Shown piece by piece: positions 1-64,000 of a stretch of DNA of 64,000 bases. Both the position numbers and the translations under genes were made by a program. The DNA lies in the NCBI RefSeq assembly GCF_014844035.1, contig NZ_CP062159.1, positions 1,302,001 through 1,366,000 of the forward strand, written 5' to 3'. The DNA comes from Flavobacterium sp. MDT1-60 (GTDB lineage Bacteria > Bacteroidota > Bacteroidia > Flavobacteriales > Flavobacteriaceae). Every line of letters begins with the position of its first letter. Within the stretch, counting starts at the first letter, position 1. The notes under the pieces were generated by a model. The model was not told the DNA's origin. It searched no databases and worked only from the letters and a program-made list of their open reading frames with translations.

Positions 1-1525
1 CTCCAATAGAAAAAGATCCTGCAGAAACGGCTTCAACACCATTAATTTTTTGAAGTTCCTGTTGAATTGCTTTATATCTTTCAAATTGTCCTTTTCCTTT
101 TTTAGACTTAAATGAAATATCGATGACTTGCGCTCCTTTAAAACCTAAATCTTTTTCAGTCATAAAATTTACCTGTTGGTATACGATAAAAGAACCAATG
201 ATAAAAAATGTGGCAATAGCAAATTGCAAGATCAGCATTCCATTACGAAGCCATACACCGCTTTTGCTCCTCGAAAAATTTCCTTTTAAAACTTTCAGCA
301 CTTCAAAATTTGATATGTAGATTGCAGGAATAACACCCGAAACAAAAACAACAAGAATGAAAACCAATACTAATTGCAGATAGAATTGACTTCCGATAAG
401 AATGAGGTTTTTGTCTAATAAAGCATTGTAAAATGGCAATGAAAGTTCTACGATTACCAATGCCAGTAATACTGAAAAAAGCGTAATTAATATGGTTTCA
501 AATACAAACTGAATAACAATTTGCAATTTTGAGGCACCAATAACTTTTCTTATACCCACTTCCTTAGCACGTTTTACAGCATTGGCAGTTGCCAGATTAA
601 TGTAGTTGGCAATCGATAATAACAGTATAAGTATGGATAAACCCATTAATATTTGCAAAAAAGTCAGATTGGCATTTCCTTCGGCAAATGCAACATTTCC
701 TCGATATAGTCTTGCATTGGTAAGGGGTAATAACTCTGCTTTAAGAGGTTTGCCGTATCTTTTTATGAAGGCTTCAATAGATAAACCTTCTCTCTTTGCC
801 TGCTTTTTGTAGTTTTCATCAAGATAGATTTGATCCAGTTTTTTAATAACCGCAGTGGTGTCACTTTGCCTTTTTAGCTTAAGCATTAATCCATAATTCA
901 AACCCCAGCTTTCTCTGTTTTTTTCTAAATCCTCTTCTATTATCGTTGTAACGGCAGACGGCATCACCGAAGATTTGTCTGATAATCGATATACACCGCG
1001 AACAACGAAAATTTGTTCAGCATAAGTAACTTGTTTGCCCATCGGATTTTCGTCTTTAAACAAACGTGAAGCTGTTTCTTCAGAAATGGCAATGCTGTTG
1101 CGATCGTGAATAGCACTCTTTGCGTTACCACGAATAAATTCAAAAGGAAAAAAAGAAAAGAAACTGCTCTGCGCTGTAAAAATCTTATCAAATAACTCTA
1201 TTTTTCCCTGATATTGTATCGTTTCTTTCGAGTAATTAGTTCTAAAATAACAATAGGCATCTAAGTAAGACGTGGTTGATTTTAAAATAGGGGCAGGAAT
1301 TGCGGAAGATACAGCCCAGACATTTCCTCCTCCAAGATTACTCATAACCGAATAGATTTTATCCTTCTCAGGATTCCACTGGTCATACGAATGTTCTTCA
1401 TTCCAATATAAAATTGCAAAAATCAAACCTGCAATTCCAATACTCAAACCCAAAACATTCAAAGCGGTAAAGAGTTTGTTGTTTTTGATGTGGTATATAA
1501 ATATGTTAATCCAGTTTTTTAGCAT
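1..1525 (-). CDS. ABC transporter permease, MacB/FtsX type (3' end beyond window)
   Basis: I translated this frame by hand from the ATG at 1525; it stays open to the window edge, so about 508 residues are present and the C-terminus is missing. One membrane segment near residues 20-40 is followed by a large extracytoplasmic MacB-like domain, then FtsX-type membrane helices (SIANYINLATANAVKRAKEV region, around residue 290 onward) and the start of a second periplasmic part. In this family the permease does mechanical work across the inner membrane, exporting or extracting a substrate with its ATPase. It starts 4 bases after the ATPase gene ends, so the two are one operon. The substrate cannot be told from sequence. 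Confidence 0.85.
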   Translation of the reverse strand, partial: MLKNWINIFIYHIKNNKLFTALNVLGLSIGIAGLIFAILYWNEEHSYDQWNPEKDKIYSVMSNLGGGNVWAVSSAIPAPILKSTTSYLDAYCYFRTNYSKETIQYQGKIELFDKIFTAQSSFFSFFPFEFIRGNAKSAIHDRNSIAISEETASRLFKDENPMGKQVTYAEQIFVVRGVYRLSDKSSVMPSAVTTIIEEDLEKNRESWGLNYGLMLKLKRQSDTTAVIKKLDQIYLDENYKKQAKREGLSIEAFIKRYGKPLKAELLPLTNARLYRGNVAFAEGNANLTFLQILMGLSILILLLSIANYINLATANAVKRAKEVGIRKVIGASKLQIVIQFVFETILITLFSVLLALVIVELSLPFYNALLDKNLILIGSQFYLQLVLVFILVVFVSGVIPAIYISNFEVLKVLKGNFSRSKSGVWLRNGMLILQFAIATFFIIGSFIVYQQVNFMTEKDLGFKGAQVIDISFKSKKGKGQFERYKAIQQELQKINGVEAVSAGSFSIG

Positions 1526-1529
1526 GGCC

Positions 1530-2243
1530 TTAGTTATTTAGAGTAGCTGCAAAAACATCGACATTTCTATTGTTCACTTTTTCAGAAAGTATAATTCCGT
1601 CTTTCATCAAAATAATTTTTTGAGAAAAAGAAGCATCGTAATCTGAGTGCGTAACCATCAAAATAGTAGAACCACTAGCATGAAGATCCGTCAATAATTC
1701 CATTACTTCATTACCATTTTTACTGTCCAGATTTCCTGTAGGTTCATCGGCCAAAATAATTTTCGGGTCATTGATTAATGCTCTTGCCACTGCAACACGT
1801 TGTTGCTGTCCTCCTGAAAGTTGTTGAGGATAATGTTTTAAACGATGCGAAATATTTAATATAGTAGCAATGTCCTGCACTTTTTTCTTTCTTTCAGATG
1901 CAGGAACATTGTTGTAAATAAGAGGCAATTCGATATTATCAAAAACAGATAATTCATCAATTAAATTAAAATTCTGAAAGATGAAGCCGATGTTTTCTTT
2001 TCTGGCTTTCGATTTTGCTTTTTCTTTAGTGCCAACCATTTCCTGATTAAGCAATTGATAACTTCCGTCAGAAGCACTGTCCAGTAAACCAATAATATTT
2101 AGTAAAGTTGATTTTCCGCTTCCGGATGGCCCCATGATCGATATAAAATCGCCTTCGTTCACGGTTAATGAAATTTCGCTTAATGCATTTGTTTCTACTT
2201 CTTCGGTTCTAAAAATTTTTGAAAGTTTTTTGATGGTGATCAT
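1530..2243 (-). CDS. ABC transporter ATP-binding protein, MacB/LolD family
   Basis: The 237-residue protein has all nucleotide-binding motifs: Walker [10 protein letters not shown] near residues 39-47, Q-loop FIFQNFNLI, signature LSGGQQQR, Walker B IILADEP with catalytic Glu, and the H-loop MVTHSD. Length and the family-typical NLID insertion fit the LolD/MacB-type ATPases that energise FtsX-like permeases. It is the first gene of the operon and the permease follows after 4 bases. The divergent NtrC-type regulator and histidine kinase next door are the likely controllers (inference from position and the shared intergenic region). Confidence 0.93.
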
Positions 2244-2404
2244 AATCGCTGTTTTAAGATTGATGTTTTTTAAATAATTTTTATTGCTGAAGAAACAGAA
2301 AAGTATCTAAATTTAAGATAATGACAATATAATCTATAAATGGCTATTTTTGTTACTTTTACCAGCAATAATGATTCTCATATTTGATGATTTGTTAGTC
2401 TAAA

Positions 2405-2420
2405 TGTGATTTTCGTGCCA
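2405..2420 (-). promoter_or_regulatory. Possible sigma54 (-24/-12) promoter for the ABC operon
   Basis: Read on the minus strand, 2420-2414 is TGGCACG, a perfect -24 element. Four bases later comes TCAC where TTGC is expected, so the -12 half matches at only two of four positions. It lies about 165 bases before the ABC ATPase start. The case rests mainly on the neighbouring gene encoding an NtrC-type activator; the weak -12 half keeps confidence low. Confidence 0.35.
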
Positions 2421-2481
2421 AAAATTTAAAAACTGTAACTGCCTTATTTTGACATTTTTATTTTTCTAAGGAAATTTAAAG

Positions 2482-2497
2482 TGTCCATAATTGGACA
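2482..2497. promoter_or_regulatory. 16-bp perfect palindrome, candidate response-regulator binding site
   Basis: TGTCCA-TAAT-TGGACA is a perfect inverted repeat ending 24 bases before the ATG of the NtrC-type gene; a further GTCCA follows at 2504-2508. It sits about 60 bases upstream of the sigma54-like element that points toward the ABC operon, a plausible activator-site distance. It could serve both autoregulation and activation of the exporter. Confidence 0.5.
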
Positions 2498-2521
2498 GCT
2501 TTCGTCCAAAACCGAACAAAA

Positions 2522-3871
2522 ATGAAAAAGACAAATGCCTCAATTTTAATCATCGACGATCAGGAAGACATCCTTTTTGCATCGAAAGTGTTCCTGAAAA
2601 AGTATTTTGAAGACATTTATACGCTCAATAATCCGAAAAATATTGTCGAATTATTGTCGAAAAAAACAATTGATGTCGTTTTATTGGATATGAATTATCG
2701 AATTGGTTTTGAAGATGGAAGGGAAGGTTTGTATTTATTGAAAGAAATAAAAACGCTTTCACCCAAAACAGTCGTGATTTTGATGACGGCATTTGGAAAA
2801 GTCGAAACGGCAGTTGAAGGATTAAAGAATGGTGCTTTTGATTATATATTGAAACCATGGGAAAATAAAAAACTTTTGGAATCTGTAAAACAGGCTGTCG
2901 ATAAATCCAGAAAAGATCAAAAGAAAACGAAGGACATTGAAATTGATAATGACTTTTTTGTCGGAACTTCTGAGATTATTAAAAAAGCGTATTCTCTGGC
3001 CGATAAAGTGGCAAAAACTGATGCGAATGTTTTAATTCTGGGGGAAAACGGAACCGGAAAATTTGTGTTGGCACATCATATTTTCAATCAGTCTGAAAGA
3101 AAAAATAATCCTTTTATAGCAGTTGATTTAGGTTCTTTAAATTCGAATATTTTCGAAAGTGAATTATTCGGGTATGCTAAAGGTGCTTTTACAGATGCCA
3201 AACTGGACACTCCCGGACGTTTTGAAATGGCGCAAAACGGAACCATATTTTTAGATGAAATAGGAAATGTTCCGTTGCATCTGCAGTCTAAATTGTTACA
3301 GGTTATTCAAACTAAAACTGTAACAAGATTAGGTGAAACCAAAGCAAGACCATTAAATGCCCGAATTATTACTGCGACCAACTTAAATTTAAAACTAGAA
3401 GTTGCCGATAAAAATTTCAGGGAAGATTTGTATTACCGAATCAATACAATGGAAATTGTTTTGCCTCCGCTACGCGAGCGTAATGAAGATAAAATTCCGT
3501 TAGCCGAATATCTTTTAGAAAAAATGATTGTTAAATACGGAAGAGATGAAATTACTTTTGACAAAAAAGTATTGGAACAAATAGAAAAACATGCCTGGAA
3601 TGGCAACATCCGCGAGATGGAGAATAAAATCGAACGCGCCGTTATTCTTTGCGAAAACAATAAAATCACGGTTTCTGATTTAGATTTAGAAATCATAACG
3701 GCTTATGAAGAAAACCCGGATGATATTCAGCTTTCTTCTGTAGAAAAAGCTGCGGTTGAAAAGGCTTTGCTGAAAAACAATAATAATATAAGCAAAACGG
3801 CCGAAGAATTAGGCCTGTCAAGAGGTGCTTTGTACCGCCGTTTAGAGAAATATAACATCAATCTTAATTAG
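2522..3871 (+). CDS. Sigma54-dependent response regulator, NtrC family
   Basis: The 449 residues comprise a receiver domain (residues 5-120; acidic pair DD at 12-13, phospho-acceptor Asp56 in LLDMN, Lys in LKPW), an AAA+ domain (about 145-370; Walker A GENGTGK at 174-180, Walker B IFLDEIG) and a Fis-type helix-turn-helix at the C-terminus (NISKTAEELGLSRGALYRRL). The sigma54-contact loop reads GAFTDA (221-226) instead of the classical GAFTGA. When phosphorylated, such proteins bind upstream sites and use ATP to open sigma54 promoters. The kinase gene begins one base after the stop codon. The likely targets are itself and the divergent ABC exporter (inference). Confidence 0.94.
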   Translation: MKKTNASILIIDDQEDILFASKVFLKKYFEDIYTLNNPKNIVELLSKKTIDVVLLDMNYRIGFEDGREGLYLLKEIKTLSPKTVVILMTAFGKVETAVEGLKNGAFDYILKPWENKKLLESVKQAVDKSRKDQKKTKDIEIDNDFFVGTSEIIKKAYSLADKVAKTDANVLILGENGTGKFVLAHHIFNQSERKNNPFIAVDLGSLNSNIFESELFGYAKGAFTDAKLDTPGRFEMAQNGTIFLDEIGNVPLHLQSKLLQVIQTKTVTRLGETKARPLNARIITATNLNLKLEVADKNFREDLYYRINTMEIVLPPLRERNEDKIPLAEYLLEKMIVKYGRDEITFDKKVLEQIEKHAWNGNIREMENKIERAVILCENNKITVSDLDLEIITAYEENPDDIQLSSVEKAAVEKALLKNNNNISKTAEELGLSRGALYRRLEKYNINLN

Positions 3872-3872
3872 T

Positions 3873-5207
3873 ATGTTTAAAACATTTCAAACCTATAAAC
3901 TATTGTTCTTGAGATTGATCTTGATTGTTGCGATGATCGAAATTTCGATTTACTTTTTCAAAAAAGAGTTGCTGTTTACAGGTGTATTCGGACTTTTTAT
4001 TGTCTTTTTGCTGGTGCGTGAAATGTATTTTTATGTTCGGAATTTTGTTTTGCTTTATGATAAAACGATTGCTTCGATCTTGCAAAATGATTTCACTTCA
4101 GATTTTTCAAAACATAAATTCAATAAAAGTTATGATGATTTATTCCAATTGTATGATACGCTGAAAAACAAACAAAATGAACAGGTTTCAAAAGATATTA
4201 TTTACCGTTCGATTTTAAATAATATTGAAACCGGAATCATCATTTTGCAAAAACAAGATTTAGAGTGGAATGTTTTTTTAATGAACGAATATTTCTCAAA
4301 CCAGTTTAATGTTCCGAAAGTCTCAAAATGGAAATACCTGAAAAATCAGTTGCCATCGTTATGTGAAATCATTGAAGAAGATGATTTTCAGGAAATAAAA
4401 ACTTCAGTAGAAATCAGCATTAACGATCAAAATAAGCAAACCTTTGTTTTGCAGGCATCGAGAACAGAAATATTTGAGAAAGATTATTTTATTGTTTTGT
4501 TAGATTCAATTCAGAATGTAGTTGAGAAAAAAGAGAAAGATGCCTGGGTGAATCTGATGAAAGTGATTTCGCATGAACTTTTAAATTCGATTACGCCAAT
4601 TCGGTCTATTTGCCAGAATCTACAGGATTTGGTGGAGCAGGATTCGTTGTCGGCTGAAGATTTGGAAGATGTTAAAAACAGTGTCGAAACGATGTTGAGA
4701 CGAAGTGATCATTTACAGAAATTTGTTGAGGGTTATCGAAAATTAGCCATGTTGCCTTCTCCAAAAAAAGAAAAAATAGAATTGCATCAATTAATTGATA
4801 ATGGTATTCAGGTTATGAATCCGTTATTTAAAGAAAAGGGAATTGAAGTTGTAAATGAAATAAGCTTTAAACGTTGGATAAATGTCGATGCGCAACAAAT
4901 AGAGCAGGTTTTCATTAATCTTTTAACCAATTGCATTCATGCTTTAAAAGATGTCAAATCGAAACAAATTTTCATTTCGGCGGAAGCCAAAGACAACCGA
5001 ACTTTCATCAGAATTGCGGATAACGGAAATGGCGTTGAAAAAGAAATAGAAGATAAAATATTCCTGCCATTTTTCACCACCCGAAATGAAGGAGCGGGAA
5101 TTGGCCTGACTTTGTCCAAAAATATTATTGAAGCGCACGGCGGTTATATTTCATACAAGAGTGAAGTTGGAAATACTGTTTTTGAGATTTGTTTGGTGGA
5201 AAATTGA
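3873..5207 (+). CDS. Membrane sensor histidine kinase, partner of the NtrC-type regulator
   Basis: The 444-residue protein has two N-terminal membrane segments (about 9-26 and 32-50) with a very short loop, then a PAS-like region (about 100-210), a dimerisation helix with the phospho-acceptor motif SHELLNSITP, and a HATPase_c domain with N-box (INLLTNCIHAL), G1 (IADNGNGV) and G2 (GAGIGLTLSKN). The lack of a large periplasmic loop suggests sensing within the membrane or cytoplasm. It is transcribed with the response regulator (one-base gap). Its stimulus is unknown; location next to an ABC exporter suggests an envelope or toxic-compound signal. Confidence 0.92.
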   Translation: MFKTFQTYKLLFLRLILIVAMIEISIYFFKKELLFTGVFGLFIVFLLVREMYFYVRNFVLLYDKTIASILQNDFTSDFSKHKFNKSYDDLFQLYDTLKNKQNEQVSKDIIYRSILNNIETGIIILQKQDLEWNVFLMNEYFSNQFNVPKVSKWKYLKNQLPSLCEIIEEDDFQEIKTSVEISINDQNKQTFVLQASRTEIFEKDYFIVLLDSIQNVVEKKEKDAWVNLMKVISHELLNSITPIRSICQNLQDLVEQDSLSAEDLEDVKNSVETMLRRSDHLQKFVEGYRKLAMLPSPKKEKIELHQLIDNGIQVMNPLFKEKGIEVVNEISFKRWINVDAQQIEQVFINLLTNCIHALKDVKSKQIFISAEAKDNRTFIRIADNGNGVEKEIEDKIFLPFFTTRNEGAGIGLTLSKNIIEAHGGYISYKSEVGNTVFEICLVEN

Positions 5208-5280
5208 TTTTTAATAATTTAAAGAAAAATAAAATTATATTAGCATTAAAAACCAACCAAAAAACGAAAACCTATACTAA

Positions 5281-6096
5281 ATGGATTTAAAACTTGACCT
5301 CAAAATTGCTTTAAAATATTCTTTATTTGTTTTGTTATACTGTATATTAGATAAACTACATATTCATTTTACACTAGAGAAAGATTATTACCCTTCTTCA
5401 GGCACTTTCTATTTTCTGGTTATTTTATTTCCTTATTTTTTTGCGGCTATTATATTGCTGTCATTTTTAGAATATATAAAATACAGGAAAAATTATATTG
5501 ATTTAATTATCATTTCATTTTCTATTTTGTTCTTGTCTAGTCTCTCTAATTATATAGTTAATTTCAGCTTTTTTAAACTGTTTTATGAAGATATACAATT
5601 ACCTCATGAAGAAGGAATTCTGGGTTTGCTGAATAGGCCATCTGTTTTAATGAGACCTCAATTTAATTTTTTATATACTGAATTTGTTTTTCCATTTCAA
5701 TATCTTAAAGATGCCATTATTTCTGGATATATATATTTAATTATTGGAGTAATGCAAACTAGATTATTTATTTTACTGATACTATTATATCATTTCAATT
5801 TGTTTTTTCTTTTCAAAAAATACGAGGAGAATAAATGGTATAGTTTAGTTCCGGTACTCAATAAATTGATTTTAATTAGGATTGCCGGAAAACCTGTTTT
5901 TTGGATTGTACTTATATATGTTCCTTTTCTTAGTTATTTTTTAATGTACTCTATCAACAAAGAAATCGCCGAAGAAAATGGATTTGATTCCAAACTAGCA
6001 CTCGGAATGACATTTTTGCCGTCTGTGTTTTATGGGAAAGTGAGTTTTGCTGAAGATGTAAATTCCGAAACAAAATTAGAAAATGTTTTATCCTGA
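5281..6096 (+). CDS. Integral membrane protein with C-terminal DUF5684-like domain
   Basis: The 271-residue protein has about six hydrophobic segments. The last 90 residues (KWYSLVPVLNKLILIRIAGKP, then a hydrophobic stretch and a FLPSVFYG motif) match the pattern I know from DUF5684 domains, which in Bacteroidota also occur in front of signal peptidase I; no signal-peptidase catalytic motifs are visible here. The upstream half has no family I recognise. It starts 73 bases after the kinase gene and 19 bases before the endonuclease V-like gene, so it could be read with either. Function unknown. Confidence 0.75.
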   Translation: MDLKLDLKIALKYSLFVLLYCILDKLHIHFTLEKDYYPSSGTFYFLVILFPYFFAAIILLSFLEYIKYRKNYIDLIIISFSILFLSSLSNYIVNFSFFKLFYEDIQLPHEEGILGLLNRPSVLMRPQFNFLYTEFVFPFQYLKDAIISGYIYLIIGVMQTRLFILLILLYHFNLFFLFKKYEENKWYSLVPVLNKLILIRIAGKPVFWIVLIYVPFLSYFLMYSINKEIAEENGFDSKLALGMTFLPSVFYGKVSFAEDVNSETKLENVLS

Positions 6097-6115
6097 TCAC
6101 GATTAAATTTAGTTA

Positions 6116-6619
6116 ATGATATTAGCATTTGATACCTATTACTTCGACGGAAAAGCAAAAACAGTCTGTCTTGAATTTACGGAATGGAACCAAAGTGAAA
6201 ACTTTAAAGTTCACACAGAAATAATTGATAATGTAGCGGAATATATTCCGGGAGAATTTTATAAAAGAGAATTGCCTTGTATTTTGAGTTTGCTAAATCA
6301 AATTGACTTAAAAAAGGTGGAAGCAATTGTTGTGGATGGATTTGTTTATTTAGATGATGAAAAGAAATACGGTTTAGGGGGTCATTTATACGAAAAACTG
6401 AATCAGGAAATTCCGATAATTGGTGTTGCTAAAACCAATTTTGCATCGATCGAAAAAGATAAACGAAGTTTATTTAGAGGTGATAGCCAGAAACCGTTAT
6501 ATGTTACAGCAATCGGAATTGACTTGGACGATGCTTTTCAGAAAGTAGAAAATATGGCCGGCGAATTTAGAATGCCAACTTTGCTAAAAGAAATGGATCG
6601 GCTGACAAAGGAAATATAA
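6116..6619 (+). CDS. Endonuclease V-like protein
   Basis: The 167-residue protein carries the order of endonuclease V motifs: an early Asp in MILAFDTYYF, the segment IPGEFYKRELP matching the family's PG-x-L-x-x-RE box (catalytic Glu), VVDGFVYLD (Asp), and GGHLYEKL followed by IPIIGVAKTNF. Endonuclease V (Nfi) cleaves next to deaminated bases, especially inosine. It is shorter than the roughly 210-230 residues of well-studied family members and the spacing is compressed, so it belongs to a divergent branch and activity on inosine is inferred only. It follows the membrane protein gene by 19 bases. Confidence 0.78.
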   Translation: MILAFDTYYFDGKAKTVCLEFTEWNQSENFKVHTEIIDNVAEYIPGEFYKRELPCILSLLNQIDLKKVEAIVVDGFVYLDDEKKYGLGGHLYEKLNQEIPIIGVAKTNFASIEKDKRSLFRGDSQKPLYVTAIGIDLDDAFQKVENMAGEFRMPTLLKEMDRLTKEI

Positions 6620-6708
6620 ATGAATATAAAGAAGATTTAATTGTCTAAAGTAAATACAGAATGCATATATCTTAAATTTGTGGAGCTATAACCCAAAATA
6701 TAATTAAT

Positions 6709-7128
6709 ATGGAAGACTCAAAAAAACACTCAGACAACTCAGCTTCTGATAAAACACCAAAAGTGACAGGGATTGGCGGAATTTTCTTTTTTTCAGATAA
6801 TCCGAAGGATACAAAAGATTGGTATGCGAAAAATTTAGGACTTGATGTTAACGATTGGGGCTCGACTTTTGAATCCAGAAACATCAATAATCCAGATGAA
6901 ATCGAAGCGCTTCAGTGGAGTACTTTTAAGAAGGGAGATGACTATTTTGCACCGTCCAAAAAAGAGTTTATGATTAATTACAGAGTTCAGAATATTGAAG
7001 GGCTTTTGGAAAACCTTAAACAAAACGGAGTAACAATTCTGGATGAAGTTGCTACTTATGATTATGGAAAATTTGTTCATATTATGGATGCTGATGGCAA
7101 TAAAATTGAACTTTGGGAACCGATGTAA
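6709..7128 (+). CDS. VOC/glyoxalase-fold protein
   Basis: This 139-residue cytoplasmic protein has a single vicinal-oxygen-chelate pattern: an opening beta strand (GIGGIFFFSDNPKDTKDWYAKNLGLDV) and the closing metal-ligand-type end DADGNKIELWEP. Members include glyoxalases, dioxygenases and antibiotic-binding proteins, so the substrate cannot be predicted. The first 18 residues are Ser/Asp/Lys-rich and look disordered. It lies alone between the endonuclease V-like gene and the TIGR04222-like gene, all on the plus strand. Confidence 0.85.
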   Translation: MEDSKKHSDNSASDKTPKVTGIGGIFFFSDNPKDTKDWYAKNLGLDVNDWGSTFESRNINNPDEIEALQWSTFKKGDDYFAPSKKEFMINYRVQNIEGLLENLKQNGVTILDEVATYDYGKFVHIMDADGNKIELWEPM

Positions 7129-7186
7129 GCCTGGAATAATTCTATACAATATGAGGAATCAATTGAAAGCGCAATAAATAGCATTG

Positions 7187-8551
7187 ATGAAGACAACACT
7201 TTGGAATGAAGTTTTAAAATTTGAATTGGATAATCCAGATGATCGATATGGATTTCTTACAAGATTAGCGGTTGAAAATAAATGGACAATTTATTTTGCA
7301 AAAACAGCAATTTTGGAATATAAAAAGTTCATGTACCTTGCTGCCGTTGCTAACGAAATGGTTTCTCCTTCAGAAATTGTTGATATAGTCTGGCATCAGC
7401 ATTTGATTTTTACTTCTTCGTATACTGATTTTTGTACTCTTTTATCTAAAAGAATAGAACATATTCCGTCGACACATAACCGGGCTGAAGCAGAAAAATT
7501 CCATAAAGCAAAAGAAAGAACCAAAGAATTGTATGAGCAAAATTTCGGAAAACAACCGGAAGAAATTTGGGAGTATAGTGATGAACTCGATTCTTTGAAT
7601 TTAGATAAAAGCAAGATTGAAATTGATAAACTAAAAAGAGTATTTTTAGGATTGTTTGCAGTTCTTATTTTTCCAATTTATTATATAATCAAACCAATTC
7701 TCATACAAATTGGGAATCCTGATTTTTTGATTATTTACATTTTATTGTTTGCAACGGTAATCGTTTCGTTAATGCGTTTTATAAAAACAGCTTTCGCTTC
7801 ATTTTATGAGCGTATACGATCAAATTTTATCTTAGTAAATCTGAGTGCTTTTGAATTGGTTTTTCTTCAGCATAACAAATTAGAATTTGTTATTCATGGT
7901 GTCGTAAATAATTTAATTAGCAATCAGAAAATTGTTGTTTTGGGCAATAATAGATTAAACCTGATTGATGAAAGTTTAACTGATGACAAATATGAAAATT
8001 GTGTAATTGAAATCATGAAAGAATACGAACCAATGCCGTATCCTCAATTGTTTAAAATAGTAGCACGAAATCCAATATATGAACAGCTTGAAAAAGCAGT
8101 TGGCAAAATCAGGAAAACCATTGTAGACTCAAAGCAATTTATGCAATTTATAAAAATTGTATTGCTGATTTTTGGACTCTTGCTAAGTATTGGTTTTAGC
8201 AGGATTATTTCAGGAATTTCCAGAGATAAACCCATAACATTCTTACTCCTTGCTATTTTTGGTCTTTTAATCGTAACTAAAATTTATTTTAATAAAATAG
8301 TAAATTACCTGTTTAGCAGTACAATACCATTAATTTTTACAAATGAAAAATTGAAATCGGAAGCTGAAAAAGATTGGCAATGGAATTATTTTCTATATGG
8401 CGAAGTGCTACTGGTGAGTTCTTTTCTTCCTTTGACTGGCTATTTAAATAGAAATACTGATTCTGGAGGTGGCTCCAGTTGTGGAAGTTCTTGTGGGAGC
8501 TCTTGCAGCAGTTCGTGCGGAAGTTCCTGCGGTGGCTGTGGCGGAGATTGA
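7187..8551 (+). CDS. TIGR04222-like membrane protein with Cys/Ser/Gly-rich tail
   Basis: A TTG lies just before, but the ATG at 7187 is the better start (454 residues). The N-terminal part (EYKKFMYL, IVDIVWHQHLIFT, YTDFC) resembles the glycine-rich-domain-protein family in which W-H-x-H precedes helices. Two membrane helices follow (about 155-205), then a soluble region, two more helices (about 320-375) and a final hydrophobic stretch. The last 30 residues are a low-complexity run of SSCGSSC and GGCGG units, a hallmark of the TIGR04222 group. The function of that group is unknown; the Cys-rich tail suggests metal or redox chemistry or surface cross-linking (speculative). Confidence 0.75.
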   Translation: MKTTLWNEVLKFELDNPDDRYGFLTRLAVENKWTIYFAKTAILEYKKFMYLAAVANEMVSPSEIVDIVWHQHLIFTSSYTDFCTLLSKRIEHIPSTHNRAEAEKFHKAKERTKELYEQNFGKQPEEIWEYSDELDSLNLDKSKIEIDKLKRVFLGLFAVLIFPIYYIIKPILIQIGNPDFLIIYILLFATVIVSLMRFIKTAFASFYERIRSNFILVNLSAFELVFLQHNKLEFVIHGVVNNLISNQKIVVLGNNRLNLIDESLTDDKYENCVIEIMKEYEPMPYPQLFKIVARNPIYEQLEKAVGKIRKTIVDSKQFMQFIKIVLLIFGLLLSIGFSRIISGISRDKPITFLLLAIFGLLIVTKIYFNKIVNYLFSSTIPLIFTNEKLKSEAEKDWQWNYFLYGEVLLVSSFLPLTGYLNRNTDSGGGSSCGSSCGSSCSSSCGSSCGGCGGD

Positions 8552-8728
8552 TTTAATAGATTTTTTATAGTAAAGACACTTTGTCAATTATTCTTTTGCA
8601 GATTTTTTTTAAAAAACTACAGTTAAATAGAACTACAATATTGAATTTACTCTATTATTTTACACCAATAAGAAAAATGAATTATTAATTGAGTTAGCAG
8701 AAATTTAAAACCAAATTCCAAAATAATT

Positions 8729-8986
8729 ATGAAGAAAAATATTTACGAAGAATTGACAAATAAAGAATTGATAAAAAAGAAGGCCTTGTTTAAAAATGTT
8801 TCGATTGCATTTGGGGTTATTTATATTTTGGCTATTGCCATCATAATTTATCTCTTTACTACCAAAGGATTTAAAAACGTTTCTATTGCCACAATTGTTC
8901 CTGTTTTTATATTACCTGTTACTTTTTTTCCTTTGTTGATAAATTTAAGCTTATTGAATAAAGAAATTAAATCAAGGAATTTGTAA
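8729..8986 (+). CDS. Small two-helix membrane protein
   Basis: The 85-residue protein starts with a charged stretch (MKKNIYEELTNKELIKKKALFKN) followed by two membrane helices (about 26-45 and 53-77) and a short charged end. I recall similar small Bacteroidota proteins being labelled redox-active disulfide protein, but no cysteine is present here, so that name would not be justified. A strong hairpin terminator follows. Function unknown. Confidence 0.65.
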   Translation: MKKNIYEELTNKELIKKKALFKNVSIAFGVIYILAIAIIIYLFTTKGFKNVSIATIVPVFILPVTFFPLLINLSLLNKEIKSRNL

Positions 8987-9021
8987 CTACTCAAAGTTAC
9001 TATGTTGATCTAGTAGAATGT

Positions 9022-9067
9022 CAAAAAGAAGAAGCCGGATCTCATATGAGACGGCTTCTTCTTTTTG
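9022..9067. terminator. Bidirectional hairpin terminator
   Basis: A 16-bp stem (AAAAGAAGAAGCCG paired with CGGCTTCTTCTTTT) with a 14-base loop sits between the stop codon of the plus-strand membrane protein gene and the stop of the convergent propeller gene. A runs on one side and T runs on the other allow it to work in both directions. Confidence 0.85.
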
Positions 9068-10267
9068 TTATCGAATTATTTTTAGATAGGCGCTGTAAAC
9101 ATTGTCCTTAATAGAGGTTCGCAGATAAACTTCGTTTTCGTCTTTTGTTTTTAAGTCAAATTGAATTAAGGCAGCATCAGAATAATAAAACAAGGAATCA
9201 TCCGGTGGGAATTCAAAATTTGAAATAGGTTGGGTTGTTAATTTTGTTTCGGATGCTATTTCACCATTGTTTATGTCTAATTGAAAAAGTTTTGCTTTAC
9301 GGGTATACCCCCAAACATTATCACTTTCTTCAACGATGTATTCGATAGTGTCATCTTTAAAGTCAGTTTTCCAAATCTGAGTTCCTGTTTTTGAATCAAC
9401 GGCGTATACAGAAGAAACTTCTGGGCCTTGTGCGGCTAAATATATTTTTTTGTCTTTGCAAAATATACGTTCCTTGACATTATGTTGATTCTCATCTAAT
9501 TTAAATTGCCATAAAATATCTGGTTTATTAGGACTTAAAGCAAAAAGAACATTTTTTTCATTTGCTATAAATACATTTTCACCATCAGTTACAGGTTTTC
9601 CGTGCATAGTTTCTCCAAAGTCTTTTTGGTAAAGAAGTTTTCCTGTATTGGCTTCAAAACTATATAAATAGTTCCCGCTTTGGGTAAAAACTTTGTTATC
9701 GAAAACAAGAACCGGAATATCATTATTTGTGGAATCCAGCTTGTAGTTCCATATTAAACTTCCATCTTTTATGTTTAGAGCATAAATGTTGCCATTTTGA
9801 CTAGTAATAAACAGTTTTCCATCGTTTATGATAGGAAGCTGATCTTTAAGTACGGTTTGATCTGTACTATTTCCTATTCTTGATTTCCAAAAAACAGTAC
9901 CGGTTTGGTTATCAATTGCAAAAATTTCACCATTAATAAACGGAACATATAGAACCCCGTCATTTAGTGTTACTTTATTGGCGCACATTTCAGTATAAGC
10001 ATCTGTAGCTTTTACTGTCCAGGCAATTGTTTCAGATTCTAAATCAAATGTAAAAAGGGTACCATCATAATCATAAATTAGGATTAAAGCTTCGTCTAAC
10101 GGGACTTTTTTTACCGGACTTATGGCTTTATTAGAGACCCTGTCACTAATAGTTGAAACTTTATTAGTAGCATCAGCAGTTTCGATAGGTTGTGATGGGG
10201 TTGGCGTTTGCCCAAAGATATTTATAACAGTAAATACAAATAAGAGCGCAATTAGGTTTTTTCTCAT
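9068..10267 (-). CDS. Exported PQQ-like beta-propeller protein
   Basis: The 399-residue protein starts with a signal peptide (MRKNLIALLFVFTVINIFG-Q). The rest is a series of PQQ_2-type blades with the recurring pattern 'D-x-x-T-G-x-x-x-W-x' (DNQTGTVFWKS, NIKDGSLIWNYK, EANTGKLLYQKD, DSKTGTQIWKTD, DINNGEIASETK), like the BamB family. No dehydrogenase-type active-site residues are apparent, so a scaffold or binding role in the periplasm or outer membrane is more likely than an enzyme. It is monocistronic and convergent with the preceding gene. Confidence 0.85.
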   Translation of the reverse strand: MRKNLIALLFVFTVINIFGQTPTPSQPIETADATNKVSTISDRVSNKAISPVKKVPLDEALILIYDYDGTLFTFDLESETIAWTVKATDAYTEMCANKVTLNDGVLYVPFINGEIFAIDNQTGTVFWKSRIGNSTDQTVLKDQLPIINDGKLFITSQNGNIYALNIKDGSLIWNYKLDSTNNDIPVLVFDNKVFTQSGNYLYSFEANTGKLLYQKDFGETMHGKPVTDGENVFIANEKNVLFALSPNKPDILWQFKLDENQHNVKERIFCKDKKIYLAAQGPEVSSVYAVDSKTGTQIWKTDFKDDTIEYIVEESDNVWGYTRKAKLFQLDINNGEIASETKLTTQPISNFEFPPDDSLFYYSDAALIQFDLKTKDENEVYLRTSIKDNVYSAYLKIIR

Positions 10268-10453
10268 TTTTAAAATTTGGGGTTTATAAAAATTGATGAG
10301 TATTGTTTAATGTGTTGATGTTTATTGCTTTGAAGTCAATAAACAAGTCAGTATTCAGGTCAAATATAGTAAAAAATTATTACAGAGTTTTTGAGGTTAT
10401 ATGCGCTCTCAATTTTGAATTAGAGTTCAAAACATATTTCTTATATTCGCTAA

Positions 10454-11017
10454 ATGGAAATATTAATAATAACTGGACCACCTTACTCAGGAAAAGGAAC
10501 GCAATGTGACGTTTTAAAAAAACTTCTCAATTTTGAGCACATTTCCACTGGCGATAAATGCAGACAAGAAAAACAAAATGAAACTGAAATAGGAAAAATC
10601 ATGTGTGAATATGAAGAAAAGGGAGATCTGGTTCCTGACGCTATCATGAAAGACCTTTTCAGTAAAATATTGGATGACAATAAATCAAAAGCCGGAATAA
10701 TTTTAGATGGTTATCCACGAACAAAACCACAGGTAGACGATTTGATTGCACTTGTTAATTCAAAAAATCTGAAAATCGGAAAAGTTATAAATATCGACGT
10801 TCCAAAATCTGAATTGCTAATCAGGGCAAAAAAACGAGCCGAAACTTCTAATAGAAAAGATGACAAAGATCCTCAAATTCATATAAAACGTATAGAGGTA
10901 TTTGAAGAATCTACCAGACCAGCAATTGAATATATGAAATCAAAAATCACAGTACTTACTTTTGATGGCCTTGGAACAATCAATGAAATTACAGAAAGAA
11001 TAAAAGATAGTTTATAA
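10454..11017 (+). CDS. Second adenylate kinase-like nucleoside monophosphate kinase
   Basis: The 187-residue protein has the adenylate kinase plan: P-loop GPPYSGKGTQ (8-17), NMP-binding STGDKCR, the DGYPRT motif, and an Arg-rich end of the LID (RIEVFEESTRPAIEY). The LID is short and lacks zinc cysteines. A more canonical Adk lies at 61310-61882 beside hpt, so this is a diverged paralogue; it may prefer another nucleotide or act as a backup. It ends 10 bases before the first copy of the tRNA-terminator repeat, i.e. just outside the presumed island. Confidence 0.85.
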   Translation: MEILIITGPPYSGKGTQCDVLKKLLNFEHISTGDKCRQEKQNETEIGKIMCEYEEKGDLVPDAIMKDLFSKILDDNKSKAGIILDGYPRTKPQVDDLIALVNSKNLKIGKVINIDVPKSELLIRAKKRAETSNRKDDKDPQIHIKRIEVFEESTRPAIEYMKSKITVLTFDGLGTINEITERIKDSL

Positions 11018-11027
11018 AGCGTCAACA

Positions 11028-11068
11028 CATAAAAAAACTCCTTAATTTCTTAAGGAGTTTTTTGGTGG
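11028..11068. repeat. tRNA-Val terminator/att-like repeat, copy A
   Basis: Core CATAAAAAAACTCCTTAA, hairpin CTCCTTAA-TTTC-TTAAGGAG, T run, then GGTGG. The same sequence with GGTGG (complement of the tRNA CCA end) stands next to the tRNA-Val at 20769-20810. It also serves as a terminator for the Adk-like gene. As the copy furthest from the tRNA it is the natural left-end candidate of the island. Confidence 0.75.
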
Positions 11069-11181
11069 TCTTTACTAATCCGTTTATGAATAATCATTAA
11101 AATTTAATCAATTCTGTTTTTATTATTTGTTATTTCGAATTCATTAGTGATATTATAACACTAAGCTGCAAAACATATTAA

Positions 11182-11667
11182 ATGAAAAAAATATCATTTT
11201 TGCTTATTTCGCTTTTATTTGTTTCATGTAATTCAAACAGAAATTTTTGCGGAACATATAAATCCAATTTTGCCCAGCTTGGTTTTTTTGTAACCAAAAT
11301 AAAATTCAATGCTGACAGTACCGTGAAATTTAATAAAGCGGGAGATTTAATGAATGAAGAATTAACGGGAAAATTTAAAATTTCAAGAAGTAATATTGTA
11401 TATGTAAAGTTTGACAAACTAAAATATGAGCAACCACCAGATAGTTTACCTCTAAACGAATTGCAGGGAATGCCAATTGATACAAATCCATTTCAAAATA
11501 TGCATTTATATGATTTAAAACTTGAAAATGGAATTTCTTATCATTTAAAATATAAAATAAAACGAAATAAGCTTTTAGTGTATAATATTCAAACAGGTAA
11601 AATTGTTCGAAGAAGTAAAGGTTCAAAAAATACTGCGAAATTTTATTTAAAGAAAGTAGCTAATTAA
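11182..11667 (+). CDS. Small lipoprotein of unknown function
   Basis: The 161-residue protein begins with a lipoprotein signal peptide (MKKISFLLISLLFVS-CNS), so it should be anchored in the outer membrane or inner-membrane periplasmic face. The remainder (FCGTYKSN, LTGKFKISRSN, a basic C-terminus) reads as a small beta-rich domain that resembles proteins with a 'growth of a Gly-Thr-Tyr' lipocalin-like start, but no family is certain. It is a single gene between repeat copies A and B. Confidence 0.7.
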   Translation: MKKISFLLISLLFVSCNSNRNFCGTYKSNFAQLGFFVTKIKFNADSTVKFNKAGDLMNEELTGKFKISRSNIVYVKFDKLKYEQPPDSLPLNELQGMPIDTNPFQNMHLYDLKLENGISYHLKYKIKRNKLLVYNIQTGKIVRRSKGSKNTAKFYLKKVAN

Positions 11668-12136
11668 TAGCAGCCGCCAACAACGGTTTTAAGAGATTGC
11701 CAGATATTGCATAATTTGTTCCCTTAACAATAAGACATAAAAAAACTCCTAATTTCTTAAGAATTCTTTTGGTTCTTAGAAGCCTGTTTATGGAGCTTGG
11801 TTCCCAGGATTTCCGGATGGTTAATTTGGGTGCCTATTAGCGAGATTGGGTTTATTAAAGATGAAGCAATTTTGAAATGCCTTACAATGATACTGTTGCA
11901 TTTGGGTTAAACACGCAAACTTAAAGAAGGTGATCTAAAAATGTTTTTTTAGACTTTAATAATGTCAGAATCGTTGTTGTAGAAACGGGAAAGCTATTAT
12001 AATTTTGTGATGAAAAAGTAAATGAATTAAATATGGAGGCAGAAGAATTATTAGAAAAATATAAATTTAATAATTACTGATAAAGTATATCCGAGCGATG
12101 CTACATTCTATAAAAAAGTACGTTAAAAATGATCAT
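11668..12136 (+). other. Intergenic stretch with degenerate repeat copy B and gene remnants
   Basis: No intact gene. Repeat copy B lies at 11736-11772. From about 11780 to 12080 fragments of coding-like sequence occur in changing frames (for example the end of one frame reads EAEELLEKYKFNN before a stop), with several stops between, which suggests a decayed gene. I cannot assign its family. Confidence 0.4.
11736..11772. repeat. tRNA-Val terminator/att-like repeat, copy B (degenerate)
   Basis: CATAAAAAAACTCCTAATTT followed by CTTAAGAATTCTTTTGG: one base lost in the left arm and changes in the right arm weaken the hairpin. The flank TTCTTAGAAGCCTGTTTATG resembles the flank of copy A (TCTTTACTAATCCGTTTATG), so the related sequence extends about 20 bases past the hairpin. 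Confidence 0.6.
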
Positions 12137-13066
12137 ATGAAGTTAAATCCTATTCTCACAACAGTTTTTATTGTTTTTTCTAATTTCCTTTTCGCACAAA
12201 GTAATTTCTCGGACAATCCTTTAGATGCCGTTTTTGAAACAAAGGATTCAAAAAATTTTTGGGAAGCATTTGACAAAATGGAGAAATCAAAACAAAATCC
12301 ATTTATCGAATATATGCAAAAAGGTTCTCCGGGTATTAAAGGATTTACGGAGAACAGAATAATCAATGCAGACTCTCTTTTTGCTGTTGTGAAGAGAAGA
12401 AAAGCAGATTACGAACTTTCAAGAAATGTTTTAGATGGTCTTTCTTCCAAAGAAAAGAGAGTAAGAGCAATTTACAGTGCATTAAAATATTGGTATCCAA
12501 ATGCAAAATTTCCTCCAATTTATTTTGTTTATGGAAGATTTAATTCGGGAGGAACTTCTTCTCCTGAGGGAATCATTATTGGAACTGAAATGCTTAAAAA
12601 TCTGGATGGAGTTTCAGGTTTAATAGCACATGAACTTATTCACTATCAGCAAAAGAAAGAAGGTAAAGATATGTTGTTGAAATGGTGTCTGCTTGAAGGT
12701 GGTGCGGACTTTATCGGTGAACTTATTTCAGGAGAATCAATAAATAAGTTTGAATACAAATATGGAGAGCAAAATCTGGATAAATTATGTCAGGAATTTG
12801 TAACGAGATTAAAAAATCCTGATTATCAGGATTGGTTGTATGGAACCTCTAAAAAAGATAACAGACCAAATGATTTAGGATATTGGATAGGCTATAAAAT
12901 AACAGAATCTTATTTCAATAAACAAAAAGAGAAACAAAAAGCAATTGATGAAATACTGAATATAAAAGATCCAATGCAATTCTTAAAACAAAGTGGTTTT
13001 TTGGATGCCTATATTGAAAAGTATCAAAAATCAAAGGAAGAAAGTTATAATGAGTTTTTTAAATAA
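12137..13066 (+). CDS. Exported putative zinc protease with HELIH motif (DUF2268-like)
   Basis: An upstream ATG exists at 12098, but the ATG at 12137 gives a clean signal peptide (MKLNPILTTVFIVFSNFLFA-QS), so I take it; 309 residues. Around the middle is GLIAHELIHYQQ, an HExxH-type zinc site (HELIH), followed about 20 residues later by LLEGGADFIGE whose Glu could be the third ligand. The preceding YFVYGRFNSGGTSSPEGIIIGTE and the overall layout match DUF2268-type predicted Zn-dependent proteases and GldB-like relatives. Location in the cell: periplasm or surface. Substrate unknown. It sits inside the tRNA-Val island between repeats B and C. Confidence 0.75.
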   Translation: MKLNPILTTVFIVFSNFLFAQSNFSDNPLDAVFETKDSKNFWEAFDKMEKSKQNPFIEYMQKGSPGIKGFTENRIINADSLFAVVKRRKADYELSRNVLDGLSSKEKRVRAIYSALKYWYPNAKFPPIYFVYGRFNSGGTSSPEGIIIGTEMLKNLDGVSGLIAHELIHYQQKKEGKDMLLKWCLLEGGADFIGELISGESINKFEYKYGEQNLDKLCQEFVTRLKNPDYQDWLYGTSKKDNRPNDLGYWIGYKITESYFNKQKEKQKAIDEILNIKDPMQFLKQSGFLDAYIEKYQKSKEESYNEFFK

Positions 13067-13179
13067 CGAAACTCAGCTATAAGAATAATTCTTATAAAAT
13101 TCTGTATGTATTACTTGTGTAAGCTAGTTAGGTTTGATATCGGCCAAATGTAGAAATTAATTAAAACAAATTTTTGAAA

Positions 13180-13539
13180 ATGGGAATACTTCAAAAAATA
13201 TTTGGAAAGCCTAAGTCGAAAAATCCAGAAGATAATTTTTTAGTCACAATTACTGAAGACTTTATTAGAGTCGAGCATAAAGAGCGACAAACCGAAGAAA
13301 TTTTATGGAATGATATTGAAGAAATAAAATTAATAAATACAGATGAGGGACCTTTTGCACCTGATGTATGGTTAGCATTGCTCGGCGAAAATTCAGGGTG
13401 TCTAATTCCACAAGGCGCTAAAGGATTTGAAAGGGTTTATGATATTATATCAAAATATAAAAATTTCAATTTTGAAAATTTTATTTCTTCAATGTCGTGC
13501 ACCAATAATGAAGAATTTTTATTGTGGAAAAAGGAATGA
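13180..13539 (+). CDS. Conserved-looking cytoplasmic protein of unknown function
   Basis: A TTG two codons earlier is possible, but ATG at 13180 is the natural start (119 residues). No signal peptide or membrane helix. It looks like a compact alpha/beta domain (FLVTITEDFIRVEHKER, ILWNDIEEIKLINTDEGP, DVWLALLGENSGCLIPQGAKGFE, FISSMSCTNNEEFLLW). Small acidic single-domain proteins of this sort are often immunity proteins, but no toxin gene is adjacent, so I do not assign that role. It lies between island repeats B and C. Confidence 0.65.
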   Translation: MGILQKIFGKPKSKNPEDNFLVTITEDFIRVEHKERQTEEILWNDIEEIKLINTDEGPFAPDVWLALLGENSGCLIPQGAKGFERVYDIISKYKNFNFENFISSMSCTNNEEFLLWKKE

Positions 13540-13569
13540 ATACGACGAAACAACATTGAAAAATAAAGC

Positions 13570-13610
13570 CATAAAAAAACTCCTTAATTTCTTAAGGAAT
13601 TTCTAGGAGG
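13570..13610. repeat. tRNA-Val terminator/att-like repeat, copy C
   Basis: AATAAAGCCATAAAAAAACT leads into CTCCTTAATTTCTTAAGGAATTTCTAGGAGG. The left flank AATAAAGC is also found at the tRNA copy F, and the right flank GGTCCTTACGAACC resembles that of copy A (GGTCTTTACTAATCC). Confidence 0.65.
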
Positions 13611-13756
13611 TCCTTACGAACCATTTTATACAAGATTTGAAGAAAATTTCATTGAAATAAATATGAAAAATGATTTCTATTTTATTTCAACAATTAATAC
13701 ATTTAGGATAATATGACTAAAATTGGTTTTTATTTTTAATTTATTACAAATTGAGG

Positions 13757-14305
13757 CTAAAATAAATATACACAACTAATCCCAAAGTTTGTTTTTTTTA
13801 AAGTGACATTATCAATGTTCATATTAGGTCTAAAAACCAAACTTTCATCTACATTGAATTGAGAAATTGATGCATCAATATTGGCATCAATAATATTTAA
13901 AGCATAGAATCCAATCGAAAATAACGCAGATATGTCTCTATATCTTTTATATTCCTTTTGCGCAGAAATTAACTGATCCCTACTTAATCCAGCTAAAAAA
14001 TCGGAATCACTTTCAATTCCTTCAAGTCTTTTTTTATATTCATCTCTGTATAAATTATACTTTTCATTATTGTCTATATAAAAATACATACTCGTTCCAA
14101 TTGATCCATAAACTATTGGAATTTTCCAATACTTTTTATTATACCCTTGTCCCAATCCTGGTAATATAGCAGAATAAAAAGCTGCCTTAGCAGGTCTTAA
14201 TGGATCAATTTTTTCCGATTTAAGAGAATCTATTTTCGGGAGATAATTTTGAGCATATAGTGTGAAATTATAAAAAGCTAAGATTAAAATAATAAAAACT
14301 TTCAT
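13757..14305 (-). CDS. DUF5683 domain protein
   Basis: The 182-residue protein has a signal peptide (MKVFIILILAFYNFTLYA-Q) and then the characteristic DUF5683 segment RPAKAAFYSAILPGLGQGYNKKYWKIPIVYG with its Pro-Gly-x-Gly-Gln turn, followed by two more hydrophobic stretches. DUF5683 proteins are common in Bacteroidota; the conserved chromosomal copy is usually near parB/dapB, so this copy in an accessory island is probably a paralogue. Function is unknown; an envelope location is expected. Confidence 0.85.
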   Translation of the reverse strand: MKVFIILILAFYNFTLYAQNYLPKIDSLKSEKIDPLRPAKAAFYSAILPGLGQGYNKKYWKIPIVYGSIGTSMYFYIDNNEKYNLYRDEYKKRLEGIESDSDFLAGLSRDQLISAQKEYKRYRDISALFSIGFYALNIIDANIDASISQFNVDESLVFRPNMNIDNVTLKKTNFGISCVYLF

Positions 14306-14399
14306 AAGTATGAATTTCTTTAATAAAATTGAATGGTTAAAAATCTACTATAAAAAGTCATTTCTAAAAAAAAATGTATTTAGAAATGACTTAAATGTT

Positions 14400-14891
14400 T
14401 TATCTATTATATTTAAAATCGCACTTTATAGTTTCAATGCTGTTACCATAGCGGCTTTGTATTATAATTGAAAAAGATCCTTTAATATAACCCCCTTCAG
14501 GCTGATATGCGGTCCGTTTTTGTCCCCCTATATTTCTAACCGAATCTCCGCTTCCTGATGGATATTGCATGCTAAAGGCAAAATCACTAAATGGTGCACT
14601 TCCTGATTGTGAAAAACCTGCAATAGAAGTGCTTTCTACATTAAAAGTTGCGGGATACAAAACAGGTCCTCTTCGACTATTAACATATGATTTAAATTCT
14701 GTAAAATATCTAAAAAAAGTTCTCCCAAAATCATCTTTATGTTTTTCTCTACCCGCAGAATATTCTATAATATTACTCCCGTTGCTAAACACTCCAATTT
14801 GCTCAGTCCTTACTGATTCATCGTAAACATATCGCCCAGTTAGGTTTTTTGAAATTGGAATTTTAAAGTCCATGATTTCTCCATCAATCAT
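14400..14891 (-). CDS. C-terminal part of a frameshifted lipoprotein gene
   Basis: The listed start (163 residues) is only the first ATG; the frame is open further upstream, to a stop near 14957. Residues upstream in this frame (NYFENRTANVINNKGEVMID) continue sensibly from the preceding gene if one A is added to the A4 run at 14941-14944. The 'NNKGEVMIDG' motif is typical of the middle of certain Bacteroidota lipoproteins, not of a start. The C-terminal domain is beta-rich (FFRYFTEFKSYVNSRRGPVLYPATFN). I therefore read 14400-15379 as one broken gene of about 320 codons. Function unknown. Confidence 0.6.
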   Translation of the reverse strand: MIDGEIMDFKIPISKNLTGRYVYDESVRTEQIGVFSNGSNIIEYSAGREKHKDDFGRTFFRYFTEFKSYVNSRRGPVLYPATFNVESTSIAGFSQSGSAPFSDFAFSMQYPSGSGDSVRNIGGQKRTAYQPEGGYIKGSFSIIIQSRYGNSIETIKCDFKYNR

Positions 14892-14908
14892 TACTTCGCC
14901 CTTATTAT

Positions 14909-15379
14909 TTATAACATTTGCTGTTCTATTTTCAAAATAGTTTTGACTTCGTACTTATCTCTAATCAGATATTTTTTGTATTCTTCAAACAGCGCATCGG
15001 ATTTAATTGAATCTATTAATGTTAAAAAATTAATTTCATCAGCTATACTTTGAATACTGGTAAAATTTGTTTGTTTTCTTAAAGCATAAATATTATTTAA
15101 TTTTTCTTTATGGTAATTCTTTACACTTTCTAAGATTGCATCTTCAGAATTATTTTTAGAACTATTATCCACCTTCGAGATGTGTTTTTCTGCTATAGAT
15201 TTTTCCAATTGAGTTTTTATTTCAGAAATTTCATCTATTTTTTTATCCATTCCTTCATAAGATTGAAAATTGAAAATTTCATCCTTTTTTAATGATGAAT
15301 CAGTCTTGGTTGAAGTATCATCACTACTACATGAAAACAATGCTACACAAAATGTAGCTAATAAAATACTTTTTTTCAT
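14909..15379 (-). CDS. N-terminal part of a frameshifted lipoprotein gene
   Basis: The 156-residue reading frame starts with a lipoprotein signal peptide (MKKSILLATFCVALFS-CSSDD), followed by a Lys/Glu/Ser-rich helical region (MDKKIDEISEIKTQLEKSIAEKH). Near the end, KYEVKT is followed by ILKIEQQML and a stop; adding one A at 14941-14944 instead gives KYEVKNYFENRTANVINNKG, joining it to the next frame. The natural product would be a surface lipoprotein of about 320 residues. As it stands it is a pseudogene or carries a sequencing error. Confidence 0.6.
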   Translation of the reverse strand: MKKSILLATFCVALFSCSSDDTSTKTDSSLKKDEIFNFQSYEGMDKKIDEISEIKTQLEKSIAEKHISKVDNSSKNNSEDAILESVKNYHKEKLNNIYALRKQTNFTSIQSIADEINFLTLIDSIKSDALFEEYKKYLIRDKYEVKTILKIEQQML

Positions 15380-16017
15380 ACTAAATGGTTTTTACAAATT
15401 ATTGATTTATATTAATTTGTGTAAAAATCAACCAATAAAATAAGAAAAAAGCTATAAAAAAGCCATTATAAGGTAATATTTTAAATGATGTTGCTGACGA
15501 TCGAAGAAACAATTATATTGAACAACGAACTTAATTCGATAGGAAATAACATAGATCAGGAAAATGAAGCTATGGAAAGAGCCAGGAAATCAAATGTATG
15601 ATGATGCACTTAAAAAATAATTACTTGCCAGGAGCCGATACTTCTTATACAAAAACAAAAAAAATCCGATAGCTCAGATTTGCAATCCGTACCCCCAACA
15701 GTAAAACTTTAAAAGACATAAGAAACTCCTTAATTTCTTAAGGAGTTTCTTGGTGGAGTATCAGGGACAGCAATCGAACAAGATCTCCATTTTGACGTTT
15801 TTAGAAAATATAAAATGAAATATTTGTTAGAATAAATGGGACGTTAAAAACCGCTGTTGTATACCCCTGTTTTTTTTATTAGTGCCCAGTTGTTGTTCGT
15901 CTGTTTGTTATATTTTACATCTAAAATCTAAAATAAAATGTCCACGGAGTGAAACCTAAAAGCTATTGTACCGGAATAGATAACATGATCTGAATTTAGT
16001 TTTATAGATTAATATGT
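15380..16017 (+). other. Intergenic island stretch with remnants and repeat copy D
   Basis: No intact gene. A 39-codon frame from ATG 15485 (LLTIEETIILNNELNSIGNN) ends in two stops and looks like the remnant of a larger helical protein. A degraded REP-like unit (GATAGCTCAGATTTGCAATC) lies at 15667-15700 and island repeat D at 15717-15756. The remaining bases to 16017 are AT-rich with no recognisable feature. Confidence 0.4.
15717..15756. repeat. tRNA-Val terminator/att-like repeat, copy D with tRNA-like 3' end
   Basis: CATAAGAAACTCCTTAATTT with the intact right arm CTTAAGGAG, then TTTCTTGGTGG. On the minus strand the next bases read TTCGATT, GCTGT, CCCTG, ATACTCC, A, CCA, i.e. a T-loop, T-stem and acceptor 3' strand plus CCA with a 5-base interruption. 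This looks like a degenerate tRNA 3' fragment attached to the hairpin. Confidence 0.6.
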
Positions 16018-16671
16018 TTATTTTTTTGCTACGATTTTTATATGAAATTCAATGGAATCAGATATAGTTTGATCAGCTAAAAGATCATAGAATTTTCCTG
16101 ATTTATAACGGACATTCCATTTTGTTCGATCGATGACCAGCTTGCCATTCACTTTGACAATTCCGTTCTTAACTTCCATTTTGGCTGGAAAAGTAACAGG
16201 GTGTGTTATACCTTTAATAGTCAGGTTGCCAGCAACTTTCTTGTTCTCACCATTTATTGATACAGCCTTAGTAAGTACGATTGTAGAAAAGGGAAATTTT
16301 TTAACATCAAAAAAATCAGGATCTTTCAAGTGATTAACAAGTCCGTTATCCCTCCCATGGTTTTCATCTTCAATTGTATTCATGTCGACTTCAGCAGTAC
16401 CACCCATAAGCTGACCGTTTTCAATAATCAGTTCTCCTTTTGAGATATAGACATACCCTGTATGGCTGTTTGAACCAATTAGATTAGAACCTTTCCATGT
16501 CACAGTACTTTCCTTAGTATCTATTACAACATATTTTTCATTCTCAACATGTAAGGATAAGGAGCTTGCCGATGCATTATTTTTATTTTCTTCTTTTACA
16601 GGTCCACGGCAACCGAAGAAGGAAAAAGCAATAATTAAAATTAAATAATTGATTGTTAGCTTGTTGTTCAT
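16018..16671 (-). CDS. YceI-family lipoprotein
   Basis: The 217-residue protein has a lipobox (LILIIAFSFFG-CRG) and then a YceI domain: YVVIDTKESTVTWKGSNLIGS, GELIIENGQLMGGTAEVDM, HLKDPDFFDVKKFPFSTIVLTKA, GNLTIKGITHPVTFPAK and RTKWNVRYKSGKF. YceI proteins are lipocalin-like barrels that bind long isoprenoid or amphiphilic ligands. It lies 62 bases downstream of the propeller gene and is probably cotranscribed with it; the divergent membrane-anchored regulator may control both. Confidence 0.9.
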   Translation of the reverse strand: MNNKLTINYLILIIAFSFFGCRGPVKEENKNNASASSLSLHVENEKYVVIDTKESTVTWKGSNLIGSNSHTGYVYISKGELIIENGQLMGGTAEVDMNTIEDENHGRDNGLVNHLKDPDFFDVKKFPFSTIVLTKAVSINGENKKVAGNLTIKGITHPVTFPAKMEVKNGIVKVNGKLVIDRTKWNVRYKSGKFYDLLADQTISDSIEFHIKIVAKK

Positions 16672-16733
16672 ACTACAGAAATAATATTGATTAATAATAA
16701 TTGATTAAATGATTTTTAAATCAGCAATACATC

Positions 16734-17807
16734 TTATTGCTGACTGGTTGCACTTTTAAAGTTGGTGATGGTCTTTCCATCATAACGATACACTCCATCT
16801 AAAGCGCCAAACCAAATATTTCCTTTGTTATCTTCTAAGATCCCGAAGATCATTGGCTTATTGGCTATTGTGGTTACCGTTGGCTTTTTATCAGACAAGG
16901 TCTTTCCTTCGTATCGGGAAAGCGCCCAGCCCAGGTTATTACCATCCTTTCCTGAGCTGGTCCAAATATTACCTTTTTTATCTTCGTAGATATACCCAAC
17001 AAAATCTTGGGTAAAATTGGTAAAGATGCTGCCGTCATAGCGCCAAAGGCCATCATAACCACCAAGCCAGGTATTGCCTTTTTTATCTTTGATTATAGAA
17101 CGAACATTCGCAAAAGGTTTTCCGTTATTGGTTATAGGAGTAAATTCCTTTCCGTCATAAACATAGGCATAACCCCTTGTGCCAAACCAAAGTTTTCCTG
17201 TTTTGTCTTCAATAATAGCATTAACATCATTATGCATCCAGGCAACTTTGTTCGGAAGCGGATGTTGATAAACTGAAACATGAACAGAATCAGACTGAGC
17301 AACAGGCGGCATTTCTTTCATTTTAAAATTCAGAAAGGATTTGCCATCATAACGGCTTGCTCCGTTTCCTGTGCCGAACCAAATAGTACCGGCTTTATCT
17401 TCATAAATAGTAGTGACCACATCATTGGCAAGTCCATCCTTGGTGGTGAAATTTTGAAAGGATTTCCCATCGTAATAATAAACACCTGAGCCAATACTAG
17501 CGAACCAAAAATTCCCTTTTCTATCTTCTAAAACAGAAAAGAAGCGGGCAGAACTTACTTTACTGGTAACATTGGTAAAAGATTTTCCATCATATTTAAA
17601 GACCCCTTCCCATGAAGTAATCCAGATATTGCCTTTTCTATCTTGCTTGATGGTACGAACGATGCCTTTGGGTACATGAGAATTGAATGCGTCTTTGGTT
17701 TCAACGGTAATTTGAGCATCATTTTTTTGTTGGGCCTCTACTGCAAAATTGGCCACTCCTGCCAGCATGATAATCAGGCTGTACAAAACATTTCTTTTAT
17801 TTTTCAT
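16734..17807 (-). CDS. Exported two-component-regulator-type propeller protein
   Basis: The 357-residue protein has a signal peptide (MKNKRNVLYSLIIMLAGVANFAVEA-QQ) and about seven to eight repeats of the reg_prop pattern 'EDKKGNIWFGT...G-x-x-R-Y-D-G-K-S-F' (for example DRKGNFWFASIGSGVYYYDGK, DKAGTIWFGTGNGASRYDGK). Such propellers form the sensor domain of hybrid two-component systems; here it stands alone without kinase or membrane anchor. The divergent ToxR-like regulator 101 bases away may be the missing signalling partner (inference). Confidence 0.88.
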   Translation of the reverse strand: MKNKRNVLYSLIIMLAGVANFAVEAQQKNDAQITVETKDAFNSHVPKGIVRTIKQDRKGNIWITSWEGVFKYDGKSFTNVTSKVSSARFFSVLEDRKGNFWFASIGSGVYYYDGKSFQNFTTKDGLANDVVTTIYEDKAGTIWFGTGNGASRYDGKSFLNFKMKEMPPVAQSDSVHVSVYQHPLPNKVAWMHNDVNAIIEDKTGKLWFGTRGYAYVYDGKEFTPITNNGKPFANVRSIIKDKKGNTWLGGYDGLWRYDGSIFTNFTQDFVGYIYEDKKGNIWTSSGKDGNNLGWALSRYEGKTLSDKKPTVTTIANKPMIFGILEDNKGNIWFGALDGVYRYDGKTITNFKSATSQQ

Positions 17808-17908
17808 ATTTGTAAATTTATTTAAGCGAAATTACTTTGATATTTTTAGGCCTTAATAATCAGGATTGTAAATAAAAATGTAAACTTTGTAAATAAAAAC
17901 TTGACACT

Positions 17909-18799
17909 ATGATTGATAGTCGAAATCTCCTGTTCGGAAAACACAAATACCTGTTTGGGTTGATGCTACTCGTATGTATGGCTGTAATCTGCGTGGCTTT
18001 CACTACGGAGGATAGTGACGACTTTTCTATCGCCAGGAGAGAAGTTTTACTCCGCAGGATCGGACATGAACTGCTTTTACAATCTGGCGACAGTACTTCA
18101 AGAGTGCTACCGGTAAAAAAGATTGCCGAAAATGAGTATCAAATCACGTTTGAGAATGAGCTTACTTTTCAAACCGACTCGCTGATAAATACTATTCAGC
18201 GTTTGTTGACCAAAGATCCGTTCGTCAATGATTATGTTGTTAATGTTCTGAACTGTGACAACTCTAGTGTAGCTTATGGATACGCAATATCCAAAAATAA
18301 GAAAGATGATATTGTAGCCTGTAAAGGAAGAAAGCAGCCCAAAGCCTGTTATAGGATCAACATTAAATTCAAACCAACGGCTATAATTACAGCAAAGAAT
18401 GGGTATCTTCTGGGTAGCCTGCCATTTTTAGCATTTGTCGGTTTTATTTTTTTGAGATCAGTTAAGCCGCGAAGAACTTTACCTGACAGTCAGCATACTA
18501 ATATGTTCACTTTAGGCTCGGTGTTGTTCGATGCGAAGAATCGGAAGTTAATAACAAACGGAAAAACAATAGACCTGACCGGAACGGAAACCCGTGTATT
18601 GCTCATTTTCGCATTGTCTTCCAACGAGACCATAGAAAGAAGCCGATTGCAAAAAGAGATCTGGGAAGATGAAGGTGTTATTGTGGGGCGCAGTCTGGAT
18701 ATGTTCATATCAAAACTCAGAAAAAAACTAGAATGTGATCCGAATATCAAAATTGTTGTTATACGCAGCAAAGGATATAGGCTTAGCATCACCTGTTAG
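17909..18799 (+). CDS. Membrane-anchored winged-helix transcriptional regulator (ToxR-like layout)
   Basis: The 296-residue protein has an N-terminal membrane helix (about 13-32), a periplasmic-type region (about 33-165), a second helix (about 168-187) and a C-terminal OmpR/PhoB-type winged helix (FTLGSVLFDAKNRKL, LTGTETRVLLIFA, SRLQKEIWEDEGV, VGRSLDMFISKLRKKLE, IRSKGYRLSI). A DNA-binding domain fixed to the inner membrane by two helices with an external sensor recalls ToxR/CadC with the order reversed. It is divergent from the propeller/YceI pair, a likely target. Two cysteines in the external part (near VLNCDNS and IVACKGRKQPKACY) may form disulfides. Confidence 0.85.
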   Translation: MIDSRNLLFGKHKYLFGLMLLVCMAVICVAFTTEDSDDFSIARREVLLRRIGHELLLQSGDSTSRVLPVKKIAENEYQITFENELTFQTDSLINTIQRLLTKDPFVNDYVVNVLNCDNSSVAYGYAISKNKKDDIVACKGRKQPKACYRINIKFKPTAIITAKNGYLLGSLPFLAFVGFIFLRSVKPRRTLPDSQHTNMFTLGSVLFDAKNRKLITNGKTIDLTGTETRVLLIFALSSNETIERSRLQKEIWEDEGVIVGRSLDMFISKLRKKLECDPNIKIVVIRSKGYRLSITC

Positions 18800-18821
18800 G
18801 CAAAGGTCCTGTTCCTGTTAG

Positions 18822-18867
18822 TGCGGATTTGCAACCCGATAGCGCGGATTTGTAATCCGTGCCCGCA
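18822..18867 (+). repeat. REP-like GCGGATTTGyAAyCCG units
   Basis: Two tandem units, GCGGATTTGCAACCCG and GCGGATTTGTAATCCGTGC, each able to form a short hairpin (CGGATT...AATCCG), followed by CCGCAACAGTAAAAC. A degraded copy with the same AACAGTAAAACTT tail is at 15667-15712. The resemblance is to REP elements mobilised by TnpA(REP)-type transposases, none of which is present in the window. Confidence 0.6.
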
Positions 18868-18893
18868 ACAGTAAAACTTAAGAAAATATAAAG

Positions 18894-18930
18894 CATAAAA
18901 AAAACTCCTTAATTTCTTAAGGAGTTTCTG
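18894..18930. repeat. tRNA-Val terminator/att-like repeat, copy E
   Basis: AAAGCATAAAAAAAACTCC then TTAATTTCTTAAGGAGTTTC. The hairpin is intact but the GGTGG end is missing. It stands just past the stop of the minus-strand XRE gene and can act as its terminator. Confidence 0.65.
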
Positions 18931-18943
18931 TTTTTTAAAAGGT

Positions 18944-19351
18944 TTATTTTCCTTTTATTATTTTTTCCAAATATTCAACTTTATCTTTTTCAGCCTGAAC
19001 TAAACGTTCGTATAATTTGATTTGCTCTTCATGAGCCTGGATTAGTTTATCTAAAGGATTAAATGTACAGCCATAATTAACGGCAGACGAATTATCAACA
19101 TTATAAGTATTTCCAATAATATTTAAAACAGCTTCTTCTGAAAAATTTTTAATTGCTTCCGCTGTTACACCTAATGCTTTTGCAATTTCTGCAAGTTTTC
19201 CATCTTCTATTGTTTCACTATTTTCAATAGCAGATATAGTCTGTTGGTTTGTTCCTAAAGCTTGTGCCAAAGCTTCTTGTTTCATGTCGCGAAGTTCACG
19301 AATACGGCTAATTTTTCGCCCTATGTGATTTGGTTTTATTAATGTGCTCAT
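18944..19351 (-). CDS. XRE-family helix-turn-helix regulator with coiled-coil tail
   Basis: The 135-residue protein has an HTH_3 domain at residues 11-70 (ISRIRELRDMKQEALAQALG, TNQQTISAIENSE, LAEIAKALGVTAEAI). A linker with VDNSSAVNYGCTFNPLDK leads into a C-terminal coiled coil (about 100-135, HEEQIKLYERLVQAEKDKVE), probably for oligomerisation. It is a solitary gene in the island; the target is not evident. No partner toxin gene is next to it. Confidence 0.85.
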   Translation of the reverse strand: MSTLIKPNHIGRKISRIRELRDMKQEALAQALGTNQQTISAIENSETIEDGKLAEIAKALGVTAEAIKNFSEEAVLNIIGNTYNVDNSSAVNYGCTFNPLDKLIQAHEEQIKLYERLVQAEKDKVEYLEKIIKGK

Positions 19352-19568
19352 ACTTCAAAGATATTTAAAATTTCTCAGAAATTTCCCATTTGGTAAAAAA
19401 CAAGATTGAAATTGTGAAATACAATAAAACTTAAAAAGATTCATCAAATAATAGATTACATATTCTTGGAACTAAGATTTTTTCTGTTTAGATTTTTTTC
19501 ATTTATTATGGTATTGTATTTGTAATATTCGATTGAATCAAAATCAATAAATAATAATCTGAAATTAA

Positions 19569-20036
19569 ATGGAAAAGAAAATTAATATACCTAAACCTTG
19601 CAATCAAAATTGGAATTCAATGATACCAAATAAGGATGGAAAATTCTGTACTTCGTGTAATAAAACAGTAGTTGATTTTACAAAAATGGAAAATCTTGAA
19701 ATTCAAAATTATTTAATTGAAAATTCAAGCAAAGAAAGTATATGCGGACATTTTAAATCGGATCAGATTGAAACTAAAAGCAATATTAAATATCATAATT
19801 TGAGAAATAGAATAAGCGGAATTAAGATTAAGCCAATTAAAACATTTGCATTGTTTTCATTGAGTTTTCTTTTTACTTTAACAAGCTGTATGGGAAAAGC
19901 AGCAATAGACGGAGAACCAGCCCTAATTGATAATGATACAATTAATGACAATGAAATAATCAAGAAAGAACTAGATACTGTAAAACAGAATGATTCTATA
20001 AAAAGTGAAGTTATTCAGCTGAAGAAAAGAAAATAA
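19569..20036 (+). CDS. Membrane protein with N-terminal Cys-rich (CxxC) motif
   Basis: The 155 residues begin PKPCNQNWNSMIPNKDGKFC, followed by TSCNKTVVDFTKM and ICGHF: a pattern of four cysteines in 'C-W-M-FC-x-x-C-V-D-F-CG' order that occurs at the start of many Bacteroidota proteins, often before a membrane helix. One helix is present (about 98-115, FALFSLSFLFTLTSC), and the C-terminal 40 residues are charged. The Cys set may bind a metal. Function unknown. Confidence 0.7.
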   Translation: MEKKINIPKPCNQNWNSMIPNKDGKFCTSCNKTVVDFTKMENLEIQNYLIENSSKESICGHFKSDQIETKSNIKYHNLRNRISGIKIKPIKTFALFSLSFLFTLTSCMGKAAIDGEPALIDNDTINDNEIIKKELDTVKQNDSIKSEVIQLKKRK

Positions 20037-20282
20037 CAGATTTGAAGAAAATTTCACTCAGATAAAACGAAAGCTTTTATTTCAAAAAGTTAATATATTG
20101 TCGTGAAAATTTTTCTTACATTCACTTCAAAAAAAACTCAAATTATCGCACAAAGCCTGTCAAAAAATGAAATGGCAGTAGTGTAGAAGGGTTGATTAAA
20201 AATTACTTATATCTAAAAAAAAACGCTCTTTTTAATAATTTCTGTTTTACTTCAAAGTTGTTTTTGTCCCAAAAAACATGAT

Positions 20283-20654
20283 ATGGAATTTGATAATATC
20301 AATAAAACTATTAAAGTTGTATCTGAAGATTATTATATAGATAATATAAAGATTGTTGAATATATTCAGAAAGAAAATTATATTGAATTAATTGACTCAA
20401 ATTATATTGAAATCAATAAAAGGGGAACAATTATAAACAACAAAATAGATTTACTAGCAATCAATAAAAATTACAAAACTACTGGTAAGCCAATTAAAGA
20501 TGTATTAAAGAAAAAAAATATTGCTTTTTATATTTGGATTGTGAATCCTAAACTTAAAAAGAAGGATACTAATTATGGCGCACTTGCAGAGTTCGTTATT
20601 GATAGTATCAGTAAAAAAAGAATTGTTTTTGAATCTAATGGTGGTTGTAAATAA
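20283..20654 (+). CDS. Hypothetical protein, probably a lipoprotein with a lost start
   Basis: From the first ATG the protein has 123 residues and no signal. The frame is open upstream to 20217 and there spells a good lipoprotein leader (KKTLFLIISVLLQSCFCPKK) but without any start codon; a stop precedes it. An A9 run (20215-20223) separates it from a TTG-initiated frame (20192), so a one-base slip would give a full lipoprotein. The gene may thus be broken, phase-variable, or mis-sequenced. The domain (DYYIDNIKIVEYIQKENYIEL) is not recognised. Confidence 0.5.
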   Translation: MEFDNINKTIKVVSEDYYIDNIKIVEYIQKENYIELIDSNYIEINKRGTIINNKIDLLAINKNYKTTGKPIKDVLKKKNIAFYIWIVNPKLKKKDTNYGALAEFVIDSISKKRIVFESNGGCK

Positions 20655-20768
20655 AATTATTAAAGTTCGATTACTTGGATTTGTGATTTTTGTTCGTAAG
20701 AAATAGACAAAAAAAAGCCTGATAGCCAAGCCTCCCGCTCGTGAACGTAAAGATCTACAAAAATAAAG

Positions 20769-20810
20769 CATAAAAAAAACTCCTTAATTTCTTAAGGAGT
20801 TTTTTGGTGG
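20769..20810 (-). repeat. Terminator of tRNA-Val; reference copy F of the island repeat
   Basis: Downstream of the tRNA on the minus strand: CCACC, A run, CTCCTTAA-GAAA-TTAAGGAG and a T run of eight. This is the presumed original from which copies A-E derive, since here it has an evident job as tRNA terminator and abuts the CCA end. Confidence 0.75.
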
Positions 20811-20882
20811 GCGATGAGGGGTTCGAACCCCCGACCCCCTCGGTGTAAACGAGGTGCTCTGAACCAGCTGAGCTAATCGCCC
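20805..20882 (-). tRNA. tRNA-Val (anticodon TAC)
   Basis: Minus strand: acceptor GGGCGAT pairs with ATCGCCC, discriminator A and encoded CCA; D arm GCTC...GAGC; anticodon stem CCTCG/CGAGG with loop TTTACAC giving anticodon TAC; variable loop of 5; T arm with TTCGAAC loop. 75 nt plus CCA. It marks the right end of the repeat-rich accessory region. Confidence 0.97.
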
Positions 20883-21043
20883 TATTTTACTAGGTTGCTA
20901 TCATTTCGTGATTGCGAGTGCAAATATACGCTAGTTTTCGAGTTCTGCAAAGAAAACACACTAAAAATTTAAAGTTTTTTTAATGTGTTTTCTATCTTGT
21001 TGGGGTAGAATTTGTTATGAGCATAAAATTTTAGGTTAAATTT

Positions 21044-21850
21044 CTATTTTGATAGCGACGGAATGTTTCGGTAGATATAATCGCTGTGTTTTCCGGTAAA
21101 AGATTTTTCCAATTCATCAAAAAAAGCATCGGCATCTTTTTCATTGGGCCAGGTCAATTTGATCAGTTCCTCTATTTTTTCATTAGACTTTTCTAAATCG
21201 GCTAGAGAATCATAAAAAAAGGCTTCATTAAAATCGGTACTGTTGGAGCCCCAGGAATGGCGATAAGGATAATAGGCTTTTAAATAAGGATTTTTAAAAG
21301 TAATTTTTTCATTAAATTCTTTTACGCCTTTGCCTTTACCGCTCATATCCATTTGAGATTTTCGGATGTAAACAATCATAGGTTTTTTGGTTTCATCTTT
21401 GTACTCCTTTCTACCAACCGAAGTAATGCTTTGGTAGATTTCATCTGAGTGAACAGGAGTGTAGAATTTATCGTATTTTTCAAAAAAGGCGGTTCTTGCT
21501 TTCTCGTCCGGCCAGGCTTTTTTGATTAATTCATCACTCACTGTACCCGCTTTTTCGATGTCTTCCCAGGTTTTGTAAATGTTAACGAGGATAATTTCGG
21601 TATTATCGTCCGTGTAATAATGAGTCAAAATTTCAGAACCAATGATGAGGTCATTTTTACTGGTTACTTTATCAAAGTATTCCTGTTCAGATGCTTTCCA
21701 GTCTTTAGCTTTAACATCCATACTACGATGCAAAGTGGTCATGGTAATAAAAACCGGTTTTTCTTTTTCTTCTTTTTCTTGTGCGTTGCCAATGACGCAC
21801 CCCAGAGCCATCCATAGAACGAGCCCCAGAAGTGTACTTTTTGTTTTCAT
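21044..21850 (-). CDS. Exported protein with two related domains
   Basis: The 268-residue protein has a signal peptide (MKTKSTLLGLVLWMALGCVIGNA-Q). Two halves resemble each other: 'TWEDIEKAGTVSDELIKKAWPDEK...FFEKYDKFYTPVHSDEIYQSI' and 'SLADLEKSNEKIEELIKLTWPNEK...FFDELEKSFTGKHSDYIYRNI', so it is an internal duplication. The layout recalls dimeric alpha-beta barrel (ABM-like) domains fused in tandem. No catalytic motif is evident. It is monocistronic, just beyond the tRNA-Val, and probably part of the stable chromosome. Confidence 0.75.
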   Translation of the reverse strand: MKTKSTLLGLVLWMALGCVIGNAQEKEEKEKPVFITMTTLHRSMDVKAKDWKASEQEYFDKVTSKNDLIIGSEILTHYYTDDNTEIILVNIYKTWEDIEKAGTVSDELIKKAWPDEKARTAFFEKYDKFYTPVHSDEIYQSITSVGRKEYKDETKKPMIVYIRKSQMDMSGKGKGVKEFNEKITFKNPYLKAYYPYRHSWGSNSTDFNEAFFYDSLADLEKSNEKIEELIKLTWPNEKDADAFFDELEKSFTGKHSDYIYRNIPSLSK

Positions 21851-21942
21851 GATTTAAATTTGGTATTGGTTATTAAAAAACTAAACAAATTTAAATCATT
21901 AACAAGCAGGTAGTTATGTAATTTACATTTAATCGATAAACG

Positions 21943-23178
21943 TTAATTTTTGCTGTTTAACGGCAGTTCTGCAACTACAAAAGTGCTTCCACCAACATAA
22001 ATAAAATCATTTTCTAATGCATTTTTCTTCGCAGCAGCAAAAGCAGTTGCAACCGAGTCGTATTTTTCACCTATTAAACCATGTTTTTCTGCAGCTTCTT
22101 TTAGTATTTCGGTAGCCAAACCACGAGACGAATCGGGTCTGCAGAAATAATAGTGCGCTTTTTTCGGGAAGAGCGGTAAAATAGAATTCAGGTCTTTATC
22201 ATTAACAACACCTAAAACAATATGTAAATTTTCAAAAGTTTCTTTTTGAATTTGATTCATGACAACAGCAAGACCATGTTTGTTATGTGCCGTGTCGCAA
22301 ATGATTTTAGGACTTTCTCCCAACTGTTGCCATCTTCCTTGTAATCCCGTATTTTTTACCGTGTTTAATAAACCCTTTTTCAGGTTATCAATAGAAACTT
22401 TAAAATCGGTTTTTGAATTTAAAACAACAACAACCTGTTGAACCGTTTTTTTATTATGAAACTGATAATCGCCCAACAAATCAGAAGGGAAAACTCCGGA
22501 AATTAAATCAGCAGCAAAATAAATGGGTGTATTATTTTCTTTCGCTTTAGCTAAAAATACAGCTTCCGTTTCTTCCGTATATTCACCAATTACCACAGGT
22601 ACATTTGGTTTTATAATTCCGGCTTTTTCCCCAGCAATTGCTGTAGTTGTATTTCCTAGAAACTGCATATGATCTAAATCGATGTTGGTGATTACCGAAA
22701 CCAAAGGTGTGATGATATTTGTTGCGTCCAATCTTCCACCCAAACCAACTTCAATAATCGCAATATCTGTTTTTTCTGAAGCAAAATAATCAAATGCCAA
22801 ACCAACAGACATCTCGAAAAAACTCATATCGTTAGCTTCAAAAAAGCTTTTATGTTTGGCCACAAATTCAATAACAAAATCTTCAGAAATATCCTCCCCG
22901 TTGATTTTGATTCGCTCCCTAAAATCTTTTAAATGTGGCGAAGTATACAATCCAACTTTATACCCCGCTTCCTGCAAAATCGAAGCCAGCATATGCGAAG
23001 TTGATCCTTTGCCATTGGTTCCGGCAACATGAATACATTTTAGGTGATTTTGTGGATTATCAAGATGTGCCGCCAATAGTTTAATATTGGTTAAATCTTC
23101 TTTGTATGCCGAAGCGCCCTGAAGTTGATACATCGGGAGTTGATTAAACATCCAGTTTGTGGTCTCTTGATAGTTCAT
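21943..23178 (-). CDS. folC: Bifunctional folylpolyglutamate synthase/dihydrofolate synthase
   Basis: The 411-residue protein has the Mur-ligase-type fold of FolC: P-loop HVAGTNGKGSTSHML (about 50-64), TSPHL with DFRERIKING, the FFEMSVGLAFDYF and EVGLGGRLDATNI motifs, SVITNIDLDHMQFLG, and the ligand-binding CDTAHNKHG. It adds glutamate to folates (and to dihydropteroate) in the cytoplasm. It is divergent from exbB, 132 bases apart. Confidence 0.95.
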   Translation of the reverse strand: MNYQETTNWMFNQLPMYQLQGASAYKEDLTNIKLLAAHLDNPQNHLKCIHVAGTNGKGSTSHMLASILQEAGYKVGLYTSPHLKDFRERIKINGEDISEDFVIEFVAKHKSFFEANDMSFFEMSVGLAFDYFASEKTDIAIIEVGLGGRLDATNIITPLVSVITNIDLDHMQFLGNTTTAIAGEKAGIIKPNVPVVIGEYTEETEAVFLAKAKENNTPIYFAADLISGVFPSDLLGDYQFHNKKTVQQVVVVLNSKTDFKVSIDNLKKGLLNTVKNTGLQGRWQQLGESPKIICDTAHNKHGLAVVMNQIQKETFENLHIVLGVVNDKDLNSILPLFPKKAHYYFCRPDSSRGLATEILKEAAEKHGLIGEKYDSVATAFAAAKKNALENDFIYVGGSTFVVAELPLNSKN

Positions 23179-23310
23179 TTATTTTGGATAAAATAGTTGT
23201 AGATTGAAATAATTTCCGTTTTTTTTAGTTTTATATTTACAGCGAAAATTATCTTTATTGCAAATTTCAAATATTTTTTACAATTAATTATTAAAAACCA
23301 GAATTAATAT

Positions 23311-24006
23311 ATGTTTAGTTTTATTCAACAACAAACAGATACTATTACAAACGCAGCATCTAACGTAGTTATCGAAAAAATTGCACCAAATACCGAAATC
23401 TCTGTTTTAGGATTCATCTTAAAAGGAGGCTTTTTCCTGATTCCAATCGCTATTTTATTGTTTTACACGATTTATATCATTTTTGAACGTTATTTATATA
23501 TTAGTAAAGCGTCTAAAATTGACAGTCGATTAATGCAGGATGTTGGTGATAAACTAAATGCCGGAAATATTGAATTGGCCAGAACAATTGTAGAAAGAAG
23601 TGATACCGCTGCTGCAAATATTTTAAAAGAAGGCGTTTTAGTAATCGGAAGACCAATTGCTGAAATTGAATCCAACATGGACCGGGCTGCCGATATTGAA
23701 ATTGGCGAAATGGAAAGACGTTTAGGGCATCTTGGACTTATTGCCGGTATCGCGCCAACTTTAGGTTTCATCGGAACAATTTCTGGGGTAATCAAGATTT
23801 TTTACAGCATCTCGGTTACAGAAAACATTAGTATCGGAAATATTTCAGGAGGTTTATACGAAAAAATGATCAGTTCAGGTTCTGGATTAATTGTGGGTAT
23901 TATTGCTTACAGTGCATACCATTTATTGAACGGAAAAATTGATGATTTTGCTTTAAAAATTCAGAAACAGATTTTAGAATTTGTCAATATAATTCAAAGA
24001 GCATAA
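23311..24006 (+). CDS. exbB: ExbB/TolQ-family proton channel protein
   Basis: The 231-residue protein has three membrane helices (about 34-55, 142-165, 180-205) and the MotA/TolQ/ExbB signature LGHLGLIAGIAPTLGFIGTISGVIKIF. With ExbD it harvests the proton gradient to energise TonB or a Tol-like protein. exbD follows after 3 bases and a TonB-like gene lies convergent downstream, giving a complete energy-transducing set. An exact choice between ExbB and TolQ is not possible from sequence. Confidence 0.9.
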   Translation: MFSFIQQQTDTITNAASNVVIEKIAPNTEISVLGFILKGGFFLIPIAILLFYTIYIIFERYLYISKASKIDSRLMQDVGDKLNAGNIELARTIVERSDTAAANILKEGVLVIGRPIAEIESNMDRAADIEIGEMERRLGHLGLIAGIAPTLGFIGTISGVIKIFYSISVTENISIGNISGGLYEKMISSGSGLIVGIIAYSAYHLLNGKIDDFALKIQKQILEFVNIIQRA

Positions 24007-24009
24007 GGT

Positions 24010-24405
24010 ATGTCTATTAAGAGAAAAAGAAGATTTCATGCCGAAGTGGCGACTTCATCGTTAAGTGATATTATGTTTTTCTTGCTGTTGTTTTTCCTTA
24101 TCATTTCAACACTTGCAAATCCGAATGTTATTAAAATGACTTTGCCAAAAGCGAAAGCAAATGAAAAAACAAACAAGCAGCTGATCAGTTTATCCGTTAC
24201 CGAAGATAAAAAATTCTACATCGACAAAGAACCCGTTGATTTCGAAAACCTCGAAACCAGTTTAATGTCAAAAATCGGAACAAATAAAGATCAGACCGTT
24301 GTTGTTCGTATTCCTTTTAATTTGCAGGTTCAGGATTTAGTTGATGTATTGCAGATAGGGGTGAAGAACAATTTGAAGTTCGTAATTGCTACAAGTCCGA
24401 AGTAA
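24010..24405 (+). CDS. exbD: ExbD/TolR-family protein
   Basis: The 131-residue protein has a short cytoplasmic N-terminus (MSIKRKRRFHAEVATSSLSD), one membrane helix (about 22-38, IMFFLLLFFLIIS) whose start carries the key Asp in SLSDIMFF, and a periplasmic domain. It forms the proton-conducting complex with the preceding ExbB. Translation is probably coupled (3-base gap). Confidence 0.92.
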   Translation: MSIKRKRRFHAEVATSSLSDIMFFLLLFFLIISTLANPNVIKMTLPKAKANEKTNKQLISLSVTEDKKFYIDKEPVDFENLETSLMSKIGTNKDQTVVVRIPFNLQVQDLVDVLQIGVKNNLKFVIATSPK

Positions 24406-24415
24406 GATTATCATT

Positions 24416-24720
24416 AGGGCGTGACCACAATAAAAAAATGGGCCAATCAGTATAACGTTGATTCGCCCATTTTTTTATTGTGGTCGGGCTATCCGCTCCG
24501 CCGCGGCGGATTCCTTCTATCCCTCACGCGGAAAAAAGAGAATATAGAACATAGAATAAAGAGCCAAGAGGCAAGAAGAAAGAGAATAGGGGAAGGGGAA
24601 AAGTAGTATTAAAGTATGTCATTCCGAGGAACGAGGAATCTCCACAAGTAACTCCGCAACGGAAATCCAATCTTTGTCGAGCTTCTCGCTGGGATTCCTC
24701 GTTCCTCGGAATAACATACT
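24416..24720 (+). repeat. Composite dispersed element, copy 1 (GGGCGTG...CACGCGG plus CATTCCGAGG palindrome)
   Basis: Part 1 (24416-24531): AGGGCGTG, a hairpin (ATAAAAAAATGGGC...GCCCATTTTTTTAT), GTCGGGCTATCCG, then TATCCCTCACGCGG; GCGTG at one end pairs with CACGC at the other, so the whole could be a structured RNA. Part 2 (24613-24720): AGTATGTCATTCCGAGGAAC...GTTCCTCGGAATAACATACT, a long inverted repeat with GAGGAATC/GATTCCTC inside. Copy 2 is at 38116-38392 in the opposite orientation. The hairpin follows exbD and can serve as its terminator. Confidence 0.75.
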
Positions 24721-24735
24721 GGATGAAATAAACAT

Positions 24736-24773
24736 AAAAAAGGCTTTCTGAAATATTTCGGAAAGCCTTTTTC
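24736..24773. terminator. Hairpin terminator between exbD region and TonB-like gene
   Basis: AAAAAAGGCTTTC, a 12-base loop and GAAAGCCTTTTT, suited to terminate the minus-strand TonB-like gene that ends at 24803 and any plus-strand read-through. Confidence 0.8.
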
Positions 24774-24802
24774 TATTTGTGTTAATTAGTGTAATTCGTA
24801 TT

Positions 24803-25705
24803 TTAATTCAAACTAAAATTATAAATAATCTTCCCGGTTTGTTTTACAGGAGCGTTATTATCAGCATCCCATTTTGTATTCATGGCAGCAATTTTGGCCT
24901 GATCTAATAAACAGCTTGCAGTATTGGTTGTTCCTTTTATTCCGGGTGTTGCACTTATTGTTTTTCCGTTTTGGTCTACTGTAACTTCAACGACTACTTT
25001 TCCTTCTTCGTTACAGGTATATTTTGGTGCAGGTTTCGATAATGCTTTTCGGTTTCCTAAAGAATATCCTGATCCGCCGCCAGAACCTCCGCCGCTTCCG
25101 GCTCCGTAACCGCTTCCGGTACCAATGCCATTTCCTGTTCCGTTTCCTCCGCCTGTTCCGCCACCAGAGCCTCCGGTGCCGTAATAACCGTTAGAGTTTA
25201 AACTTCCGCCAGCTTTTCCTTTGTTTCCCGCCACTTTATCATCTCCGTCTCCGCCCTTGTTTGATCCTTTCATAATGCTTGACAACACATCATTTGTTGA
25301 ATTCGAAACTTTAGGTTTTTGAGGAACTGGTTTTGTTTCCGGTTTTACAACTGGAGTTGGTTTTTTAGGTTTTTCTTTTACAGGAATAACTACATCATTA
25401 ACATCATCTGCAGTGTTTTCTTGTGTAATAATGGCCTCGTCCGGAGTTGCTTTTGCAGGAGTTGCTTTTGCTTCGTTTTTTACGTTTAAAACTTCACTTT
25501 TATAATTTGCTCCGGATCCTAAATCGCTGTCGCCAAAATTCACAGTTACACCACCACCGCCACCGCCTTCTGCAAGTGCGACATTATTTTCCGGGTTGTA
25601 TGGAGGCCAAAAACGTATAAAAAACAGCAATATTAATATTACTGCATATATCGCCGTGGTGAGTAGTAATGATTTCTTTTGATCTGAAGAAATAGTGGAA
25701 CTCAT
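24803..25705 (-). CDS. TonB/TolA-like energy transducer
   Basis: The 300-residue protein has one membrane helix (about 12-30), then a Pro/Lys-rich spacer (KEKPKKPTPVVKPETKPVPQKP), a long Gly/Ser/Asn-rich stretch (about 150-215, GTGGSGGGTGGGNGTGNGIG type) and a compact end domain (YTCNEEGKVVVEVTVDQNGK, ending QTGKIIYNFSLN) with the 'G-x-V-x-V-x-V-x-x-x-G' start of a TonB C-terminal domain. It probably works with ExbBD from the convergent pair. The Gly-rich linker is unusual among TonB proteins and would be flexible and long enough to span the periplasm. Confidence 0.82.
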   Translation of the reverse strand: MSSTISSDQKKSLLLTTAIYAVILILLFFIRFWPPYNPENNVALAEGGGGGGVTVNFGDSDLGSGANYKSEVLNVKNEAKATPAKATPDEAIITQENTADDVNDVVIPVKEKPKKPTPVVKPETKPVPQKPKVSNSTNDVLSSIMKGSNKGGDGDDKVAGNKGKAGGSLNSNGYYGTGGSGGGTGGGNGTGNGIGTGSGYGAGSGGGSGGGSGYSLGNRKALSKPAPKYTCNEEGKVVVEVTVDQNGKTISATPGIKGTTNTASCLLDQAKIAAMNTKWDADNNAPVKQTGKIIYNFSLN

Positions 25706-26203
25706 TATGATTCTGAATTTTGTATTGTATCTTATTAAAAACGTTTAAAAGTAGTAAAAATTGTTTAGAATCAAAGAAGTAATTTAACCGCAAGGTTCGC
25801 TAAGATTTACGCAAGGGACGCTAACTTATTTCTCGCAAAGGTGCGAAGTCGAAAAGCTTTTCTTTTTAAGTTTTTCTTTGCGGCTCTGCGACTTTGCCAG
25901 ATTAAATACAAACAGCTTACCGACCTTTGAGGTTAAGTCGAAAAAAGCTTATATGCGTATGTTTTTTTGCACGCAGATTTCGCAGATTTTGGTAGATTTA
26001 ATTTTAAAATAATCTGCGCAAATCTGCTTAAATCTATTTTAAATCTGCGTGAAATTATAACCACAAGCCAAAATCTGCTCAATCTGCCAAATCTGCGAGA
26101 AAAAATTAATTGCAAAACAAGAAATCTATTAATCATTAAAATCTGTGGCAAAAAAACGAGCCAAAGATTATTTGGCTCGTTTAAAAGAAGAGTATAGAAA
26201 AAA
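25706..26203 (+). other. Intergenic region with AATCTGC-type dispersed repeats
   Basis: No gene. 25785-25935 holds CGCAAGG, CGCTAAG and TTTGCGGCTCTGCGACTTTG fragments of a dispersed family (compare 59061-59199). 25972-26110 holds many AATCTGC/GCAGATT words in both orientations, able to fold into large imperfect hairpins. Confidence 0.6.
26156..26180 (-). terminator. Terminator of the dehydrogenase gene
   Basis: Minus strand ACGAGCCAAA-TAATC-TTTGGCTCGT followed by TTTTT, 24 bases after the stop at 26204. Confidence 0.85.
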
Positions 26204-27430
26204 TTATACTAATTGTTTCAATGCAATTTCAAAAGCAGTTGCACTGATATTTGTTTTTGATGGATTTAAAGCATGTGCTTTTACAATCGCATTTTTTATA
26301 ATTTCTGAAGTATCATTAAAAATAGCCTCATCTGTCATCTGAACTTTTTTCTCCATGAAATAAGCAAAAACTCTCGCCATTCCACAGTTTGAAATAAAAT
26401 CCGGAATTAAGCTTACTTTATGATCTACTTCTTCCATAATTGGGCCAAAGAAAATTGCTGTATCTGCAAAAGGAACATTCGCACCACAAGAAATAACTTC
26501 TAATCCGTTTGCGATTAAGCTGTCAATTTGACTTTGAGCAACCAGTCTTGAAGCAGCGCAAGGCGTGAAAATTTCAGCACCAATAGTCCATATTTTAGAA
26601 TTGATTTCTTCAAACGGAATCATATTGTCGGCAACTAATTTGTTTCCGTCTTTATTTAAAAACAACGTTCTGATTTCTTCAAAAGAAAAACCTTCTTCAT
26701 TGATTAATCCTCCGTCACGGTCAATAATTCCGATTACTTTGGCTCCCATTTCTGCTAAGTAAAAAGCAGCTGCAGATCCAACATTTCCAAATCCCTGAAC
26801 GATTGCTTTTTTACCTTTAATGTCACCACCATACGTATTGTAGAAATGAAGAACTGCCTCGGCAACGCCATAACCGGTAATCATATCGGCAACAGTATAT
26901 TTTCTGGTTACATCTGGTGAAAATTTTGGATTTTCAATCACTTTAATTACACCCTGACGCAATTGACCAATTCTATTGATTTTATCAGCTTCAGTTGGTT
27001 TAAAATGTCCATTGAAAACACCTTCCTGCGGATGCCAGACACCACATTCTTCCGTCATCGGAATAACTTCGTGAATTTCATCAACATTCAAATCACCACC
27101 CGTTCCGTAATAACTTTTTAATAAAGGCGAAACCGCTTTGTACCAGCGTTGTAAAACACCTTTTTTACGAGGATCGTTCGGGTCAAAATTAATTCCGGAT
27201 TTAGCGCCTCCAATTGCAGGCCCGGAAACTGAAAATTTAACTTCCATTGTTTTGGCTAGAGATAAAACTTCGTTCATATCCAAACCTTTTCTCATTCTTG
27301 TTCCACCTCCTGCGGCTCCTCCACGAAGTGAATTAATTACTGTCCAACCTTCTGCTTCTGTTTCAGAATCTTTCCAGTTAAAAACAATTTCAGGCTCTTT
27401 ATTTTCAAATTGCTGTAATAAATCTTTCAT
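26204..27430 (-). CDS. Glu/Leu/Phe/Val dehydrogenase
   Basis: The 408-residue protein is a Glu/Leu/Phe/Val dehydrogenase. The substrate-binding domain has GGAAGGGTRM and the catalytic-lysine region GPAIGGAKSGINFDP, then GTGGDLNVDEI; the NAD-binding domain has IVQGFGNVGSAAAFYLAEMGAKVIGI and the family's CAASRLV/SCGANVPF motifs. It catalyses reversible oxidative deamination of an amino acid to its oxoacid. Whether glutamate or a branched-chain amino acid is the substrate cannot be settled here. Monocistronic, with its own terminator. Confidence 0.9.
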   Translation of the reverse strand: MKDLLQQFENKEPEIVFNWKDSETEAEGWTVINSLRGGAAGGGTRMRKGLDMNEVLSLAKTMEVKFSVSGPAIGGAKSGINFDPNDPRKKGVLQRWYKAVSPLLKSYYGTGGDLNVDEIHEVIPMTEECGVWHPQEGVFNGHFKPTEADKINRIGQLRQGVIKVIENPKFSPDVTRKYTVADMITGYGVAEAVLHFYNTYGGDIKGKKAIVQGFGNVGSAAAFYLAEMGAKVIGIIDRDGGLINEEGFSFEEIRTLFLNKDGNKLVADNMIPFEEINSKIWTIGAEIFTPCAASRLVAQSQIDSLIANGLEVISCGANVPFADTAIFFGPIMEEVDHKVSLIPDFISNCGMARVFAYFMEKKVQMTDEAIFNDTSEIIKNAIVKAHALNPSKTNISATAFEIALKQLV

Positions 27431-27520
27431 TTTGTTGTGATATGTTTATTTTGCGTAAAAGTATAAAATAGAATAATGTGAATAATGTATTTTACTGCAA
27501 TTTTAATTAAAGAAAAAAAG

Positions 27521-27549
27521 AAAGCCGAAAACATAACGCTTTCGGCTTT
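27521..27549 (-). terminator. Terminator of the chalcone isomerase-like gene
   Basis: AAAGCCGAAA-9 bases-TTTCGGCTTT, followed on the minus strand by a pyrimidine/T-rich run, just past the stop at 27573. Confidence 0.85.
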
Positions 27550-27572
27550 AAAATTTTATGAATTATAGGAGA

Positions 27573-28148
27573 TTATATTCCTAGTAAGTGTTTTTTCAAA
27601 GTTTCGTCAACTGGTTTGTCAGAAAGCCAAATTCCGAATAATGCTTTTTTGAAATCAAATCCTGGAATTTTTCCTTTTACAACTTCATTTTTAATAACGT
27701 TTACAGTTTGGTCAAATGGGTTGTACCATAATACAAAAACGTCTTTTTCAGTAATTGGGTCGCTCAACAGTGTTTTAAATTGTTCAATTCTTGGTCTTAA
27801 TTCTTCCAAATTACTTCCTGCAGATTTCTCAAAACCAGTATTCATGGCTTTTGTCAATTTGTTAGAAGAAACCATAGAGGAGGTAATTTCGATTCTGATT
27901 GCCATTTCAGTATCACTATCAATAATGAATTTTGGATCTTGGCTAAGTTGTGATAAATACAAAGCCTGAACATAAACTTCTAACCACATTTTTGATCTTC
28001 CGCCAGCACCGTTAAGTTGCATTGTTTTATTTTGTACTTCAATTTTTCTTGGAACTGTTACACCGTTTACTTCTAATGTGGCTTGTGCAGAAACCGTAGA
28101 AAATTGTAAGCTGATAAGGAATGTAAGTAATAGTAAAATCTTTTTCAT
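27573..28148 (-). CDS. Exported chalcone isomerase-like protein
   Basis: The 191-residue protein has a signal peptide (MKKILLLLTFLISLQFSTVSA-QA) followed by a chalcone isomerase-like domain (LEVNGVTVPRKIEVQ, LNGAGGRSKMWLEVYVQALYL, KAMNTGFEKSAG). Bacterial members are periplasmic and of unknown substrate; the plant enzyme's flavonoid activity should not be assumed. Its start overlaps the stop of a small basic reading frame by 4 bases. Confidence 0.88.
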   Translation of the reverse strand: MKKILLLLTFLISLQFSTVSAQATLEVNGVTVPRKIEVQNKTMQLNGAGGRSKMWLEVYVQALYLSQLSQDPKFIIDSDTEMAIRIEITSSMVSSNKLTKAMNTGFEKSAGSNLEELRPRIEQFKTLLSDPITEKDVFVLWYNPFDQTVNVIKNEVVKGKIPGFDFKKALFGIWLSDKPVDETLKKHLLGI

Positions 28149-28330
28149 AAGCTGTCGAAATAATAATTTTTAGGCAAAAATAATGTTAATTTATTAATAT
28201 TGAGCTGTTCTCTCATATGTTTTTTTGCTGCAATTTTTGATTTTTTATAACGTATTAGATTAATAATCAAATTAGTAAGAGTTGTTTTACGTACAAATAC
28301 GCGTTTTAAGAATTGTTTAATCTTTTTCAT
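28145..28330 (-). CDS. Small basic reading frame, coupled to the next gene
   Basis: A 61-codon frame rich in Lys/Arg (MKKIKQFLKRVFVRKTTLTN). Its TGA overlaps the ATG of the chalcone isomerase-like gene (ATGA), as in translational coupling. It has no recognisable domain and may simply be chance reading through the leader of that gene; I keep it at low confidence. Confidence 0.3.
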   Translation of the reverse strand: MKKIKQFLKRVFVRKTTLTNLIINLIRYKKSKIAAKKHMREQLNINKLTLFLPKNYYFDSL

Positions 28331-28443
28331 AACGATTTTTTACTAAATTTTTTTAGCAATACTGTTTTTATGTGCAATTATATCCTTAAATTTTAAAGGA
28401 ATCCTTGCAGGATTGATGCCTCTTAGTCAAAATATCAGAATTA

Positions 28444-28465
28444 TTACGAAAACGTTATCGTAATT
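28444..28465. promoter_or_regulatory. 22-bp near-perfect palindrome, candidate operator
   Basis: ATTACGAAAAC paired with GTTATCGTAAT: ten of eleven positions are complementary. It lies 32 bases upstream of the -33 element of the acyl-CoA dehydrogenase promoter, the typical place for a dimeric regulator. Confidence 0.5.
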
Positions 28466-28497
28466 ATTGCTGATCTATTAATTTTATATGCGTGCAT

Positions 28498-28527
28498 TGT
28501 TAATTTGACTTTTAAAAATTATCTTTG
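28498..28527 (+). promoter_or_regulatory. Bacteroidota-type promoter of the acyl-CoA dehydrogenase
   Basis: TTG (28498-28500), 19 bases, TATCTTTG (28520-28527), matching the -33/-7 consensus TTTG and TAnnTTTG. The gene starts about 107 bases downstream, leaving a long leader. Confidence 0.65.
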
Positions 28528-28633
28528 GAGGCCACTAAAAGCAAGAACAAATAAAAAAACGTAAACCAAATCATCTCTATTAACGAAGTTTTTTCGATTT
28601 TGGTTTTAAAAAAAACAATAAAACTAACAGACT

Positions 28634-29776
28634 ATGGATTTCAATCTTACCGAAGAGCATTTAATGATTCAGCAAGCAGCCAGAGATTTCGCCCAAAACG
28701 AATTGCTGCCCGGAGTTATTGAACGCGACGAAAAACAAATTTTTCCAACAGAACAAGTAAAAAAAATGGGGCAATTGGGCTTCATGGGAATGATGGTTGA
28801 TCCTAAATACGGAGGAAGCGGACTTGATGCAATTTCATATGTAATTGCAATGGAAGAAATTTCTAAAGTTGATGCATCTGCTTCTGTAGTAATGTCTGTA
28901 AATAATTCTTTAGTTTGTTGGGGTTTACAAGAATATGGAACTGAAGAACAAAAACAAAAATATTTACCGGGTTTAGCTTCGGGAGAAATTCACGGTGCCT
29001 TTTGCTTAAGTGAACCAGAAGCAGGAAGTGATGCTACTTCTCAAAAAACTACTGCTCTTGATATGGGCGATCACTATTTAGTAAACGGAACTAAAAACTG
29101 GATTACGAACGGTAACACTGCTTCAGTTTATTTGGTAATTGCACAAACACATCCAGAGAAAAAGCATAAGGGAATCAATGCTTTGATCATGACGAAAGAC
29201 ATGCCAGGTTTTTCAATTGGGCCAAAAGAACAAAAAATGGGAATCCGAGGATCTGATACACACTCTTTAATGTTTAGTGATGTAAAAGTTCCAAAAGAAA
29301 ACAGAATTGGAGAAGATGGTTTTGGATTCAAATTCGCTATGAAAACACTTGCCGGAGGTCGTATCGGAATTGCCTCTCAGGCTTTAGGAATTGCTTCAGG
29401 TGCTTATGAATTGGCTTTGAAATATTCTAAAGAACGTAAAGCTTTCGGAACAGAAATCTGTAATCACCAGGCAATTGCTTTTAAATTGGCAGACATGGCG
29501 GTTAATATCGAAGCGGCGCGTCATTTGTGTATGAAAGCGGCCTGGGATAAAGATCAAAATAAAAACTATGATGTAAGTGGAGCGATGGCAAAATTATTTG
29601 CTTCGCAAGTAGCAATGGATACGGCTGTTGAAGCGGTTCAGATTCATGGTGGTAACGGTTACGTAAAAGAATATCACGTTGAACGATTTATGCGTGACGC
29701 TAAAATTACTCAGATTTACGAAGGAACTTCTGAAATTCAAAAAATTGTAATTTCAAGATCTGTTATCGCAGGATAA
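28634..29776 (+). CDS. Short-chain acyl-CoA dehydrogenase
   Basis: The 380-residue protein is a full-length acyl-CoA dehydrogenase: FAD/substrate-binding motifs HGAFCLSEPEAGSDATS and NGTKNWITNG, then KMGIRGSDTHSL, ERKAFGTEICNHQAIAFKLADMA, EAVQIHGGNGYVKEY, and the catalytic-Glu region AKITQIYEGTSEIQKIVI. It oxidises acyl-CoA to enoyl-CoA using FAD and an electron-transfer flavoprotein. Length and motifs fit the short/medium-chain class. Transcription probably starts at the promoter at 28498-28527 and may be controlled from the palindrome upstream. A terminator follows. Confidence 0.95.
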   Translation: MDFNLTEEHLMIQQAARDFAQNELLPGVIERDEKQIFPTEQVKKMGQLGFMGMMVDPKYGGSGLDAISYVIAMEEISKVDASASVVMSVNNSLVCWGLQEYGTEEQKQKYLPGLASGEIHGAFCLSEPEAGSDATSQKTTALDMGDHYLVNGTKNWITNGNTASVYLVIAQTHPEKKHKGINALIMTKDMPGFSIGPKEQKMGIRGSDTHSLMFSDVKVPKENRIGEDGFGFKFAMKTLAGGRIGIASQALGIASGAYELALKYSKERKAFGTEICNHQAIAFKLADMAVNIEAARHLCMKAAWDKDQNKNYDVSGAMAKLFASQVAMDTAVEAVQIHGGNGYVKEYHVERFMRDAKITQIYEGTSEIQKIVISRSVIAG

Positions 29777-29799
29777 TTTTTAAGATCATTATATAAAAT

Positions 29800-29834
29800 A
29801 CCCTTTCAGCTTTTGGCTCGAAAGGGTTTTTTTG
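29800..29834 (+). terminator. Terminator of the acyl-CoA dehydrogenase gene
   Basis: ACCCTTTC-12 bases-GAAAGGGT with a run of T, 23 bases past the stop. Confidence 0.85.
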
Positions 29835-29919
29835 TAATTATTTTTTTTACGTCTTAGAAGGTCGTACTTTTAAAACCATAACTTTCTCTATTAAAATGTA
29901 TTAATTCAATTGTATTCTT

Positions 29920-30897
29920 ATGAAAAGACTTTCCTTTATTCTTTTTCCGTTAGTTTTATTGAGTTGTAAATCGAATCCTTCTGCGGCAACCGAAAAATCA
30001 TCCCAATCAGATTCAAAACCTTTAGAGATTACCTATAAAGTAAAAGAATCCGAAGTTTCGGATTTCTTAAAATACCTTTCTTCAGATGAATTGGAAGGCC
30101 GTGAAACCGGAACGAAAGGAATTGAAAAGGCAGCTTTTTTTTTAGAAGATTTCTTTAATAAGAATAATGTAAAACCTTATTTTAAAACCTATCGTGATAC
30201 GTTGACCAATTTTAAATCACCGGCCTATAATATTGTTGGGGTTTTAGAAGGAAGCGATCCCGTTCTAAAAAAAGAATTTGTGGTTTTAAGTGCGCATTAT
30301 GATCATATTGGTGTGGAGAAAAAAAAGCAGGCTGATGTAATTAACAACGGTGCAAATGATGATGCCTCTGGAGTAACGGTTGTAGCACAGCTCGCCAAAT
30401 ATTTTTCAGAGACAAAATCGAACAAGCGCAGTATTCTTTTTGTGTTTTTTGCCGGAGAAGAAAAAGGACTTTTAGGATCTAAAAGTTTAGTTGAGAAATT
30501 AAAAAAACAAGATTTTAATATTTATACCCAATTGAATATTGAAATGGTTGGTGTGCCAATGAAACGTGATTATTTAGCATACATAACAGGTTTTGACAAA
30601 TCGAATATGGCAGAAAAAATAAATCAATATACAGGAAAAAATACGATTGGCTTTTTACCAAAAGAAGCCGAATATAAATTGTTCTACAGATCTGATAACT
30701 ATTCTTTTTATGAAGCATTCAAAAAGCCTTGCCAGTCGATAAGTACTTTTGATTTCGAAAATTTTGATTTTTATCATCATGTTTCTGATGAATTTAAAGT
30801 GATGGATATTCCTCATATGACTTCTTTTACACAAGAATTATTGCCGGCTGTTACGCAAATTTCGTCGACACCAACGGAGGAAATTACGATGAAATAA
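29920..30897 (+). CDS. M28-family zinc peptidase, lipoprotein
   Basis: The 325-residue protein has a lipobox (LFPLVLLS-CKS) and then an M28 aminopeptidase fold with the five zinc-ligand motifs in order: LSAHYDHIG (His, Asp), NDDASG (Asp), AGEEKGLLGS (Glu-Glu), the NIEMVGVP region (Glu at the usual Asp position) and HHVSDE (His). It likely trims peptides at the cell surface or in the periplasm. A PA-like lid insertion is absent. Downstream genes are on the same strand but over 100 bases away. Confidence 0.9.
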   Translation: MKRLSFILFPLVLLSCKSNPSAATEKSSQSDSKPLEITYKVKESEVSDFLKYLSSDELEGRETGTKGIEKAAFFLEDFFNKNNVKPYFKTYRDTLTNFKSPAYNIVGVLEGSDPVLKKEFVVLSAHYDHIGVEKKKQADVINNGANDDASGVTVVAQLAKYFSETKSNKRSILFVFFAGEEKGLLGSKSLVEKLKKQDFNIYTQLNIEMVGVPMKRDYLAYITGFDKSNMAEKINQYTGKNTIGFLPKEAEYKLFYRSDNYSFYEAFKKPCQSISTFDFENFDFYHHVSDEFKVMDIPHMTSFTQELLPAVTQISSTPTEEITMK

Positions 30898-31018
30898 TAA
30901 TCTTTCTTTTTATTGGATTTGCTTATTTTTGCTTCATGAAATCGCCATGATTCCAAATAAAAAAGTGGACTAAGAATGGCGATTCCATATTCCATTAAAA
31001 AAGAAATAGTATCTCCAT

Positions 31019-31696
31019 ATGAAAAATATTATTGTTACCGGAACAAGTAGAGGAATTGGATATGAATTGGCTTTGCAGTTTGCGAATGCCGGACATCAGG
31101 TTTTAGCTATTTCGAGAAAAATACCTGAGACGCTTTTAGCGCATCAAAATGTGACTTGCCTTTCAGTTGATTTGTCTGATGAAAGTGCTTTGCAGGAAGT
31201 GGAGCGTTTTCTTTCTTCAACGTGGAAAAAAGTGGATGCTGTAGTGCATAATGCAGGAGCTTTGCTTTTGAAACCATTTGCAGAAACTACTCAGGCCGAT
31301 TTTGAAAGTATTTACAAAGTGAATGTTTTTGCCGTAGCTAATCTTACCCGAATTTGTTTACCGTATCTTCAAAATGGAAGTCATGTGGTGACGATTAGTT
31401 CGATTGGTGGCGTAAGAGGAAGCTTGAAATTTGCCGGATTGGCTGCTTACAGCTCAAGTAAAGGCGCCGTTATTACCTTAACCGAATTATTAGCCGAAGA
31501 ATATAAAGAAAAAGGAATTTCGTTCAACGTTCTGGCATTAGGCTCCGTTCAGACAGAAATGCTAAATGAAGCTTTTCCGGGTTATCAGGCACCAATTTCT
31601 GCTGAAGAAATGGCGACTTATATTTATGATTTTACCTTGAATGGGAATAAATATTTTAACGGAAAGGTTTTAGAGGTTTCATCAACAAACCCTTAA
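31019..31696 (+). CDS. Short-chain dehydrogenase/reductase
   Basis: The 225-residue protein is a classical SDR: TGTSRGIGYEL (NAD(P)-binding glycines, 7-17), VHNAG, TISSIGG with active Ser, and AYSSSKGAV with the Tyr-x-x-x-Lys pair. It is on the short side of the 245-260 usual for the family. Substrate unknown. Confidence 0.92.
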   Translation: MKNIIVTGTSRGIGYELALQFANAGHQVLAISRKIPETLLAHQNVTCLSVDLSDESALQEVERFLSSTWKKVDAVVHNAGALLLKPFAETTQADFESIYKVNVFAVANLTRICLPYLQNGSHVVTISSIGGVRGSLKFAGLAAYSSSKGAVITLTELLAEEYKEKGISFNVLALGSVQTEMLNEAFPGYQAPISAEEMATYIYDFTLNGNKYFNGKVLEVSSTNP

Positions 31697-31761
31697 ATTG
31701 AAATTCCAAGTTTTTAAATTCCAATTTTAAACTTCTAACAAATAACATTTAACTTCAAAAA

Positions 31762-32364
31762 TTGAACGAAACACTCGCAAGATATATACCGGAACACGCT
31801 GTAAAGCCTGTTTTTGATTTGATTGTTGCCAATCAGGTTCATCTGAAAATCGTAAATGAGCGACAGACGCGTCATGGCGATTACAGACGCGGACATACTG
31901 GTAAGCATGAAATCACGGTAAATGCGAGTTTAAATAAATATCGTTTTTTGATCACGCTAATTCATGAGATTGCACATTTGGTTGCTTTTGAAAAGTTTGG
32001 ACGAAATATAAAACCGCACGGAGAAGAATGGAAATTTACATTTCAACGTTTGATGGTTCCGTTTATACGGCCCGAAATATTTCCAGGTCAGTTATTACCT
32101 TTGTTAGCAAGGCATTTTAAAAACCCATCTGCAAGTAGTGATACCGATACTACTTTGTCTTTGTCTTTGAAACAATACGATGCGGAGAATGATAAGAACT
32201 ATATTTTTGAAATTCCGTACGGAAGTGTTTTCAGAATTAAAAATGGTAAAATTTTTAAGAAATTAGCCGTTCGGACCAAACGTTTTGAATGTATCGAAAT
32301 CAGTTCAGGTAAAACGTATCTTTTTAATCCGAATGCTGAAGTTGAATTGATAAATGTTCAATAA
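31762..32364 (+). CDS. SprT-like zinc-binding domain protein
   Basis: The 200-residue protein starts at TTG (31762); there is no in-frame ATG upstream or nearby, and the family-like beginning (NETLARYIPEHAVKPVFDLI) fits this position. An HExxH site is present, LIHEIAHLVAF, with HGEEWKFTFQRL following; SprT-like proteins relate to the Spartan proteases but most bacterial ones are of unknown role. The C-terminal zinc-finger of longer members is absent. It follows the SDR gene by 65 bases. Confidence 0.85.
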   Translation: MNETLARYIPEHAVKPVFDLIVANQVHLKIVNERQTRHGDYRRGHTGKHEITVNASLNKYRFLITLIHEIAHLVAFEKFGRNIKPHGEEWKFTFQRLMVPFIRPEIFPGQLLPLLARHFKNPSASSDTDTTLSLSLKQYDAENDKNYIFEIPYGSVFRIKNGKIFKKLAVRTKRFECIEISSGKTYLFNPNAEVELINVQ

Positions 32365-32365
32365 A

Positions 32366-32470
32366 AAAATTCCAAAAAAGAAATCCCAATAATAAAAAAA
32401 TCCCAATATTTTAAATTCCAAATTCCAATTTTTCAAGATTTGGAATTTGGGATTTTTTTATTGGAATTTG
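32366..32470. repeat. CCAAATTCCAA-type inverted repeat
   Basis: ATCCCAATATTTTAAATTCC, AAATTCCAATTTTTC, then GATTTGGAATTTGGGATTTT: a long A/T-rich hairpin that can terminate the SprT-like transcript. Related sequences lie at 31697-31735, 33293-33335, 35795-35940 and 38424-38452. Confidence 0.65.
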
Positions 32471-32543
32471 GATTTATATAATCTTAATACGTGGATTGTC
32501 TGGTGTTTATAAAAATTATTGTATTTTTAGAAAAACTATCTTT

Positions 32544-33257
32544 ATGAGAAATACACTTCTTCTTTTTGTTTTGTTGTTTACAATAGTAGGGTGCAAAAAA
32601 GATCCTGTTTTAATTAAATCCGGAATTGAAACCAAGGTTTTTGGTGTAATTAAAGATGATCATGGTGAGCCAATTTCCAATTTAAAAATTAAAGTAGCTG
32701 AATATAAGGTAACAAATACTGGTAGTTATATTGTATCTTCTGAAGATTATGAATTTATAGATTGGGTTGATTCGACTTATACAAACATGAATGGTAATTA
32801 TGATTTTGTTTTTAAAACAAGTGGAAAAGGAAATTTTTATGACTTGGTCATTGGTGAAGAAGTAAAACCACATGAACCACAGATAATATTTTTAGAATTT
32901 TATACTTCTATTACACAGGAGGCAAATGACATGACTTTTATTGGTAAACAATTTGAGTTTAATTCTGATGATCTAATAAGATTATATCCATGCCAAATAA
33001 CTTTTAAGGTAAACAATGTTGAAACGTTTCCCGTACGAATTTCTCATGAATATACCCGTGGATTCAATTTAAATGATTTGACTGCTAATGGAACTTTTGA
33101 ACAAACAATTTATATACAACGTTACAATAAGGAGACAGTTACGCTCTTTAGGATAAAAAATGGGGTTGGACAGCGCGCAACTTTTGAGTTTCCTGCAAGT
33201 AACGTTAAGGAAATGACATATCAGACCATTACCGTTCAGGAAGCTGATTTTAAATGA
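32544..33257 (+). CDS. Lipoprotein of unknown function
   Basis: A TTG at 32496 would add 16 residues, but ATG at 32544 yields a proper lipoprotein signal (MRNTLLLFVLLFTIVG-CKKD); 237 residues. After the lipobox comes a carboxypeptidase-regulatory-like (beta-sandwich) pattern FGVIKDDHGEPISNLKIKVAE ... YTNMNGNYDFVFKTS, as in the CarboxypepD_reg/transthyretin-like fold. The rest is beta-rich without known motif. Function unknown. Confidence 0.75.
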   Translation: MRNTLLLFVLLFTIVGCKKDPVLIKSGIETKVFGVIKDDHGEPISNLKIKVAEYKVTNTGSYIVSSEDYEFIDWVDSTYTNMNGNYDFVFKTSGKGNFYDLVIGEEVKPHEPQIIFLEFYTSITQEANDMTFIGKQFEFNSDDLIRLYPCQITFKVNNVETFPVRISHEYTRGFNLNDLTANGTFEQTIYIQRYNKETVTLFRIKNGVGQRATFEFPASNVKEMTYQTITVQEADFK

Positions 33258-33292
33258 GAAGTAAACTTTGATTTAAATATAGAGTAAAAAGT

Positions 33293-33335
33293 AAATCCCA
33301 AATCCCAACTTTTAATTGGAATTTGGGATTTTTTT
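33293..33335. terminator. Bidirectional hairpin terminator
   Basis: AAATCCCAAATCCCAA, loop, TTGGAATTTGGGATTT and a T run, between the lipoprotein gene (+) and the MlaF-like gene (-). It belongs to the CCAAATTCC repeat family. Confidence 0.75.
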
Positions 33336-33354
33336 ATTGAAATTTTAAAAAGTT

Positions 33355-34116
33355 TTACCCTTTCAAATAAGCTTCTCTTACTTTTTTAAACAAGTTTGAA
33401 GAATAAACAAACTTCACAATATCTTTATTGTCTGTTCTAAATATTTCTTCTTTAGTTCCCTGCCAGGCTTTCACACCTTTTTTCAGGAAGACAATGTTTT
33501 CTCCAATTTCCATTACGGAGTTCATGTCGTGTGTGTTGATTACGGTTGTAATATTGTATTCTTCCGTAATTTCTTTAATCAAATTATCAATTAAAGTTGA
33601 CGTATTTGGATCCAGACCTGAGTTAGGTTCATCACAAAATAAGTATTTTGGATTATTTACAATCGCGCGTGCAATTGCCACACGTTTCTGCATTCCTCCT
33701 GAGATTTCAGAAGGTAATTTTTTATGTGCATCAACAAGATTAACTCTCTCTAATACAAAGTCAACGCGTTCTTTTATTTTAGCCCTGTTGTCGTTGGTGA
33801 ACATTCTTAACGGGAAAGCGACATTTTCTTCAACGGTCATCGAATCAAATAAAGCACTTCCCTGAAAAACCATTCCAATCTCCGTTCTTAATTCTCTTTT
33901 CTCATCCGGATTTAAATCAGAATAAACGCGTCCGTCAAACTCAATTGTCCCCGAATCCGGTGTGTGGATTCCTAACAACGTTTTTAATAAAACGGTTTTT
34001 CCGGATCCACTTTGTCCAATAATCAGGTTGGTTTTTCCAGTTTCAAAAACGGTCGAAACGCCTTTTAAAACTCTACTGTCACCAAATGATTTTTCTATGT
34101 TTTTTACTTCGATCAT
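33355..34116 (-). CDS. ABC transporter ATPase, MlaF-like
   Basis: The 253-residue protein has Walker A GQSGSGKTVLLKT (34-46), Q-loop GMVFQGSALFD, signature ISGGMQKR, Walker B YLFCDEPNSGLDP and H-loop INTHDM. The SALFDSM sequence after the Q-loop and ISGGMQKR are typical of MlaF, the ATPase of the phospholipid (outer-membrane lipid asymmetry) transporter. Its stop-start overlap with the permease gene (TAATG) shows one operon. An MCE protein (MlaD) gene is not in this window. Confidence 0.92.
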   Translation of the reverse strand: MIEVKNIEKSFGDSRVLKGVSTVFETGKTNLIIGQSGSGKTVLLKTLLGIHTPDSGTIEFDGRVYSDLNPDEKRELRTEIGMVFQGSALFDSMTVEENVAFPLRMFTNDNRAKIKERVDFVLERVNLVDAHKKLPSEISGGMQKRVAIARAIVNNPKYLFCDEPNSGLDPNTSTLIDNLIKEITEEYNITTVINTHDMNSVMEIGENIVFLKKGVKAWQGTKEEIFRTDNKDIVKFVYSSNLFKKVREAYLKG

Positions 34117-34862
34117 TATCCTAATAATAATTGAGTTAATATATAATTAAAAAGAATAATACAAACAGATGTCCATACAAATGATACTGTACTAGCTTTA
34201 CCAACTTCAAGTGCTCCACCTTTCATGTAATATCCATGAAAAGATGGAATTGTAGCTAATAACATGGCAAAAATTAAAGTTTTAATGAAAGCATATGTAA
34301 TATGAAAAGGAATAAATTCCATTTGAGCACCCTGAATAAAGTCCTGACTGGTAGAAAAACCTCCATAAGCACAAGCGAGCCATCCACCAAAAATACCCAA
34401 AAACATACTAATTCCAATTACAAAAGGATACATTAATAAGGCTACTATTTTTGGAAACACAAGATAATTTAATGAATTAACTCCCATTACTTCTAAAGCA
34501 TCAATTTGTTCCGTAACGCGCATTGTTCCAATACTCGAAGTAATGTAAGATCCCATTTTTCCGGCCATAATTACCGAAATAAAAGTAGGAGCAAACTCCA
34601 AAATTACAGATTGACGTGTAGCAAAACCAATTAAGTATTTTGGAATTAAAGGATTGGTTAAGTTTAGTGCGGTTTGAATGGCGACAACTCCTCCTATAAA
34701 AAAAGAGATAAAGCAAACGATGCCAAGAGAGTCGATTATTAGATCATCGATTTCTTTAAAAATCAATTTTTTCATAACAGACCATTTAGTCTGTTTATTG
34801 AAAATTTCTTTCAACATTAAAAAATATCTTCCTATTTGAGATAAATAACGAATTAGCATCAT
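34116..34862 (-). CDS. MlaE-family ABC permease
   Basis: The 248-residue protein has five or six helices and the MlaE-typical motif FIGGVVAIQTALNL, and EFAPTFISVIMAGKMGSYITSSIGTMRVTEQIDALEVMG, the conserved 'E-R-x-P-x-x-x-x-x-x-x-G-R-x-G-x-x-x-x-A-E-x-G-x-M-R-x-x-E-Q-I-D-A' region. With the following ATPase it moves lipids between the membranes. The two first codons are both ATG, so the exact start is open. Confidence 0.92.
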   Translation of the reverse strand: MMLIRYLSQIGRYFLMLKEIFNKQTKWSVMKKLIFKEIDDLIIDSLGIVCFISFFIGGVVAIQTALNLTNPLIPKYLIGFATRQSVILEFAPTFISVIMAGKMGSYITSSIGTMRVTEQIDALEVMGVNSLNYLVFPKIVALLMYPFVIGISMFLGIFGGWLACAYGGFSTSQDFIQGAQMEFIPFHITYAFIKTLIFAMLLATIPSFHGYYMKGGALEVGKASTVSFVWTSVCIILFNYILTQLLLG

Positions 34863-34942
34863 AGTTTTTGAAATATTGGCTAAGGTAAAAAGAAGTTACG
34901 AGTTTTGGGTTATGAGTTAATGATTTTCGGGTGTTTTCCGAA

Positions 34943-35791
34943 TCAAATTAACTTTTCTTTCATTTTTTTGAAACGATAATTTCTAATAAATTTAGCTTGT
35001 TCAGGGGTTACTAATAAAGGAGTTTTAGCATTTTTAGCTTTCCAGAATCCTTTGATGTAGTCCAGAAACAAAAAAGGTTTTTTCTTCATCATAGCCAGTT
35101 TTGCCGAAGCAATTGCTGTAATCCAGAAACCGTATCCTAAAGTATAAAAAGCTTCTCCTTGTTTGTAACGTGCTGTTTTATTATAATTTGCACCTGTTGG
35201 TTTAAGATGTTTTACATGCAAAGATTCATCTGTAACAACTTTCCAGTCATAATATTTACAAAGCAATTCGTCTACCGTATCCCAGCCCATAGCCGGTTTT
35301 AAACCTCCAATTTGTTGAAAAGTTGCTTTTCGGTACGCTTTTAATGCACCACGAATATGGTCTTTGTCAGTTAGGTTTTCTAAAACCCAATCACCATTTT
35401 TTTCAATATAACAGAATCCACCCGCCATTCCGATTTTTGGATCGGATTCAAAGTGTTTGATAATTGTTTCGAAGTAGATGGGAGGAAAAATTAAATCACC
35501 GTCAATTTTTACAATAATATCGTATTCAGCATCCAAAGTTTCAAAACCTTTTTGAAAAGCCTGAATCACTTTGCTTCCCGGCATATGTATTGCGTCTGAA
35601 GTTTTGTTTACTACAGAAATATACGGATTGTCTTTGGCAAAACCCAAAACAACTTCTTCTGTTTTATCTGTAGAATTGTCGTTTACAACTACAATTTTTG
35701 AAGGCAAAACCGTTTGCGAAACCAAAGATTGTAAAGTCAGGCCAATTAAATCTTGCTCGTTATGAGCCGGAATGACGATGTAGTATTTCAT
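34943..35791 (-). CDS. Family 2 glycosyltransferase
   Basis: A TTG upstream at 35812 extends the frame, but ATG 35791 begins the standard GT2 start (MKYYIVIPAHNEQDLIGLT); 282 residues. GT-A features: VNDNSTDKTEEV, DIIVKIDGDLIFP (DxD-type), and GWDTVDELL with a catalytic-type acidic pair. It transfers a sugar to a glycan or lipid; there is no membrane helix, so it acts in the cytoplasm, perhaps membrane-associated. The SAM methyltransferase gene upstream on the same strand may act on the same product. Confidence 0.9.
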   Translation of the reverse strand: MKYYIVIPAHNEQDLIGLTLQSLVSQTVLPSKIVVVNDNSTDKTEEVVLGFAKDNPYISVVNKTSDAIHMPGSKVIQAFQKGFETLDAEYDIIVKIDGDLIFPPIYFETIIKHFESDPKIGMAGGFCYIEKNGDWVLENLTDKDHIRGALKAYRKATFQQIGGLKPAMGWDTVDELLCKYYDWKVVTDESLHVKHLKPTGANYNKTARYKQGEAFYTLGYGFWITAIASAKLAMMKKKPFLFLDYIKGFWKAKNAKTPLLVTPEQAKFIRNYRFKKMKEKLI

Positions 35792-35792
35792 A

Positions 35793-35945
35793 ATTTTCAA
35801 TTTAAATTCCAATCATTTAAAATAAATTCCAATTTTTAAATTCCAAATTCCAATTCTTACCGATAGGGATTAAATTGGAATTTGAAATTTGTTTTTTGAG
35901 ATTTCCCAAGGTAATTGGAATTTGGAATTTAAATATTGGGATTTG
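35793..35945. repeat. CCAATTTTAAATTCC-type inverted repeat
   Basis: AATTTAAATTCCAATCATTT and AATTCCAATTTTTAAATTCC on one side, AATTGGAATTTGAAATTTG and AATTGGAATTTGGAATTTAA on the other: a dispersed A/T-rich hairpin family filling the gap between methyltransferase and glycosyltransferase. Confidence 0.6.
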
Positions 35946-36473
35946 TTATGCTTTAACTTTTTCGGCTACCACGATATAATATCTCGGCGTGAAATATCTT
36001 AATAAAGGTCTGAATCCAAACTTTTTTACCGGGTGAGTAAATTTTTGGCGATCCGTTATTTTCCAACCTGTTTTTTCTAAAAGCCAGTCTAGTTGCCAGT
36101 CTTCAAATTCATGATAATGTCTGTCCCACATATCTGTTTTAGAACGGTATGCTGGTGAAAACCATAAACGTAATGGAATTGAAATTAACAACTTATCACA
36201 TTTTACGTTTTCTAGAATGGTGTACGGGTTTAGCAAATGTTCGAAAATTTCAAATGCTGTGAAAACAGTATATTTCTCTGTTTGTAAAGCGGTTTGATCG
36301 TTGTCTAAATCTTCTCCTTTTGTGTTTTTTACGGTATAACCATTTTCTTCCATTATTTTAGAAAACGGATTTGGTACACCAAAATCAAAAATGGTTTCTG
36401 ATGTGCTAACGTGCTTTTGTAAAAATTCTAAAGTAAGTTTGAATCTTTTATTCGGAAACGTTTTTTCGTACAT
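35946..36473 (-). CDS. SAM-dependent methyltransferase
   Basis: The frame opens further upstream with a TTG (36530), but ATG 36473 (MYEKTFPNKRFKLTLEFLQ) is the likely start; 175 residues. The class I pattern is present in reduced form: ETIFDFGVPNPFSKIM (motif I), KGEDLDND (acidic loop), VFTAFEIFEHLLNP (motif with Glu-His) and LLISIPLRL. It groups with Methyltransf_11/23-type enzymes. The acceptor is unknown. Confidence 0.82.
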   Translation of the reverse strand: MYEKTFPNKRFKLTLEFLQKHVSTSETIFDFGVPNPFSKIMEENGYTVKNTKGEDLDNDQTALQTEKYTVFTAFEIFEHLLNPYTILENVKCDKLLISIPLRLWFSPAYRSKTDMWDRHYHEFEDWQLDWLLEKTGWKITDRQKFTHPVKKFGFRPLLRYFTPRYYIVVAEKVKA

Positions 36474-36582
36474 AGTGTCTTTGCGAGGAACGAAGCAAGC
36501 TGTCGTTCTTGATTTTATATTAGGTCGCAAATATACAAAGATTACTTCTTTTTTACGTTTTTTAATTTGAATGAAAAATGAA

Positions 36583-36619
36583 AAGTCCGCATTTAAAATG
36601 TTGTTTTAAATGCGGACTT
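36583..36619 (-). terminator. Hairpin terminator in the KAS III/methyltransferase gap
   Basis: AAGTCCGCATTTAAAA-5 bases-TTTTAAATGCGGACTT, a perfect 16-bp stem. It can end the KAS III transcript, about 190 bases after its stop. Confidence 0.75.
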
Positions 36620-36811
36620 GTATAATTTTTATATGATTAATTATAGCTCTGGAAGAGCGTAATATTTATAGCCATTTTGAGCAGCAATTTTAAAGCTCCA
36701 TCTTAGCGATATTTTTTAGCAAACTAAGATTTCCGCCCCTATGGGGCTTTTTGAAAATTTAATTGTGTAATCTATAAATATAACGTCCCAATGGGACTTA
36801 TTAATTCTGGA

Positions 36812-37870
36812 CTAATGGCGGTATACAAAAGCATTAACGTTCATTCCGGCTCCAACCGAAGCAAAAATGATAACATCGCCTTTGTTGATTTCATGACCTT
36901 CAATTTTCCCTTTTAGGATCAGATCGTATAATGTTGGTACTGTTGCAACACTGCTGTTGCCTAAATCATGAATGCTCATTGGCATAATATCTTTCGGCGC
37001 TGTTTTGTCATATAATTTATAGAAACGTTCGATAATCGCTTCGTCCATTTTTTCATTAGCCTGGTGGATTAAGATTTTTTTCACTTCGTCGATACCGATA
37101 CCGCTTTTGTCTAAACAGTTCTTCATTGCACACGGAACCTGGCTTAAAGCAAATTCGTAAATCTTACGACCGTACATTTTAATGTATTTGATGTCCGGAT
37201 CTAAATCTGGATTGTATGATTTTCCGAAGTAAAGAAAATTAGCTTCTTCATTTGCGAAAGTAGCACTTTCATAAGATAATAATCCAGATTCGCCTTCTGT
37301 TCCTTCTAAAATTGAAGCACCTGCACCATCAGAATAAATCATTGAATCACGATCGTGATCGTCAACAACTCTTGATAAAGTTTCAGCTCCAATAACCAAA
37401 ACTCTCTTTGCCATTCCGGATTTGATGAATGCGTTGGCTTGAAGAACACCTTCAATCCAGCCCGGACATCCAAAAAGAATATCGTAAGCTACACATTGAG
37501 GGTTTTTAATATCCAATTTATTTTTAACACGAGTTGCTAAACTCGGTAAAATATCAGTTTGATGTGTTCCAGATTTTACATCTCCAAAGTTGTGGGCAAA
37601 AATGATATAATCTAAAGTTTCGCGATCGATTCCTGCGTTTTCAATTGCTTTTTCGGCGGCAAAAAAAGCTAAATCTGAGGCGTTATGTTGAGTTTCAGCA
37701 TAGCGGCGGTTTTCGATTCCGGTGATGCCTTTGAATTTTTTAATTACAACTTCATTTGGGTAACCAAAAGGAGTTCCGTCTTCATTTAAAAATACATGTT
37801 TGTCAAAATCAGTATTGCTTACTGTCTTATTAGGAATATAACTTCCTATACCTATTATTTTTATTTTCAT
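36812..37870 (-). CDS. 3-oxoacyl-ACP synthase III family protein
   Basis: The 352-residue thiolase-fold protein has the KAS III triad: Cys in ILFGCPGWIEG, His in ILIHQANEKMDEAI, Asn in DLGNSSVATVP. KAS III (FabH) starts fatty-acid chains from acyl-CoA and malonyl-ACP. It is not in a fab operon, so a role in a branched, specialised or regulatory lipid pathway is as likely as the housekeeping one. The upstream region (about 70-170 bases) contains TATGCGTGCATA and an 18-bp palindrome. Confidence 0.9.
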   Translation of the reverse strand: MKIKIIGIGSYIPNKTVSNTDFDKHVFLNEDGTPFGYPNEVVIKKFKGITGIENRRYAETQHNASDLAFFAAEKAIENAGIDRETLDYIIFAHNFGDVKSGTHQTDILPSLATRVKNKLDIKNPQCVAYDILFGCPGWIEGVLQANAFIKSGMAKRVLVIGAETLSRVVDDHDRDSMIYSDGAGASILEGTEGESGLLSYESATFANEEANFLYFGKSYNPDLDPDIKYIKMYGRKIYEFALSQVPCAMKNCLDKSGIGIDEVKKILIHQANEKMDEAIIERFYKLYDKTAPKDIMPMSIHDLGNSSVATVPTLYDLILKGKIEGHEINKGDVIIFASVGAGMNVNAFVYRH

Positions 37871-38023
37871 TATTCCTTAATTATCCGATAAATTTATTGC
37901 TAAATTATATAAAAAATTATGATAACTGTCATAAAAAATACTATGCGTGCATATAATTATCAAATAACAAATTTTTTTGTTGATATATTATATATTTTTT
38001 AATGAATTTAAAGTTTTACCAAG

Positions 38024-38041
38024 ATTTCAAACGTTTGAAAT
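38024..38041. promoter_or_regulatory. 18-bp perfect palindrome
   Basis: ATTTCAAAC-GTTTGAAAT is fully self-complementary. It sits 154 bases upstream of the KAS III start. Operator for an unknown regulator, or chance. Confidence 0.4.
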
Positions 38042-38115
38042 GGAATTTTGAGGAAAGTTTTTTTGTTTCAGGTTTCAAGTTTCAAGTTTTTGCATAATGC
38101 ATAATTCGCAATATT

Positions 38116-38392
38116 ATCATTCCGAGGAACGAGGAATCCCCTAGAGAAACTCGGCAAAGATTTGCTATTAGGAACGGAGCTACTTGCGGGGATTCCTCGT
38201 TCCTCGGAATGACATACTTTATGGCTACTTCTCCTTTAATTTATCTTCTTTCCTCTTTCTTCTACATTCTCTTCTTCCGCGTGAGGGATAGTAGGAAGCT
38301 ACCGAAGTAGCCCGGATAGCCCGACAGTATTTAAGAAAAGGCCTCATAAGCGCAAAGTTGATTTGGCCTTTTTTTAAATACTGGCACGCCCT
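38116..38392 (-). repeat. Composite dispersed element, copy 2 (inverted relative to copy 1)
   Basis: On the plus strand first the palindrome CATTCCGAGGAACGAGGAAT...ATTCCTCGTTCCTCGGAATG (38118-38210), then a pyrimidine-rich linker, then CCGCGTGAGGGATAGTAGGA, CGGATAGCCCGAC, a hairpin with AAAAGGCC/GGCCTTTT, and GCACGCCCTAAT. Same order as copy 1 (24416-24720) when read on the minus strand. Confidence 0.75.
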
Positions 38393-38462
38393 AATTATTT
38401 TAGATTTTAGATTTTAGATTTTAGAAATTTGGAATTTGGAATTTGAAAATTGGGGTTTAAAA

Positions 38463-38502
38463 CAGAAAACCCGACAGGTCTCAATAACTTGTCGGGTTCT
38501 GA
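38463..38502 (-). terminator. gcvP terminator
   Basis: AACCCGACA-13 bases-TGTCGGGTT, with flanking CAGAA/TTCTG extending the stem; 24 bases past the gcvP stop. Confidence 0.85.
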
Positions 38503-38525
38503 ATATTTATAAGAAAACGTATTTC

Positions 38526-41375
38526 TTAGTTTTCCATGTAAGCTTCGATAGGAGCACAGCTGCAAACTAAATTTCTGTCACCGTATGCATCATCTACACG
38601 ACGAACTGATGGCCAAAATTTATTTTCAGCAATGTATTCTAATGGGTAAGCTGCTTTTTCTCTAGTGTAAGGGAAATCCCAGGAATCAGTAGTTAACATT
38701 GCCAATGTATGAGGTGCATTTTTTAATACGTTGTTTTTATCATCGGCTGTTGCGGCTTCAATTTCTTTTCTAATTGAAATAAGAGCATCACAAAAACGAT
38801 CTAATTCTGCTAAATCTTCAGATTCAGTAGGTTCAATCATTAAAGTTCCGGCTACAGGGAAAGAAACAGTAGGAGCGTGGAAACCATAATCCATCAAACG
38901 CTTAGCGATATCACCAACTTCAATTCCATTTTCTTTAAAGGAACGACAATCTAAAATCATTTCGTGAGCGGCTCTTCCGCATTCTCCTGTATAAAGAATT
39001 GGGTAGTGTCCTTCGAAACGGGCTTTCATGTAGTTAGCATTCAAAATAGCATGCTCTGTAGCACTTTTTAATCCTTCAGCACCCATCATTGTGATGTAAC
39101 CGTAAGAAATTAAACAAACTAAAGCCGACCCATAAGGTGCAGATGAAATAGCTGTAATAGCTTGTTCGCCTCCTACTTTTAAGATTGGGTTTGTTGGTAA
39201 AAATGGAACTAGTTTTTCGTTCACACAGATTGGTCCAACTCCAGGCCCTCCTCCTCCGTGAGGAATAGCGAATGTTTTGTGTAAGTTTAAGTGACAAACG
39301 TCAGCGCCAATAGTAGCCGGGTTGGTTAAGCCTACCTGAGCATTCATGTTGGCACCATCCATATATACTAATCCGCCATTGTCGTGGATTAACTTAGTAA
39401 TTTCAATAATTGAAGATTCGAAAACTCCGTGAGTTGAAGGATAAGTTACCATTAAACAAGATAAATCATCTTTATGTTCAATCGCTTTTTCTCTTAAATC
39501 TTCTACATCAATGTTTCCTTCCGGAGTAGTTTTAGTAACAATGATTTTCATTCCGGCCATCGCTGCAGAAGCAGGATTGGTTCCGTGAGCTGATGAAGGG
39601 ATTAAACATACATTACGGTGACCTTCGTTTCTTGACAAATGGTAAGCACGGATAGCCATTAAACCAGCATATTCTCCCTGAGCTCCTGAGTTAGGCTGCA
39701 ATGTTGTTCCGGCAAATCCGGTAATTACATTTAATTGCTCTTCTAATTTTTTAAGCATCGTGATATAACCTTCAGCTTGCTCTACTGGTGCAAAAGGGTG
39801 AATGCTGTTCCAGTTTGGCATTGATAAAGGCAGCATTTCTGAAGCTGCGTTTAATTTCATCGTACAAGAACCTAATGAAATCATCGAATGATTCAATGAT
39901 AAATCTTTTCGCTCTAATTTTTTGATGTAACGCATTATCTGACTTTCTGAATGATGATTGTTGAATACATCATGCGTTAAGAAAGAAGACGTTCTTTCTA
40001 ATGAAGCAGGCAATTGACTTGCAGCAGTTAATTCAGAAACGGTAAAAGTTTCTTTTCCTAAAGCTTCAGCAAAAATGGCAATAATTTGGTTGATGTCGGC
40101 AATTGAAGTTGTTTCGTTGAATGAGATAGAAATTGTATCGGCATCAACATAGAAGAAGTTTACTTCGTTTTTCTCGGCTATAGCTTTTACTTTTTTAGCG
40201 TCTGCTTTTACCAAAATGGTATCAAAGTAAGCCGTATTGGTTTGGTAAACTCCTAATTTATTTAAAGCTTCAGCAGTAGTAACCGCCGATGCGTGAACTT
40301 TGCCTGCAATGTATTGTAATCCTTTTGGTCCGTGGTATACAGCATACATTCCGGCCATAACGGCTAATAAAACCTGAGCTGTACAAATATTTGAAGTTGC
40401 TTTTTCACGTTTAATGTGCTGCTCACGAGTTCCTAGGGCCATACGTAAAGCGCGATTCCCATTAACATCGATAGAAACTCCGATAATACGACCTGGCATA
40501 GATCGTTTGTATTCTTCCTTAGTTGCAAAATAAGCAGCGTGCGGACCACCATAACCCATTGGTACACCAAAACGCTGTGTAGTTCCAACAACTACTGCTG
40601 CTCCCATTTCTCCTGGAGAAGTTAAGGTAGCTAATGATAAAATATCAGCAGCAAAGGCTACTTTGATTTCATTTTCTTTTGCTTTAGCAACAAAAGCAGT
40701 ATAATCGTTTACCTGACCATATTTTCCTGGATATTGTAAAATCGCTCCGAAGAACTCATTTGAAAAATCAAAGGTTTCGTGATTTCCAACGACTAATTCA
40801 ATTCCAACTGGAGTTGAACGTGTTTGCAATATTGATAAAGTTTGTGGTAAAATTTCTTCAGAAACGAAGAATTTGTTTGTGTTGTTTTTCTTTTGGTCAC
40901 GTGTACGAACATCAAATAATAAAGACATTGCTTCAGCAGCAGCTGTACCTTCGTCAAGTAAAGAAGCATTGGCAATTTCCATTCCCGATAATTCAATAAC
41001 AGTAGTTTGGAAATTTAAAATAGCTTCAAGACGACCTTGAGCAATTTCTGCCTGATAAGGTGTGTAGGCTGTATACCATCCTGGATTTTCGAAGATATTT
41101 CTTTGAATTGGAGCAGGAACGATAGTTGGATGATATCCTAAACCAATATAGGATTTGAATACTTTATTTTTCTTTCCTAATTCCTGTATATGATTTGCGA
41201 ATTCGTACTCTGTCATTGCAGGATCTAAATTCAAAGGCGCTTTTAAACGAATATCGTCCGGAAGGGTTTCATAAACAAGTTGTTCAATAGATTCAACACC
41301 AATTGTTTGTAACATGTGTTGAAGATCTGTTTCTCTTGGGCCAATGTGTCTTAAAGCAAAAGCATCTGTTCTCAT
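38526..41375 (-). CDS. gcvP: Glycine dehydrogenase (decarboxylating), P-protein
   Basis: The 949-residue protein is a full-length fused glycine decarboxylase, homologous halves joined in one chain as in Gram-negative bacteria. The first half has RHIGPRETDLQHML and YHPTIVPAPIQRNIFENPGWYTAYTPYQAEIAQGRLEA-type sequence; the second has the PLP-lysine site HLNLHKTFAIPHGGGGPGVGP. It takes CO2 from glycine and passes the aminomethyl group to the H-protein of the cleavage system. gcvT and gcvH are not beside it, so it is transcribed alone and ends at a strong terminator. Confidence 0.97.
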   Translation of the reverse strand: MRTDAFALRHIGPRETDLQHMLQTIGVESIEQLVYETLPDDIRLKAPLNLDPAMTEYEFANHIQELGKKNKVFKSYIGLGYHPTIVPAPIQRNIFENPGWYTAYTPYQAEIAQGRLEAILNFQTTVIELSGMEIANASLLDEGTAAAEAMSLLFDVRTRDQKKNNTNKFFVSEEILPQTLSILQTRSTPVGIELVVGNHETFDFSNEFFGAILQYPGKYGQVNDYTAFVAKAKENEIKVAFAADILSLATLTSPGEMGAAVVVGTTQRFGVPMGYGGPHAAYFATKEEYKRSMPGRIIGVSIDVNGNRALRMALGTREQHIKREKATSNICTAQVLLAVMAGMYAVYHGPKGLQYIAGKVHASAVTTAEALNKLGVYQTNTAYFDTILVKADAKKVKAIAEKNEVNFFYVDADTISISFNETTSIADINQIIAIFAEALGKETFTVSELTAASQLPASLERTSSFLTHDVFNNHHSESQIMRYIKKLERKDLSLNHSMISLGSCTMKLNAASEMLPLSMPNWNSIHPFAPVEQAEGYITMLKKLEEQLNVITGFAGTTLQPNSGAQGEYAGLMAIRAYHLSRNEGHRNVCLIPSSAHGTNPASAAMAGMKIIVTKTTPEGNIDVEDLREKAIEHKDDLSCLMVTYPSTHGVFESSIIEITKLIHDNGGLVYMDGANMNAQVGLTNPATIGADVCHLNLHKTFAIPHGGGGPGVGPICVNEKLVPFLPTNPILKVGGEQAITAISSAPYGSALVCLISYGYITMMGAEGLKSATEHAILNANYMKARFEGHYPILYTGECGRAAHEMILDCRSFKENGIEVGDIAKRLMDYGFHAPTVSFPVAGTLMIEPTESEDLAELDRFCDALISIRKEIEAATADDKNNVLKNAPHTLAMLTTDSWDFPYTREKAAYPLEYIAENKFWPSVRRVDDAYGDRNLVCSCAPIEAYMEN

Positions 41376-41591
41376 TTGTAGCTATCTAGTTTTTTAGTCA
41401 ATGTAATTAGCAATGTAAATTCCCAATTAATCACGAATTACAAAGGTTTATTACATTTTATAGTAAATGTGTTGTTTTTTTGTGGCGCAAAATTAAGTAT
41501 TATTAATAATTTAATGGGTATTTTTAACTTCAATTTTTATGAAATTTATAACCAAAGAGTTGATTTGTTACTAATTGATTAGATTTGAGAT

Positions 41592-42398
41592 ATGAAATTT
41601 TTGAAACAGATATTAGATTTTTACCTGAATAGCAGTATTCATGTGGCTTTATCGTGTTATGCTTTGGTGAGGGTTACGTTTCATGTGTTTCATATTCAGT
41701 ATGATGAAGCCATGGCGTTGTTCGTTTTTTTCGGAACAATTGTGGGATATAATTTTGTTAAATATGATGCATTAGTTCGTGTTAAAAAAAAACCGATCGG
41801 AATTCAGCTGAAAATTATAGCCGTTTTAAGTTTCGTTTCGCTGATTTTGGTTGGCTATTATTTTTTCCACTTACAACGAATTACTCAAATTGTTTCTGTT
41901 GGGATATTTGCGGTAACGGCACTTTATACACTTCCGTTTTTTCCGAATCGTAAAAATGCCAGAAATTGGGCCGGTGTAAAAATTTATATTGTTGCACTTT
42001 GTTGGGTTGGAGCGACACTAGTTTTGCCTTTAATAAATGCCGAGATACCTTTTACAGCTAACTTCTTTATCAAATGTATTCAGCGTTTCGTATTGGTTTT
42101 TGTGCTGATTTTGGTTTTTGAAATTTTGGATCTGGCAAATGATGACCCGCATTTAAAAACCGTTCCGCAAACAATTGGAGTTAGAAAAACCAAAGTTTTA
42201 GGTTTTTTATTATTGATTCCGTTTTGGATTGTGGGTATATTAAGCTTTACGTTTCATGAACTTTTCATAAACCTTATCATGGTAATTATGCTCATGCTAT
42301 TTATAGCATTTGCGAACCCAAATCGTTCTAAATATTACACTTCTTTTTGGGTCGAAAGTGTTCCGATTTTTTGGTGGCTTATGATTGTTTTTCTTTAA
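41592..42398 (+). CDS. UbiA-like membrane protein
   Basis: The 268-residue protein has about seven or eight helices. FEILDLANDDPHLKTVPQTIGVRKTKVLG is close to the second Asp-rich motif of UbiA prenyltransferases (D-x-x-x-D ... P-x-x-x-G). The first motif is weak (NFVKYDALVRVKKKP), so classical prenyl transfer is uncertain. UbiA-like proteins join polyprenyl chains to aromatic rings in the membrane. The next gene follows after 37 bases and may be in the same operon. Confidence 0.7.
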   Translation: MKFLKQILDFYLNSSIHVALSCYALVRVTFHVFHIQYDEAMALFVFFGTIVGYNFVKYDALVRVKKKPIGIQLKIIAVLSFVSLILVGYYFFHLQRITQIVSVGIFAVTALYTLPFFPNRKNARNWAGVKIYIVALCWVGATLVLPLINAEIPFTANFFIKCIQRFVLVFVLILVFEILDLANDDPHLKTVPQTIGVRKTKVLGFLLLIPFWIVGILSFTFHELFINLIMVIMLMLFIAFANPNRSKYYTSFWVESVPIFWWLMIVFL

Positions 42399-42435
42399 GG
42401 TTTTTAATCCTATATTTGAAAATAAATAGGTCTAT

Positions 42436-42861
42436 ATGCAAAAAGATGTTTCTTTTTTTGGAATGAAATTTACACAACCGCAATTTATTTTGTTTTTCTT
42501 CGCATGGATGTTTTTTCTGGCTTTTATTTGGCCGTTCATTATCGGTTCTTATCTTGGAATGTCAGTTTTGGTATGCGGACTTTCTATTCTTTTTGTTGGT
42601 TTGCTTAACCGCTTATTCGGATTATTGCTGCTGGTATTTTATTTTTTAAATAAATCACTTATTAGATACTATCAAAATTTTATGATGGTACTTACGTCCA
42701 TTTTGGCCACTTTGATTTATAGCCATTTTGTGCCAATGAATTTCTATACTTATATGGCGCATCTTTTGGTTAACACTTTTACTGTTTTTTTAATCCATGA
42801 TTTTTTCTTCAAAAAAGGCGGTATCGAAGATGAGATTATTACTTTGGATGATGATAATTAG
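42436..42861 (+). CDS. Membrane protein of unknown function
   Basis: The 141-residue protein has four hydrophobic segments (about 16-38, 40-68, 78-98, 105-125) and a C-terminal acidic tail (GGIEDEIITLDDDN). Not recognised. It is convergent with and overlaps by 4 bases the SRPBCC gene on the other strand. Confidence 0.6.
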   Translation: MQKDVSFFGMKFTQPQFILFFFAWMFFLAFIWPFIIGSYLGMSVLVCGLSILFVGLLNRLFGLLLLVFYFLNKSLIRYYQNFMMVLTSILATLIYSHFVPMNFYTYMAHLLVNTFTVFLIHDFFFKKGGIEDEIITLDDDN

Positions 42862-43307
42862 ATTTCACAAACTTCTTTTAAGGTTTTGTTTCTTTCTAAG
42901 AGAAATTTAAGCAAATGTTTTTCGAGAAATAAAATGTCAAATAATTCTCCAAACATTCCAAAAGGCGTTTCATATTGCAATTTGTCTTTCATGATTGTGA
43001 TTCCGTTTTCTTCTTCAAAAAAATGTTCATGTTTGAAGGTTTTGAATTTACCGCGTTCCATTTCATCCACAAAATAATCATGCAGCTTCATTGTTGTGAT
43101 TCTGCTTTTATGAGTAAGATAAAATCCGAAATGTTTGCCACGCCAGGTTACTGTTTCATTTAAATTTATTAATCCTGATTGTGTTCCGGCAATTGCTTTT
43201 TCTTTTGATTTACTTGCAGATTGTTGATGAATGTCGATATTTCTTGAAGCATCGAAAACGATTTGTTTTGATGCTTTTATTTTTGTTGTGAGGTTTATCG
43301 TTGTCAT
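42858..43307 (-). CDS. SRPBCC-family protein
   Basis: The 149-residue protein shows the START/Bet v 1-like pattern used for ligand binding: KIKASKQIVFDASRNIDIHQQS at the start, ETVTWRGKHFGFYLTHKSRIT in the middle and a long C-terminal helix (FGELFDILFLEKHLLKFLLERN). It is soluble. Some relatives are annotated as cell-division-associated, which I do not repeat. Possible ligands: lipids or polyketides. Confidence 0.85.
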   Translation of the reverse strand: MTTINLTTKIKASKQIVFDASRNIDIHQQSASKSKEKAIAGTQSGLINLNETVTWRGKHFGFYLTHKSRITTMKLHDYFVDEMERGKFKTFKHEHFFEEENGITIMKDKLQYETPFGMFGELFDILFLEKHLLKFLLERNKTLKEVCEI

Positions 43308-43320
43308 TTGACTAATTAGA

Positions 43321-43495
43321 TATTAAGTCCCAGCAGGACGCCATATTTATAGATTTGTAAGTGCTACAGGAATAAAACCCCGGCGGGGTGAAATGTTCTA
43401 AGAATAATTAGAAACCAAAGGTGTCGCTCCGCTGGAGCTTAAATGAACGACACAATTTTATGTTTTTCTATAAATATTACGCTCCTCTGGAGCTA
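43321..43495. repeat. Cluster of short palindromic units
   Basis: GTCC-cagca-GGAC (43327), CCCC-ggc-GGGG (43378), GCTCC-gct-GGAGC (43426) and GCTCC-tct-GGAGC (43481), each about 50 bases apart in A/T-rich sequence. Relatives CCCC-tat-GGGG and GTCCC-aat-GGGAC occur at 36736 and 36785. Confidence 0.65.
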
Positions 43496-43510
43496 CCGGA
43501 AAATAATAAA

Positions 43511-44422
43511 TCATTTGCTTAACAAATTTTCAAAAGCATTATCAATATTTCCAAACTTAAATTTAAATCCATTCTCTAAAAGTCGTTTCGGAATCACATT
43601 TCTGCTTTTCAAAACTAATTCAGTTTCCGTCCGAATGAAAAAAGATCCAATTTCTAATAAGAAAGTGTTCATCGGAATTCCGAATGGAAAACCAACTGCT
43701 TTTCGAAGTTTGATCATAAAATCAGAATTTGGAATTGGTTCTGGAGAAACAACATTTATAACTCCGGTTATTTCTTTCTGAATAATAAAATCAATTGCAT
43801 TGGCAAAATCTTCTTCATGAATCCAGCTTATAAATTGATTTCCTTTTCCTTGTTTTCCTCCAAAACCAATCTTTGCCAAAGTCTTTAATGGAATAAAAGC
43901 TCCCCCGTTTTTTCCTAAGACAATTGAAGTTCGCAAAGCGGTTTTTAAAGTCTTTGGCGTTTCGGTTTTAAAGAATGCTTTTTCCCAGGAAAGGGCAACA
44001 TTTATAGAAAAGTCATTTCCGATTTCGCCATCAATTTCATCCATTTGTTTGTCTAAAGAAAAACGATAAATTGTTGAAGTTGATGAATTCAGCCAATGTT
44101 TCGGTGGATTTTGACAGTTTAAAACAGCTTTGTTCAAAATCTTCGTGCTTTCAATTCGAGATAATAAAATTTCTTTTTTGTTCTTTTTAGTATATCGGCA
44201 ATCAACAGATTTTCCAGCGAGATTGATTAAAACCGTTGCGTTTTCTAATTCGGTTTCCCAACCAGAAAAAGTTGTGACATTCCAGTTTACATATTTTATC
44301 CCATCAATTATTTGAGATTTTCCTCGGGTCAGAATTACGATTTCTTCAAATTTATTTTTGAAGTGATTGACTAAAACTTGTCCTAAAAAACCTGTTCCGG
44401 CTGCGATTATGAGTTTTTTCAT
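43511..44422 (-). CDS. TIGR01777-family epimerase
   Basis: A GTG at 44440 lengthens the frame, but ATG 44422 gives the normal Rossmann start (MKKLIIAAGTGFLGQVLVNHF); 303 residues. Typical motifs: NLAGKSVDCRYTKKNKKEIL, SRIESTKILNKAV, SSTSTIYRF, WEKAF, RTSIVLGKNGG, and WIHEEDFANAIDFI. The NAD-dependent extended-SDR family member has no known substrate (the bacterial prototype is YfcH). Monocistronic. Confidence 0.9.
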   Translation of the reverse strand: MKKLIIAAGTGFLGQVLVNHFKNKFEEIVILTRGKSQIIDGIKYVNWNVTTFSGWETELENATVLINLAGKSVDCRYTKKNKKEILLSRIESTKILNKAVLNCQNPPKHWLNSSTSTIYRFSLDKQMDEIDGEIGNDFSINVALSWEKAFFKTETPKTLKTALRTSIVLGKNGGAFIPLKTLAKIGFGGKQGKGNQFISWIHEEDFANAIDFIIQKEITGVINVVSPEPIPNSDFMIKLRKAVGFPFGIPMNTFLLEIGSFFIRTETELVLKSRNVIPKRLLENGFKFKFGNIDNAFENLLSK

Positions 44423-44435
44423 TTTGTTTTTTTTA

Positions 44436-44514
44436 GCCACGAATTACACAAATTTTCACTAATTTATATAGTCAATTTGGAAAGTAATTCGTGAAAATTT
44501 GTGTAATTCGTGGC
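44436..44514. repeat. 24-bp perfect inverted repeat
   Basis: GCCACGAATTACACAAATTT-TCAC at 44436-44459 is perfectly complementary to 44491-44514. A degenerate relative lies at 56249-56347. Being at the 3' end of the membrane protein operon and upstream of the epimerase gene, it could terminate transcription. Confidence 0.75.
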
Positions 44515-44532
44515 AAAACTTTTAGTAAAAAA

Positions 44533-44919
44533 TTATGCTTTAAAAACTAGTCTTTCTTCTTGTTGTACTTCTTTTGCTTTTCTTTTTCCTCTAAAGAAAA
44601 AATATAAGTTGAAGAATAACATGATACCAAGATAGATAGAAAATCCTCCAATTTTGTAGCTTAATCTTTCGATCAATTCCTGATAATTGTTGTCATATAA
44701 GTGCATTTCCAGAATCATTAGAGCAAAGCCAATATTTAAAAGATAAAATCCGGTTTCAAAAAGTTTGTTAGTTGCTTCTGCAATATCTTCTCGACCTTTA
44801 AAAATGTCAAGCATAAAGATTTTTCCATTTTTAAAAAGTGTTTTAGAAACATAATAAGTAAGGAATAAAGCAATTGGTAGATAAATGGCGTAACCGATTA
44901 AGATTTTTGTAGTTTCCAT
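44533..44919 (-). CDS. Small membrane protein, paralogue 2
   Basis: The 128-residue protein has three or four helices. The region GYAIYLPIALFLTYYVSKTL, KNGKIFMLDIF and FYLLNIGFALMI aligns with the preceding gene's product (GYFMYLAITIFI, KNGNIYVAEL, YYLLNIGYCAMT), so the two arose by duplication. The C-terminus is basic (RGKRKAKEVQQEE). It is the last gene of the GbsR-regulated set. Function unknown. Confidence 0.75.
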   Translation of the reverse strand: METTKILIGYAIYLPIALFLTYYVSKTLFKNGKIFMLDIFKGREDIAEATNKLFETGFYLLNIGFALMILEMHLYDNNYQELIERLSYKIGGFSIYLGIMLFFNLYFFFRGKRKAKEVQQEERLVFKA

Positions 44920-44937
44920 GATATTTAATTTAAGATG

Positions 44938-45285
44938 TTATTTAATTAATTTATGAATGTACTTGGTTAGAATAATGATGTTGAGATAATGTAATATCGA
45001 AATGATGAAAATGATGATTGCAGTTTTTATCCCGATTGTTTCTACAAGATTGGGTAAGGTTGATATCTTTTGCCAGGAAATTAAAGTCATTGCACAATAA
45101 CCAATGTTGAGAAGGTAATAAGCCAAAAGCAAAACCTGATTTATTTTTTGACAGATATCGGCATGATTTGGAATGAGTTCTGCTACATAAATGTTTCCGT
45201 TCTTGTAGCATATTTTTCCAACTTTCAAAATGATAAAAATCGTAATGGCGAGGTACATAAAGTATCCAATGATGTTGAGGTTCAT
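44938..45285 (-). CDS. Small membrane protein, paralogue 1
   Basis: The 115-residue protein has three or four helices and the same framework as its downstream neighbour, 18 bases away. It begins 18 bases after the DUF2071 gene, so the three are one operon. No catalytic residues or known family. Confidence 0.75.
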   Translation of the reverse strand: MNLNIIGYFMYLAITIFIILKVGKICYKNGNIYVAELIPNHADICQKINQVLLLAYYLLNIGYCAMTLISWQKISTLPNLVETIGIKTAIIIFIISILHYLNIIILTKYIHKLIK

Positions 45286-45303
45286 GACGATTATTTTTAT
45301 TGG

Positions 45304-46389
45304 TTAATATTCATAATTTAAACCGCGTTGCGTAAAAAGGTCTGCAATTTCCAATTTGCGTTTGTTTTTTACTTCAATTGCTGATCCTTTTGCAAGGAAA
45401 ATTGAAGTTGGAATGGTAGTTTCTAAAAACTCAAAATCATTACCGTAATTTTCCTGAAAATCAATATGAACTTTATGATTTAGAATTTTAAATTGTTCCC
45501 ATATCGGATGTTGAACTTCATACTCAAAAGTGGTTTCGTTATCAATTTTAGTATAACCAAAATAATGTTCTGTAATAAATTCAGCCTCAGAACCGATTTC
45601 AATTTCTATTGGATTCTTTTCCGTTTCTAATTGAATTGTATTCCATTGTTCCTTATTTTTCCATTGATAGATAAAAGTTTGCGTATCATCATCTTCAATA
45701 ATTTCATGTTTCATTTTCTGAGATTCATAATGTTCCTGATATAAAGTGTTTGCAATGAATGTAATCGCTTTTTTGGGAACAATTTCTTTTATGAAAACTA
45801 CGCCGCGTTTCCATTCTCCGTTTTCAAATCGTTTTACATAAAATCTAAGATTTACTTCTTCAAAATTTACATGAAACGGAATTTTTACTCCCAGAACTTT
45901 GGTGTTTTTAAACATAAAACCAACCAGACTTACATAACATTTGTTGTTCCAAATATCGATTTCAGTTCCTGCTGGAATATATTTTTCTAAGATTTTAGCA
46001 TCTACCACGTAATTAAAAAGTGCTAAGTTTTTCCATTCTGCTTTTAGAAATGAATCAGAATCAATATTTGCTGTCAGAAAATAGAAGTATGTTGCTACTA
46101 ACATAGGGAACACAAAAAAGCAAATGAAATTTCCAAAGTCATTTCCGAATTCAAAATTGGCGGGTATTAATAAAAAAGAGATCAAAACTAAAAGCCAGTA
46201 AAGTTGAATTTTTCTCTTTTTTTCTTTGTTAAGCTCCTTCATTTTTGTGAGTAAAATAATTCCGATTGTTATTTGGACAATCCCCAATACTATTTGGAAT
46301 AACATTCCAAAATATATTAAGACGTAAAGTCCAAGAGTTGTGAAATAGAATATTTTGTTGATTTTGTGTAGGTTGGTAAAAGTTATCAT
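45304..46389 (-). CDS. Membrane protein with C-terminal DUF2071 (YqjF-like) domain
   Basis: The 361-residue protein is a fusion: four helices in the first 115 residues (for example FYFTTLGLYVLIYFGMLF, LYWLLVLISFLLIPANF), then a DUF2071 domain starting AEWKNLALFNYVVDAKILEKYIPAGTEIDIWNNKCYVSLVGF and PFHVNFEEVNLRFYV. DUF2071 is related to acetoacetate decarboxylase-like folds; its role is unknown. An inverted repeat (46406-46431) lies 17-42 bases upstream of the start and matches the one in front of the GbsR-type regulator. Confidence 0.8.
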   Translation of the reverse strand: MITFTNLHKINKIFYFTTLGLYVLIYFGMLFQIVLGIVQITIGIILLTKMKELNKEKKRKIQLYWLLVLISFLLIPANFEFGNDFGNFICFFVFPMLVATYFYFLTANIDSDSFLKAEWKNLALFNYVVDAKILEKYIPAGTEIDIWNNKCYVSLVGFMFKNTKVLGVKIPFHVNFEEVNLRFYVKRFENGEWKRGVVFIKEIVPKKAITFIANTLYQEHYESQKMKHEIIEDDDTQTFIYQWKNKEQWNTIQLETEKNPIEIEIGSEAEFITEHYFGYTKIDNETTFEYEVQHPIWEQFKILNHKVHIDFQENYGNDFEFLETTIPTSIFLAKGSAIEVKNKRKLEIADLFTQRGLNYEY

Positions 46390-46405
46390 AGTTATTGTTT
46401 GTTTT

Positions 46406-46431
46406 AAACTTTCAGAAAAAAATGAAAGTTT
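46406..46431. promoter_or_regulatory. Operator site 1 (AAACTTTC-N10-GAAAGTTT)
   Basis: Perfect 8-bp inverted repeat with a 10-base spacer, in the 55-base gap between the regulator's stop (46445) and the DUF2071 start. Site 2 (46974-46999) has identical arms and spacing. Confidence 0.75.
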
Positions 46432-46444
46432 TAATTAAATTTTT

Positions 46445-46948
46445 TTACTTCATAATTTTTAGAACCAAACGTCCTAACCAGTTTTCATTGAATTCTGTCA
46501 TTTTATCTAACATATTGTCTGCTTTTAAAACGAAGTCATACAGTTTAGAAGTTTGATCTACAAAGTGTTTTTCTTCAGCTGAATCTTTTGCTTCAATTGT
46601 CGAAACTTCTTTTAAGATTTTAAGGGCAGGTTTGATTTCTCTCTTACTTCTTTCTCTCGAAATTTTTACCGCTAATTCATCTAAATCTTTTTCGGCAGTA
46701 AAAAATTCTCTTCTTTCTCCGGCTTTGTATTCTTTATAGACTATTCCCCAATCCATTAAAGCTCTAAGATTCATGCTGGCATTTCCGCGCGAAATCTGCA
46801 ATTCATCCATAATGTCTTCCATCGAAACAGCTTCGTTCGAGACCATTAATAAAGCATGGATTTGCGCCATGGTTTTATTAATTCCCCATTGAGAACCCAA
46901 TGCTCCCCAGGTTTGTACGAACTTATTTTTTGCTTCTTTGAATTCCAT
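46445..46948 (-). CDS. GbsR/MarR-family transcriptional regulator
   Basis: The 167-residue protein has a winged helix in residues 20-95 (QIHALLMVSNEAVSMEDIMDELQISRGNASMNLRALMDWGIVYKEYKAGERREFFTAEKD) that is close to the GbsR/CudC type, then a C-terminal helical dimer part. Such proteins repress by binding palindromes. A matching palindrome lies 26 bases upstream of its own start and another in front of the next gene, so autorepression and control of the DUF2071 operon are strongly suggested. The inducer is unknown. Confidence 0.88.
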   Translation of the reverse strand: MEFKEAKNKFVQTWGALGSQWGINKTMAQIHALLMVSNEAVSMEDIMDELQISRGNASMNLRALMDWGIVYKEYKAGERREFFTAEKDLDELAVKISRERSKREIKPALKILKEVSTIEAKDSAEEKHFVDQTSKLYDFVLKADNMLDKMTEFNENWLGRLVLKIMK

Positions 46949-46973
46949 AGATCAAATGTAAGCAAAAGTTTTT

Positions 46974-46999
46974 AAACTTTCAAAAATAAATGAAAGTTT
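46974..46999. promoter_or_regulatory. Operator site 2 (AAACTTTC-N10-GAAAGTTT)
   Basis: Arms 46974-46981 and 46992-46999 with a 10-base A/T spacer, 26-51 bases upstream of the regulator's start. Same arms and spacing as site 1. Confidence 0.78.
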
Positions 47000-47490
47000 A
47001 TTGTCTTGTTTTTTAAAAATTATTTTCAATTTGGTTAAATGAGGTGCTTTTAAAATGGAAAATTGCTTTATACCTTTCTTTATCTTATTCATACCTAATA
47101 ATTTCCATTCTGTGACATTTTAATAAACAAGCTTTTTTATTTGATATAGTTTTGAAATAGAAATAAAGTCAAAATCTATTATTTAAGGGTTTTCTGAAAA
47201 GTTTCTTGACTAGGAAAATTTCAAAAGTTAATAGAATTGATAATTGTACAATTAGAATCTAAAAACTCATTAACTGATTCTGCAGGTCGGAAAATGAGAA
47301 AACCGTTAGTATTAAAAATATAATTCTGTTCAACGATGTAAATGAGATTTTTATCTCAAACAAAAATGAAAAGTACAGCTTGTTTGATAGGATTGTCTGT
47401 TTGATTACTAATATAATTTTAGTGGAATATAAACCGCAAAATTATTTTGGGGTATTTTATAAGAAATTAAGAAGGCCTCAGATAAACACT
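47000..47490 (+). other. A/T-rich leader of the unknown cluster
   Basis: About 490 bases without a gene. A perfect 14-bp palindrome (TAATTGTACAATTA, 47241-47254) is the only clear structure; it stands 237 bases before the first gene of the cluster. Confidence 0.5.
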
Positions 47491-47736
47491 ATGTTTAACT
47501 TAAAAAATTTAATGATGAATGATCTATTAATTAAAAATGAATTAGGTACTTCTCCAATAGCCACTGCGAGAAGTAACGATCCAGTAGGAGCCCATGATCT
47601 GCGTGTAACGAATCTTGACCCTGCAGTACGAATTGCAATAGGGACAGAATATATGGTAGGCCTGGATGATGGTACAAATATGATACCTCGTACTTGTACT
47701 GCAAAAGCTGGAACTAACGCAACATTTACCAGATAA
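47491..47736 (+). CDS. Small protein of the unknown paralogue cluster
   Basis: The frame extends upstream without ATG, so ATG 47491 gives 81 residues (MFNLKNLMMNDLLIKNELG...); ATG 47512 is an alternative. No signal peptide. After a leader-like N-terminus comes NDPVGAHDLRVTNLDPAVRIAIGTEYMVGLDDGTNMIPRTCTA, a small all-beta pattern. I do not recognise it. It precedes two larger paralogues on the same strand. Confidence 0.6.
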   Translation: MFNLKNLMMNDLLIKNELGTSPIATARSNDPVGAHDLRVTNLDPAVRIAIGTEYMVGLDDGTNMIPRTCTAKAGTNATFTR

Positions 47737-47850
47737 ATAAAAGTTGGTTTCAAAGCAATAAAAAAACAGACTGTTCGCATTCAGAAAAATAATGTGAGGA
47801 GTAACCCGAAAAGCCTTATGAGTAGGGACAACAAATCAAAAACATATATT

Positions 47851-48567
47851 ATGGCAACTTTTAGCACAACAATCAACATTAGTCCGGAAGACGTAAAAAT
47901 TTTAAAAAGTGAAGGATATTCTTTATATGGATTCAAATCAGTAGCTGCATCTGGTGATGGTTCTCCTACAGTTTGGTTTAATTTACCAGCTGAAAAATTA
48001 TTAGGGAAAACAAAAATTACTTGGGAAGAAGATTTTCAGGCTTACAATTCTACAACTACAATAGCGCCAAAAATTCAAATCGAAGCCAGTAATACTATTG
48101 ATACTGATTTAGGACAATTAATAACTATAGAAAAAGGTTCAGGTAATTTAGATTCTAGTACAGACGGTGTTGAAGGAGCTGTTTCTTTCCTTAACAACGA
48201 CAGTCAAAGATTTACAGTTGGAATTAATCAGGTGGTAAACGGAAGTTCAAATATTTTGTGTGCATTTCCAATTTTGGGAGCAGGTTCATCAAGAGTTATT
48301 ACACCTATTACAAAAATTGCTTTGATTTTTTCTACAGAACAAATCTTAACTGCAACTGTAATCACTAAAGCAATGTCTGCTGGTGCATTTATTAACCTTA
48401 CAGGTGTTACTTCACGAGATACTACTTATACTGTAAACGACGGCTGGAGCGCAGGCGGAGCTACATGGTTGAAAAACTTTAATGCTTTTACTGACTTAAA
48501 AAAGTTGTTAATTGAAAATGTAAGCTCAGAAGAAAGAGCAATTAGTGAAAAATACGCTGCAGTCTAG
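47851..48567 (+). CDS. Paralogue A of an unknown beta-rich family
   Basis: The frame opens at 47794, but ATG 47851 (MATFSTTINISPEDVKILKSEGY) is preferred and gives 238 residues. No signal peptide, no membrane helix, and no cysteine except one in the middle. It aligns along its length with the protein at 48649-49374: TINISPEDVKILKSEGYSLYGF/TINFSQETVEILNSEKYTLCCF, KITWEEDFQAYNST/LIEWEFNLCSYLST, KIALIFSTEQI/KIFLMFSSEDI, NDGWSAGGATWLKNF/NTGWNSNNQVWVKPF. Composition (Ser/Thr/Ile/Val) fits a beta-sandwich. Function unknown; not an enzyme motif I know. Confidence 0.75.
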   Translation: MATFSTTINISPEDVKILKSEGYSLYGFKSVAASGDGSPTVWFNLPAEKLLGKTKITWEEDFQAYNSTTTIAPKIQIEASNTIDTDLGQLITIEKGSGNLDSSTDGVEGAVSFLNNDSQRFTVGINQVVNGSSNILCAFPILGAGSSRVITPITKIALIFSTEQILTATVITKAMSAGAFINLTGVTSRDTTYTVNDGWSAGGATWLKNFNAFTDLKKLLIENVSSEERAISEKYAAV

Positions 48568-48586
48568 TTTATTGCATTGGGGGTTG

Positions 48587-48624
48587 AATTACTCTTCATC
48601 TTATTTGATGAAGAGTAATTTTTT
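48587..48624 (+). terminator. Terminator between the two paralogues
   Basis: AATTACTCTTCATC-6 bases-GATGAAGAGTAATT then TTTT. It separates paralogue A from B, so B is probably transcribed less, or from its own start. Confidence 0.85.
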
Positions 48625-48648
48625 ATAAATTAACTTAAATAACAATAA

Positions 48649-49374
48649 ATGAAGAATTCATTAACAATCAATTTTTCTCAGGAAACTGTAGAAATATTAA
48701 ATAGTGAAAAATATACCTTATGTTGTTTTCTCGCGTGTGAGCCTGCAAACCCTTTGTCATTTACTCCTTTATGCTGGAATGTTACTAAAGATTTTTTGAA
48801 GTCTGTTTTGATAGAATGGGAATTTAATTTATGTTCCTATTTATCTACCAGTGTAATTGAAGACAATAAAATTATATATATTGCTCCATTAGAGGCTTCA
48901 ATATCTAAGTCGACAGCTAAGTTTAAAAGTGTTGCTGGTTCAACTTATGAGATTGAACTGAAACAACGAATGTTAATTGAGGATAATGGTAAGGTTTCAA
49001 TTGATACTCAAAATACTTTACAAAATGTATTAATTCAAAATGATTCAAGTATTGCGTATGCTACGGGAATCTGTATCTACAGTAATACCGATGAACAATA
49101 CTACGGCAATTGTGTTTTTAATACTTATGGAAATAATAATATTAAAGTTGCCCCTGTCAATAAAATATTTTTAATGTTTAGTAGTGAGGATATTCAAAAT
49201 AATACTGTCATTCTTAAATCTTACAATCCAGGAATACTGATCGATTTAACTACAAGTGAAGATAATTCCCGAACCGTCTCTTATGATATTAATACTGGGT
49301 GGAATTCAAATAATCAGGTTTGGGTAAAACCATTTCCAACAGATAGCAGTCTGAAAAGTATATTAATTTCATGA
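48649..49374 (+). CDS. Paralogue B of an unknown beta-rich family
   Basis: 241 residues, no signal peptide. Same framework as paralogue A but more diverged and with five or six cysteines (CCFLACEPANP, LCWNV, LCSYL, GICIYS, YGNCVF) where A has almost none. Alignment holds best at the start and over the last 90 residues. The ATG is preceded by TAAATAACAATAA with no strong ribosome site, as usual in Bacteroidota. Role unknown. Confidence 0.7.
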   Translation: MKNSLTINFSQETVEILNSEKYTLCCFLACEPANPLSFTPLCWNVTKDFLKSVLIEWEFNLCSYLSTSVIEDNKIIYIAPLEASISKSTAKFKSVAGSTYEIELKQRMLIEDNGKVSIDTQNTLQNVLIQNDSSIAYATGICIYSNTDEQYYGNCVFNTYGNNNIKVAPVNKIFLMFSSEDIQNNTVILKSYNPGILIDLTTSEDNSRTVSYDINTGWNSNNQVWVKPFPTDSSLKSILIS

Positions 49375-49450
49375 TTTTTGGAATCCTTTTAGTGAATAAT
49401 AAGTATGTTTTGTTGAATTTACATATATTCATGAAAAGAGTCTATCTGAA

Positions 49451-49480
49451 AAAAAACCGAAGTATTGCTACCTCGGTTTT
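49451..49480 (-). terminator. Terminator of the M3 peptidase gene
   Basis: AAAACCGA-12 bases-TCGGTTTT, with T run on the minus strand; 24 bases past the stop. Confidence 0.8.
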
Positions 49481-49503
49481 AATCTAAAATCTAAGATCTG
49501 AAA

Positions 49504-51531
49504 TTATAACAATCCCGCTCTTTTCAACAAAGCTTCCGGTTTTGGTTCCTGACCTCTAAAACGTTTATACAAAATCATCGGATGTTCTGTGCCTCCTTTT
49601 GAAAGTATATTGTCTTTAAATTTTGTTGCTATTTCTTTATTGAAAATACCTTTTTCCTGGAAATATTCAAAAGCATCCGCATCCAAAACTTCTGCCCATT
49701 TGTAGCTGTAATATCCAGAAGAATATCCACCTTGAAAAATATGTGAAAAGGCCGTACTCATTGCGTTTTCTTTTACATCAGGATATAATTGTGTATTAGC
49801 AAATTGTTCTGTTTCGAAAGCTTTTAAATCGGTAATATTGGTTGGATCTTGTCCGTGCCATGCCATGTCTAACAATCCAAAACTCAACTGACGCAAAGTC
49901 GCTAATCCTTCCTGAAAACTCGCACTTTCTTTGATTTTCTGAACATATTCAATCGGAATAATTTCTCCTGTTTCATAATGGTTCGCGAACAAAGCCAAAG
50001 CTTCTCGCTCGTAACACCAGTTTTCCATGATCTGACTTGGTAATTCTACAAAATCCCAAAAAACAGACGTTCCGGATAAACTCGGATACGTTGTATTAGC
50101 CAACATTCCGTGTAATCCATGACCAAATTCGTGGAATAGAGTTGTCACTTCATTAAAAGTCAGCAACGAAGGTTTCGTTTCTGTTGGTTTTGTAAAGTTG
50201 CAAACGTTTGAAATATGTGGTCTTTCGTTTACGCCATCTTTTATTGATTGTGATTTGAATGAAGTCATCCAGGCACCATTTCTTTTTCCTTTTCTTGGAA
50301 AAAAATCAGCGTAGAAAATTGAAACTAAATTATTATCAGCATCTCTTACTTCATACGTTGTAACTTCTTCGTGGTATTTATCGATGTCAAAGACTTCGGT
50401 AAAGGTTAAACCAAATAATTTGTTAGCAACAGTAAATGCTCCATCTAAAACTTTTTCTAACTGAAAATACGGTTTTAGTTTCTCATCATCCAAATTAAAA
50501 AGCTGTTGTTTTAATTTTTCAGAATAATAAGCGCCGTCCCATTTTTCCAATTGTTCGATTCCGTCTAGCTCCTTTGCAAAAGCAGTCAATTCTGCAAATT
50601 CTTTTTGAGCTGCGGGTTTTGCTTTTGCTAATAAATCATTTAAAAAAGAGAAAACTTTCTCCGGACTTTGCGCCATTCTTTCTTCCAGAACAAAATGGGC
50701 ATGCGTTTTATAACCTAATAAATTAGCTCTTTCAAAACGCAGTTTGGCAATTTTTAACACATTTTCCTGATTGTCGAATTCGTTATTTTGAAATGATCTT
50801 GCCCCAAAAGCAATCGCCATTTTTTTACGTAATTCGCGATTATCCGCATAAGTCAAAAATGGAACATAACTTGGATGATCTAAAGTGAAAATCCAGCCTT
50901 CTTTGTCTTTTTCCTTTGCTAATAATCTCGCAGCTTCAACAGTTCCTTCCGGTAATCCTGCCAAATCACTTTCGTTAGTCAAATGCAATTCGAAAGCATT
51001 GGTTTCTGCCAAAACATTTTCACCAAACTGTAAACTCAGCTTTGATAATTCCTTGTCAATTTCGCGTAATTTATCTTTTTTATCTTCTGGTAAATTGGCT
51101 CCGTTTCTGGAGAAACTTTTATACTTTTTATCTAAAAGTGTTGTTTGTTCCGCAGTTAGGTTCAAACTTTCTTTTTGCTCGTAAACGGCTTTTATTTTCG
51201 TAAATAAAGCAGCGTTCAGTGTAATATCGTTTCCGAATTCAGACAACAAAGGCGAAACTTCCTGTGCGATTTTCTGCATTTCGTCGCTCGTTTCGGCTGA
51301 ATTTAAATTAAAGAAAATACTTGAAAGACGATCTAGAATATCGCCGGAAAAATCCATAGCAACAACTGTGTTTTCAAAAGTTGGCGCTTCCGGATTGTTT
51401 ACGATGGCATCAATTTCGGCTTTAGCCAAAGTAATTCCTTCCTGAAAAGCTGGAACGTAATCTTCGATTTTAATTTGCGAAAAAGGTGCTGTGTTATGTT
51501 TGGTGTCGAATTTTGAAAGTAAAACGTTCAT
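49504..51531 (-). CDS. M3-family oligopeptidase (Dcp-like)
   Basis: The 675-residue protein is a typical M3 metallopeptidase: all-helical with the zinc site TLFHEFGHGLHGML, later SFGLLDMAWHG and YSSGYYSYKWAEVLDADAFE. No signal peptide, so it digests peptides in the cytoplasm. The length fits dipeptidyl carboxypeptidase/oligopeptidase A rather than the shorter PepF. Monocistronic. Confidence 0.95.
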   Translation of the reverse strand: MNVLLSKFDTKHNTAPFSQIKIEDYVPAFQEGITLAKAEIDAIVNNPEAPTFENTVVAMDFSGDILDRLSSIFFNLNSAETSDEMQKIAQEVSPLLSEFGNDITLNAALFTKIKAVYEQKESLNLTAEQTTLLDKKYKSFSRNGANLPEDKKDKLREIDKELSKLSLQFGENVLAETNAFELHLTNESDLAGLPEGTVEAARLLAKEKDKEGWIFTLDHPSYVPFLTYADNRELRKKMAIAFGARSFQNNEFDNQENVLKIAKLRFERANLLGYKTHAHFVLEERMAQSPEKVFSFLNDLLAKAKPAAQKEFAELTAFAKELDGIEQLEKWDGAYYSEKLKQQLFNLDDEKLKPYFQLEKVLDGAFTVANKLFGLTFTEVFDIDKYHEEVTTYEVRDADNNLVSIFYADFFPRKGKRNGAWMTSFKSQSIKDGVNERPHISNVCNFTKPTETKPSLLTFNEVTTLFHEFGHGLHGMLANTTYPSLSGTSVFWDFVELPSQIMENWCYEREALALFANHYETGEIIPIEYVQKIKESASFQEGLATLRQLSFGLLDMAWHGQDPTNITDLKAFETEQFANTQLYPDVKENAMSTAFSHIFQGGYSSGYYSYKWAEVLDADAFEYFQEKGIFNKEIATKFKDNILSKGGTEHPMILYKRFRGQEPKPEALLKRAGLL

Positions 51532-51753
51532 TATGATATACTATTTTTTTATTAAGTGAAGTCGATATTTTCGAATTCCAAAGATAACAATTTATAAAAA
51601 TCTAATCGGCTATATAAAAAGGATTCGAGGCATAAAATCCTCTTAAATTGTGTTATAGATATGTTATTTATTACTGTAGGCGATTTTAAAAACGTAAATT
51701 GAGAAAAATAGGATCTGGCATTATAAAATGCTTATCATAATTATAAAAATAAA

Positions 51754-52425
51754 ATGATGAATTATAAAGTTGAAATAAAGAATATCGATACGGTAAATGA
51801 AGTGGAAGGATATTGGTCTGAGGAAGATTTTATTCAGTTATTACAGAAATTCAATTATCCGGATGGTGCCGCAGCTGAGAAAAGTAGTTTGCCGGAATTA
51901 TTAGAAATGGCAATTTCTGATTACGAGCCTAATGAAGCTGCACAGATTGTCTTAGAATATAAATTAGGAGATCAATTAAGTGAAGGACAAATTGAGCAGA
52001 TATCAAACAATATGTTAATCGATAAGGTTTGCGAGGAATACCCTGAGATACACATGCAAGGCACATTGTTTCATGTGAATCAATTGCTTTTTAAAGCTTA
52101 TAATGGGAAATTTCCAAATGCAAAAGCGTCTGTTGTTCATTTTTCAATGACTCCAACGGATGGCGAAGCACAAAAGCTAACAGCCGAAAACGTTTTGAAA
52201 TTATTGAATAATGGTTTGTCAGATAGAAATCTTATCAAGAGATTATTCGAAACTCAAATTTCTCAGAATATTCCGTTTCCCGAAGCAGAAAGTATTATCT
52301 GGGAATTGACAACAGAAGATGATGTAAATTACAATCTGGTTACTTCAGAGAATTGGATAAATAAGGATGATGTGATAGAATCTGAATTTGAATCTATTTT
52401 GGAAGAGGTTGAAGATGAAGCTTAA
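51754..52425 (+). CDS. Acidic cytoplasmic protein of unknown function
   Basis: The 223-residue protein has no signal or membrane helix and is acidic, ending EFESILEEVEDEA. Segments such as YWSEEDFIQLLQKFNYPDGA and LLEMAISDYEPNEAAQIVLEYKLGDQLSEGQI read as helices. Not recognised. It is divergent from the M3 gene; the first two codons are both ATG. Confidence 0.7.
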   Translation: MMNYKVEIKNIDTVNEVEGYWSEEDFIQLLQKFNYPDGAAAEKSSLPELLEMAISDYEPNEAAQIVLEYKLGDQLSEGQIEQISNNMLIDKVCEEYPEIHMQGTLFHVNQLLFKAYNGKFPNAKASVVHFSMTPTDGEAQKLTAENVLKLLNNGLSDRNLIKRLFETQISQNIPFPEAESIIWELTTEDDVNYNLVTSENWINKDDVIESEFESILEEVEDEA

Positions 52426-52429
52426 TTTT

Positions 52430-52492
52430 AGTTTTCAGTCACGGTTTTCAGTCACAGTTCACACTGAAAACTGTGACTGAAAACTGAAAACT
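52430..52492. repeat. CAGTCACAGTTTTCAGT-type inverted repeat
   Basis: AGTTTTCAGTCACGGTTTTC...ACTGTGACTGAAAACTGAAA: the two ends pair over about 25 bases. The same family occurs at 63261-63317 and a fragment at 55008-55025. It sits between convergent genes and may terminate both. Confidence 0.7.
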
Positions 52493-52973
52493 ATTTCAAA
52501 CCTTCAGCCGCTTTATTAACAGCTGCTTTCAATTCTTCTTTGTATGAAATAATAGTGTCAAGTACTTTTTTATCGTGACTTCCAATAATTTGTGCTGCTA
52601 AAATCCCAGCATTTTTTGCCCCGTTTAAAGCAACTGTGGCAACCGGAACACCGCCTGGCATTTGTAGAATCGATAAAACAGAATCCCAGCCATCAATTGA
52701 ATTACTTGATTTTACAGGAACTCCAATTACAGGAAGCGGAGACATTGAAGCAACCATTCCCGGTAAATGCGCGGCACCACCTGCTCCGGCAATAATTACG
52801 GAAATACCGCGAGTATGTGCATTTTTACTGAAATCGAATAATTTTTCCGGCGTTCTGTGTGCCGAAACGATATCTACTTCAACTTCAATATTAAATTGTT
52901 TTAATATGTCGATGGCATCCTGCATGACTGGCATGTCAGAGATACTTCCCATTATGATGGCTACTTTGCTCAT
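52491..52973 (-). CDS. purE: 5-(carboxyamino)imidazole ribonucleotide mutase
   Basis: The 160-residue protein is a class I PurE: MGSISDMPVMQDAIDILKQF, the VSAHRTPEKLF motif with its catalytic His region, GAGGAAHLPGMVAS and SSNSIDGWDSVLSI, PGGVPVATVALNGAKNAGILAAQII. It moves the carboxyl group of N5-CAIR to carbon 4 in purine synthesis, downstream of PurK. In this window purK lies upstream on the same strand but 2 kb away, separated by a two-gene cassette. Confidence 0.97.
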   Translation of the reverse strand: MSKVAIIMGSISDMPVMQDAIDILKQFNIEVEVDIVSAHRTPEKLFDFSKNAHTRGISVIIAGAGGAAHLPGMVASMSPLPVIGVPVKSSNSIDGWDSVLSILQMPGGVPVATVALNGAKNAGILAAQIIGSHDKKVLDTIISYKEELKAAVNKAAEGLK

Positions 52974-53045
52974 TGTTTTTTTGTTTATTTTGGTTTCAAG
53001 TTTCAGGTCAGGTTTTTGCTGTGACTTAAAGCTATTAGATATTTT

Positions 53046-53639
53046 TTATTCTAATTCAGAAATCATATTCCAAATGTCGATTTTGAATTCTTCTTGAATT
53101 GCTCGTAAATAACAGATTGAATTAATTTCATTATCAATTTTGTCTTGAAAATATTTTTTTATTTCTATATCAGTTTGAAGCTTTCTGTCATTTATTGATT
53201 CCCTTCTTCGTTTGATATAATTTTTTCTATCTTCTACTCTTTTTTGATTATTTAAGTCTAATAGAATGATTAGGTTATTTGCTTCATCGTCATTAGGTTT
53301 TGCAAAATATTCACCTTCATCATAGATAATTCTACTTTCAAAATCATCGGCATAAGGCATTAATATTGGCTCAATCCAACTATTAGTTTTTCTTTGATTT
53401 GGAAGGTGTTTGACTTTATACCAATTATAATAATTATCTTCTGGTTGGTCTTTTAAATTTGGATTAAAATGCTCAGTGTCATTTGCATCATCAAATCCAA
53501 TATAATGTTCTGTATAAGCACAAAATCCTTTTTGTTCTTTTAAAAGAAGAGAACCTAATTTAGAATTATCTCCCTTAGATTTATAAATGATCTTATCAGA
53601 AATAATTAGAGAAAGCGGAGATTTTAAAACTCTTTTCAT
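53046..53639 (-). CDS. HNH-type nuclease, PtuB-like
   Basis: The 197-residue protein has an HNH-like core: EQKGFCAYTEHYI (Cys40), NDTEHFNP (Glu56-His57) and YYNWYKVKHL (Asn72), the order seen in TIGR02646/PtuB proteins that accompany AAA ATPases; the second Cys of the usual C-x-x-C is a Thr, so a metal finger is weak or absent. The C-terminal half is helical and basic (KNYIKRRRESINDRKLQ). It starts 3 bases after the ATPase stop, so they form one operon. In Septu systems, PtuB cleaves DNA or RNA during phage infection (known for the family; not shown here). Confidence 0.8.
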   Translation of the reverse strand: MKRVLKSPLSLIISDKIIYKSKGDNSKLGSLLLKEQKGFCAYTEHYIGFDDANDTEHFNPNLKDQPEDNYYNWYKVKHLPNQRKTNSWIEPILMPYADDFESRIIYDEGEYFAKPNDDEANNLIILLDLNNQKRVEDRKNYIKRRRESINDRKLQTDIEIKKYFQDKIDNEINSICYLRAIQEEFKIDIWNMISELE

Positions 53640-53642
53640 TCA

Positions 53643-54962
53643 TTAAAAATTATACTTATCTCCAATAGATTCAATTTCATCTTGAAGTTTTTGTTTTACT
53701 TCTTCATTTTCTTCAAACAGCAATTGTCTTCTTTTTTCAAGATATTCATTATATATTTTTTTGCCATATTTGTTTATATAATCAATTCCAAAATCATTAT
53801 CAAGCATATCGTTTGGATCATCTCCAATAGGAGAAGTTCCTCTGCGGACAGCCACTTTTCCATCTTTATCAAAATATAAAATAAATCTTTCTTCTGGTTC
53901 AAATGAAGCAGCTACAAATGGAGAATGGGTTGCGGTAATAAACTGCGCTTCTGGAGCAAGTCTTTTATAATAATCCATTACTTCCATCTGAATATTTGGA
54001 TATAATGAGCGTTCAGGTTCATCTATTAAAATTAGTGAACCTTTAGTTTCTAATGAATATAAGGGTAAAGATGTCAACAGAAGTTGTTTTGTTCCAGTAC
54101 TTGTGTCTTGAAACGGAATAATTTCTTCTCTTCCTTTGTTTTTTATTGGTATTGAATATTCGGTATTTACAAGGTCAACCTCTAAATTTAAATGTTCTAA
54201 AATATAATTAAACTCCTTTGTAAACGACTCTAATCTGTTTGGATTATCCTTTTGCCATTTGTTAAATTCTAAACTTAATTTATTTACATCATTAATGAAA
54301 CCTTTGTGGATTAATTCAGACATTTTTTGAGTAAAGTTTTTTCGGTAATTTAGATAATCTACTAACAGATGAAGCCAAATTTTCGTGTCCACATTGTCAT
54401 TAAATAATAAACCATAATTTTCTTCCATTAAAAAAAGGTTATCTCTCTCTTCAAATTCCTTTTTAATAGCTTGAAGTTCGTTACTATGTTTTTCTATTAA
54501 TTCGATTGGATTAGTTGAAAGAAAATTTATGTTTTGATCGGATACTAAATTCGCTTTAAAGTAAAAAATATCTTTTTTATCTTGTTTTGGAATTAAACTT
54601 GTTACTTGTCCACCTCCGCTATTAAAATCATTTCGATAAACACGGTTTTTGAAAGAAACTTCGTTGTTTTTTAAATGAAAAATATCATTTTCTATTAAAA
54701 AGGTAACTTCACTTTTATTTAGATTATTTTTTAATCTGAATATTTGACCGTTTATGAGTTCTAAATTTAAAAGATTAATAGAATGATCATAAATCAATTG
54801 TAACAATCCAGTTTTACCCGTAGCACTTTGCCCAATAAAACATATTTTATCTAAAGGCTTTCCTCTTTTTTCTTCAATATGGAAATCTTCAGGATATGTA
54901 AAATCAAAATCTAGATTTTCTAAATGCCTAAACTGATCGATATGTAATTTTGAAATTTTCAT
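53643..54962 (-). CDS. AAA15/OLD-type ATPase, PtuA-like
   Basis: The 439-residue protein has the SMC-like ATPase plan: N-terminal KISKLHIDQFRHLENLDFDF, Walker A GQSATGKT (44-51), a long middle region with few motifs, then STGTKQLLLTSLPLY (signature-like), Walker B SLILIDEPERSLYPNIQ and the FITATHSPFVAAS switch. This is the layout of PtuA and related anti-phage ATPases. No TOPRIM nuclease domain follows, unlike OLD proteins; instead an HNH gene is attached. The pair sits between purE and purK. Confidence 0.82.
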   Translation of the reverse strand: MKISKLHIDQFRHLENLDFDFTYPEDFHIEEKRGKPLDKICFIGQSATGKTGLLQLIYDHSINLLNLELINGQIFRLKNNLNKSEVTFLIENDIFHLKNNEVSFKNRVYRNDFNSGGGQVTSLIPKQDKKDIFYFKANLVSDQNINFLSTNPIELIEKHSNELQAIKKEFEERDNLFLMEENYGLLFNDNVDTKIWLHLLVDYLNYRKNFTQKMSELIHKGFINDVNKLSLEFNKWQKDNPNRLESFTKEFNYILEHLNLEVDLVNTEYSIPIKNKGREEIIPFQDTSTGTKQLLLTSLPLYSLETKGSLILIDEPERSLYPNIQMEVMDYYKRLAPEAQFITATHSPFVAASFEPEERFILYFDKDGKVAVRRGTSPIGDDPNDMLDNDFGIDYINKYGKKIYNEYLEKRRQLLFEENEEVKQKLQDEIESIGDKYNF

Positions 54963-54976
54963 TTATTGATTTTTTA

Positions 54977-54984
54977 CAAATCTA
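54977..54984 (-). promoter_or_regulatory. Possible -7 element for the PtuAB-like pair
   Basis: Minus strand TAGATTTG fits TAnnTTTG, 14 bases upstream of the ATPase ATG; no clear -33 partner at 19 bases. Would allow the cassette to be expressed apart from purK. Confidence 0.35.
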
Positions 54985-55030
54985 ATTAAAAAATGATTGC
55001 TATTGTAAACTGCGACTGCGACTGATCTAA

Positions 55031-56188
55031 TTACTGACCACTAATCACTCTAATAGTATTCTTAACTTCCTCAGCAATTCTTCTCGCTTCTTGCATATCT
55101 TCATTTACAATTGTAACGTGACCCATTTTTCTGAAAGGTCTTGTTTGTTTTTTACCGTAAATATGGGGAGTAACGCCGTTCCATCCTAAAATGGTTTCTA
55201 TGTTTTCATAAACGACATCTCCGGAAAAACCTTCGGCACCCACTAAATTTACCATAACTCCTGCAACTTTGCTGTCTGTGTTTCCTAACGGAAGATCCAG
55301 AATAGCGCGTAAATGATTTTCGAATTGAGAAGTATAACTTGCTTCAATAGAATAATGACCAGAATTGTGTGGGCGAGGAGCAACTTCGTTTACTAAGATT
55401 TCATCATCATTGGTTTGAAACATCTCAACTGCTAAAAGTCCAACGTGATTGAATTTCTCCGAAACATTCAAAGCAATTGCTCTGGCTTTTTCAGCGACTT
55501 TTTCGTCGATTCTTGCCGGGCAAATTACATATTCTACCTGGTTGGCTTCCGGATGAAATTCCATTTCAACAACCGGATAGGTTTTTATTTCTCCTGATGG
55601 ATTTCTGCAAACGATAACTGCCAATTCATTTTTGTATGGTACCATAGTTTCCGCAATACATTCTACATTTGGTAAATCATCCATGTCAGAAATCTGGCGA
55701 ATCACTTTTACACCATTTCCGTCATAACCAAATTCGGTGCATTTCCAGACAAACGGAATTGTAATTTCATTGTTTCCAACCGATTTTTGCAAATGCTCCG
55801 GACTGTCAAATCGTAAATATGCGGCCGTTGGGATATTGCTTGCTGTATAAAAATCTTTTTGAGTTCCTTTATTTTGAATTCCTTTTAAGGTTTTTGGAGA
55901 CGGATACACTTTTACACCTTCATTTTCTAATTGCGTTAAAGCTTCAAGATTTACGAGTTCAATTTCGAAAGTCAAAACATCAACTTGTTTTCCAAAATTG
56001 TAAACCGTTTCATAATCCATTAAATCACCCTGAAAGAATTTGTTACAGGCAATTTTACTTGGAGCTTCGTCACTCGGATCTAAAACGTAAGTTTGTATGT
56101 CAAATTTTCGCGTGTCAAACAATAGCATTTTGCCTAGTTGTCCACCGCCTAATATTCCTAATTTAAAATCAGAAGAAAAATAATTCAT
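55031..56188 (-). CDS. purK: N5-carboxyaminoimidazole ribonucleotide synthase
   Basis: The 385-residue protein is an ATP-grasp enzyme: N-terminal LGILGGGQLGKMLLFDTRKF, central GIQNKGTQKDFYTASNIPTA and FVWKCTEFGYDGNGV, then VAPRPHNSGHYSIEASYTSQFE and the C-terminal GKKQTRPFRKMGHVTIV. It makes N5-CAIR from AIR, ATP and bicarbonate, the substrate of PurE. It has its own promoter of nearly perfect Bacteroidota type. Usually adjacent to purE; here 2 kb apart. Confidence 0.96.
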   Translation of the reverse strand: MNYFSSDFKLGILGGGQLGKMLLFDTRKFDIQTYVLDPSDEAPSKIACNKFFQGDLMDYETVYNFGKQVDVLTFEIELVNLEALTQLENEGVKVYPSPKTLKGIQNKGTQKDFYTASNIPTAAYLRFDSPEHLQKSVGNNEITIPFVWKCTEFGYDGNGVKVIRQISDMDDLPNVECIAETMVPYKNELAVIVCRNPSGEIKTYPVVEMEFHPEANQVEYVICPARIDEKVAEKARAIALNVSEKFNHVGLLAVEMFQTNDDEILVNEVAPRPHNSGHYSIEASYTSQFENHLRAILDLPLGNTDSKVAGVMVNLVGAEGFSGDVVYENIETILGWNGVTPHIYGKKQTRPFRKMGHVTIVNEDMQEARRIAEEVKNTIRVISGQ

Positions 56189-56204
56189 TGTAGTTGTGTT
56201 TTTG

Positions 56205-56235
56205 CAAAGATACCTTTTAATCTTTTTTAGCCAAA
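56205..56235 (-). promoter_or_regulatory. Bacteroidota-type promoter of purK
   Basis: Minus strand: TTTG (56235-56232), exactly 19 bases, TATCTTTG (56212-56205); the ATG is 17 bases further. Both elements match the Bacteroidota primary-sigma consensus without mismatch. Confidence 0.85.
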
Positions 56236-56248
56236 ATTTAGTTTTTTA

Positions 56249-56347
56249 GCCACGACTCGAGCGACAGCGAACAGGCGAAGCAATTCCACAAATTTTTCTT
56301 TTACTCCATTTTAAAATTAATTAGTGAAAATCCGTGTAATTCGTGGC
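56249..56347. repeat. Imperfect GCCACGA inverted repeat
   Basis: GCCACGACTCGAGCG...CCACAAATTTTTC at one end and GTGAAAATCCGTGTAATTCG then TGGC at the other; same family as 44436-44514, with an extra insertion in the left arm. Confidence 0.65.
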
Positions 56348-56356
56348 AAACTAAAA

Positions 56357-56908
56357 CTATTTCATTTTCTTTAAAACTTCTTTTGCAACTGCTTTATAGG
56401 CTGCGGAATGATCGCCATAATCTTTATCCAGAATAATTTTTAGTTCAGGATGAATCCAATCGTAATAATTTCCTAACACATATAAAGTTCTTATCGAATA
56501 GGCTTTTGTAGCCACTTTTATATCGTTTATCAGCCAGTCAAAAGACGCTTCGATACAGTCCTGAAGATTAGTTTCAGAAAGAACAATGCCGTTGTCATCT
56601 TTTTTATAATGGGATTTTACTAAAAGCTGAGTGACTTTTGCAATGGGACGAATGGCACTTTCATCTTTTAAATTCTTTAAATTGGAAAAGAAAAAATCAA
56701 GATGAGGCTGAAGCCAAATCAATTCTTCGTATGATACAAATTCTAAAATCCAACAGGCTTTGTGGTTGTTTTTGTCCGATGGAGAAAAACAAATCGAAAC
56801 TAATTCGTCAAATAAGCTTGGATTTTCTAAAATTTCCTGCGCCACTTTCAAACGGTTTTCTCTATAAGCACTAACGTAATCCAGTTTCTTTTGTAGTTCA
56901 GATATCAT
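56357..56908 (-). CDS. HEAT-like helical protein of unknown function
   Basis: The 183-residue protein consists of paired helices (AQEILENPSLFDELVSICFS, ACWILEFVSYEELIWLQPHL, TKAYSIRTLYVLGNYYDWIHPELKIILD), as in HEAT or armadillo repeats. No enzyme motif. It follows the TonB-dependent receptor gene by 24 bases on the same strand and may be cotranscribed. Confidence 0.7.
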   Translation of the reverse strand: MISELQKKLDYVSAYRENRLKVAQEILENPSLFDELVSICFSPSDKNNHKACWILEFVSYEELIWLQPHLDFFFSNLKNLKDESAIRPIAKVTQLLVKSHYKKDDNGIVLSETNLQDCIEASFDWLINDIKVATKAYSIRTLYVLGNYYDWIHPELKIILDKDYGDHSAAYKAVAKEVLKKMK

Positions 56909-56932
56909 CTTTAATCGAATTTAATTCTGCGA

Positions 56933-59029
56933 CTAAAATAAGTAATTTAATGAGATATTTCCGTAATAATTTATAGGAAGCCCTGGATAATAATATCTCG
57001 GAGATGAGGTTCCGACAGGAAGTGCATTTGGCAAAATTAAAGAGGCATATTTTTCATTGGTCACATTATTGATTCCGAAAGCTAAATTGGACGTTAGATT
57101 ATGGAGAATTTGAAAACGATAACCCGTTTTCAAATTGATAATGTTATAAGAATCGGAGAAAGCCGAATTAGCATCATTCATCAGAATTTCATCCACAAAT
57201 TGATAATCGGCATTCAGATAAATCCCAAAACGAGTATTTAAAATTAATCCGGCATTGATTTTATTTGCAGGAACTCCGGTTAATTTATTGCCGGAATAAT
57301 CATTTCCGTTATCAACGAATTCTTTAAATTCATATTTCCCGATGGAAGTTCCAACATAAGAATTCAGATTAAAAAACCGATTAATTTGCCAGTTGTGTTT
57401 CAACGTAATTTCAATTCCTTCATGCAATGTTTTCCCCGCATTTATGCCTTCATACTGATCATCTCCAATTCTTTTGGCAACCAATAAATCTTTGATTTCC
57501 ATTCGGTAAACAGCAATTTCGGTATAAAGGTTTTTGTTGAAGAAATAGAATTTTCCGCCCAATTCAAAATTATAACCATTTTCAGGTTTAATATCCGGAT
57601 TGATGGTTCCGTTGCTCGTCAAAGTTTCTTCAGTTGCGGGTAATGAAAATCCGCGGCTTGCAGAAAAGTATATGGTTTGTTGTTGATTCGGTTTGAATAA
57701 TAAAGAAAGTTGAGGCGAAAAAATTCCGTCATAACTGTATTTTTCTGTTGCCGTTTTTTGAGGAAGAAAGTTCGTCAGTTCAAAATGCGTTTCATTATAA
57801 TTTAAACCAAACTGAACTTCCAATTTTTCTGAAAGTAAAGACCTAATTTGCGAAAATATATTGTAAAAATGCCTTTTTTGATCCGTTTTTGTCAATTGAT
57901 TTCCTTGTAAACTGCCTTGCCCGTTATTTTGTTTGTAAAGATTTTCAAAGGTATTTCCGTTGTAATTATCGGTAAAATATTCCATTCCGAAAATGAATTG
58001 ATTCTTCAGTTTACCAATTTCGAAATTTCCTGAAAATTGCGTTCTTGCGCCGGTTGCAAAAGTATATTGGCGCAAAATATCAAAAGGTCGTGGTTCGTTG
58101 CTGTCTTTGTAATTGATAAAAACAGAAGTCGAATTATTCAGATTATCAGTAATCTTAAAATCATAAGCCAGTCCGGCCAAGGTCGATTTGTATTCTTTAT
58201 ATCCTTTTGAAGCCACCCAGGTTGGCGCACCCAATTGTGGATTTGAATCGTAAACTTCCTTACTGATCGAACTCGGAATAAAAGCTTTTAAATAAGTGTA
58301 ATTAGTGAAGTAAGTAAGTTTGCTGTTTTGTTTTCTGAATAATTCACCGGCAAGCGTGACTCCTTCTCGTTTATAAGAACTGTTTTCGCGCCATCCATCA
58401 CTTTTGAGATTGTGATAACTTAAGTTCAGACTTGATCTTTTTTCATTTAAACTATAATTCATAGTATTTTTTAATAATCCAAAAGAGCCGAAAACCGAAC
58501 TTATTTCAGCCGTCTGTCCTTTTGTTTTTGAAAACTGAGGCGAAATCAAAATCGCGCCGCCCAAACCAGCGCCATAAATACTCGAAAGCGGCCCTTTGAT
58601 AATTTCAATCTGATTGAGGTTTTCCAAATCAATATCGTCAATAACCGTTTCACTATTTCCTGAAGTCAGCGGAATGCTGCCATAAAAAGCTCTTATTTTG
58701 TTCGTTCCATACGGAGTTCTCGCACCAATACCTCGAATTGAAATTCGGGTTGTTGTAAAGTTTGACGATTGCATAAAAACTCCCGGAATTGTATTCACAA
58801 CAGTTGTAATATCAGTAGCATTATTTTGTGTCAGTTCTTTTTTGGATAAAATTCCAATCGAAGCCGGTGCATTCTGCAAACTGTCATTAATATGAAAGGA
58901 ACTGATAATAACTTCTTCCAGTTTTTCTGTATTCACAGAATCAATAGATTTGCTTTTTTCTTCCTGCGCAAAACTGTTTTGGAAAACAATTAGGGCAAAG
59001 AGAAAAAAGCAATATTTTTTTAAAATCAT
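56933..59029 (-). CDS. TonB-dependent outer-membrane receptor
   Basis: The 698-residue protein has a signal peptide (MILKKYCFFLFALIVFQNSFA-Q), a plug domain (residues about 45-165; APASIGILSKKELTQNN, TTRISIRGIGARTPYGTNKIRAFYGSIPLT, NQIEIIKGPLSSIYGAGLGGAI) and a 22-strand-type barrel ending in SLNYLF with terminal Phe. No CarboxypepD_reg or SusC features, so it is a classical receptor, for a siderophore, vitamin or metal (FecA/BtuB-like). The ligand cannot be read from sequence. Confidence 0.92.
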   Translation of the reverse strand: MILKKYCFFLFALIVFQNSFAQEEKSKSIDSVNTEKLEEVIISSFHINDSLQNAPASIGILSKKELTQNNATDITTVVNTIPGVFMQSSNFTTTRISIRGIGARTPYGTNKIRAFYGSIPLTSGNSETVIDDIDLENLNQIEIIKGPLSSIYGAGLGGAILISPQFSKTKGQTAEISSVFGSFGLLKNTMNYSLNEKRSSLNLSYHNLKSDGWRENSSYKREGVTLAGELFRKQNSKLTYFTNYTYLKAFIPSSISKEVYDSNPQLGAPTWVASKGYKEYKSTLAGLAYDFKITDNLNNSTSVFINYKDSNEPRPFDILRQYTFATGARTQFSGNFEIGKLKNQFIFGMEYFTDNYNGNTFENLYKQNNGQGSLQGNQLTKTDQKRHFYNIFSQIRSLLSEKLEVQFGLNYNETHFELTNFLPQKTATEKYSYDGIFSPQLSLLFKPNQQQTIYFSASRGFSLPATEETLTSNGTINPDIKPENGYNFELGGKFYFFNKNLYTEIAVYRMEIKDLLVAKRIGDDQYEGINAGKTLHEGIEITLKHNWQINRFFNLNSYVGTSIGKYEFKEFVDNGNDYSGNKLTGVPANKINAGLILNTRFGIYLNADYQFVDEILMNDANSAFSDSYNIINLKTGYRFQILHNLTSNLAFGINNVTNEKYASLILPNALPVGTSSPRYYYPGLPINYYGNISLNYLF

Positions 59030-59060
59030 AAAAGAGTTTTGTTGAACATAAAAAAAATTA

Positions 59061-59199
59061 ACCGCAAAGAACGCTAAGATTATACCCTATGTTAGCTTTA
59101 TAAAAACACAAAGTTCGCAAAGCTAGTTCGATACAAAGCTTTGCGAACTTTGCATTTTTATAAAAACTAAAGAAAAAAAATCTTAGCGTACTTTGCGGT
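59061..59199. repeat. Nested inverted repeat
   Basis: Outer arms ACCGCAAAGAACGCTAAGAT (59061) and ATCTTAGCGTACTTTGCGGT (59180); inner arms CAAAGTTCGCAAAGCT (59109-59124) and AGCTTTGCGAACTTTG (59137-59152). A fragment of the same family is at 25785-25910. Possible terminator of the sorbosone dehydrogenase-like gene. Confidence 0.75.
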
Positions 59200-59238
59200 A
59201 AAAATTATGCGTTTTTGAATTCCAACTAAAATTGGATT

Positions 59239-60516
59239 TTACTTATTCGCCGTAACCTTCCAAATCGTATTTCCACTGTCATCATTTACTAAAAGCGATC
59301 CGTCATTCATAACCGTAACCGCGACAGGTCGTCCATAAACTTCAGCTTTGTTTGCATCTGAAATAAATCCGGTTAAAAAATCCTCTGGTTTTCCGAATGG
59401 TTTTCCGTCTTTAAAAGGGACAAAAAGAACTTTATAACCGGAAATTACAGAGCGATTCCATGAGCCGTGCTGTCCTACGAAAGCCCCATTTTTATATTTT
59501 GCCGGAAATTTGTCCTTATCGTAAAAAGCCAATCCTAAGGATGCCGTGTGAGCACCAACCGGAACATCAGGAACAATTGCTTTTGCGACTAAATCTTTAC
59601 GTTCGCCTTTCAATCTCGGATCAGGAATACTGCCGAAATAAGAATACGGCCATCCGTAAAAGCCACCTCTTTTTACACTTGTAATATAATCCGGAACCAA
59701 ATCATCGCCTAGTTCATCGCGCTCATTAACTGCAGTCCAAAGTTCTTTTTTATTGGTTGGATTCCAGTCCATTCCCATTGGGTTTCTTAGGCCGTCAGCA
59801 TAAATTTTTTCGCCGGTTCCGTCAGGATTGATTTCTAAAATTGCAGCGCGGCGTATTTCTTCCTTCATTCCATTTTCTCCAACGTTGCTTCCTGAACCAA
59901 CGCCAATATAAATTTTCGTTCCTTCAGGGTTGGCGAGCAGACTTCTGGTCCAGTGATTGTTGTATCCTCCAGCTGGAAGTTCAACAATTTTGATGCCCTT
60001 GGTTTCTAATTTTAATGGTGCGTTTTTATAAGGATAACGGTAAAGTCCGTCAGTATTTGCAACATAAAAAAAGTCTTTTAGAATAAGCATTCCCAAAGGT
60101 CTGTTGAGGTCTTTCAAAAAGACTTCGCGGGTTTCAAAAACGCCGTCTTTGTCTTTGTCACGTAAAATTATAATTTGATTTTTGCTTGTTCTTGTGCCGC
60201 TTTCAACAACAAAAATATCATTGTTTGGACCTATATATGTCCAGCGCGGATTTTCAAATCCGTCAGCAAATTTTGTAACCGTAAAGCCTTCCGGTGCTTT
60301 TGGTGTTTTTCCTTCCGGCCAGCCTATCACTTTACTGTTTTTAGATTTAGATTCAGTTGCATAGGGCGGAGGAAGTGTAATATTTCCAATTGCAGTTTTT
60401 ACAATATTGGCAGGTTGTTTTGCCAGGGCTTCTTTTTCTTCCTTTTTTACTTGCCCGTTGCAGGCTGTAATTATAGTTAATAACGATATAGATAAAAGTT
60501 GTATCGTAGTTTTCAT
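59239..60516 (-). CDS. Sorbosone dehydrogenase-like lipoprotein
   Basis: The 425-residue protein has a lipobox (LLSISLLTIITA-CNG) followed by a six-bladed propeller of the GSDH/PQQ type: VTKFADGFENPRWTYIGPNNDIFVVES, DGVFETREVFLKDLNRPLGML, NHWTRSLLANPEGTKIYIGVGSGSN, GTGEKIYADGLRNPMGMDWNP, and NGAFVGQHGSWNRS. The His in GQHGSWNRS and the Arg-Asn-Pro-Met-Gly motif are typical of soluble glucose/sorbosone dehydrogenases. It may oxidise an aldose in the periplasm with PQQ. Confidence 0.88.
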   Translation of the reverse strand: MKTTIQLLSISLLTIITACNGQVKKEEKEALAKQPANIVKTAIGNITLPPPYATESKSKNSKVIGWPEGKTPKAPEGFTVTKFADGFENPRWTYIGPNNDIFVVESGTRTSKNQIIILRDKDKDGVFETREVFLKDLNRPLGMLILKDFFYVANTDGLYRYPYKNAPLKLETKGIKIVELPAGGYNNHWTRSLLANPEGTKIYIGVGSGSNVGENGMKEEIRRAAILEINPDGTGEKIYADGLRNPMGMDWNPTNKKELWTAVNERDELGDDLVPDYITSVKRGGFYGWPYSYFGSIPDPRLKGERKDLVAKAIVPDVPVGAHTASLGLAFYDKDKFPAKYKNGAFVGQHGSWNRSVISGYKVLFVPFKDGKPFGKPEDFLTGFISDANKAEVYGRPVAVTVMNDGSLLVNDDSGNTIWKVTANK

Positions 60517-60670
60517 GGTATTTTTGGAGTTAAATATTTATAAAATAACAATTTAGTAAATTTTGCCATAGTTGTAGGAAATGATTTGTAGATATTAACT
60601 GATATTTAACATTTCCAAAAAAGAACTTTTTCAGTAGTATTTTGATACTGACAATTTGGTTGTAATTCTG

Positions 60671-60678
60671 TATCTTTG
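60671..60678 (+). promoter_or_regulatory. -7 element of hpt
   Basis: TATCTTTG, 24 bases upstream of the hpt ATG; the -33 region is not clear at the usual 19-base spacing. Confidence 0.6.
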
Positions 60679-60702
60679 CGCATTATTTTAAAATCAAAAA
60701 TA

Positions 60703-61233
60703 ATGATACAACTTCACGATAAACAATTTGTTCCGTTTATTTCGGCTAAGGAAATTGATTTTGCTTTAACCAAAATAGTTGCACAAGTAGAAGATGATTT
60801 TGGAGATGATACTCCAATTTTTATTGGCGTTTTGAATGGTGCATTTATGGTTGTAAGCGATTTCCTGAAAAAATACAAAAGTCCGTGCGAGGTTTCATTC
60901 ATCAAAATGGCATCTTATGAAGGAACTGAAACGACTAATGTTGTTAAAGAATTAATAGGAATTAATCAGGATCTTTCAGGCAGAACTGTGGTTGTAATTG
61001 AGGATATTATTGACACCGGAAATACAATCGAAGAATTAAAACATTTGTTTAAACAACAAAACGTAAAGCATTTTAAAATTGCGACTTTGTTTTTTAAACC
61101 TGAAGCTTATAAAAAAGACATTAAAATTGATTATATCGGAATAAGAATTCCAAATAAATTCATCGTGGGTTACGGTTTAGACTACGATGGTTTAGGAAGA
61201 AATTTGACCGAAGTATACAAGTTAGCTAAATAA
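60703..61233 (+). CDS. hpt: Hypoxanthine phosphoribosyltransferase
   Basis: An upstream TTG (60676) would overlap the -7 promoter element, so ATG 60703 is chosen; 176 residues. The PRPP motif VVVIEDIIDTGNTIEEL and the flexible-loop region SFIKMASYEGTETT are present, ending VGYGLDYDGLGRNL. It salvages hypoxanthine (and guanine) to nucleotides. adk follows 76 bases later. Confidence 0.93.
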   Translation: MIQLHDKQFVPFISAKEIDFALTKIVAQVEDDFGDDTPIFIGVLNGAFMVVSDFLKKYKSPCEVSFIKMASYEGTETTNVVKELIGINQDLSGRTVVVIEDIIDTGNTIEELKHLFKQQNVKHFKIATLFFKPEAYKKDIKIDYIGIRIPNKFIVGYGLDYDGLGRNLTEVYKLAK

Positions 61234-61309
61234 TTAAAAACACAACACAACTATTATATTCATTTTAAACTTCTTAGATAAAATCAAGAAGTCAAGAAAC
61301 ACTCACATT

Positions 61310-61882
61310 ATGATTAACATCGTTTTATTTGGAAAGCCAGGAGCAGGAAAAGGAACTCAGGCAGAATTTTTAAAAGAGAAATACAAATTAACACATCTTT
61401 CTACAGGAGATATTTTTCGTTTTAATTTAAAAAATGATACAGATTTAGGTAAAAGAGCAAGAGTTTTTATGGACAATGGGGAATTGGTTCCTTGCGAAGT
61501 TACAACTGCAATGTTAATTGATGAAGTGAACAAACATTTAGATTCAAACGGGTTTTTGTTCGACGGTTACCCAAGAACTTTAGATCAGGCTGAAGCTTTA
61601 GATAAATTTTTACCAACAATCGGATCAAGTGTTACAGCAACTATTGCATTAGAAGCTGACGATGAAATTTTGGTAGCTCGTTTGTTAGAAAGAGGAAAAA
61701 CAAGCGGAAGAGTTGATGATCAGGACGAAGAAAAAATTCGTGTAAGATATCAGGAATACAACGAAAAAACAGCTCCATTAATTGGATATTATAAACAACA
61801 AAATAAGTTTCATGCCGTAAATGGTATCGGAACTATCGAAGAAATTACAGAGCGATTAACGTCAGTTATAGATAATTTGTAA
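61310..61882 (+). CDS. adk: Adenylate kinase
   Basis: The 190-residue enzyme has P-loop GKPGAGKGTQAEFL (8-21), STGDIFR, DGYPRT and a short LID (RLLERGKTSGRVDDQDEEKIRVR) without zinc cysteines. It balances AMP, ADP and ATP. This is the canonical copy; a more diverged homologue lies at 10454-11017. It clusters with hpt and obgE. Confidence 0.96.
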   Translation: MINIVLFGKPGAGKGTQAEFLKEKYKLTHLSTGDIFRFNLKNDTDLGKRARVFMDNGELVPCEVTTAMLIDEVNKHLDSNGFLFDGYPRTLDQAEALDKFLPTIGSSVTATIALEADDEILVARLLERGKTSGRVDDQDEEKIRVRYQEYNEKTAPLIGYYKQQNKFHAVNGIGTIEEITERLTSVIDNL

Positions 61883-61977
61883 TAAAATCTGTTTGAAGTT
61901 AAAAGTTGAATGTTGGAAGGAATTTGAAATAAGTTCTGAAAACATTTAACTTTTGACTTTTAACTTTAAACTTAAAA

Positions 61978-63252
61978 ATGGAAATACTAATAATATTTTT
62001 TCTAATACTATTAAACGGAGTTTTCTCGATGTCAGAAATTGCATTGATTTCGGCTAGAAAAAACAGATTGGAAACTGCTGCTAAAAAAGGAAATAAAAGT
62101 GCAAAAATTGCATTGGATTTAGCTAATTCTCCAAACAAGTTTTTATCTACAGTACAAATCGGAATTACCTTAATCGGAATTTTGACCGGTATTTATAGTG
62201 GAGATAAAATCACAATGGATGTTGAGACTTTTGTTGCCGGATTTGCGATTTTAAAACCGTATGCACATTCAGTTGCAGTTGGAATTGTGGTAGTAGTTTT
62301 AACGTTTTTTTCTTTGGTCTTAGGGGAATTATTGCCAAAACGAATTGGCTTAAATTACCCTGAAACGATAGCAAAAGCAGTAGCGCTGCCGATGAAAATA
62401 GTTTCGATAATTACGGCACCTTTCATTTGGTTGTTAACCTCATCAACTGATTTTTTACTGAATGTTCTACAGATAAAACCTTCAGCTGACGGAAAAGTGA
62501 CCGAAGAAGAAATAAAAGCCATTATAAAAGAAGGAACCGAAGGCGGAGAAGTTCAGGAAATTGAACAGGATATTGTGGAACGTGTTTTTCATATTGGCGA
62601 CCGAAAAGTAAATTCATTAATGACGCACCGTAAATCGGTAGACATGTTGCCATTAAATGCTGATAAAGACAAAATCAAAACATTGGTTTTAGAAGATTTG
62701 CATACTGTTTATCCAATTTATAATGATAATTACGATGATATTGTCGGAATCGTAACACTTAAAAATATATTCGCGAATATCGAAAGCGATCATTTTGATC
62801 TGTCGGCAATTATGACCGATCCTCCTTATTTGATGGAACAGACAACGGCTTACAAAGCGTTGGAAAATTTTAAAAGAACAGGAGTGCATTATGCTTTGGT
62901 TTCTGACGAATACGGAGTTTTTCAGGGAATTATTACATTGAATGATATTCTGGAAGCTTTAGTTGGAGATGCATCTGATTTTTATAAAGATGAATTCCAG
63001 TTAATCGAAAGAGAAGATGGTTCATGGCTGGTCGACGGGCATTACTCATTACACGATTTCCTAACCTATTTTGAGTTAGACGAATTAACCAATGATTATG
63101 AAGTTAACACCGTAAGCGGGATGATTATGACCGAGCTTTCACACATTCCAAAAGAAGGTGAAAAATTATATTGGCAAAAATTTGTGCTTGAAGTGATCGA
63201 CATGGACGGCGTAAAGATTGACAAAGTGTTGGTAAAAGCACTTAAAGAGTAA
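61978..63252 (+). CDS. CNNM/CBS-domain membrane protein (hemolysin family)
   Basis: The 424-residue protein has a DUF21/CNNM part (residues 1-185; FFLILLNGVFSMSEIALISARKNRLE, GITLIGILTGIYSGDK, SLVLGELLPKRIGLNYPE), a CBS pair (about 195-330; LMTHRKSVDMLPLN, IVGIVTLKNIF, GVFQGIITLNDILEALVGD) and a CorC_HlyC domain (about 340-424; REDGSWLVDGHYSLHDFL). Such proteins are linked to magnesium or cobalt efflux. The older name hemolysin is historical. Confidence 0.92.
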   Translation: MEILIIFFLILLNGVFSMSEIALISARKNRLETAAKKGNKSAKIALDLANSPNKFLSTVQIGITLIGILTGIYSGDKITMDVETFVAGFAILKPYAHSVAVGIVVVVLTFFSLVLGELLPKRIGLNYPETIAKAVALPMKIVSIITAPFIWLLTSSTDFLLNVLQIKPSADGKVTEEEIKAIIKEGTEGGEVQEIEQDIVERVFHIGDRKVNSLMTHRKSVDMLPLNADKDKIKTLVLEDLHTVYPIYNDNYDDIVGIVTLKNIFANIESDHFDLSAIMTDPPYLMEQTTAYKALENFKRTGVHYALVSDEYGVFQGIITLNDILEALVGDASDFYKDEFQLIEREDGSWLVDGHYSLHDFLTYFELDELTNDYEVNTVSGMIMTELSHIPKEGEKLYWQKFVLEVIDMDGVKIDKVLVKALKE

Positions 63253-63260
63253 AAATAAAT

Positions 63261-63317
63261 AGTTTTCAGTCACAGTTTTCAATCGCAGTCTGCACTGAAA
63301 ACTGTGACTGCGACTGA
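63261..63317. repeat. CAGTCACAGTTTTCA-type inverted repeat, copy 2
   Basis: AGTTTTCAGTCACAGTTTTC and ACTGAAAACTGTGACTGCGA arms 7 bases downstream of the preceding stop; relative of 52430-52492. Followed by AATCTAAAATCTAAAATC repeats up to obgE. Confidence 0.7.
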
Positions 63318-63394
63318 ATAAGAAAACAATAGAAGTTAGAAATAAGATTTAGAGCAATCTAAAATCTAAAATCTAAAATCTGAAATTCAAAACA

Positions 63395-64000
63395 ATGACA
63401 GAAGGAAATTTTGTAGATTACGTTAAGATATATGTTTCATCCGGAAAAGGAGGGAAAGGATCTACGCATTTACATAGAGAGAAATTTATTGAAAAAGGAG
63501 GCCCGGACGGTGGTGATGGTGGTCGTGGTGGACACGTATATTTAGTGGGGAATAAAGGTTTGTGGACATTATTTCACTTAAAATTTGCGCGCCATATTAA
63601 AGCCGGACATGGTGGAGATGGAGGAGGAGACCGTAGTACCGGTGCTGATGGAGATGATAAATTTATTGAAGTACCTTTAGGAACTGTCGTAAAAGATAAA
63701 GAAACCGGAGAAACCTTATTCGAAATTACTGAAGATGGTGAAAAACAAATTCTTTCAAAAGGAGGAAAAGGGGGTTTAGGAAACTGGCACTTTAGAAGTT
63801 CAACCAATCAAACGCCACGTTACGCGCAACCAGGTTTACCAGGTGTAGAAATGGATGTGATTCTGGAACTTAAAGTTTTGGCTGATGTTGGTTTGGTAGG
63901 TTTTCCAAATGCAGGAAAATCAACTTTGTTGTCTGTATTGACTTCTGCAAAACCAAAAATTGCCGATTATCCTTTTACAACTTTAAAACCAAACTTAGGA
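63395..64000 (+). CDS. obgE: GTPase ObgE/CgtA (3' end beyond window)
   Basis: I translated it from the ATG at 63395; 202 codons are present. The N-terminal Obg fold is complete ([56 protein letters not shown]) and the GTPase domain begins with the G1 loop [15 protein letters not shown] and [10 protein letters not shown]. Obg binds the large ribosomal subunit and links growth to stress signals. The C-terminal part lies outside the window. Confidence 0.95.

Follow-up and report, generated by a model that had tools for sequence, protein, structure and literature searches.

A Septu-type ptuAB pair held at the purK-purE spacer of Flavobacteriaceae, with patchy presence and mosaic alleles

The spread of defence genes is commonly ascribed to phages, plasmids and integrative islands. 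The closest described relatives of the locus presented here are the PtuA-PtuB pairs of Septu and of certain retrons. In E. coli, Septu PtuA-PtuB is reported to degrade the phage genome (excerpt of the review PMC12948488), and in Septu EcB88 tRNA-Tyr is cleaved in its variable loop upon infection, with defence abolished by changes to Walker A/B (K43 or D316) or to the HNH motif (H75 or N91), according to an excerpt of PMC13096335. The PtuAB of retron-Eco7 depletes tRNA-Tyr (excerpt of PMC11555353). Partial texts of two further studies describe defence hotspots between core genes, in E. coli mostly filled by integrative elements with a median occupancy of 8% (PMC10121019), and in P. aeruginosa (PMC10250203). 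Here we describe a ptuAB pair from Flavobacterium sp. MDT1-60, found within a window of 64,000 nucleotides (the whole stretch of DNA analysed), and compare its position, neighbours and alleles across related genomes.

On the minus strand of the window the genes run in the order purK, ptuA, ptuB, purE (Table 1). A preliminary description, made from the letters of the window, had placed two minus-strand reading frames 3 bases apart between purE and purK, and this observation is confirmed as a whole: the frames and the gap are as described, the motifs GQSATGKT, LILIDEPERSLYPN (Walker B), CAYTEH, DTEHF and YYNW all occur in the two proteins, the flanking genes were identified by Pfam, and the spacer that they enclose is otherwise short in the genus, with a median of 101.5 bp.

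Table 1. Features of the purK-purE locus, in positions of the window
Feature	Position	Strand	Remarks
purK	55031..56188	minus	upstream flank; Pfam ATP-grasp/PurK_C (PF02222, PF22660, PF17769)
purK-side remnant of ordinary purK-purE spacer	55002..55030	minus	aligns to empty sites G083, G108, G077, G015
cassette leader	54963..55001	minus	promoter-like TAGATTTG (TAnnTTTG) at 54977-54984
ptuA, SMC/ABC-like ATPase, 439 aa	53643..54962	minus	PADLOC PtuA1 PDLC00274
ptuB, HNH nuclease, 197 aa	53046..53639	minus	PADLOC PtuB1 PDLC00347
purE-side remnant of ordinary spacer	52974..53045	minus	begins at ptuB stop codon; aligns to empty sites
purE	52491..52973	minus	downstream flank; Pfam AIRC PF00731, 211 bits

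By its sequence the pair is a Septu type I PtuA/PtuB module, a known kind of system. PtuA covers positions 2-438 of the 438 in its PADLOC profile (E 6.4e-165) and PtuB positions 1-194 of 195 (E 2.2e-89), although these scores are no independent sign of defence, since the models were perhaps built from this very group. In Pfam the ATPase carries AAA_21 and AAA_15 domains, and the HNH protein has a sub-threshold HNH_4 match only. In the profile search that had been proposed for the pair, both PADLOC models matched at full length, and the NCBIfam models of retron Ec78 effectors (PtuA 42.5 of 500 bits, PtuB 28.5 of 150) and TIGR02646 (PtuB 21.2 of 52.15 bits) remained far under their cut-offs, which sets this PtuAB branch far from the retron branch. 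A search for reverse transcriptase (PF00078) returned 0 matches across the whole 5.56 Mb genome, with the control search positive in 3 of 14 genomes, and this absence rules out a retron (type I-A) identity; together with the full-length PADLOC matches it bears out the earlier suggestion of a Septu-type pair lacking the retron enzyme. Searched by sequence against the PDB, PtuA found E. coli PtuA first (8ee4, E 1.3e-6), and PtuB had no significant match, the best being a retron PtuB at E 0.045.

Structure models built from alignments of 37 PtuBs and 40 PtuAs (the window and chosen loci of the 80 described below) reached a mean pLDDT of 94.5 for PtuB and 88.0 for PtuA. In the PDB, the five best fold matches of the PtuB model were without exception PtuB chains of retrons (TM 0.53-0.65), the closest being those of retron Ec78, 9u9y_H (E 3.8e-4, TM 0.62) and 9nnb_J (TM 0.65). 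The PtuA model matched 9e8z_C best (E 1.4e-13), and the best 50 matches, at TM 0.36-0.52, were mostly PtuA, from retron Ec83, Ec78/Eco7 and E. coli Septu (8ee4_E, TM 0.52), with AriA chains also among them. With TM near 0.5 and 13-17% identity, these are best regarded as related folds, much changed and not identical.

Residues typical of the two enzymes are conserved throughout. In PtuA (numbered on the full-length protein, the first Met counted) we located the Walker A K50, the signature STGT at 288-291, the Walker B D314/E315 and H346; across all 40 aligned proteins the residues of Walker A, of the signature and of Walker B do not vary. PtuB H57 and N72, likewise invariant in all 37 aligned sequences, are likely to be the H and N of its HNH motif. 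The replacement of the second finger Cys by Thr, which the preliminary description took as a possible mark of a divergent subtype, is not peculiar to this copy: CxYT stands in place of CxYC in 34 of 37 aligned PtuBs and CxYS in the other 3, so that a private change is ruled out. A private change does exist at T55, where the others have I (34 of 37) or V (2). A four-Cys finger around the HNH motif is typical of TIGR02646-type proteins; the 37 aligned PtuBs contain one Cys in 21 cases, two in 12, three in 2 and four in 2, and TIGR02646 itself scored below its cut-off. To judge from these alignments the four-Cys zinc finger has probably been lost in this PtuB subfamily, and in our judgement it is not a defining feature of Septu.

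In Flavobacteriaceae the subfamily has a fixed place on the chromosome, the spacer between purK and purE. A scan of 84,980 species genomes gave 115 PtuA relatives, of which 80 were kept, and 31 of these 80 loci have purK-ptuA-ptuB-purE on one strand. PtuA identity is at least 44% in 40 of the 80, and 33 of these 40 are of Flavobacteriales type (Flavobacterium, Tenacibaculum, uncultured Flavobacteriaceae, one Chryseobacterium and one bin labelled Limnohabitans); 31 of the 33, Tenacibaculum included, lie co-oriented between purK and purE. In the Limnohabitans-labelled bin, purK and purE are Flavobacterium-like. Two loci depart from this: in F. aurantiibacter the pair is flanked by a ribB-type gene and by pepT, and in Chryseobacterium by pgi and by a gene resembling folD that scores below the model cut-offs. 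Neither purK nor purE was found around the seven other loci of at least 44% identity (six from Chitinophagaceae and one on a partial Rudanella contig), nor around three loci labelled Flavobacteriaceae whose PtuAs are distant (31-34%). Counting the window with the 31, ptuAB is co-oriented with the pur genes in 32 of 32 complete purK-purE loci.

Outside this site the neighbours were compared for 23 of the remaining 49 loci, and a second fixed site emerged in a distant branch of the family. In 12 Cytophagales loci, from Spirosoma, Larkinella, Fibrella, Arsenicibacter and a bin, ptuAB (PtuA identity 33-37%) is flanked by a gene of the GH3 family and by dxr, always in the same orientation, and 5 of the 12 have an additional small ORF in this gap; the gene names were checked on one locus, in which dxr scored above its cut-off, GH3 was recognised by Pfam and OlsH fell below its cut-off. 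In another of these loci (L081) the same gap holds a gene with a nucleotidyltransferase domain (PF01909), a relative of which occurs in L093.

Presence at the purK-purE site is patchy. In a sample of 150 Flavobacterium genomes, the window's own included, PtuA relatives (E<=1e-20) occur in 10, of which 8 have them between purK and purE and two (G132, G102) elsewhere; the 31 loci of the wide scan partly overlap these genomes (L044 appears to be G091 and L057 to be G079, for example). One of the eight carriers, G042, has a frameshifted ptuB. purK is followed by purE on one strand in all 144 same-contig pairs, to which two genomes contribute two pairs each, and the gap is at most 330 bp in 113, 330-1000 bp in 22 and more than 1500 bp in 9, 8 of these 9 being the spacers that contain ptuAB. 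The earlier proposal that an anti-phage module had moved into the pur locus as a mobile cassette is partly supported: the pair is not fixed across the genus, being found in only 8 of 144 spacers, yet with 31 of 33 loci at one site neither is it an ordinary cassette that lands anywhere. On a tree of purE and purK DNA with 43 near rows (26 without ptuAB and 17 with it, carriers having been added on purpose) its presence requires at least 11 changes, 8 of them forced by well-supported branches. Shuffled labels gave a mean of 13.6 changes, and 49-50 of 500 shuffles were as low as the observed value, so that presence is hardly clustered on the tree.

Where the pair is present, its parts have separate histories. 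Pairwise protein distances over the 32 complete loci correlate strongly between purK and purE (Spearman 0.91), less between ptuA and ptuB (0.38) and hardly at all between purK and either ptuA (0.05) or ptuB (-0.05). Divided into segments (Mantel tests, 299 permutations), PtuA 1-60 tracks purK (0.59, p 0.003) and not ptuB (0.04); the segments of 61-360 show no significant correlation with purK (-0.12 to 0.14) and a weak one with ptuB (0.08-0.22); and the tail tracks ptuB, at 0.84 for 396-420 and 0.59 for 421-439. Residues 361-395 track the host (0.35) and ptuB (0.36) alike, and the borders of these modules are accordingly approximate. PtuB 1-180 is without purK correlation, and its last 17 residues (181-197) track purK (0.36, p 0.003).

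The window illustrates the pattern. Its PtuA groups with L042 (support 100/100) and its PtuB with L062 and L064 (100/99). In AU tests, for which the groups were named after the trees had been seen, both ptuA (p 0.007) and purK+purE (1.4e-4) rejected the group {window, L062, L064}, and {window, L042} was rejected by ptuB (3e-80) and not by purK+purE (0.24). In 100-base windows, DNA identity to L042 is 72-95% in ptuA to codon 383, then 55-76%, with 80% at the end of ptuB; identity to L062/L064 is 40-57% at ptuA codons 83-258, 89-95% at codons 383-433 and 77-91% throughout ptuB, with 69-75% at its last codons. The switch thus falls near PtuA codon 383-408. Synonymous divergence over the last 55 ptuA codons is 0.19 to L062, against 1.59 for purK, and 0.32 to L064, against 0.91. 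Over the first 58 codons it is 0.81 to L042, against 0.83 for purK, and 0.36 to L067, against 0.92, and from this last value the start of ptuA is not purely vertical and has been exchanged at times. Values of dN/dS for three pairs (ptuB about 0.07 with L062 and about 0.09 with L064, ptuA 0.13 with L042) speak for purifying selection.

Could a single entry in the ancestor of Flavobacteriaceae, followed by fast evolution and many losses with no exchange, account for this? The shared site and orientation in Flavobacterium and Tenacibaculum would fit such a history, as would the three Tenacibaculum copies, which make up a single clade whether the tree is built on purK+purE, on ptuA or on ptuB, and the tracking of purK by PtuA 1-60. 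We nevertheless regard it as unlikely: a seven-member host clade is rejected by the AU test on both ptuA (6.8e-45) and ptuB (8.2e-6), the ptuA and ptuB trees conflict, and the PtuA tail of the window is far closer to that of L062 at synonymous sites than purK is. Vertical descent without exchange is rejected by trees and AU tests together. A single ancient entry followed by exchange may have occurred, and fits the explanation that we prefer, namely repeated gain, loss and replacement in place.

How the cassette enters the spacer may be judged from its junctions. In pairwise alignment with four empty spacers, homology on the purK side stops at 54991-55002 and resumes at 53045-53048 (three of the four) or 53019 (one), which gives an insert of about 1.95 kb, made up of a leader of about 40 bases, ptuA, and ptuB to its stop codon. 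Around it no integrase or element ends were found, the insert being leader and two genes only, and neither target duplication nor terminal inverted repeats are evident, a duplication of a few bases being undetectable in so variable a spacer. The preliminary description had read fragments of a dispersed repeat at 52992-53020 and 55008-55025 as a sign of mobility, a reading that does not stand: relatives with empty sites have matching sequence there, and the fragments are ordinary host spacer. Dispersed repeats as marks of mobility are ruled out. In the search for a duplication or terminal repeats, the repeats found lie mostly within the AT-rich genes. Relatives were found in no phage record and no confirmed viral contig, and plasmids gave three partial and distant ATPase matches, covering 15-34%, none full length, and on these searches carriage by phage, plasmid or virus is rejected.

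The spacer also receives other tenants. All 23 genus spacers above 330 bp without ptuAB were read. Three hold a toxin of MazF/PemK type with a small partner (G146 and G025, both by Pfam, and G028), two a ParE toxin with its partner (G027, G084), and two a partner-like ORF without toxin (G107, and G022 with more ORFs); the toxin pairs are oriented as the operon. One spacer encodes a protein with a sub-threshold AbiU2 match (G139) and another has a sub-threshold T5orf172 match (G048). A redoxin-like protein occupies three more, assigned by domain search in G065 and from its resemblance in G037 and in G132. The remaining 11 contain short ORFs (66-101 aa), the single one searched against Pfam (G096) being without match. 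None of the 8 spacer proteins searched against PADLOC matches. The purK-purE spacer has the look of a permanent slot in which defence genes are exchanged; we use 'hotspot' for it as a descriptive term, drawn from this spacer alone, and claim no enrichment. Several unrelated small modules in one spacer might also be expected of an unrecognised mobile element that favours this site and delivers its cargo without trace. We think such a vehicle improbable, given that the site shows no integrase and no evident target duplication or terminal repeats, and that no phage record, confirmed viral contig or full-length plasmid match points to one.

A selfish homing element, in which the HNH protein and ATPase cut empty spacer alleles and are copied in by repair, with defence a secondary matter, would account for a precise insert at one site consisting of two genes and a leader, for its patchy presence and for its HNH nuclease. 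The E. coli relative, however, acts against phage (excerpt of PMC13096335). Homing would moreover have to target a non-coding spacer that changes fast, the wider family has members at quite different sites, and in other genomes this spacer is taken up by toxin and redoxin genes of no relation to the pair, all of which make homing very improbable.

The cassette appears to bring its own transcription signal. In 28 of the 32 purK-ptuAB-purE loci the motif TAnnTTTG, which would correspond to the -7 promoter element of Bacteroidota, begins 21-25 bases upstream of ptuA, most often (22 loci) at -22. The three loci from Tenacibaculum lack it, and L064 falls one base short of it. A sigma-70 scan gave 14 promoter-like sites, against 17.3 in shuffles. 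Septu is held back by ATP, and one might suppose that the pair sits in the operon because its activity or its expression has to be tied to the level of purine nucleotides, a view with which the strict co-orientation and the lack of any terminator-like site found between ptuB and purE agree; it is very unlikely, however, in view of the promoter-like motif, the lack of ptuAB in the majority of spacers, the use of the same spacer by other module types, and the members at GH3-dxr, pgi-folD and ribB-pepT, which share no common purine theme.

The explanation that we favour, and hold with good though not full confidence, is that a Septu type I module is kept at the purK-purE spacer, where it is often gained, lost and replaced, in pieces, most likely by homologous recombination. 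Recombination within purK or purE would carry the cassette into an empty spacer, with no need of an integrase or vehicle, and recombination within its conserved stretches would replace parts of a resident ptuAB, so that the PtuA middle (about 61-360) could move apart from the PtuA tail and PtuB. As to function, the SMC/ABC-like ATPase PtuA is most likely the sensor of infection, which holds PtuB and then lets it go; the freed HNH nuclease would cut nucleic acid, phage DNA or host tRNA by analogy with the E. coli relatives, and so halt phage growth. The conserved ATPase core may drive this switch, the variable middle may be the part under phage pressure, and the tail may be the dock for PtuB, since tail and PtuB change together.

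A bolder form of the same proposal, to which we would give even chances, is that purK-purE is, in Flavobacteriaceae, a dedicated site for the exchange of immunity alleles: the PtuA start, residues 361-395 and the PtuB end would serve as anchors, between which recognition and effector parts are re-paired, much as in type I restriction, with no mobile element. The distant Cytophagales branch may have built a second such site at GH3-dxr. If this is true, a two-gene system kept at a core-operon spacer across genera, with its parts re-paired in place, would amount to a renewal of immunity that needs no vehicle. On this view the variable PtuA middle should determine the range of phages recognised, and the PtuA tail the choice of a compatible PtuB; the 32 complete loci supply naturally occurring alleles of a single site.

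Within the scope of our literature search (most subscription papers lay outside it), no paper was found that mentions purK together with Septu and none on a Septu integration site in Flavobacterium; papers on purK with toxin-antitoxin, Flavobacteria and phage appeared to be unrelated. The family is known and so are defence hotspots between core genes; the behaviour of the ptuAB locus was not found in print. Like E. coli Septu (8ee4, 8eea) and EcB88, the pair consists of adjacent ptuA and ptuB, an ABC/SMC-like ATPase and an HNH protein, with no reverse transcriptase and with a fold match. The residues on which EcB88 defence depends (K of Walker A, D of Walker B, H and N of the HNH motif) have counterparts here that do not vary, and the H57-N72 spacing resembles that of H75-N91, the residues being paired by motif and not by alignment, from a partial text of the EcB88 study. 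It differs from both in its sequence (13-17% identity in the fold alignments shown), in a PtuB without CxxC, and in its fixed site in a housekeeping operon with mosaic alleles. The effectors of retrons Ec78/Eco7 and Ec83 provide the nearest solved PtuB and PtuA structures, but the window genome has no reverse transcriptase and the NCBIfam scores lie far below cut-off. With the hotspots of E. coli and P. aeruginosa, as excerpts of those studies present them, the locus shares variable defence content between fixed core genes, at a similar occupancy (ptuAB in 8 of 144 spacers, against 8%); it departs from them in that no integrases or larger elements were seen, in that an operon spacer of about 100 bp takes up two-gene modules, and in the mosaic replacement of those modules in place.

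Distant relatives of the Septu-type pair (33-37% PtuA identity) have a second fixed core-gene site, lying between a GH3-family gene and dxr in 12 Cytophagales loci, a count that leaves out other loci of this order such as L096, L109, L112 and L115-L118. At two of these sites (L081 and L093) the gap holds a nucleotidyltransferase-domain gene alongside ptuAB, which is possibly one half of a toxin-antitoxin pair.

In other Flavobacterium genomes the purK-purE spacer carries a toxin gene, of MazF/PemK or ParE type, that is paired with a small partner and shares the orientation of the operon. A redoxin-like protein gene occupies, or shares, the spacer at L126, L123, L125 and L134 (an assignment tested in L126 only), and the order in genome G097 runs purK, redoxin-like gene, ptuA. 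A frameshift disrupts ptuB in genome G042, the adjoining ptuA being intact.

Within the window, a palindrome-like stretch separates purE from a gene converging with it. Two further genes, adjoining and similar by eye, encode products of 257 and 241 aa, for neither of which Pfam returned a family.

Locations of the features and occupied sites
Feature	Location	Strand
Two adjoining genes	window 47794-49374	+
Gene converging with purE	window 51754-52425	
Palindrome-like stretch gttttcagtcacagttcacactgaaaactgtgactgaaaac	window 52430-52485	
Disrupted ptuB	L004:2780-3495	
ptuAB at GH3-dxr	L081, L084-L090, L092-L094, L098	
MazF/PemK-type toxin at purK-purE	L124 (G146), L127 (G025), L128 (G028)	
ParE toxin at purK-purE	L129 (G027), L131 (G084)	

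Co-oriented ptuAB of the same subfamily as the window pair (PtuA identity 44% or more) are flanked by other housekeeping genes elsewhere, namely pgi and a folD-like gene in Chryseobacterium (L076), and a ribB-type gene and pepT in F. aurantiibacter (L055).
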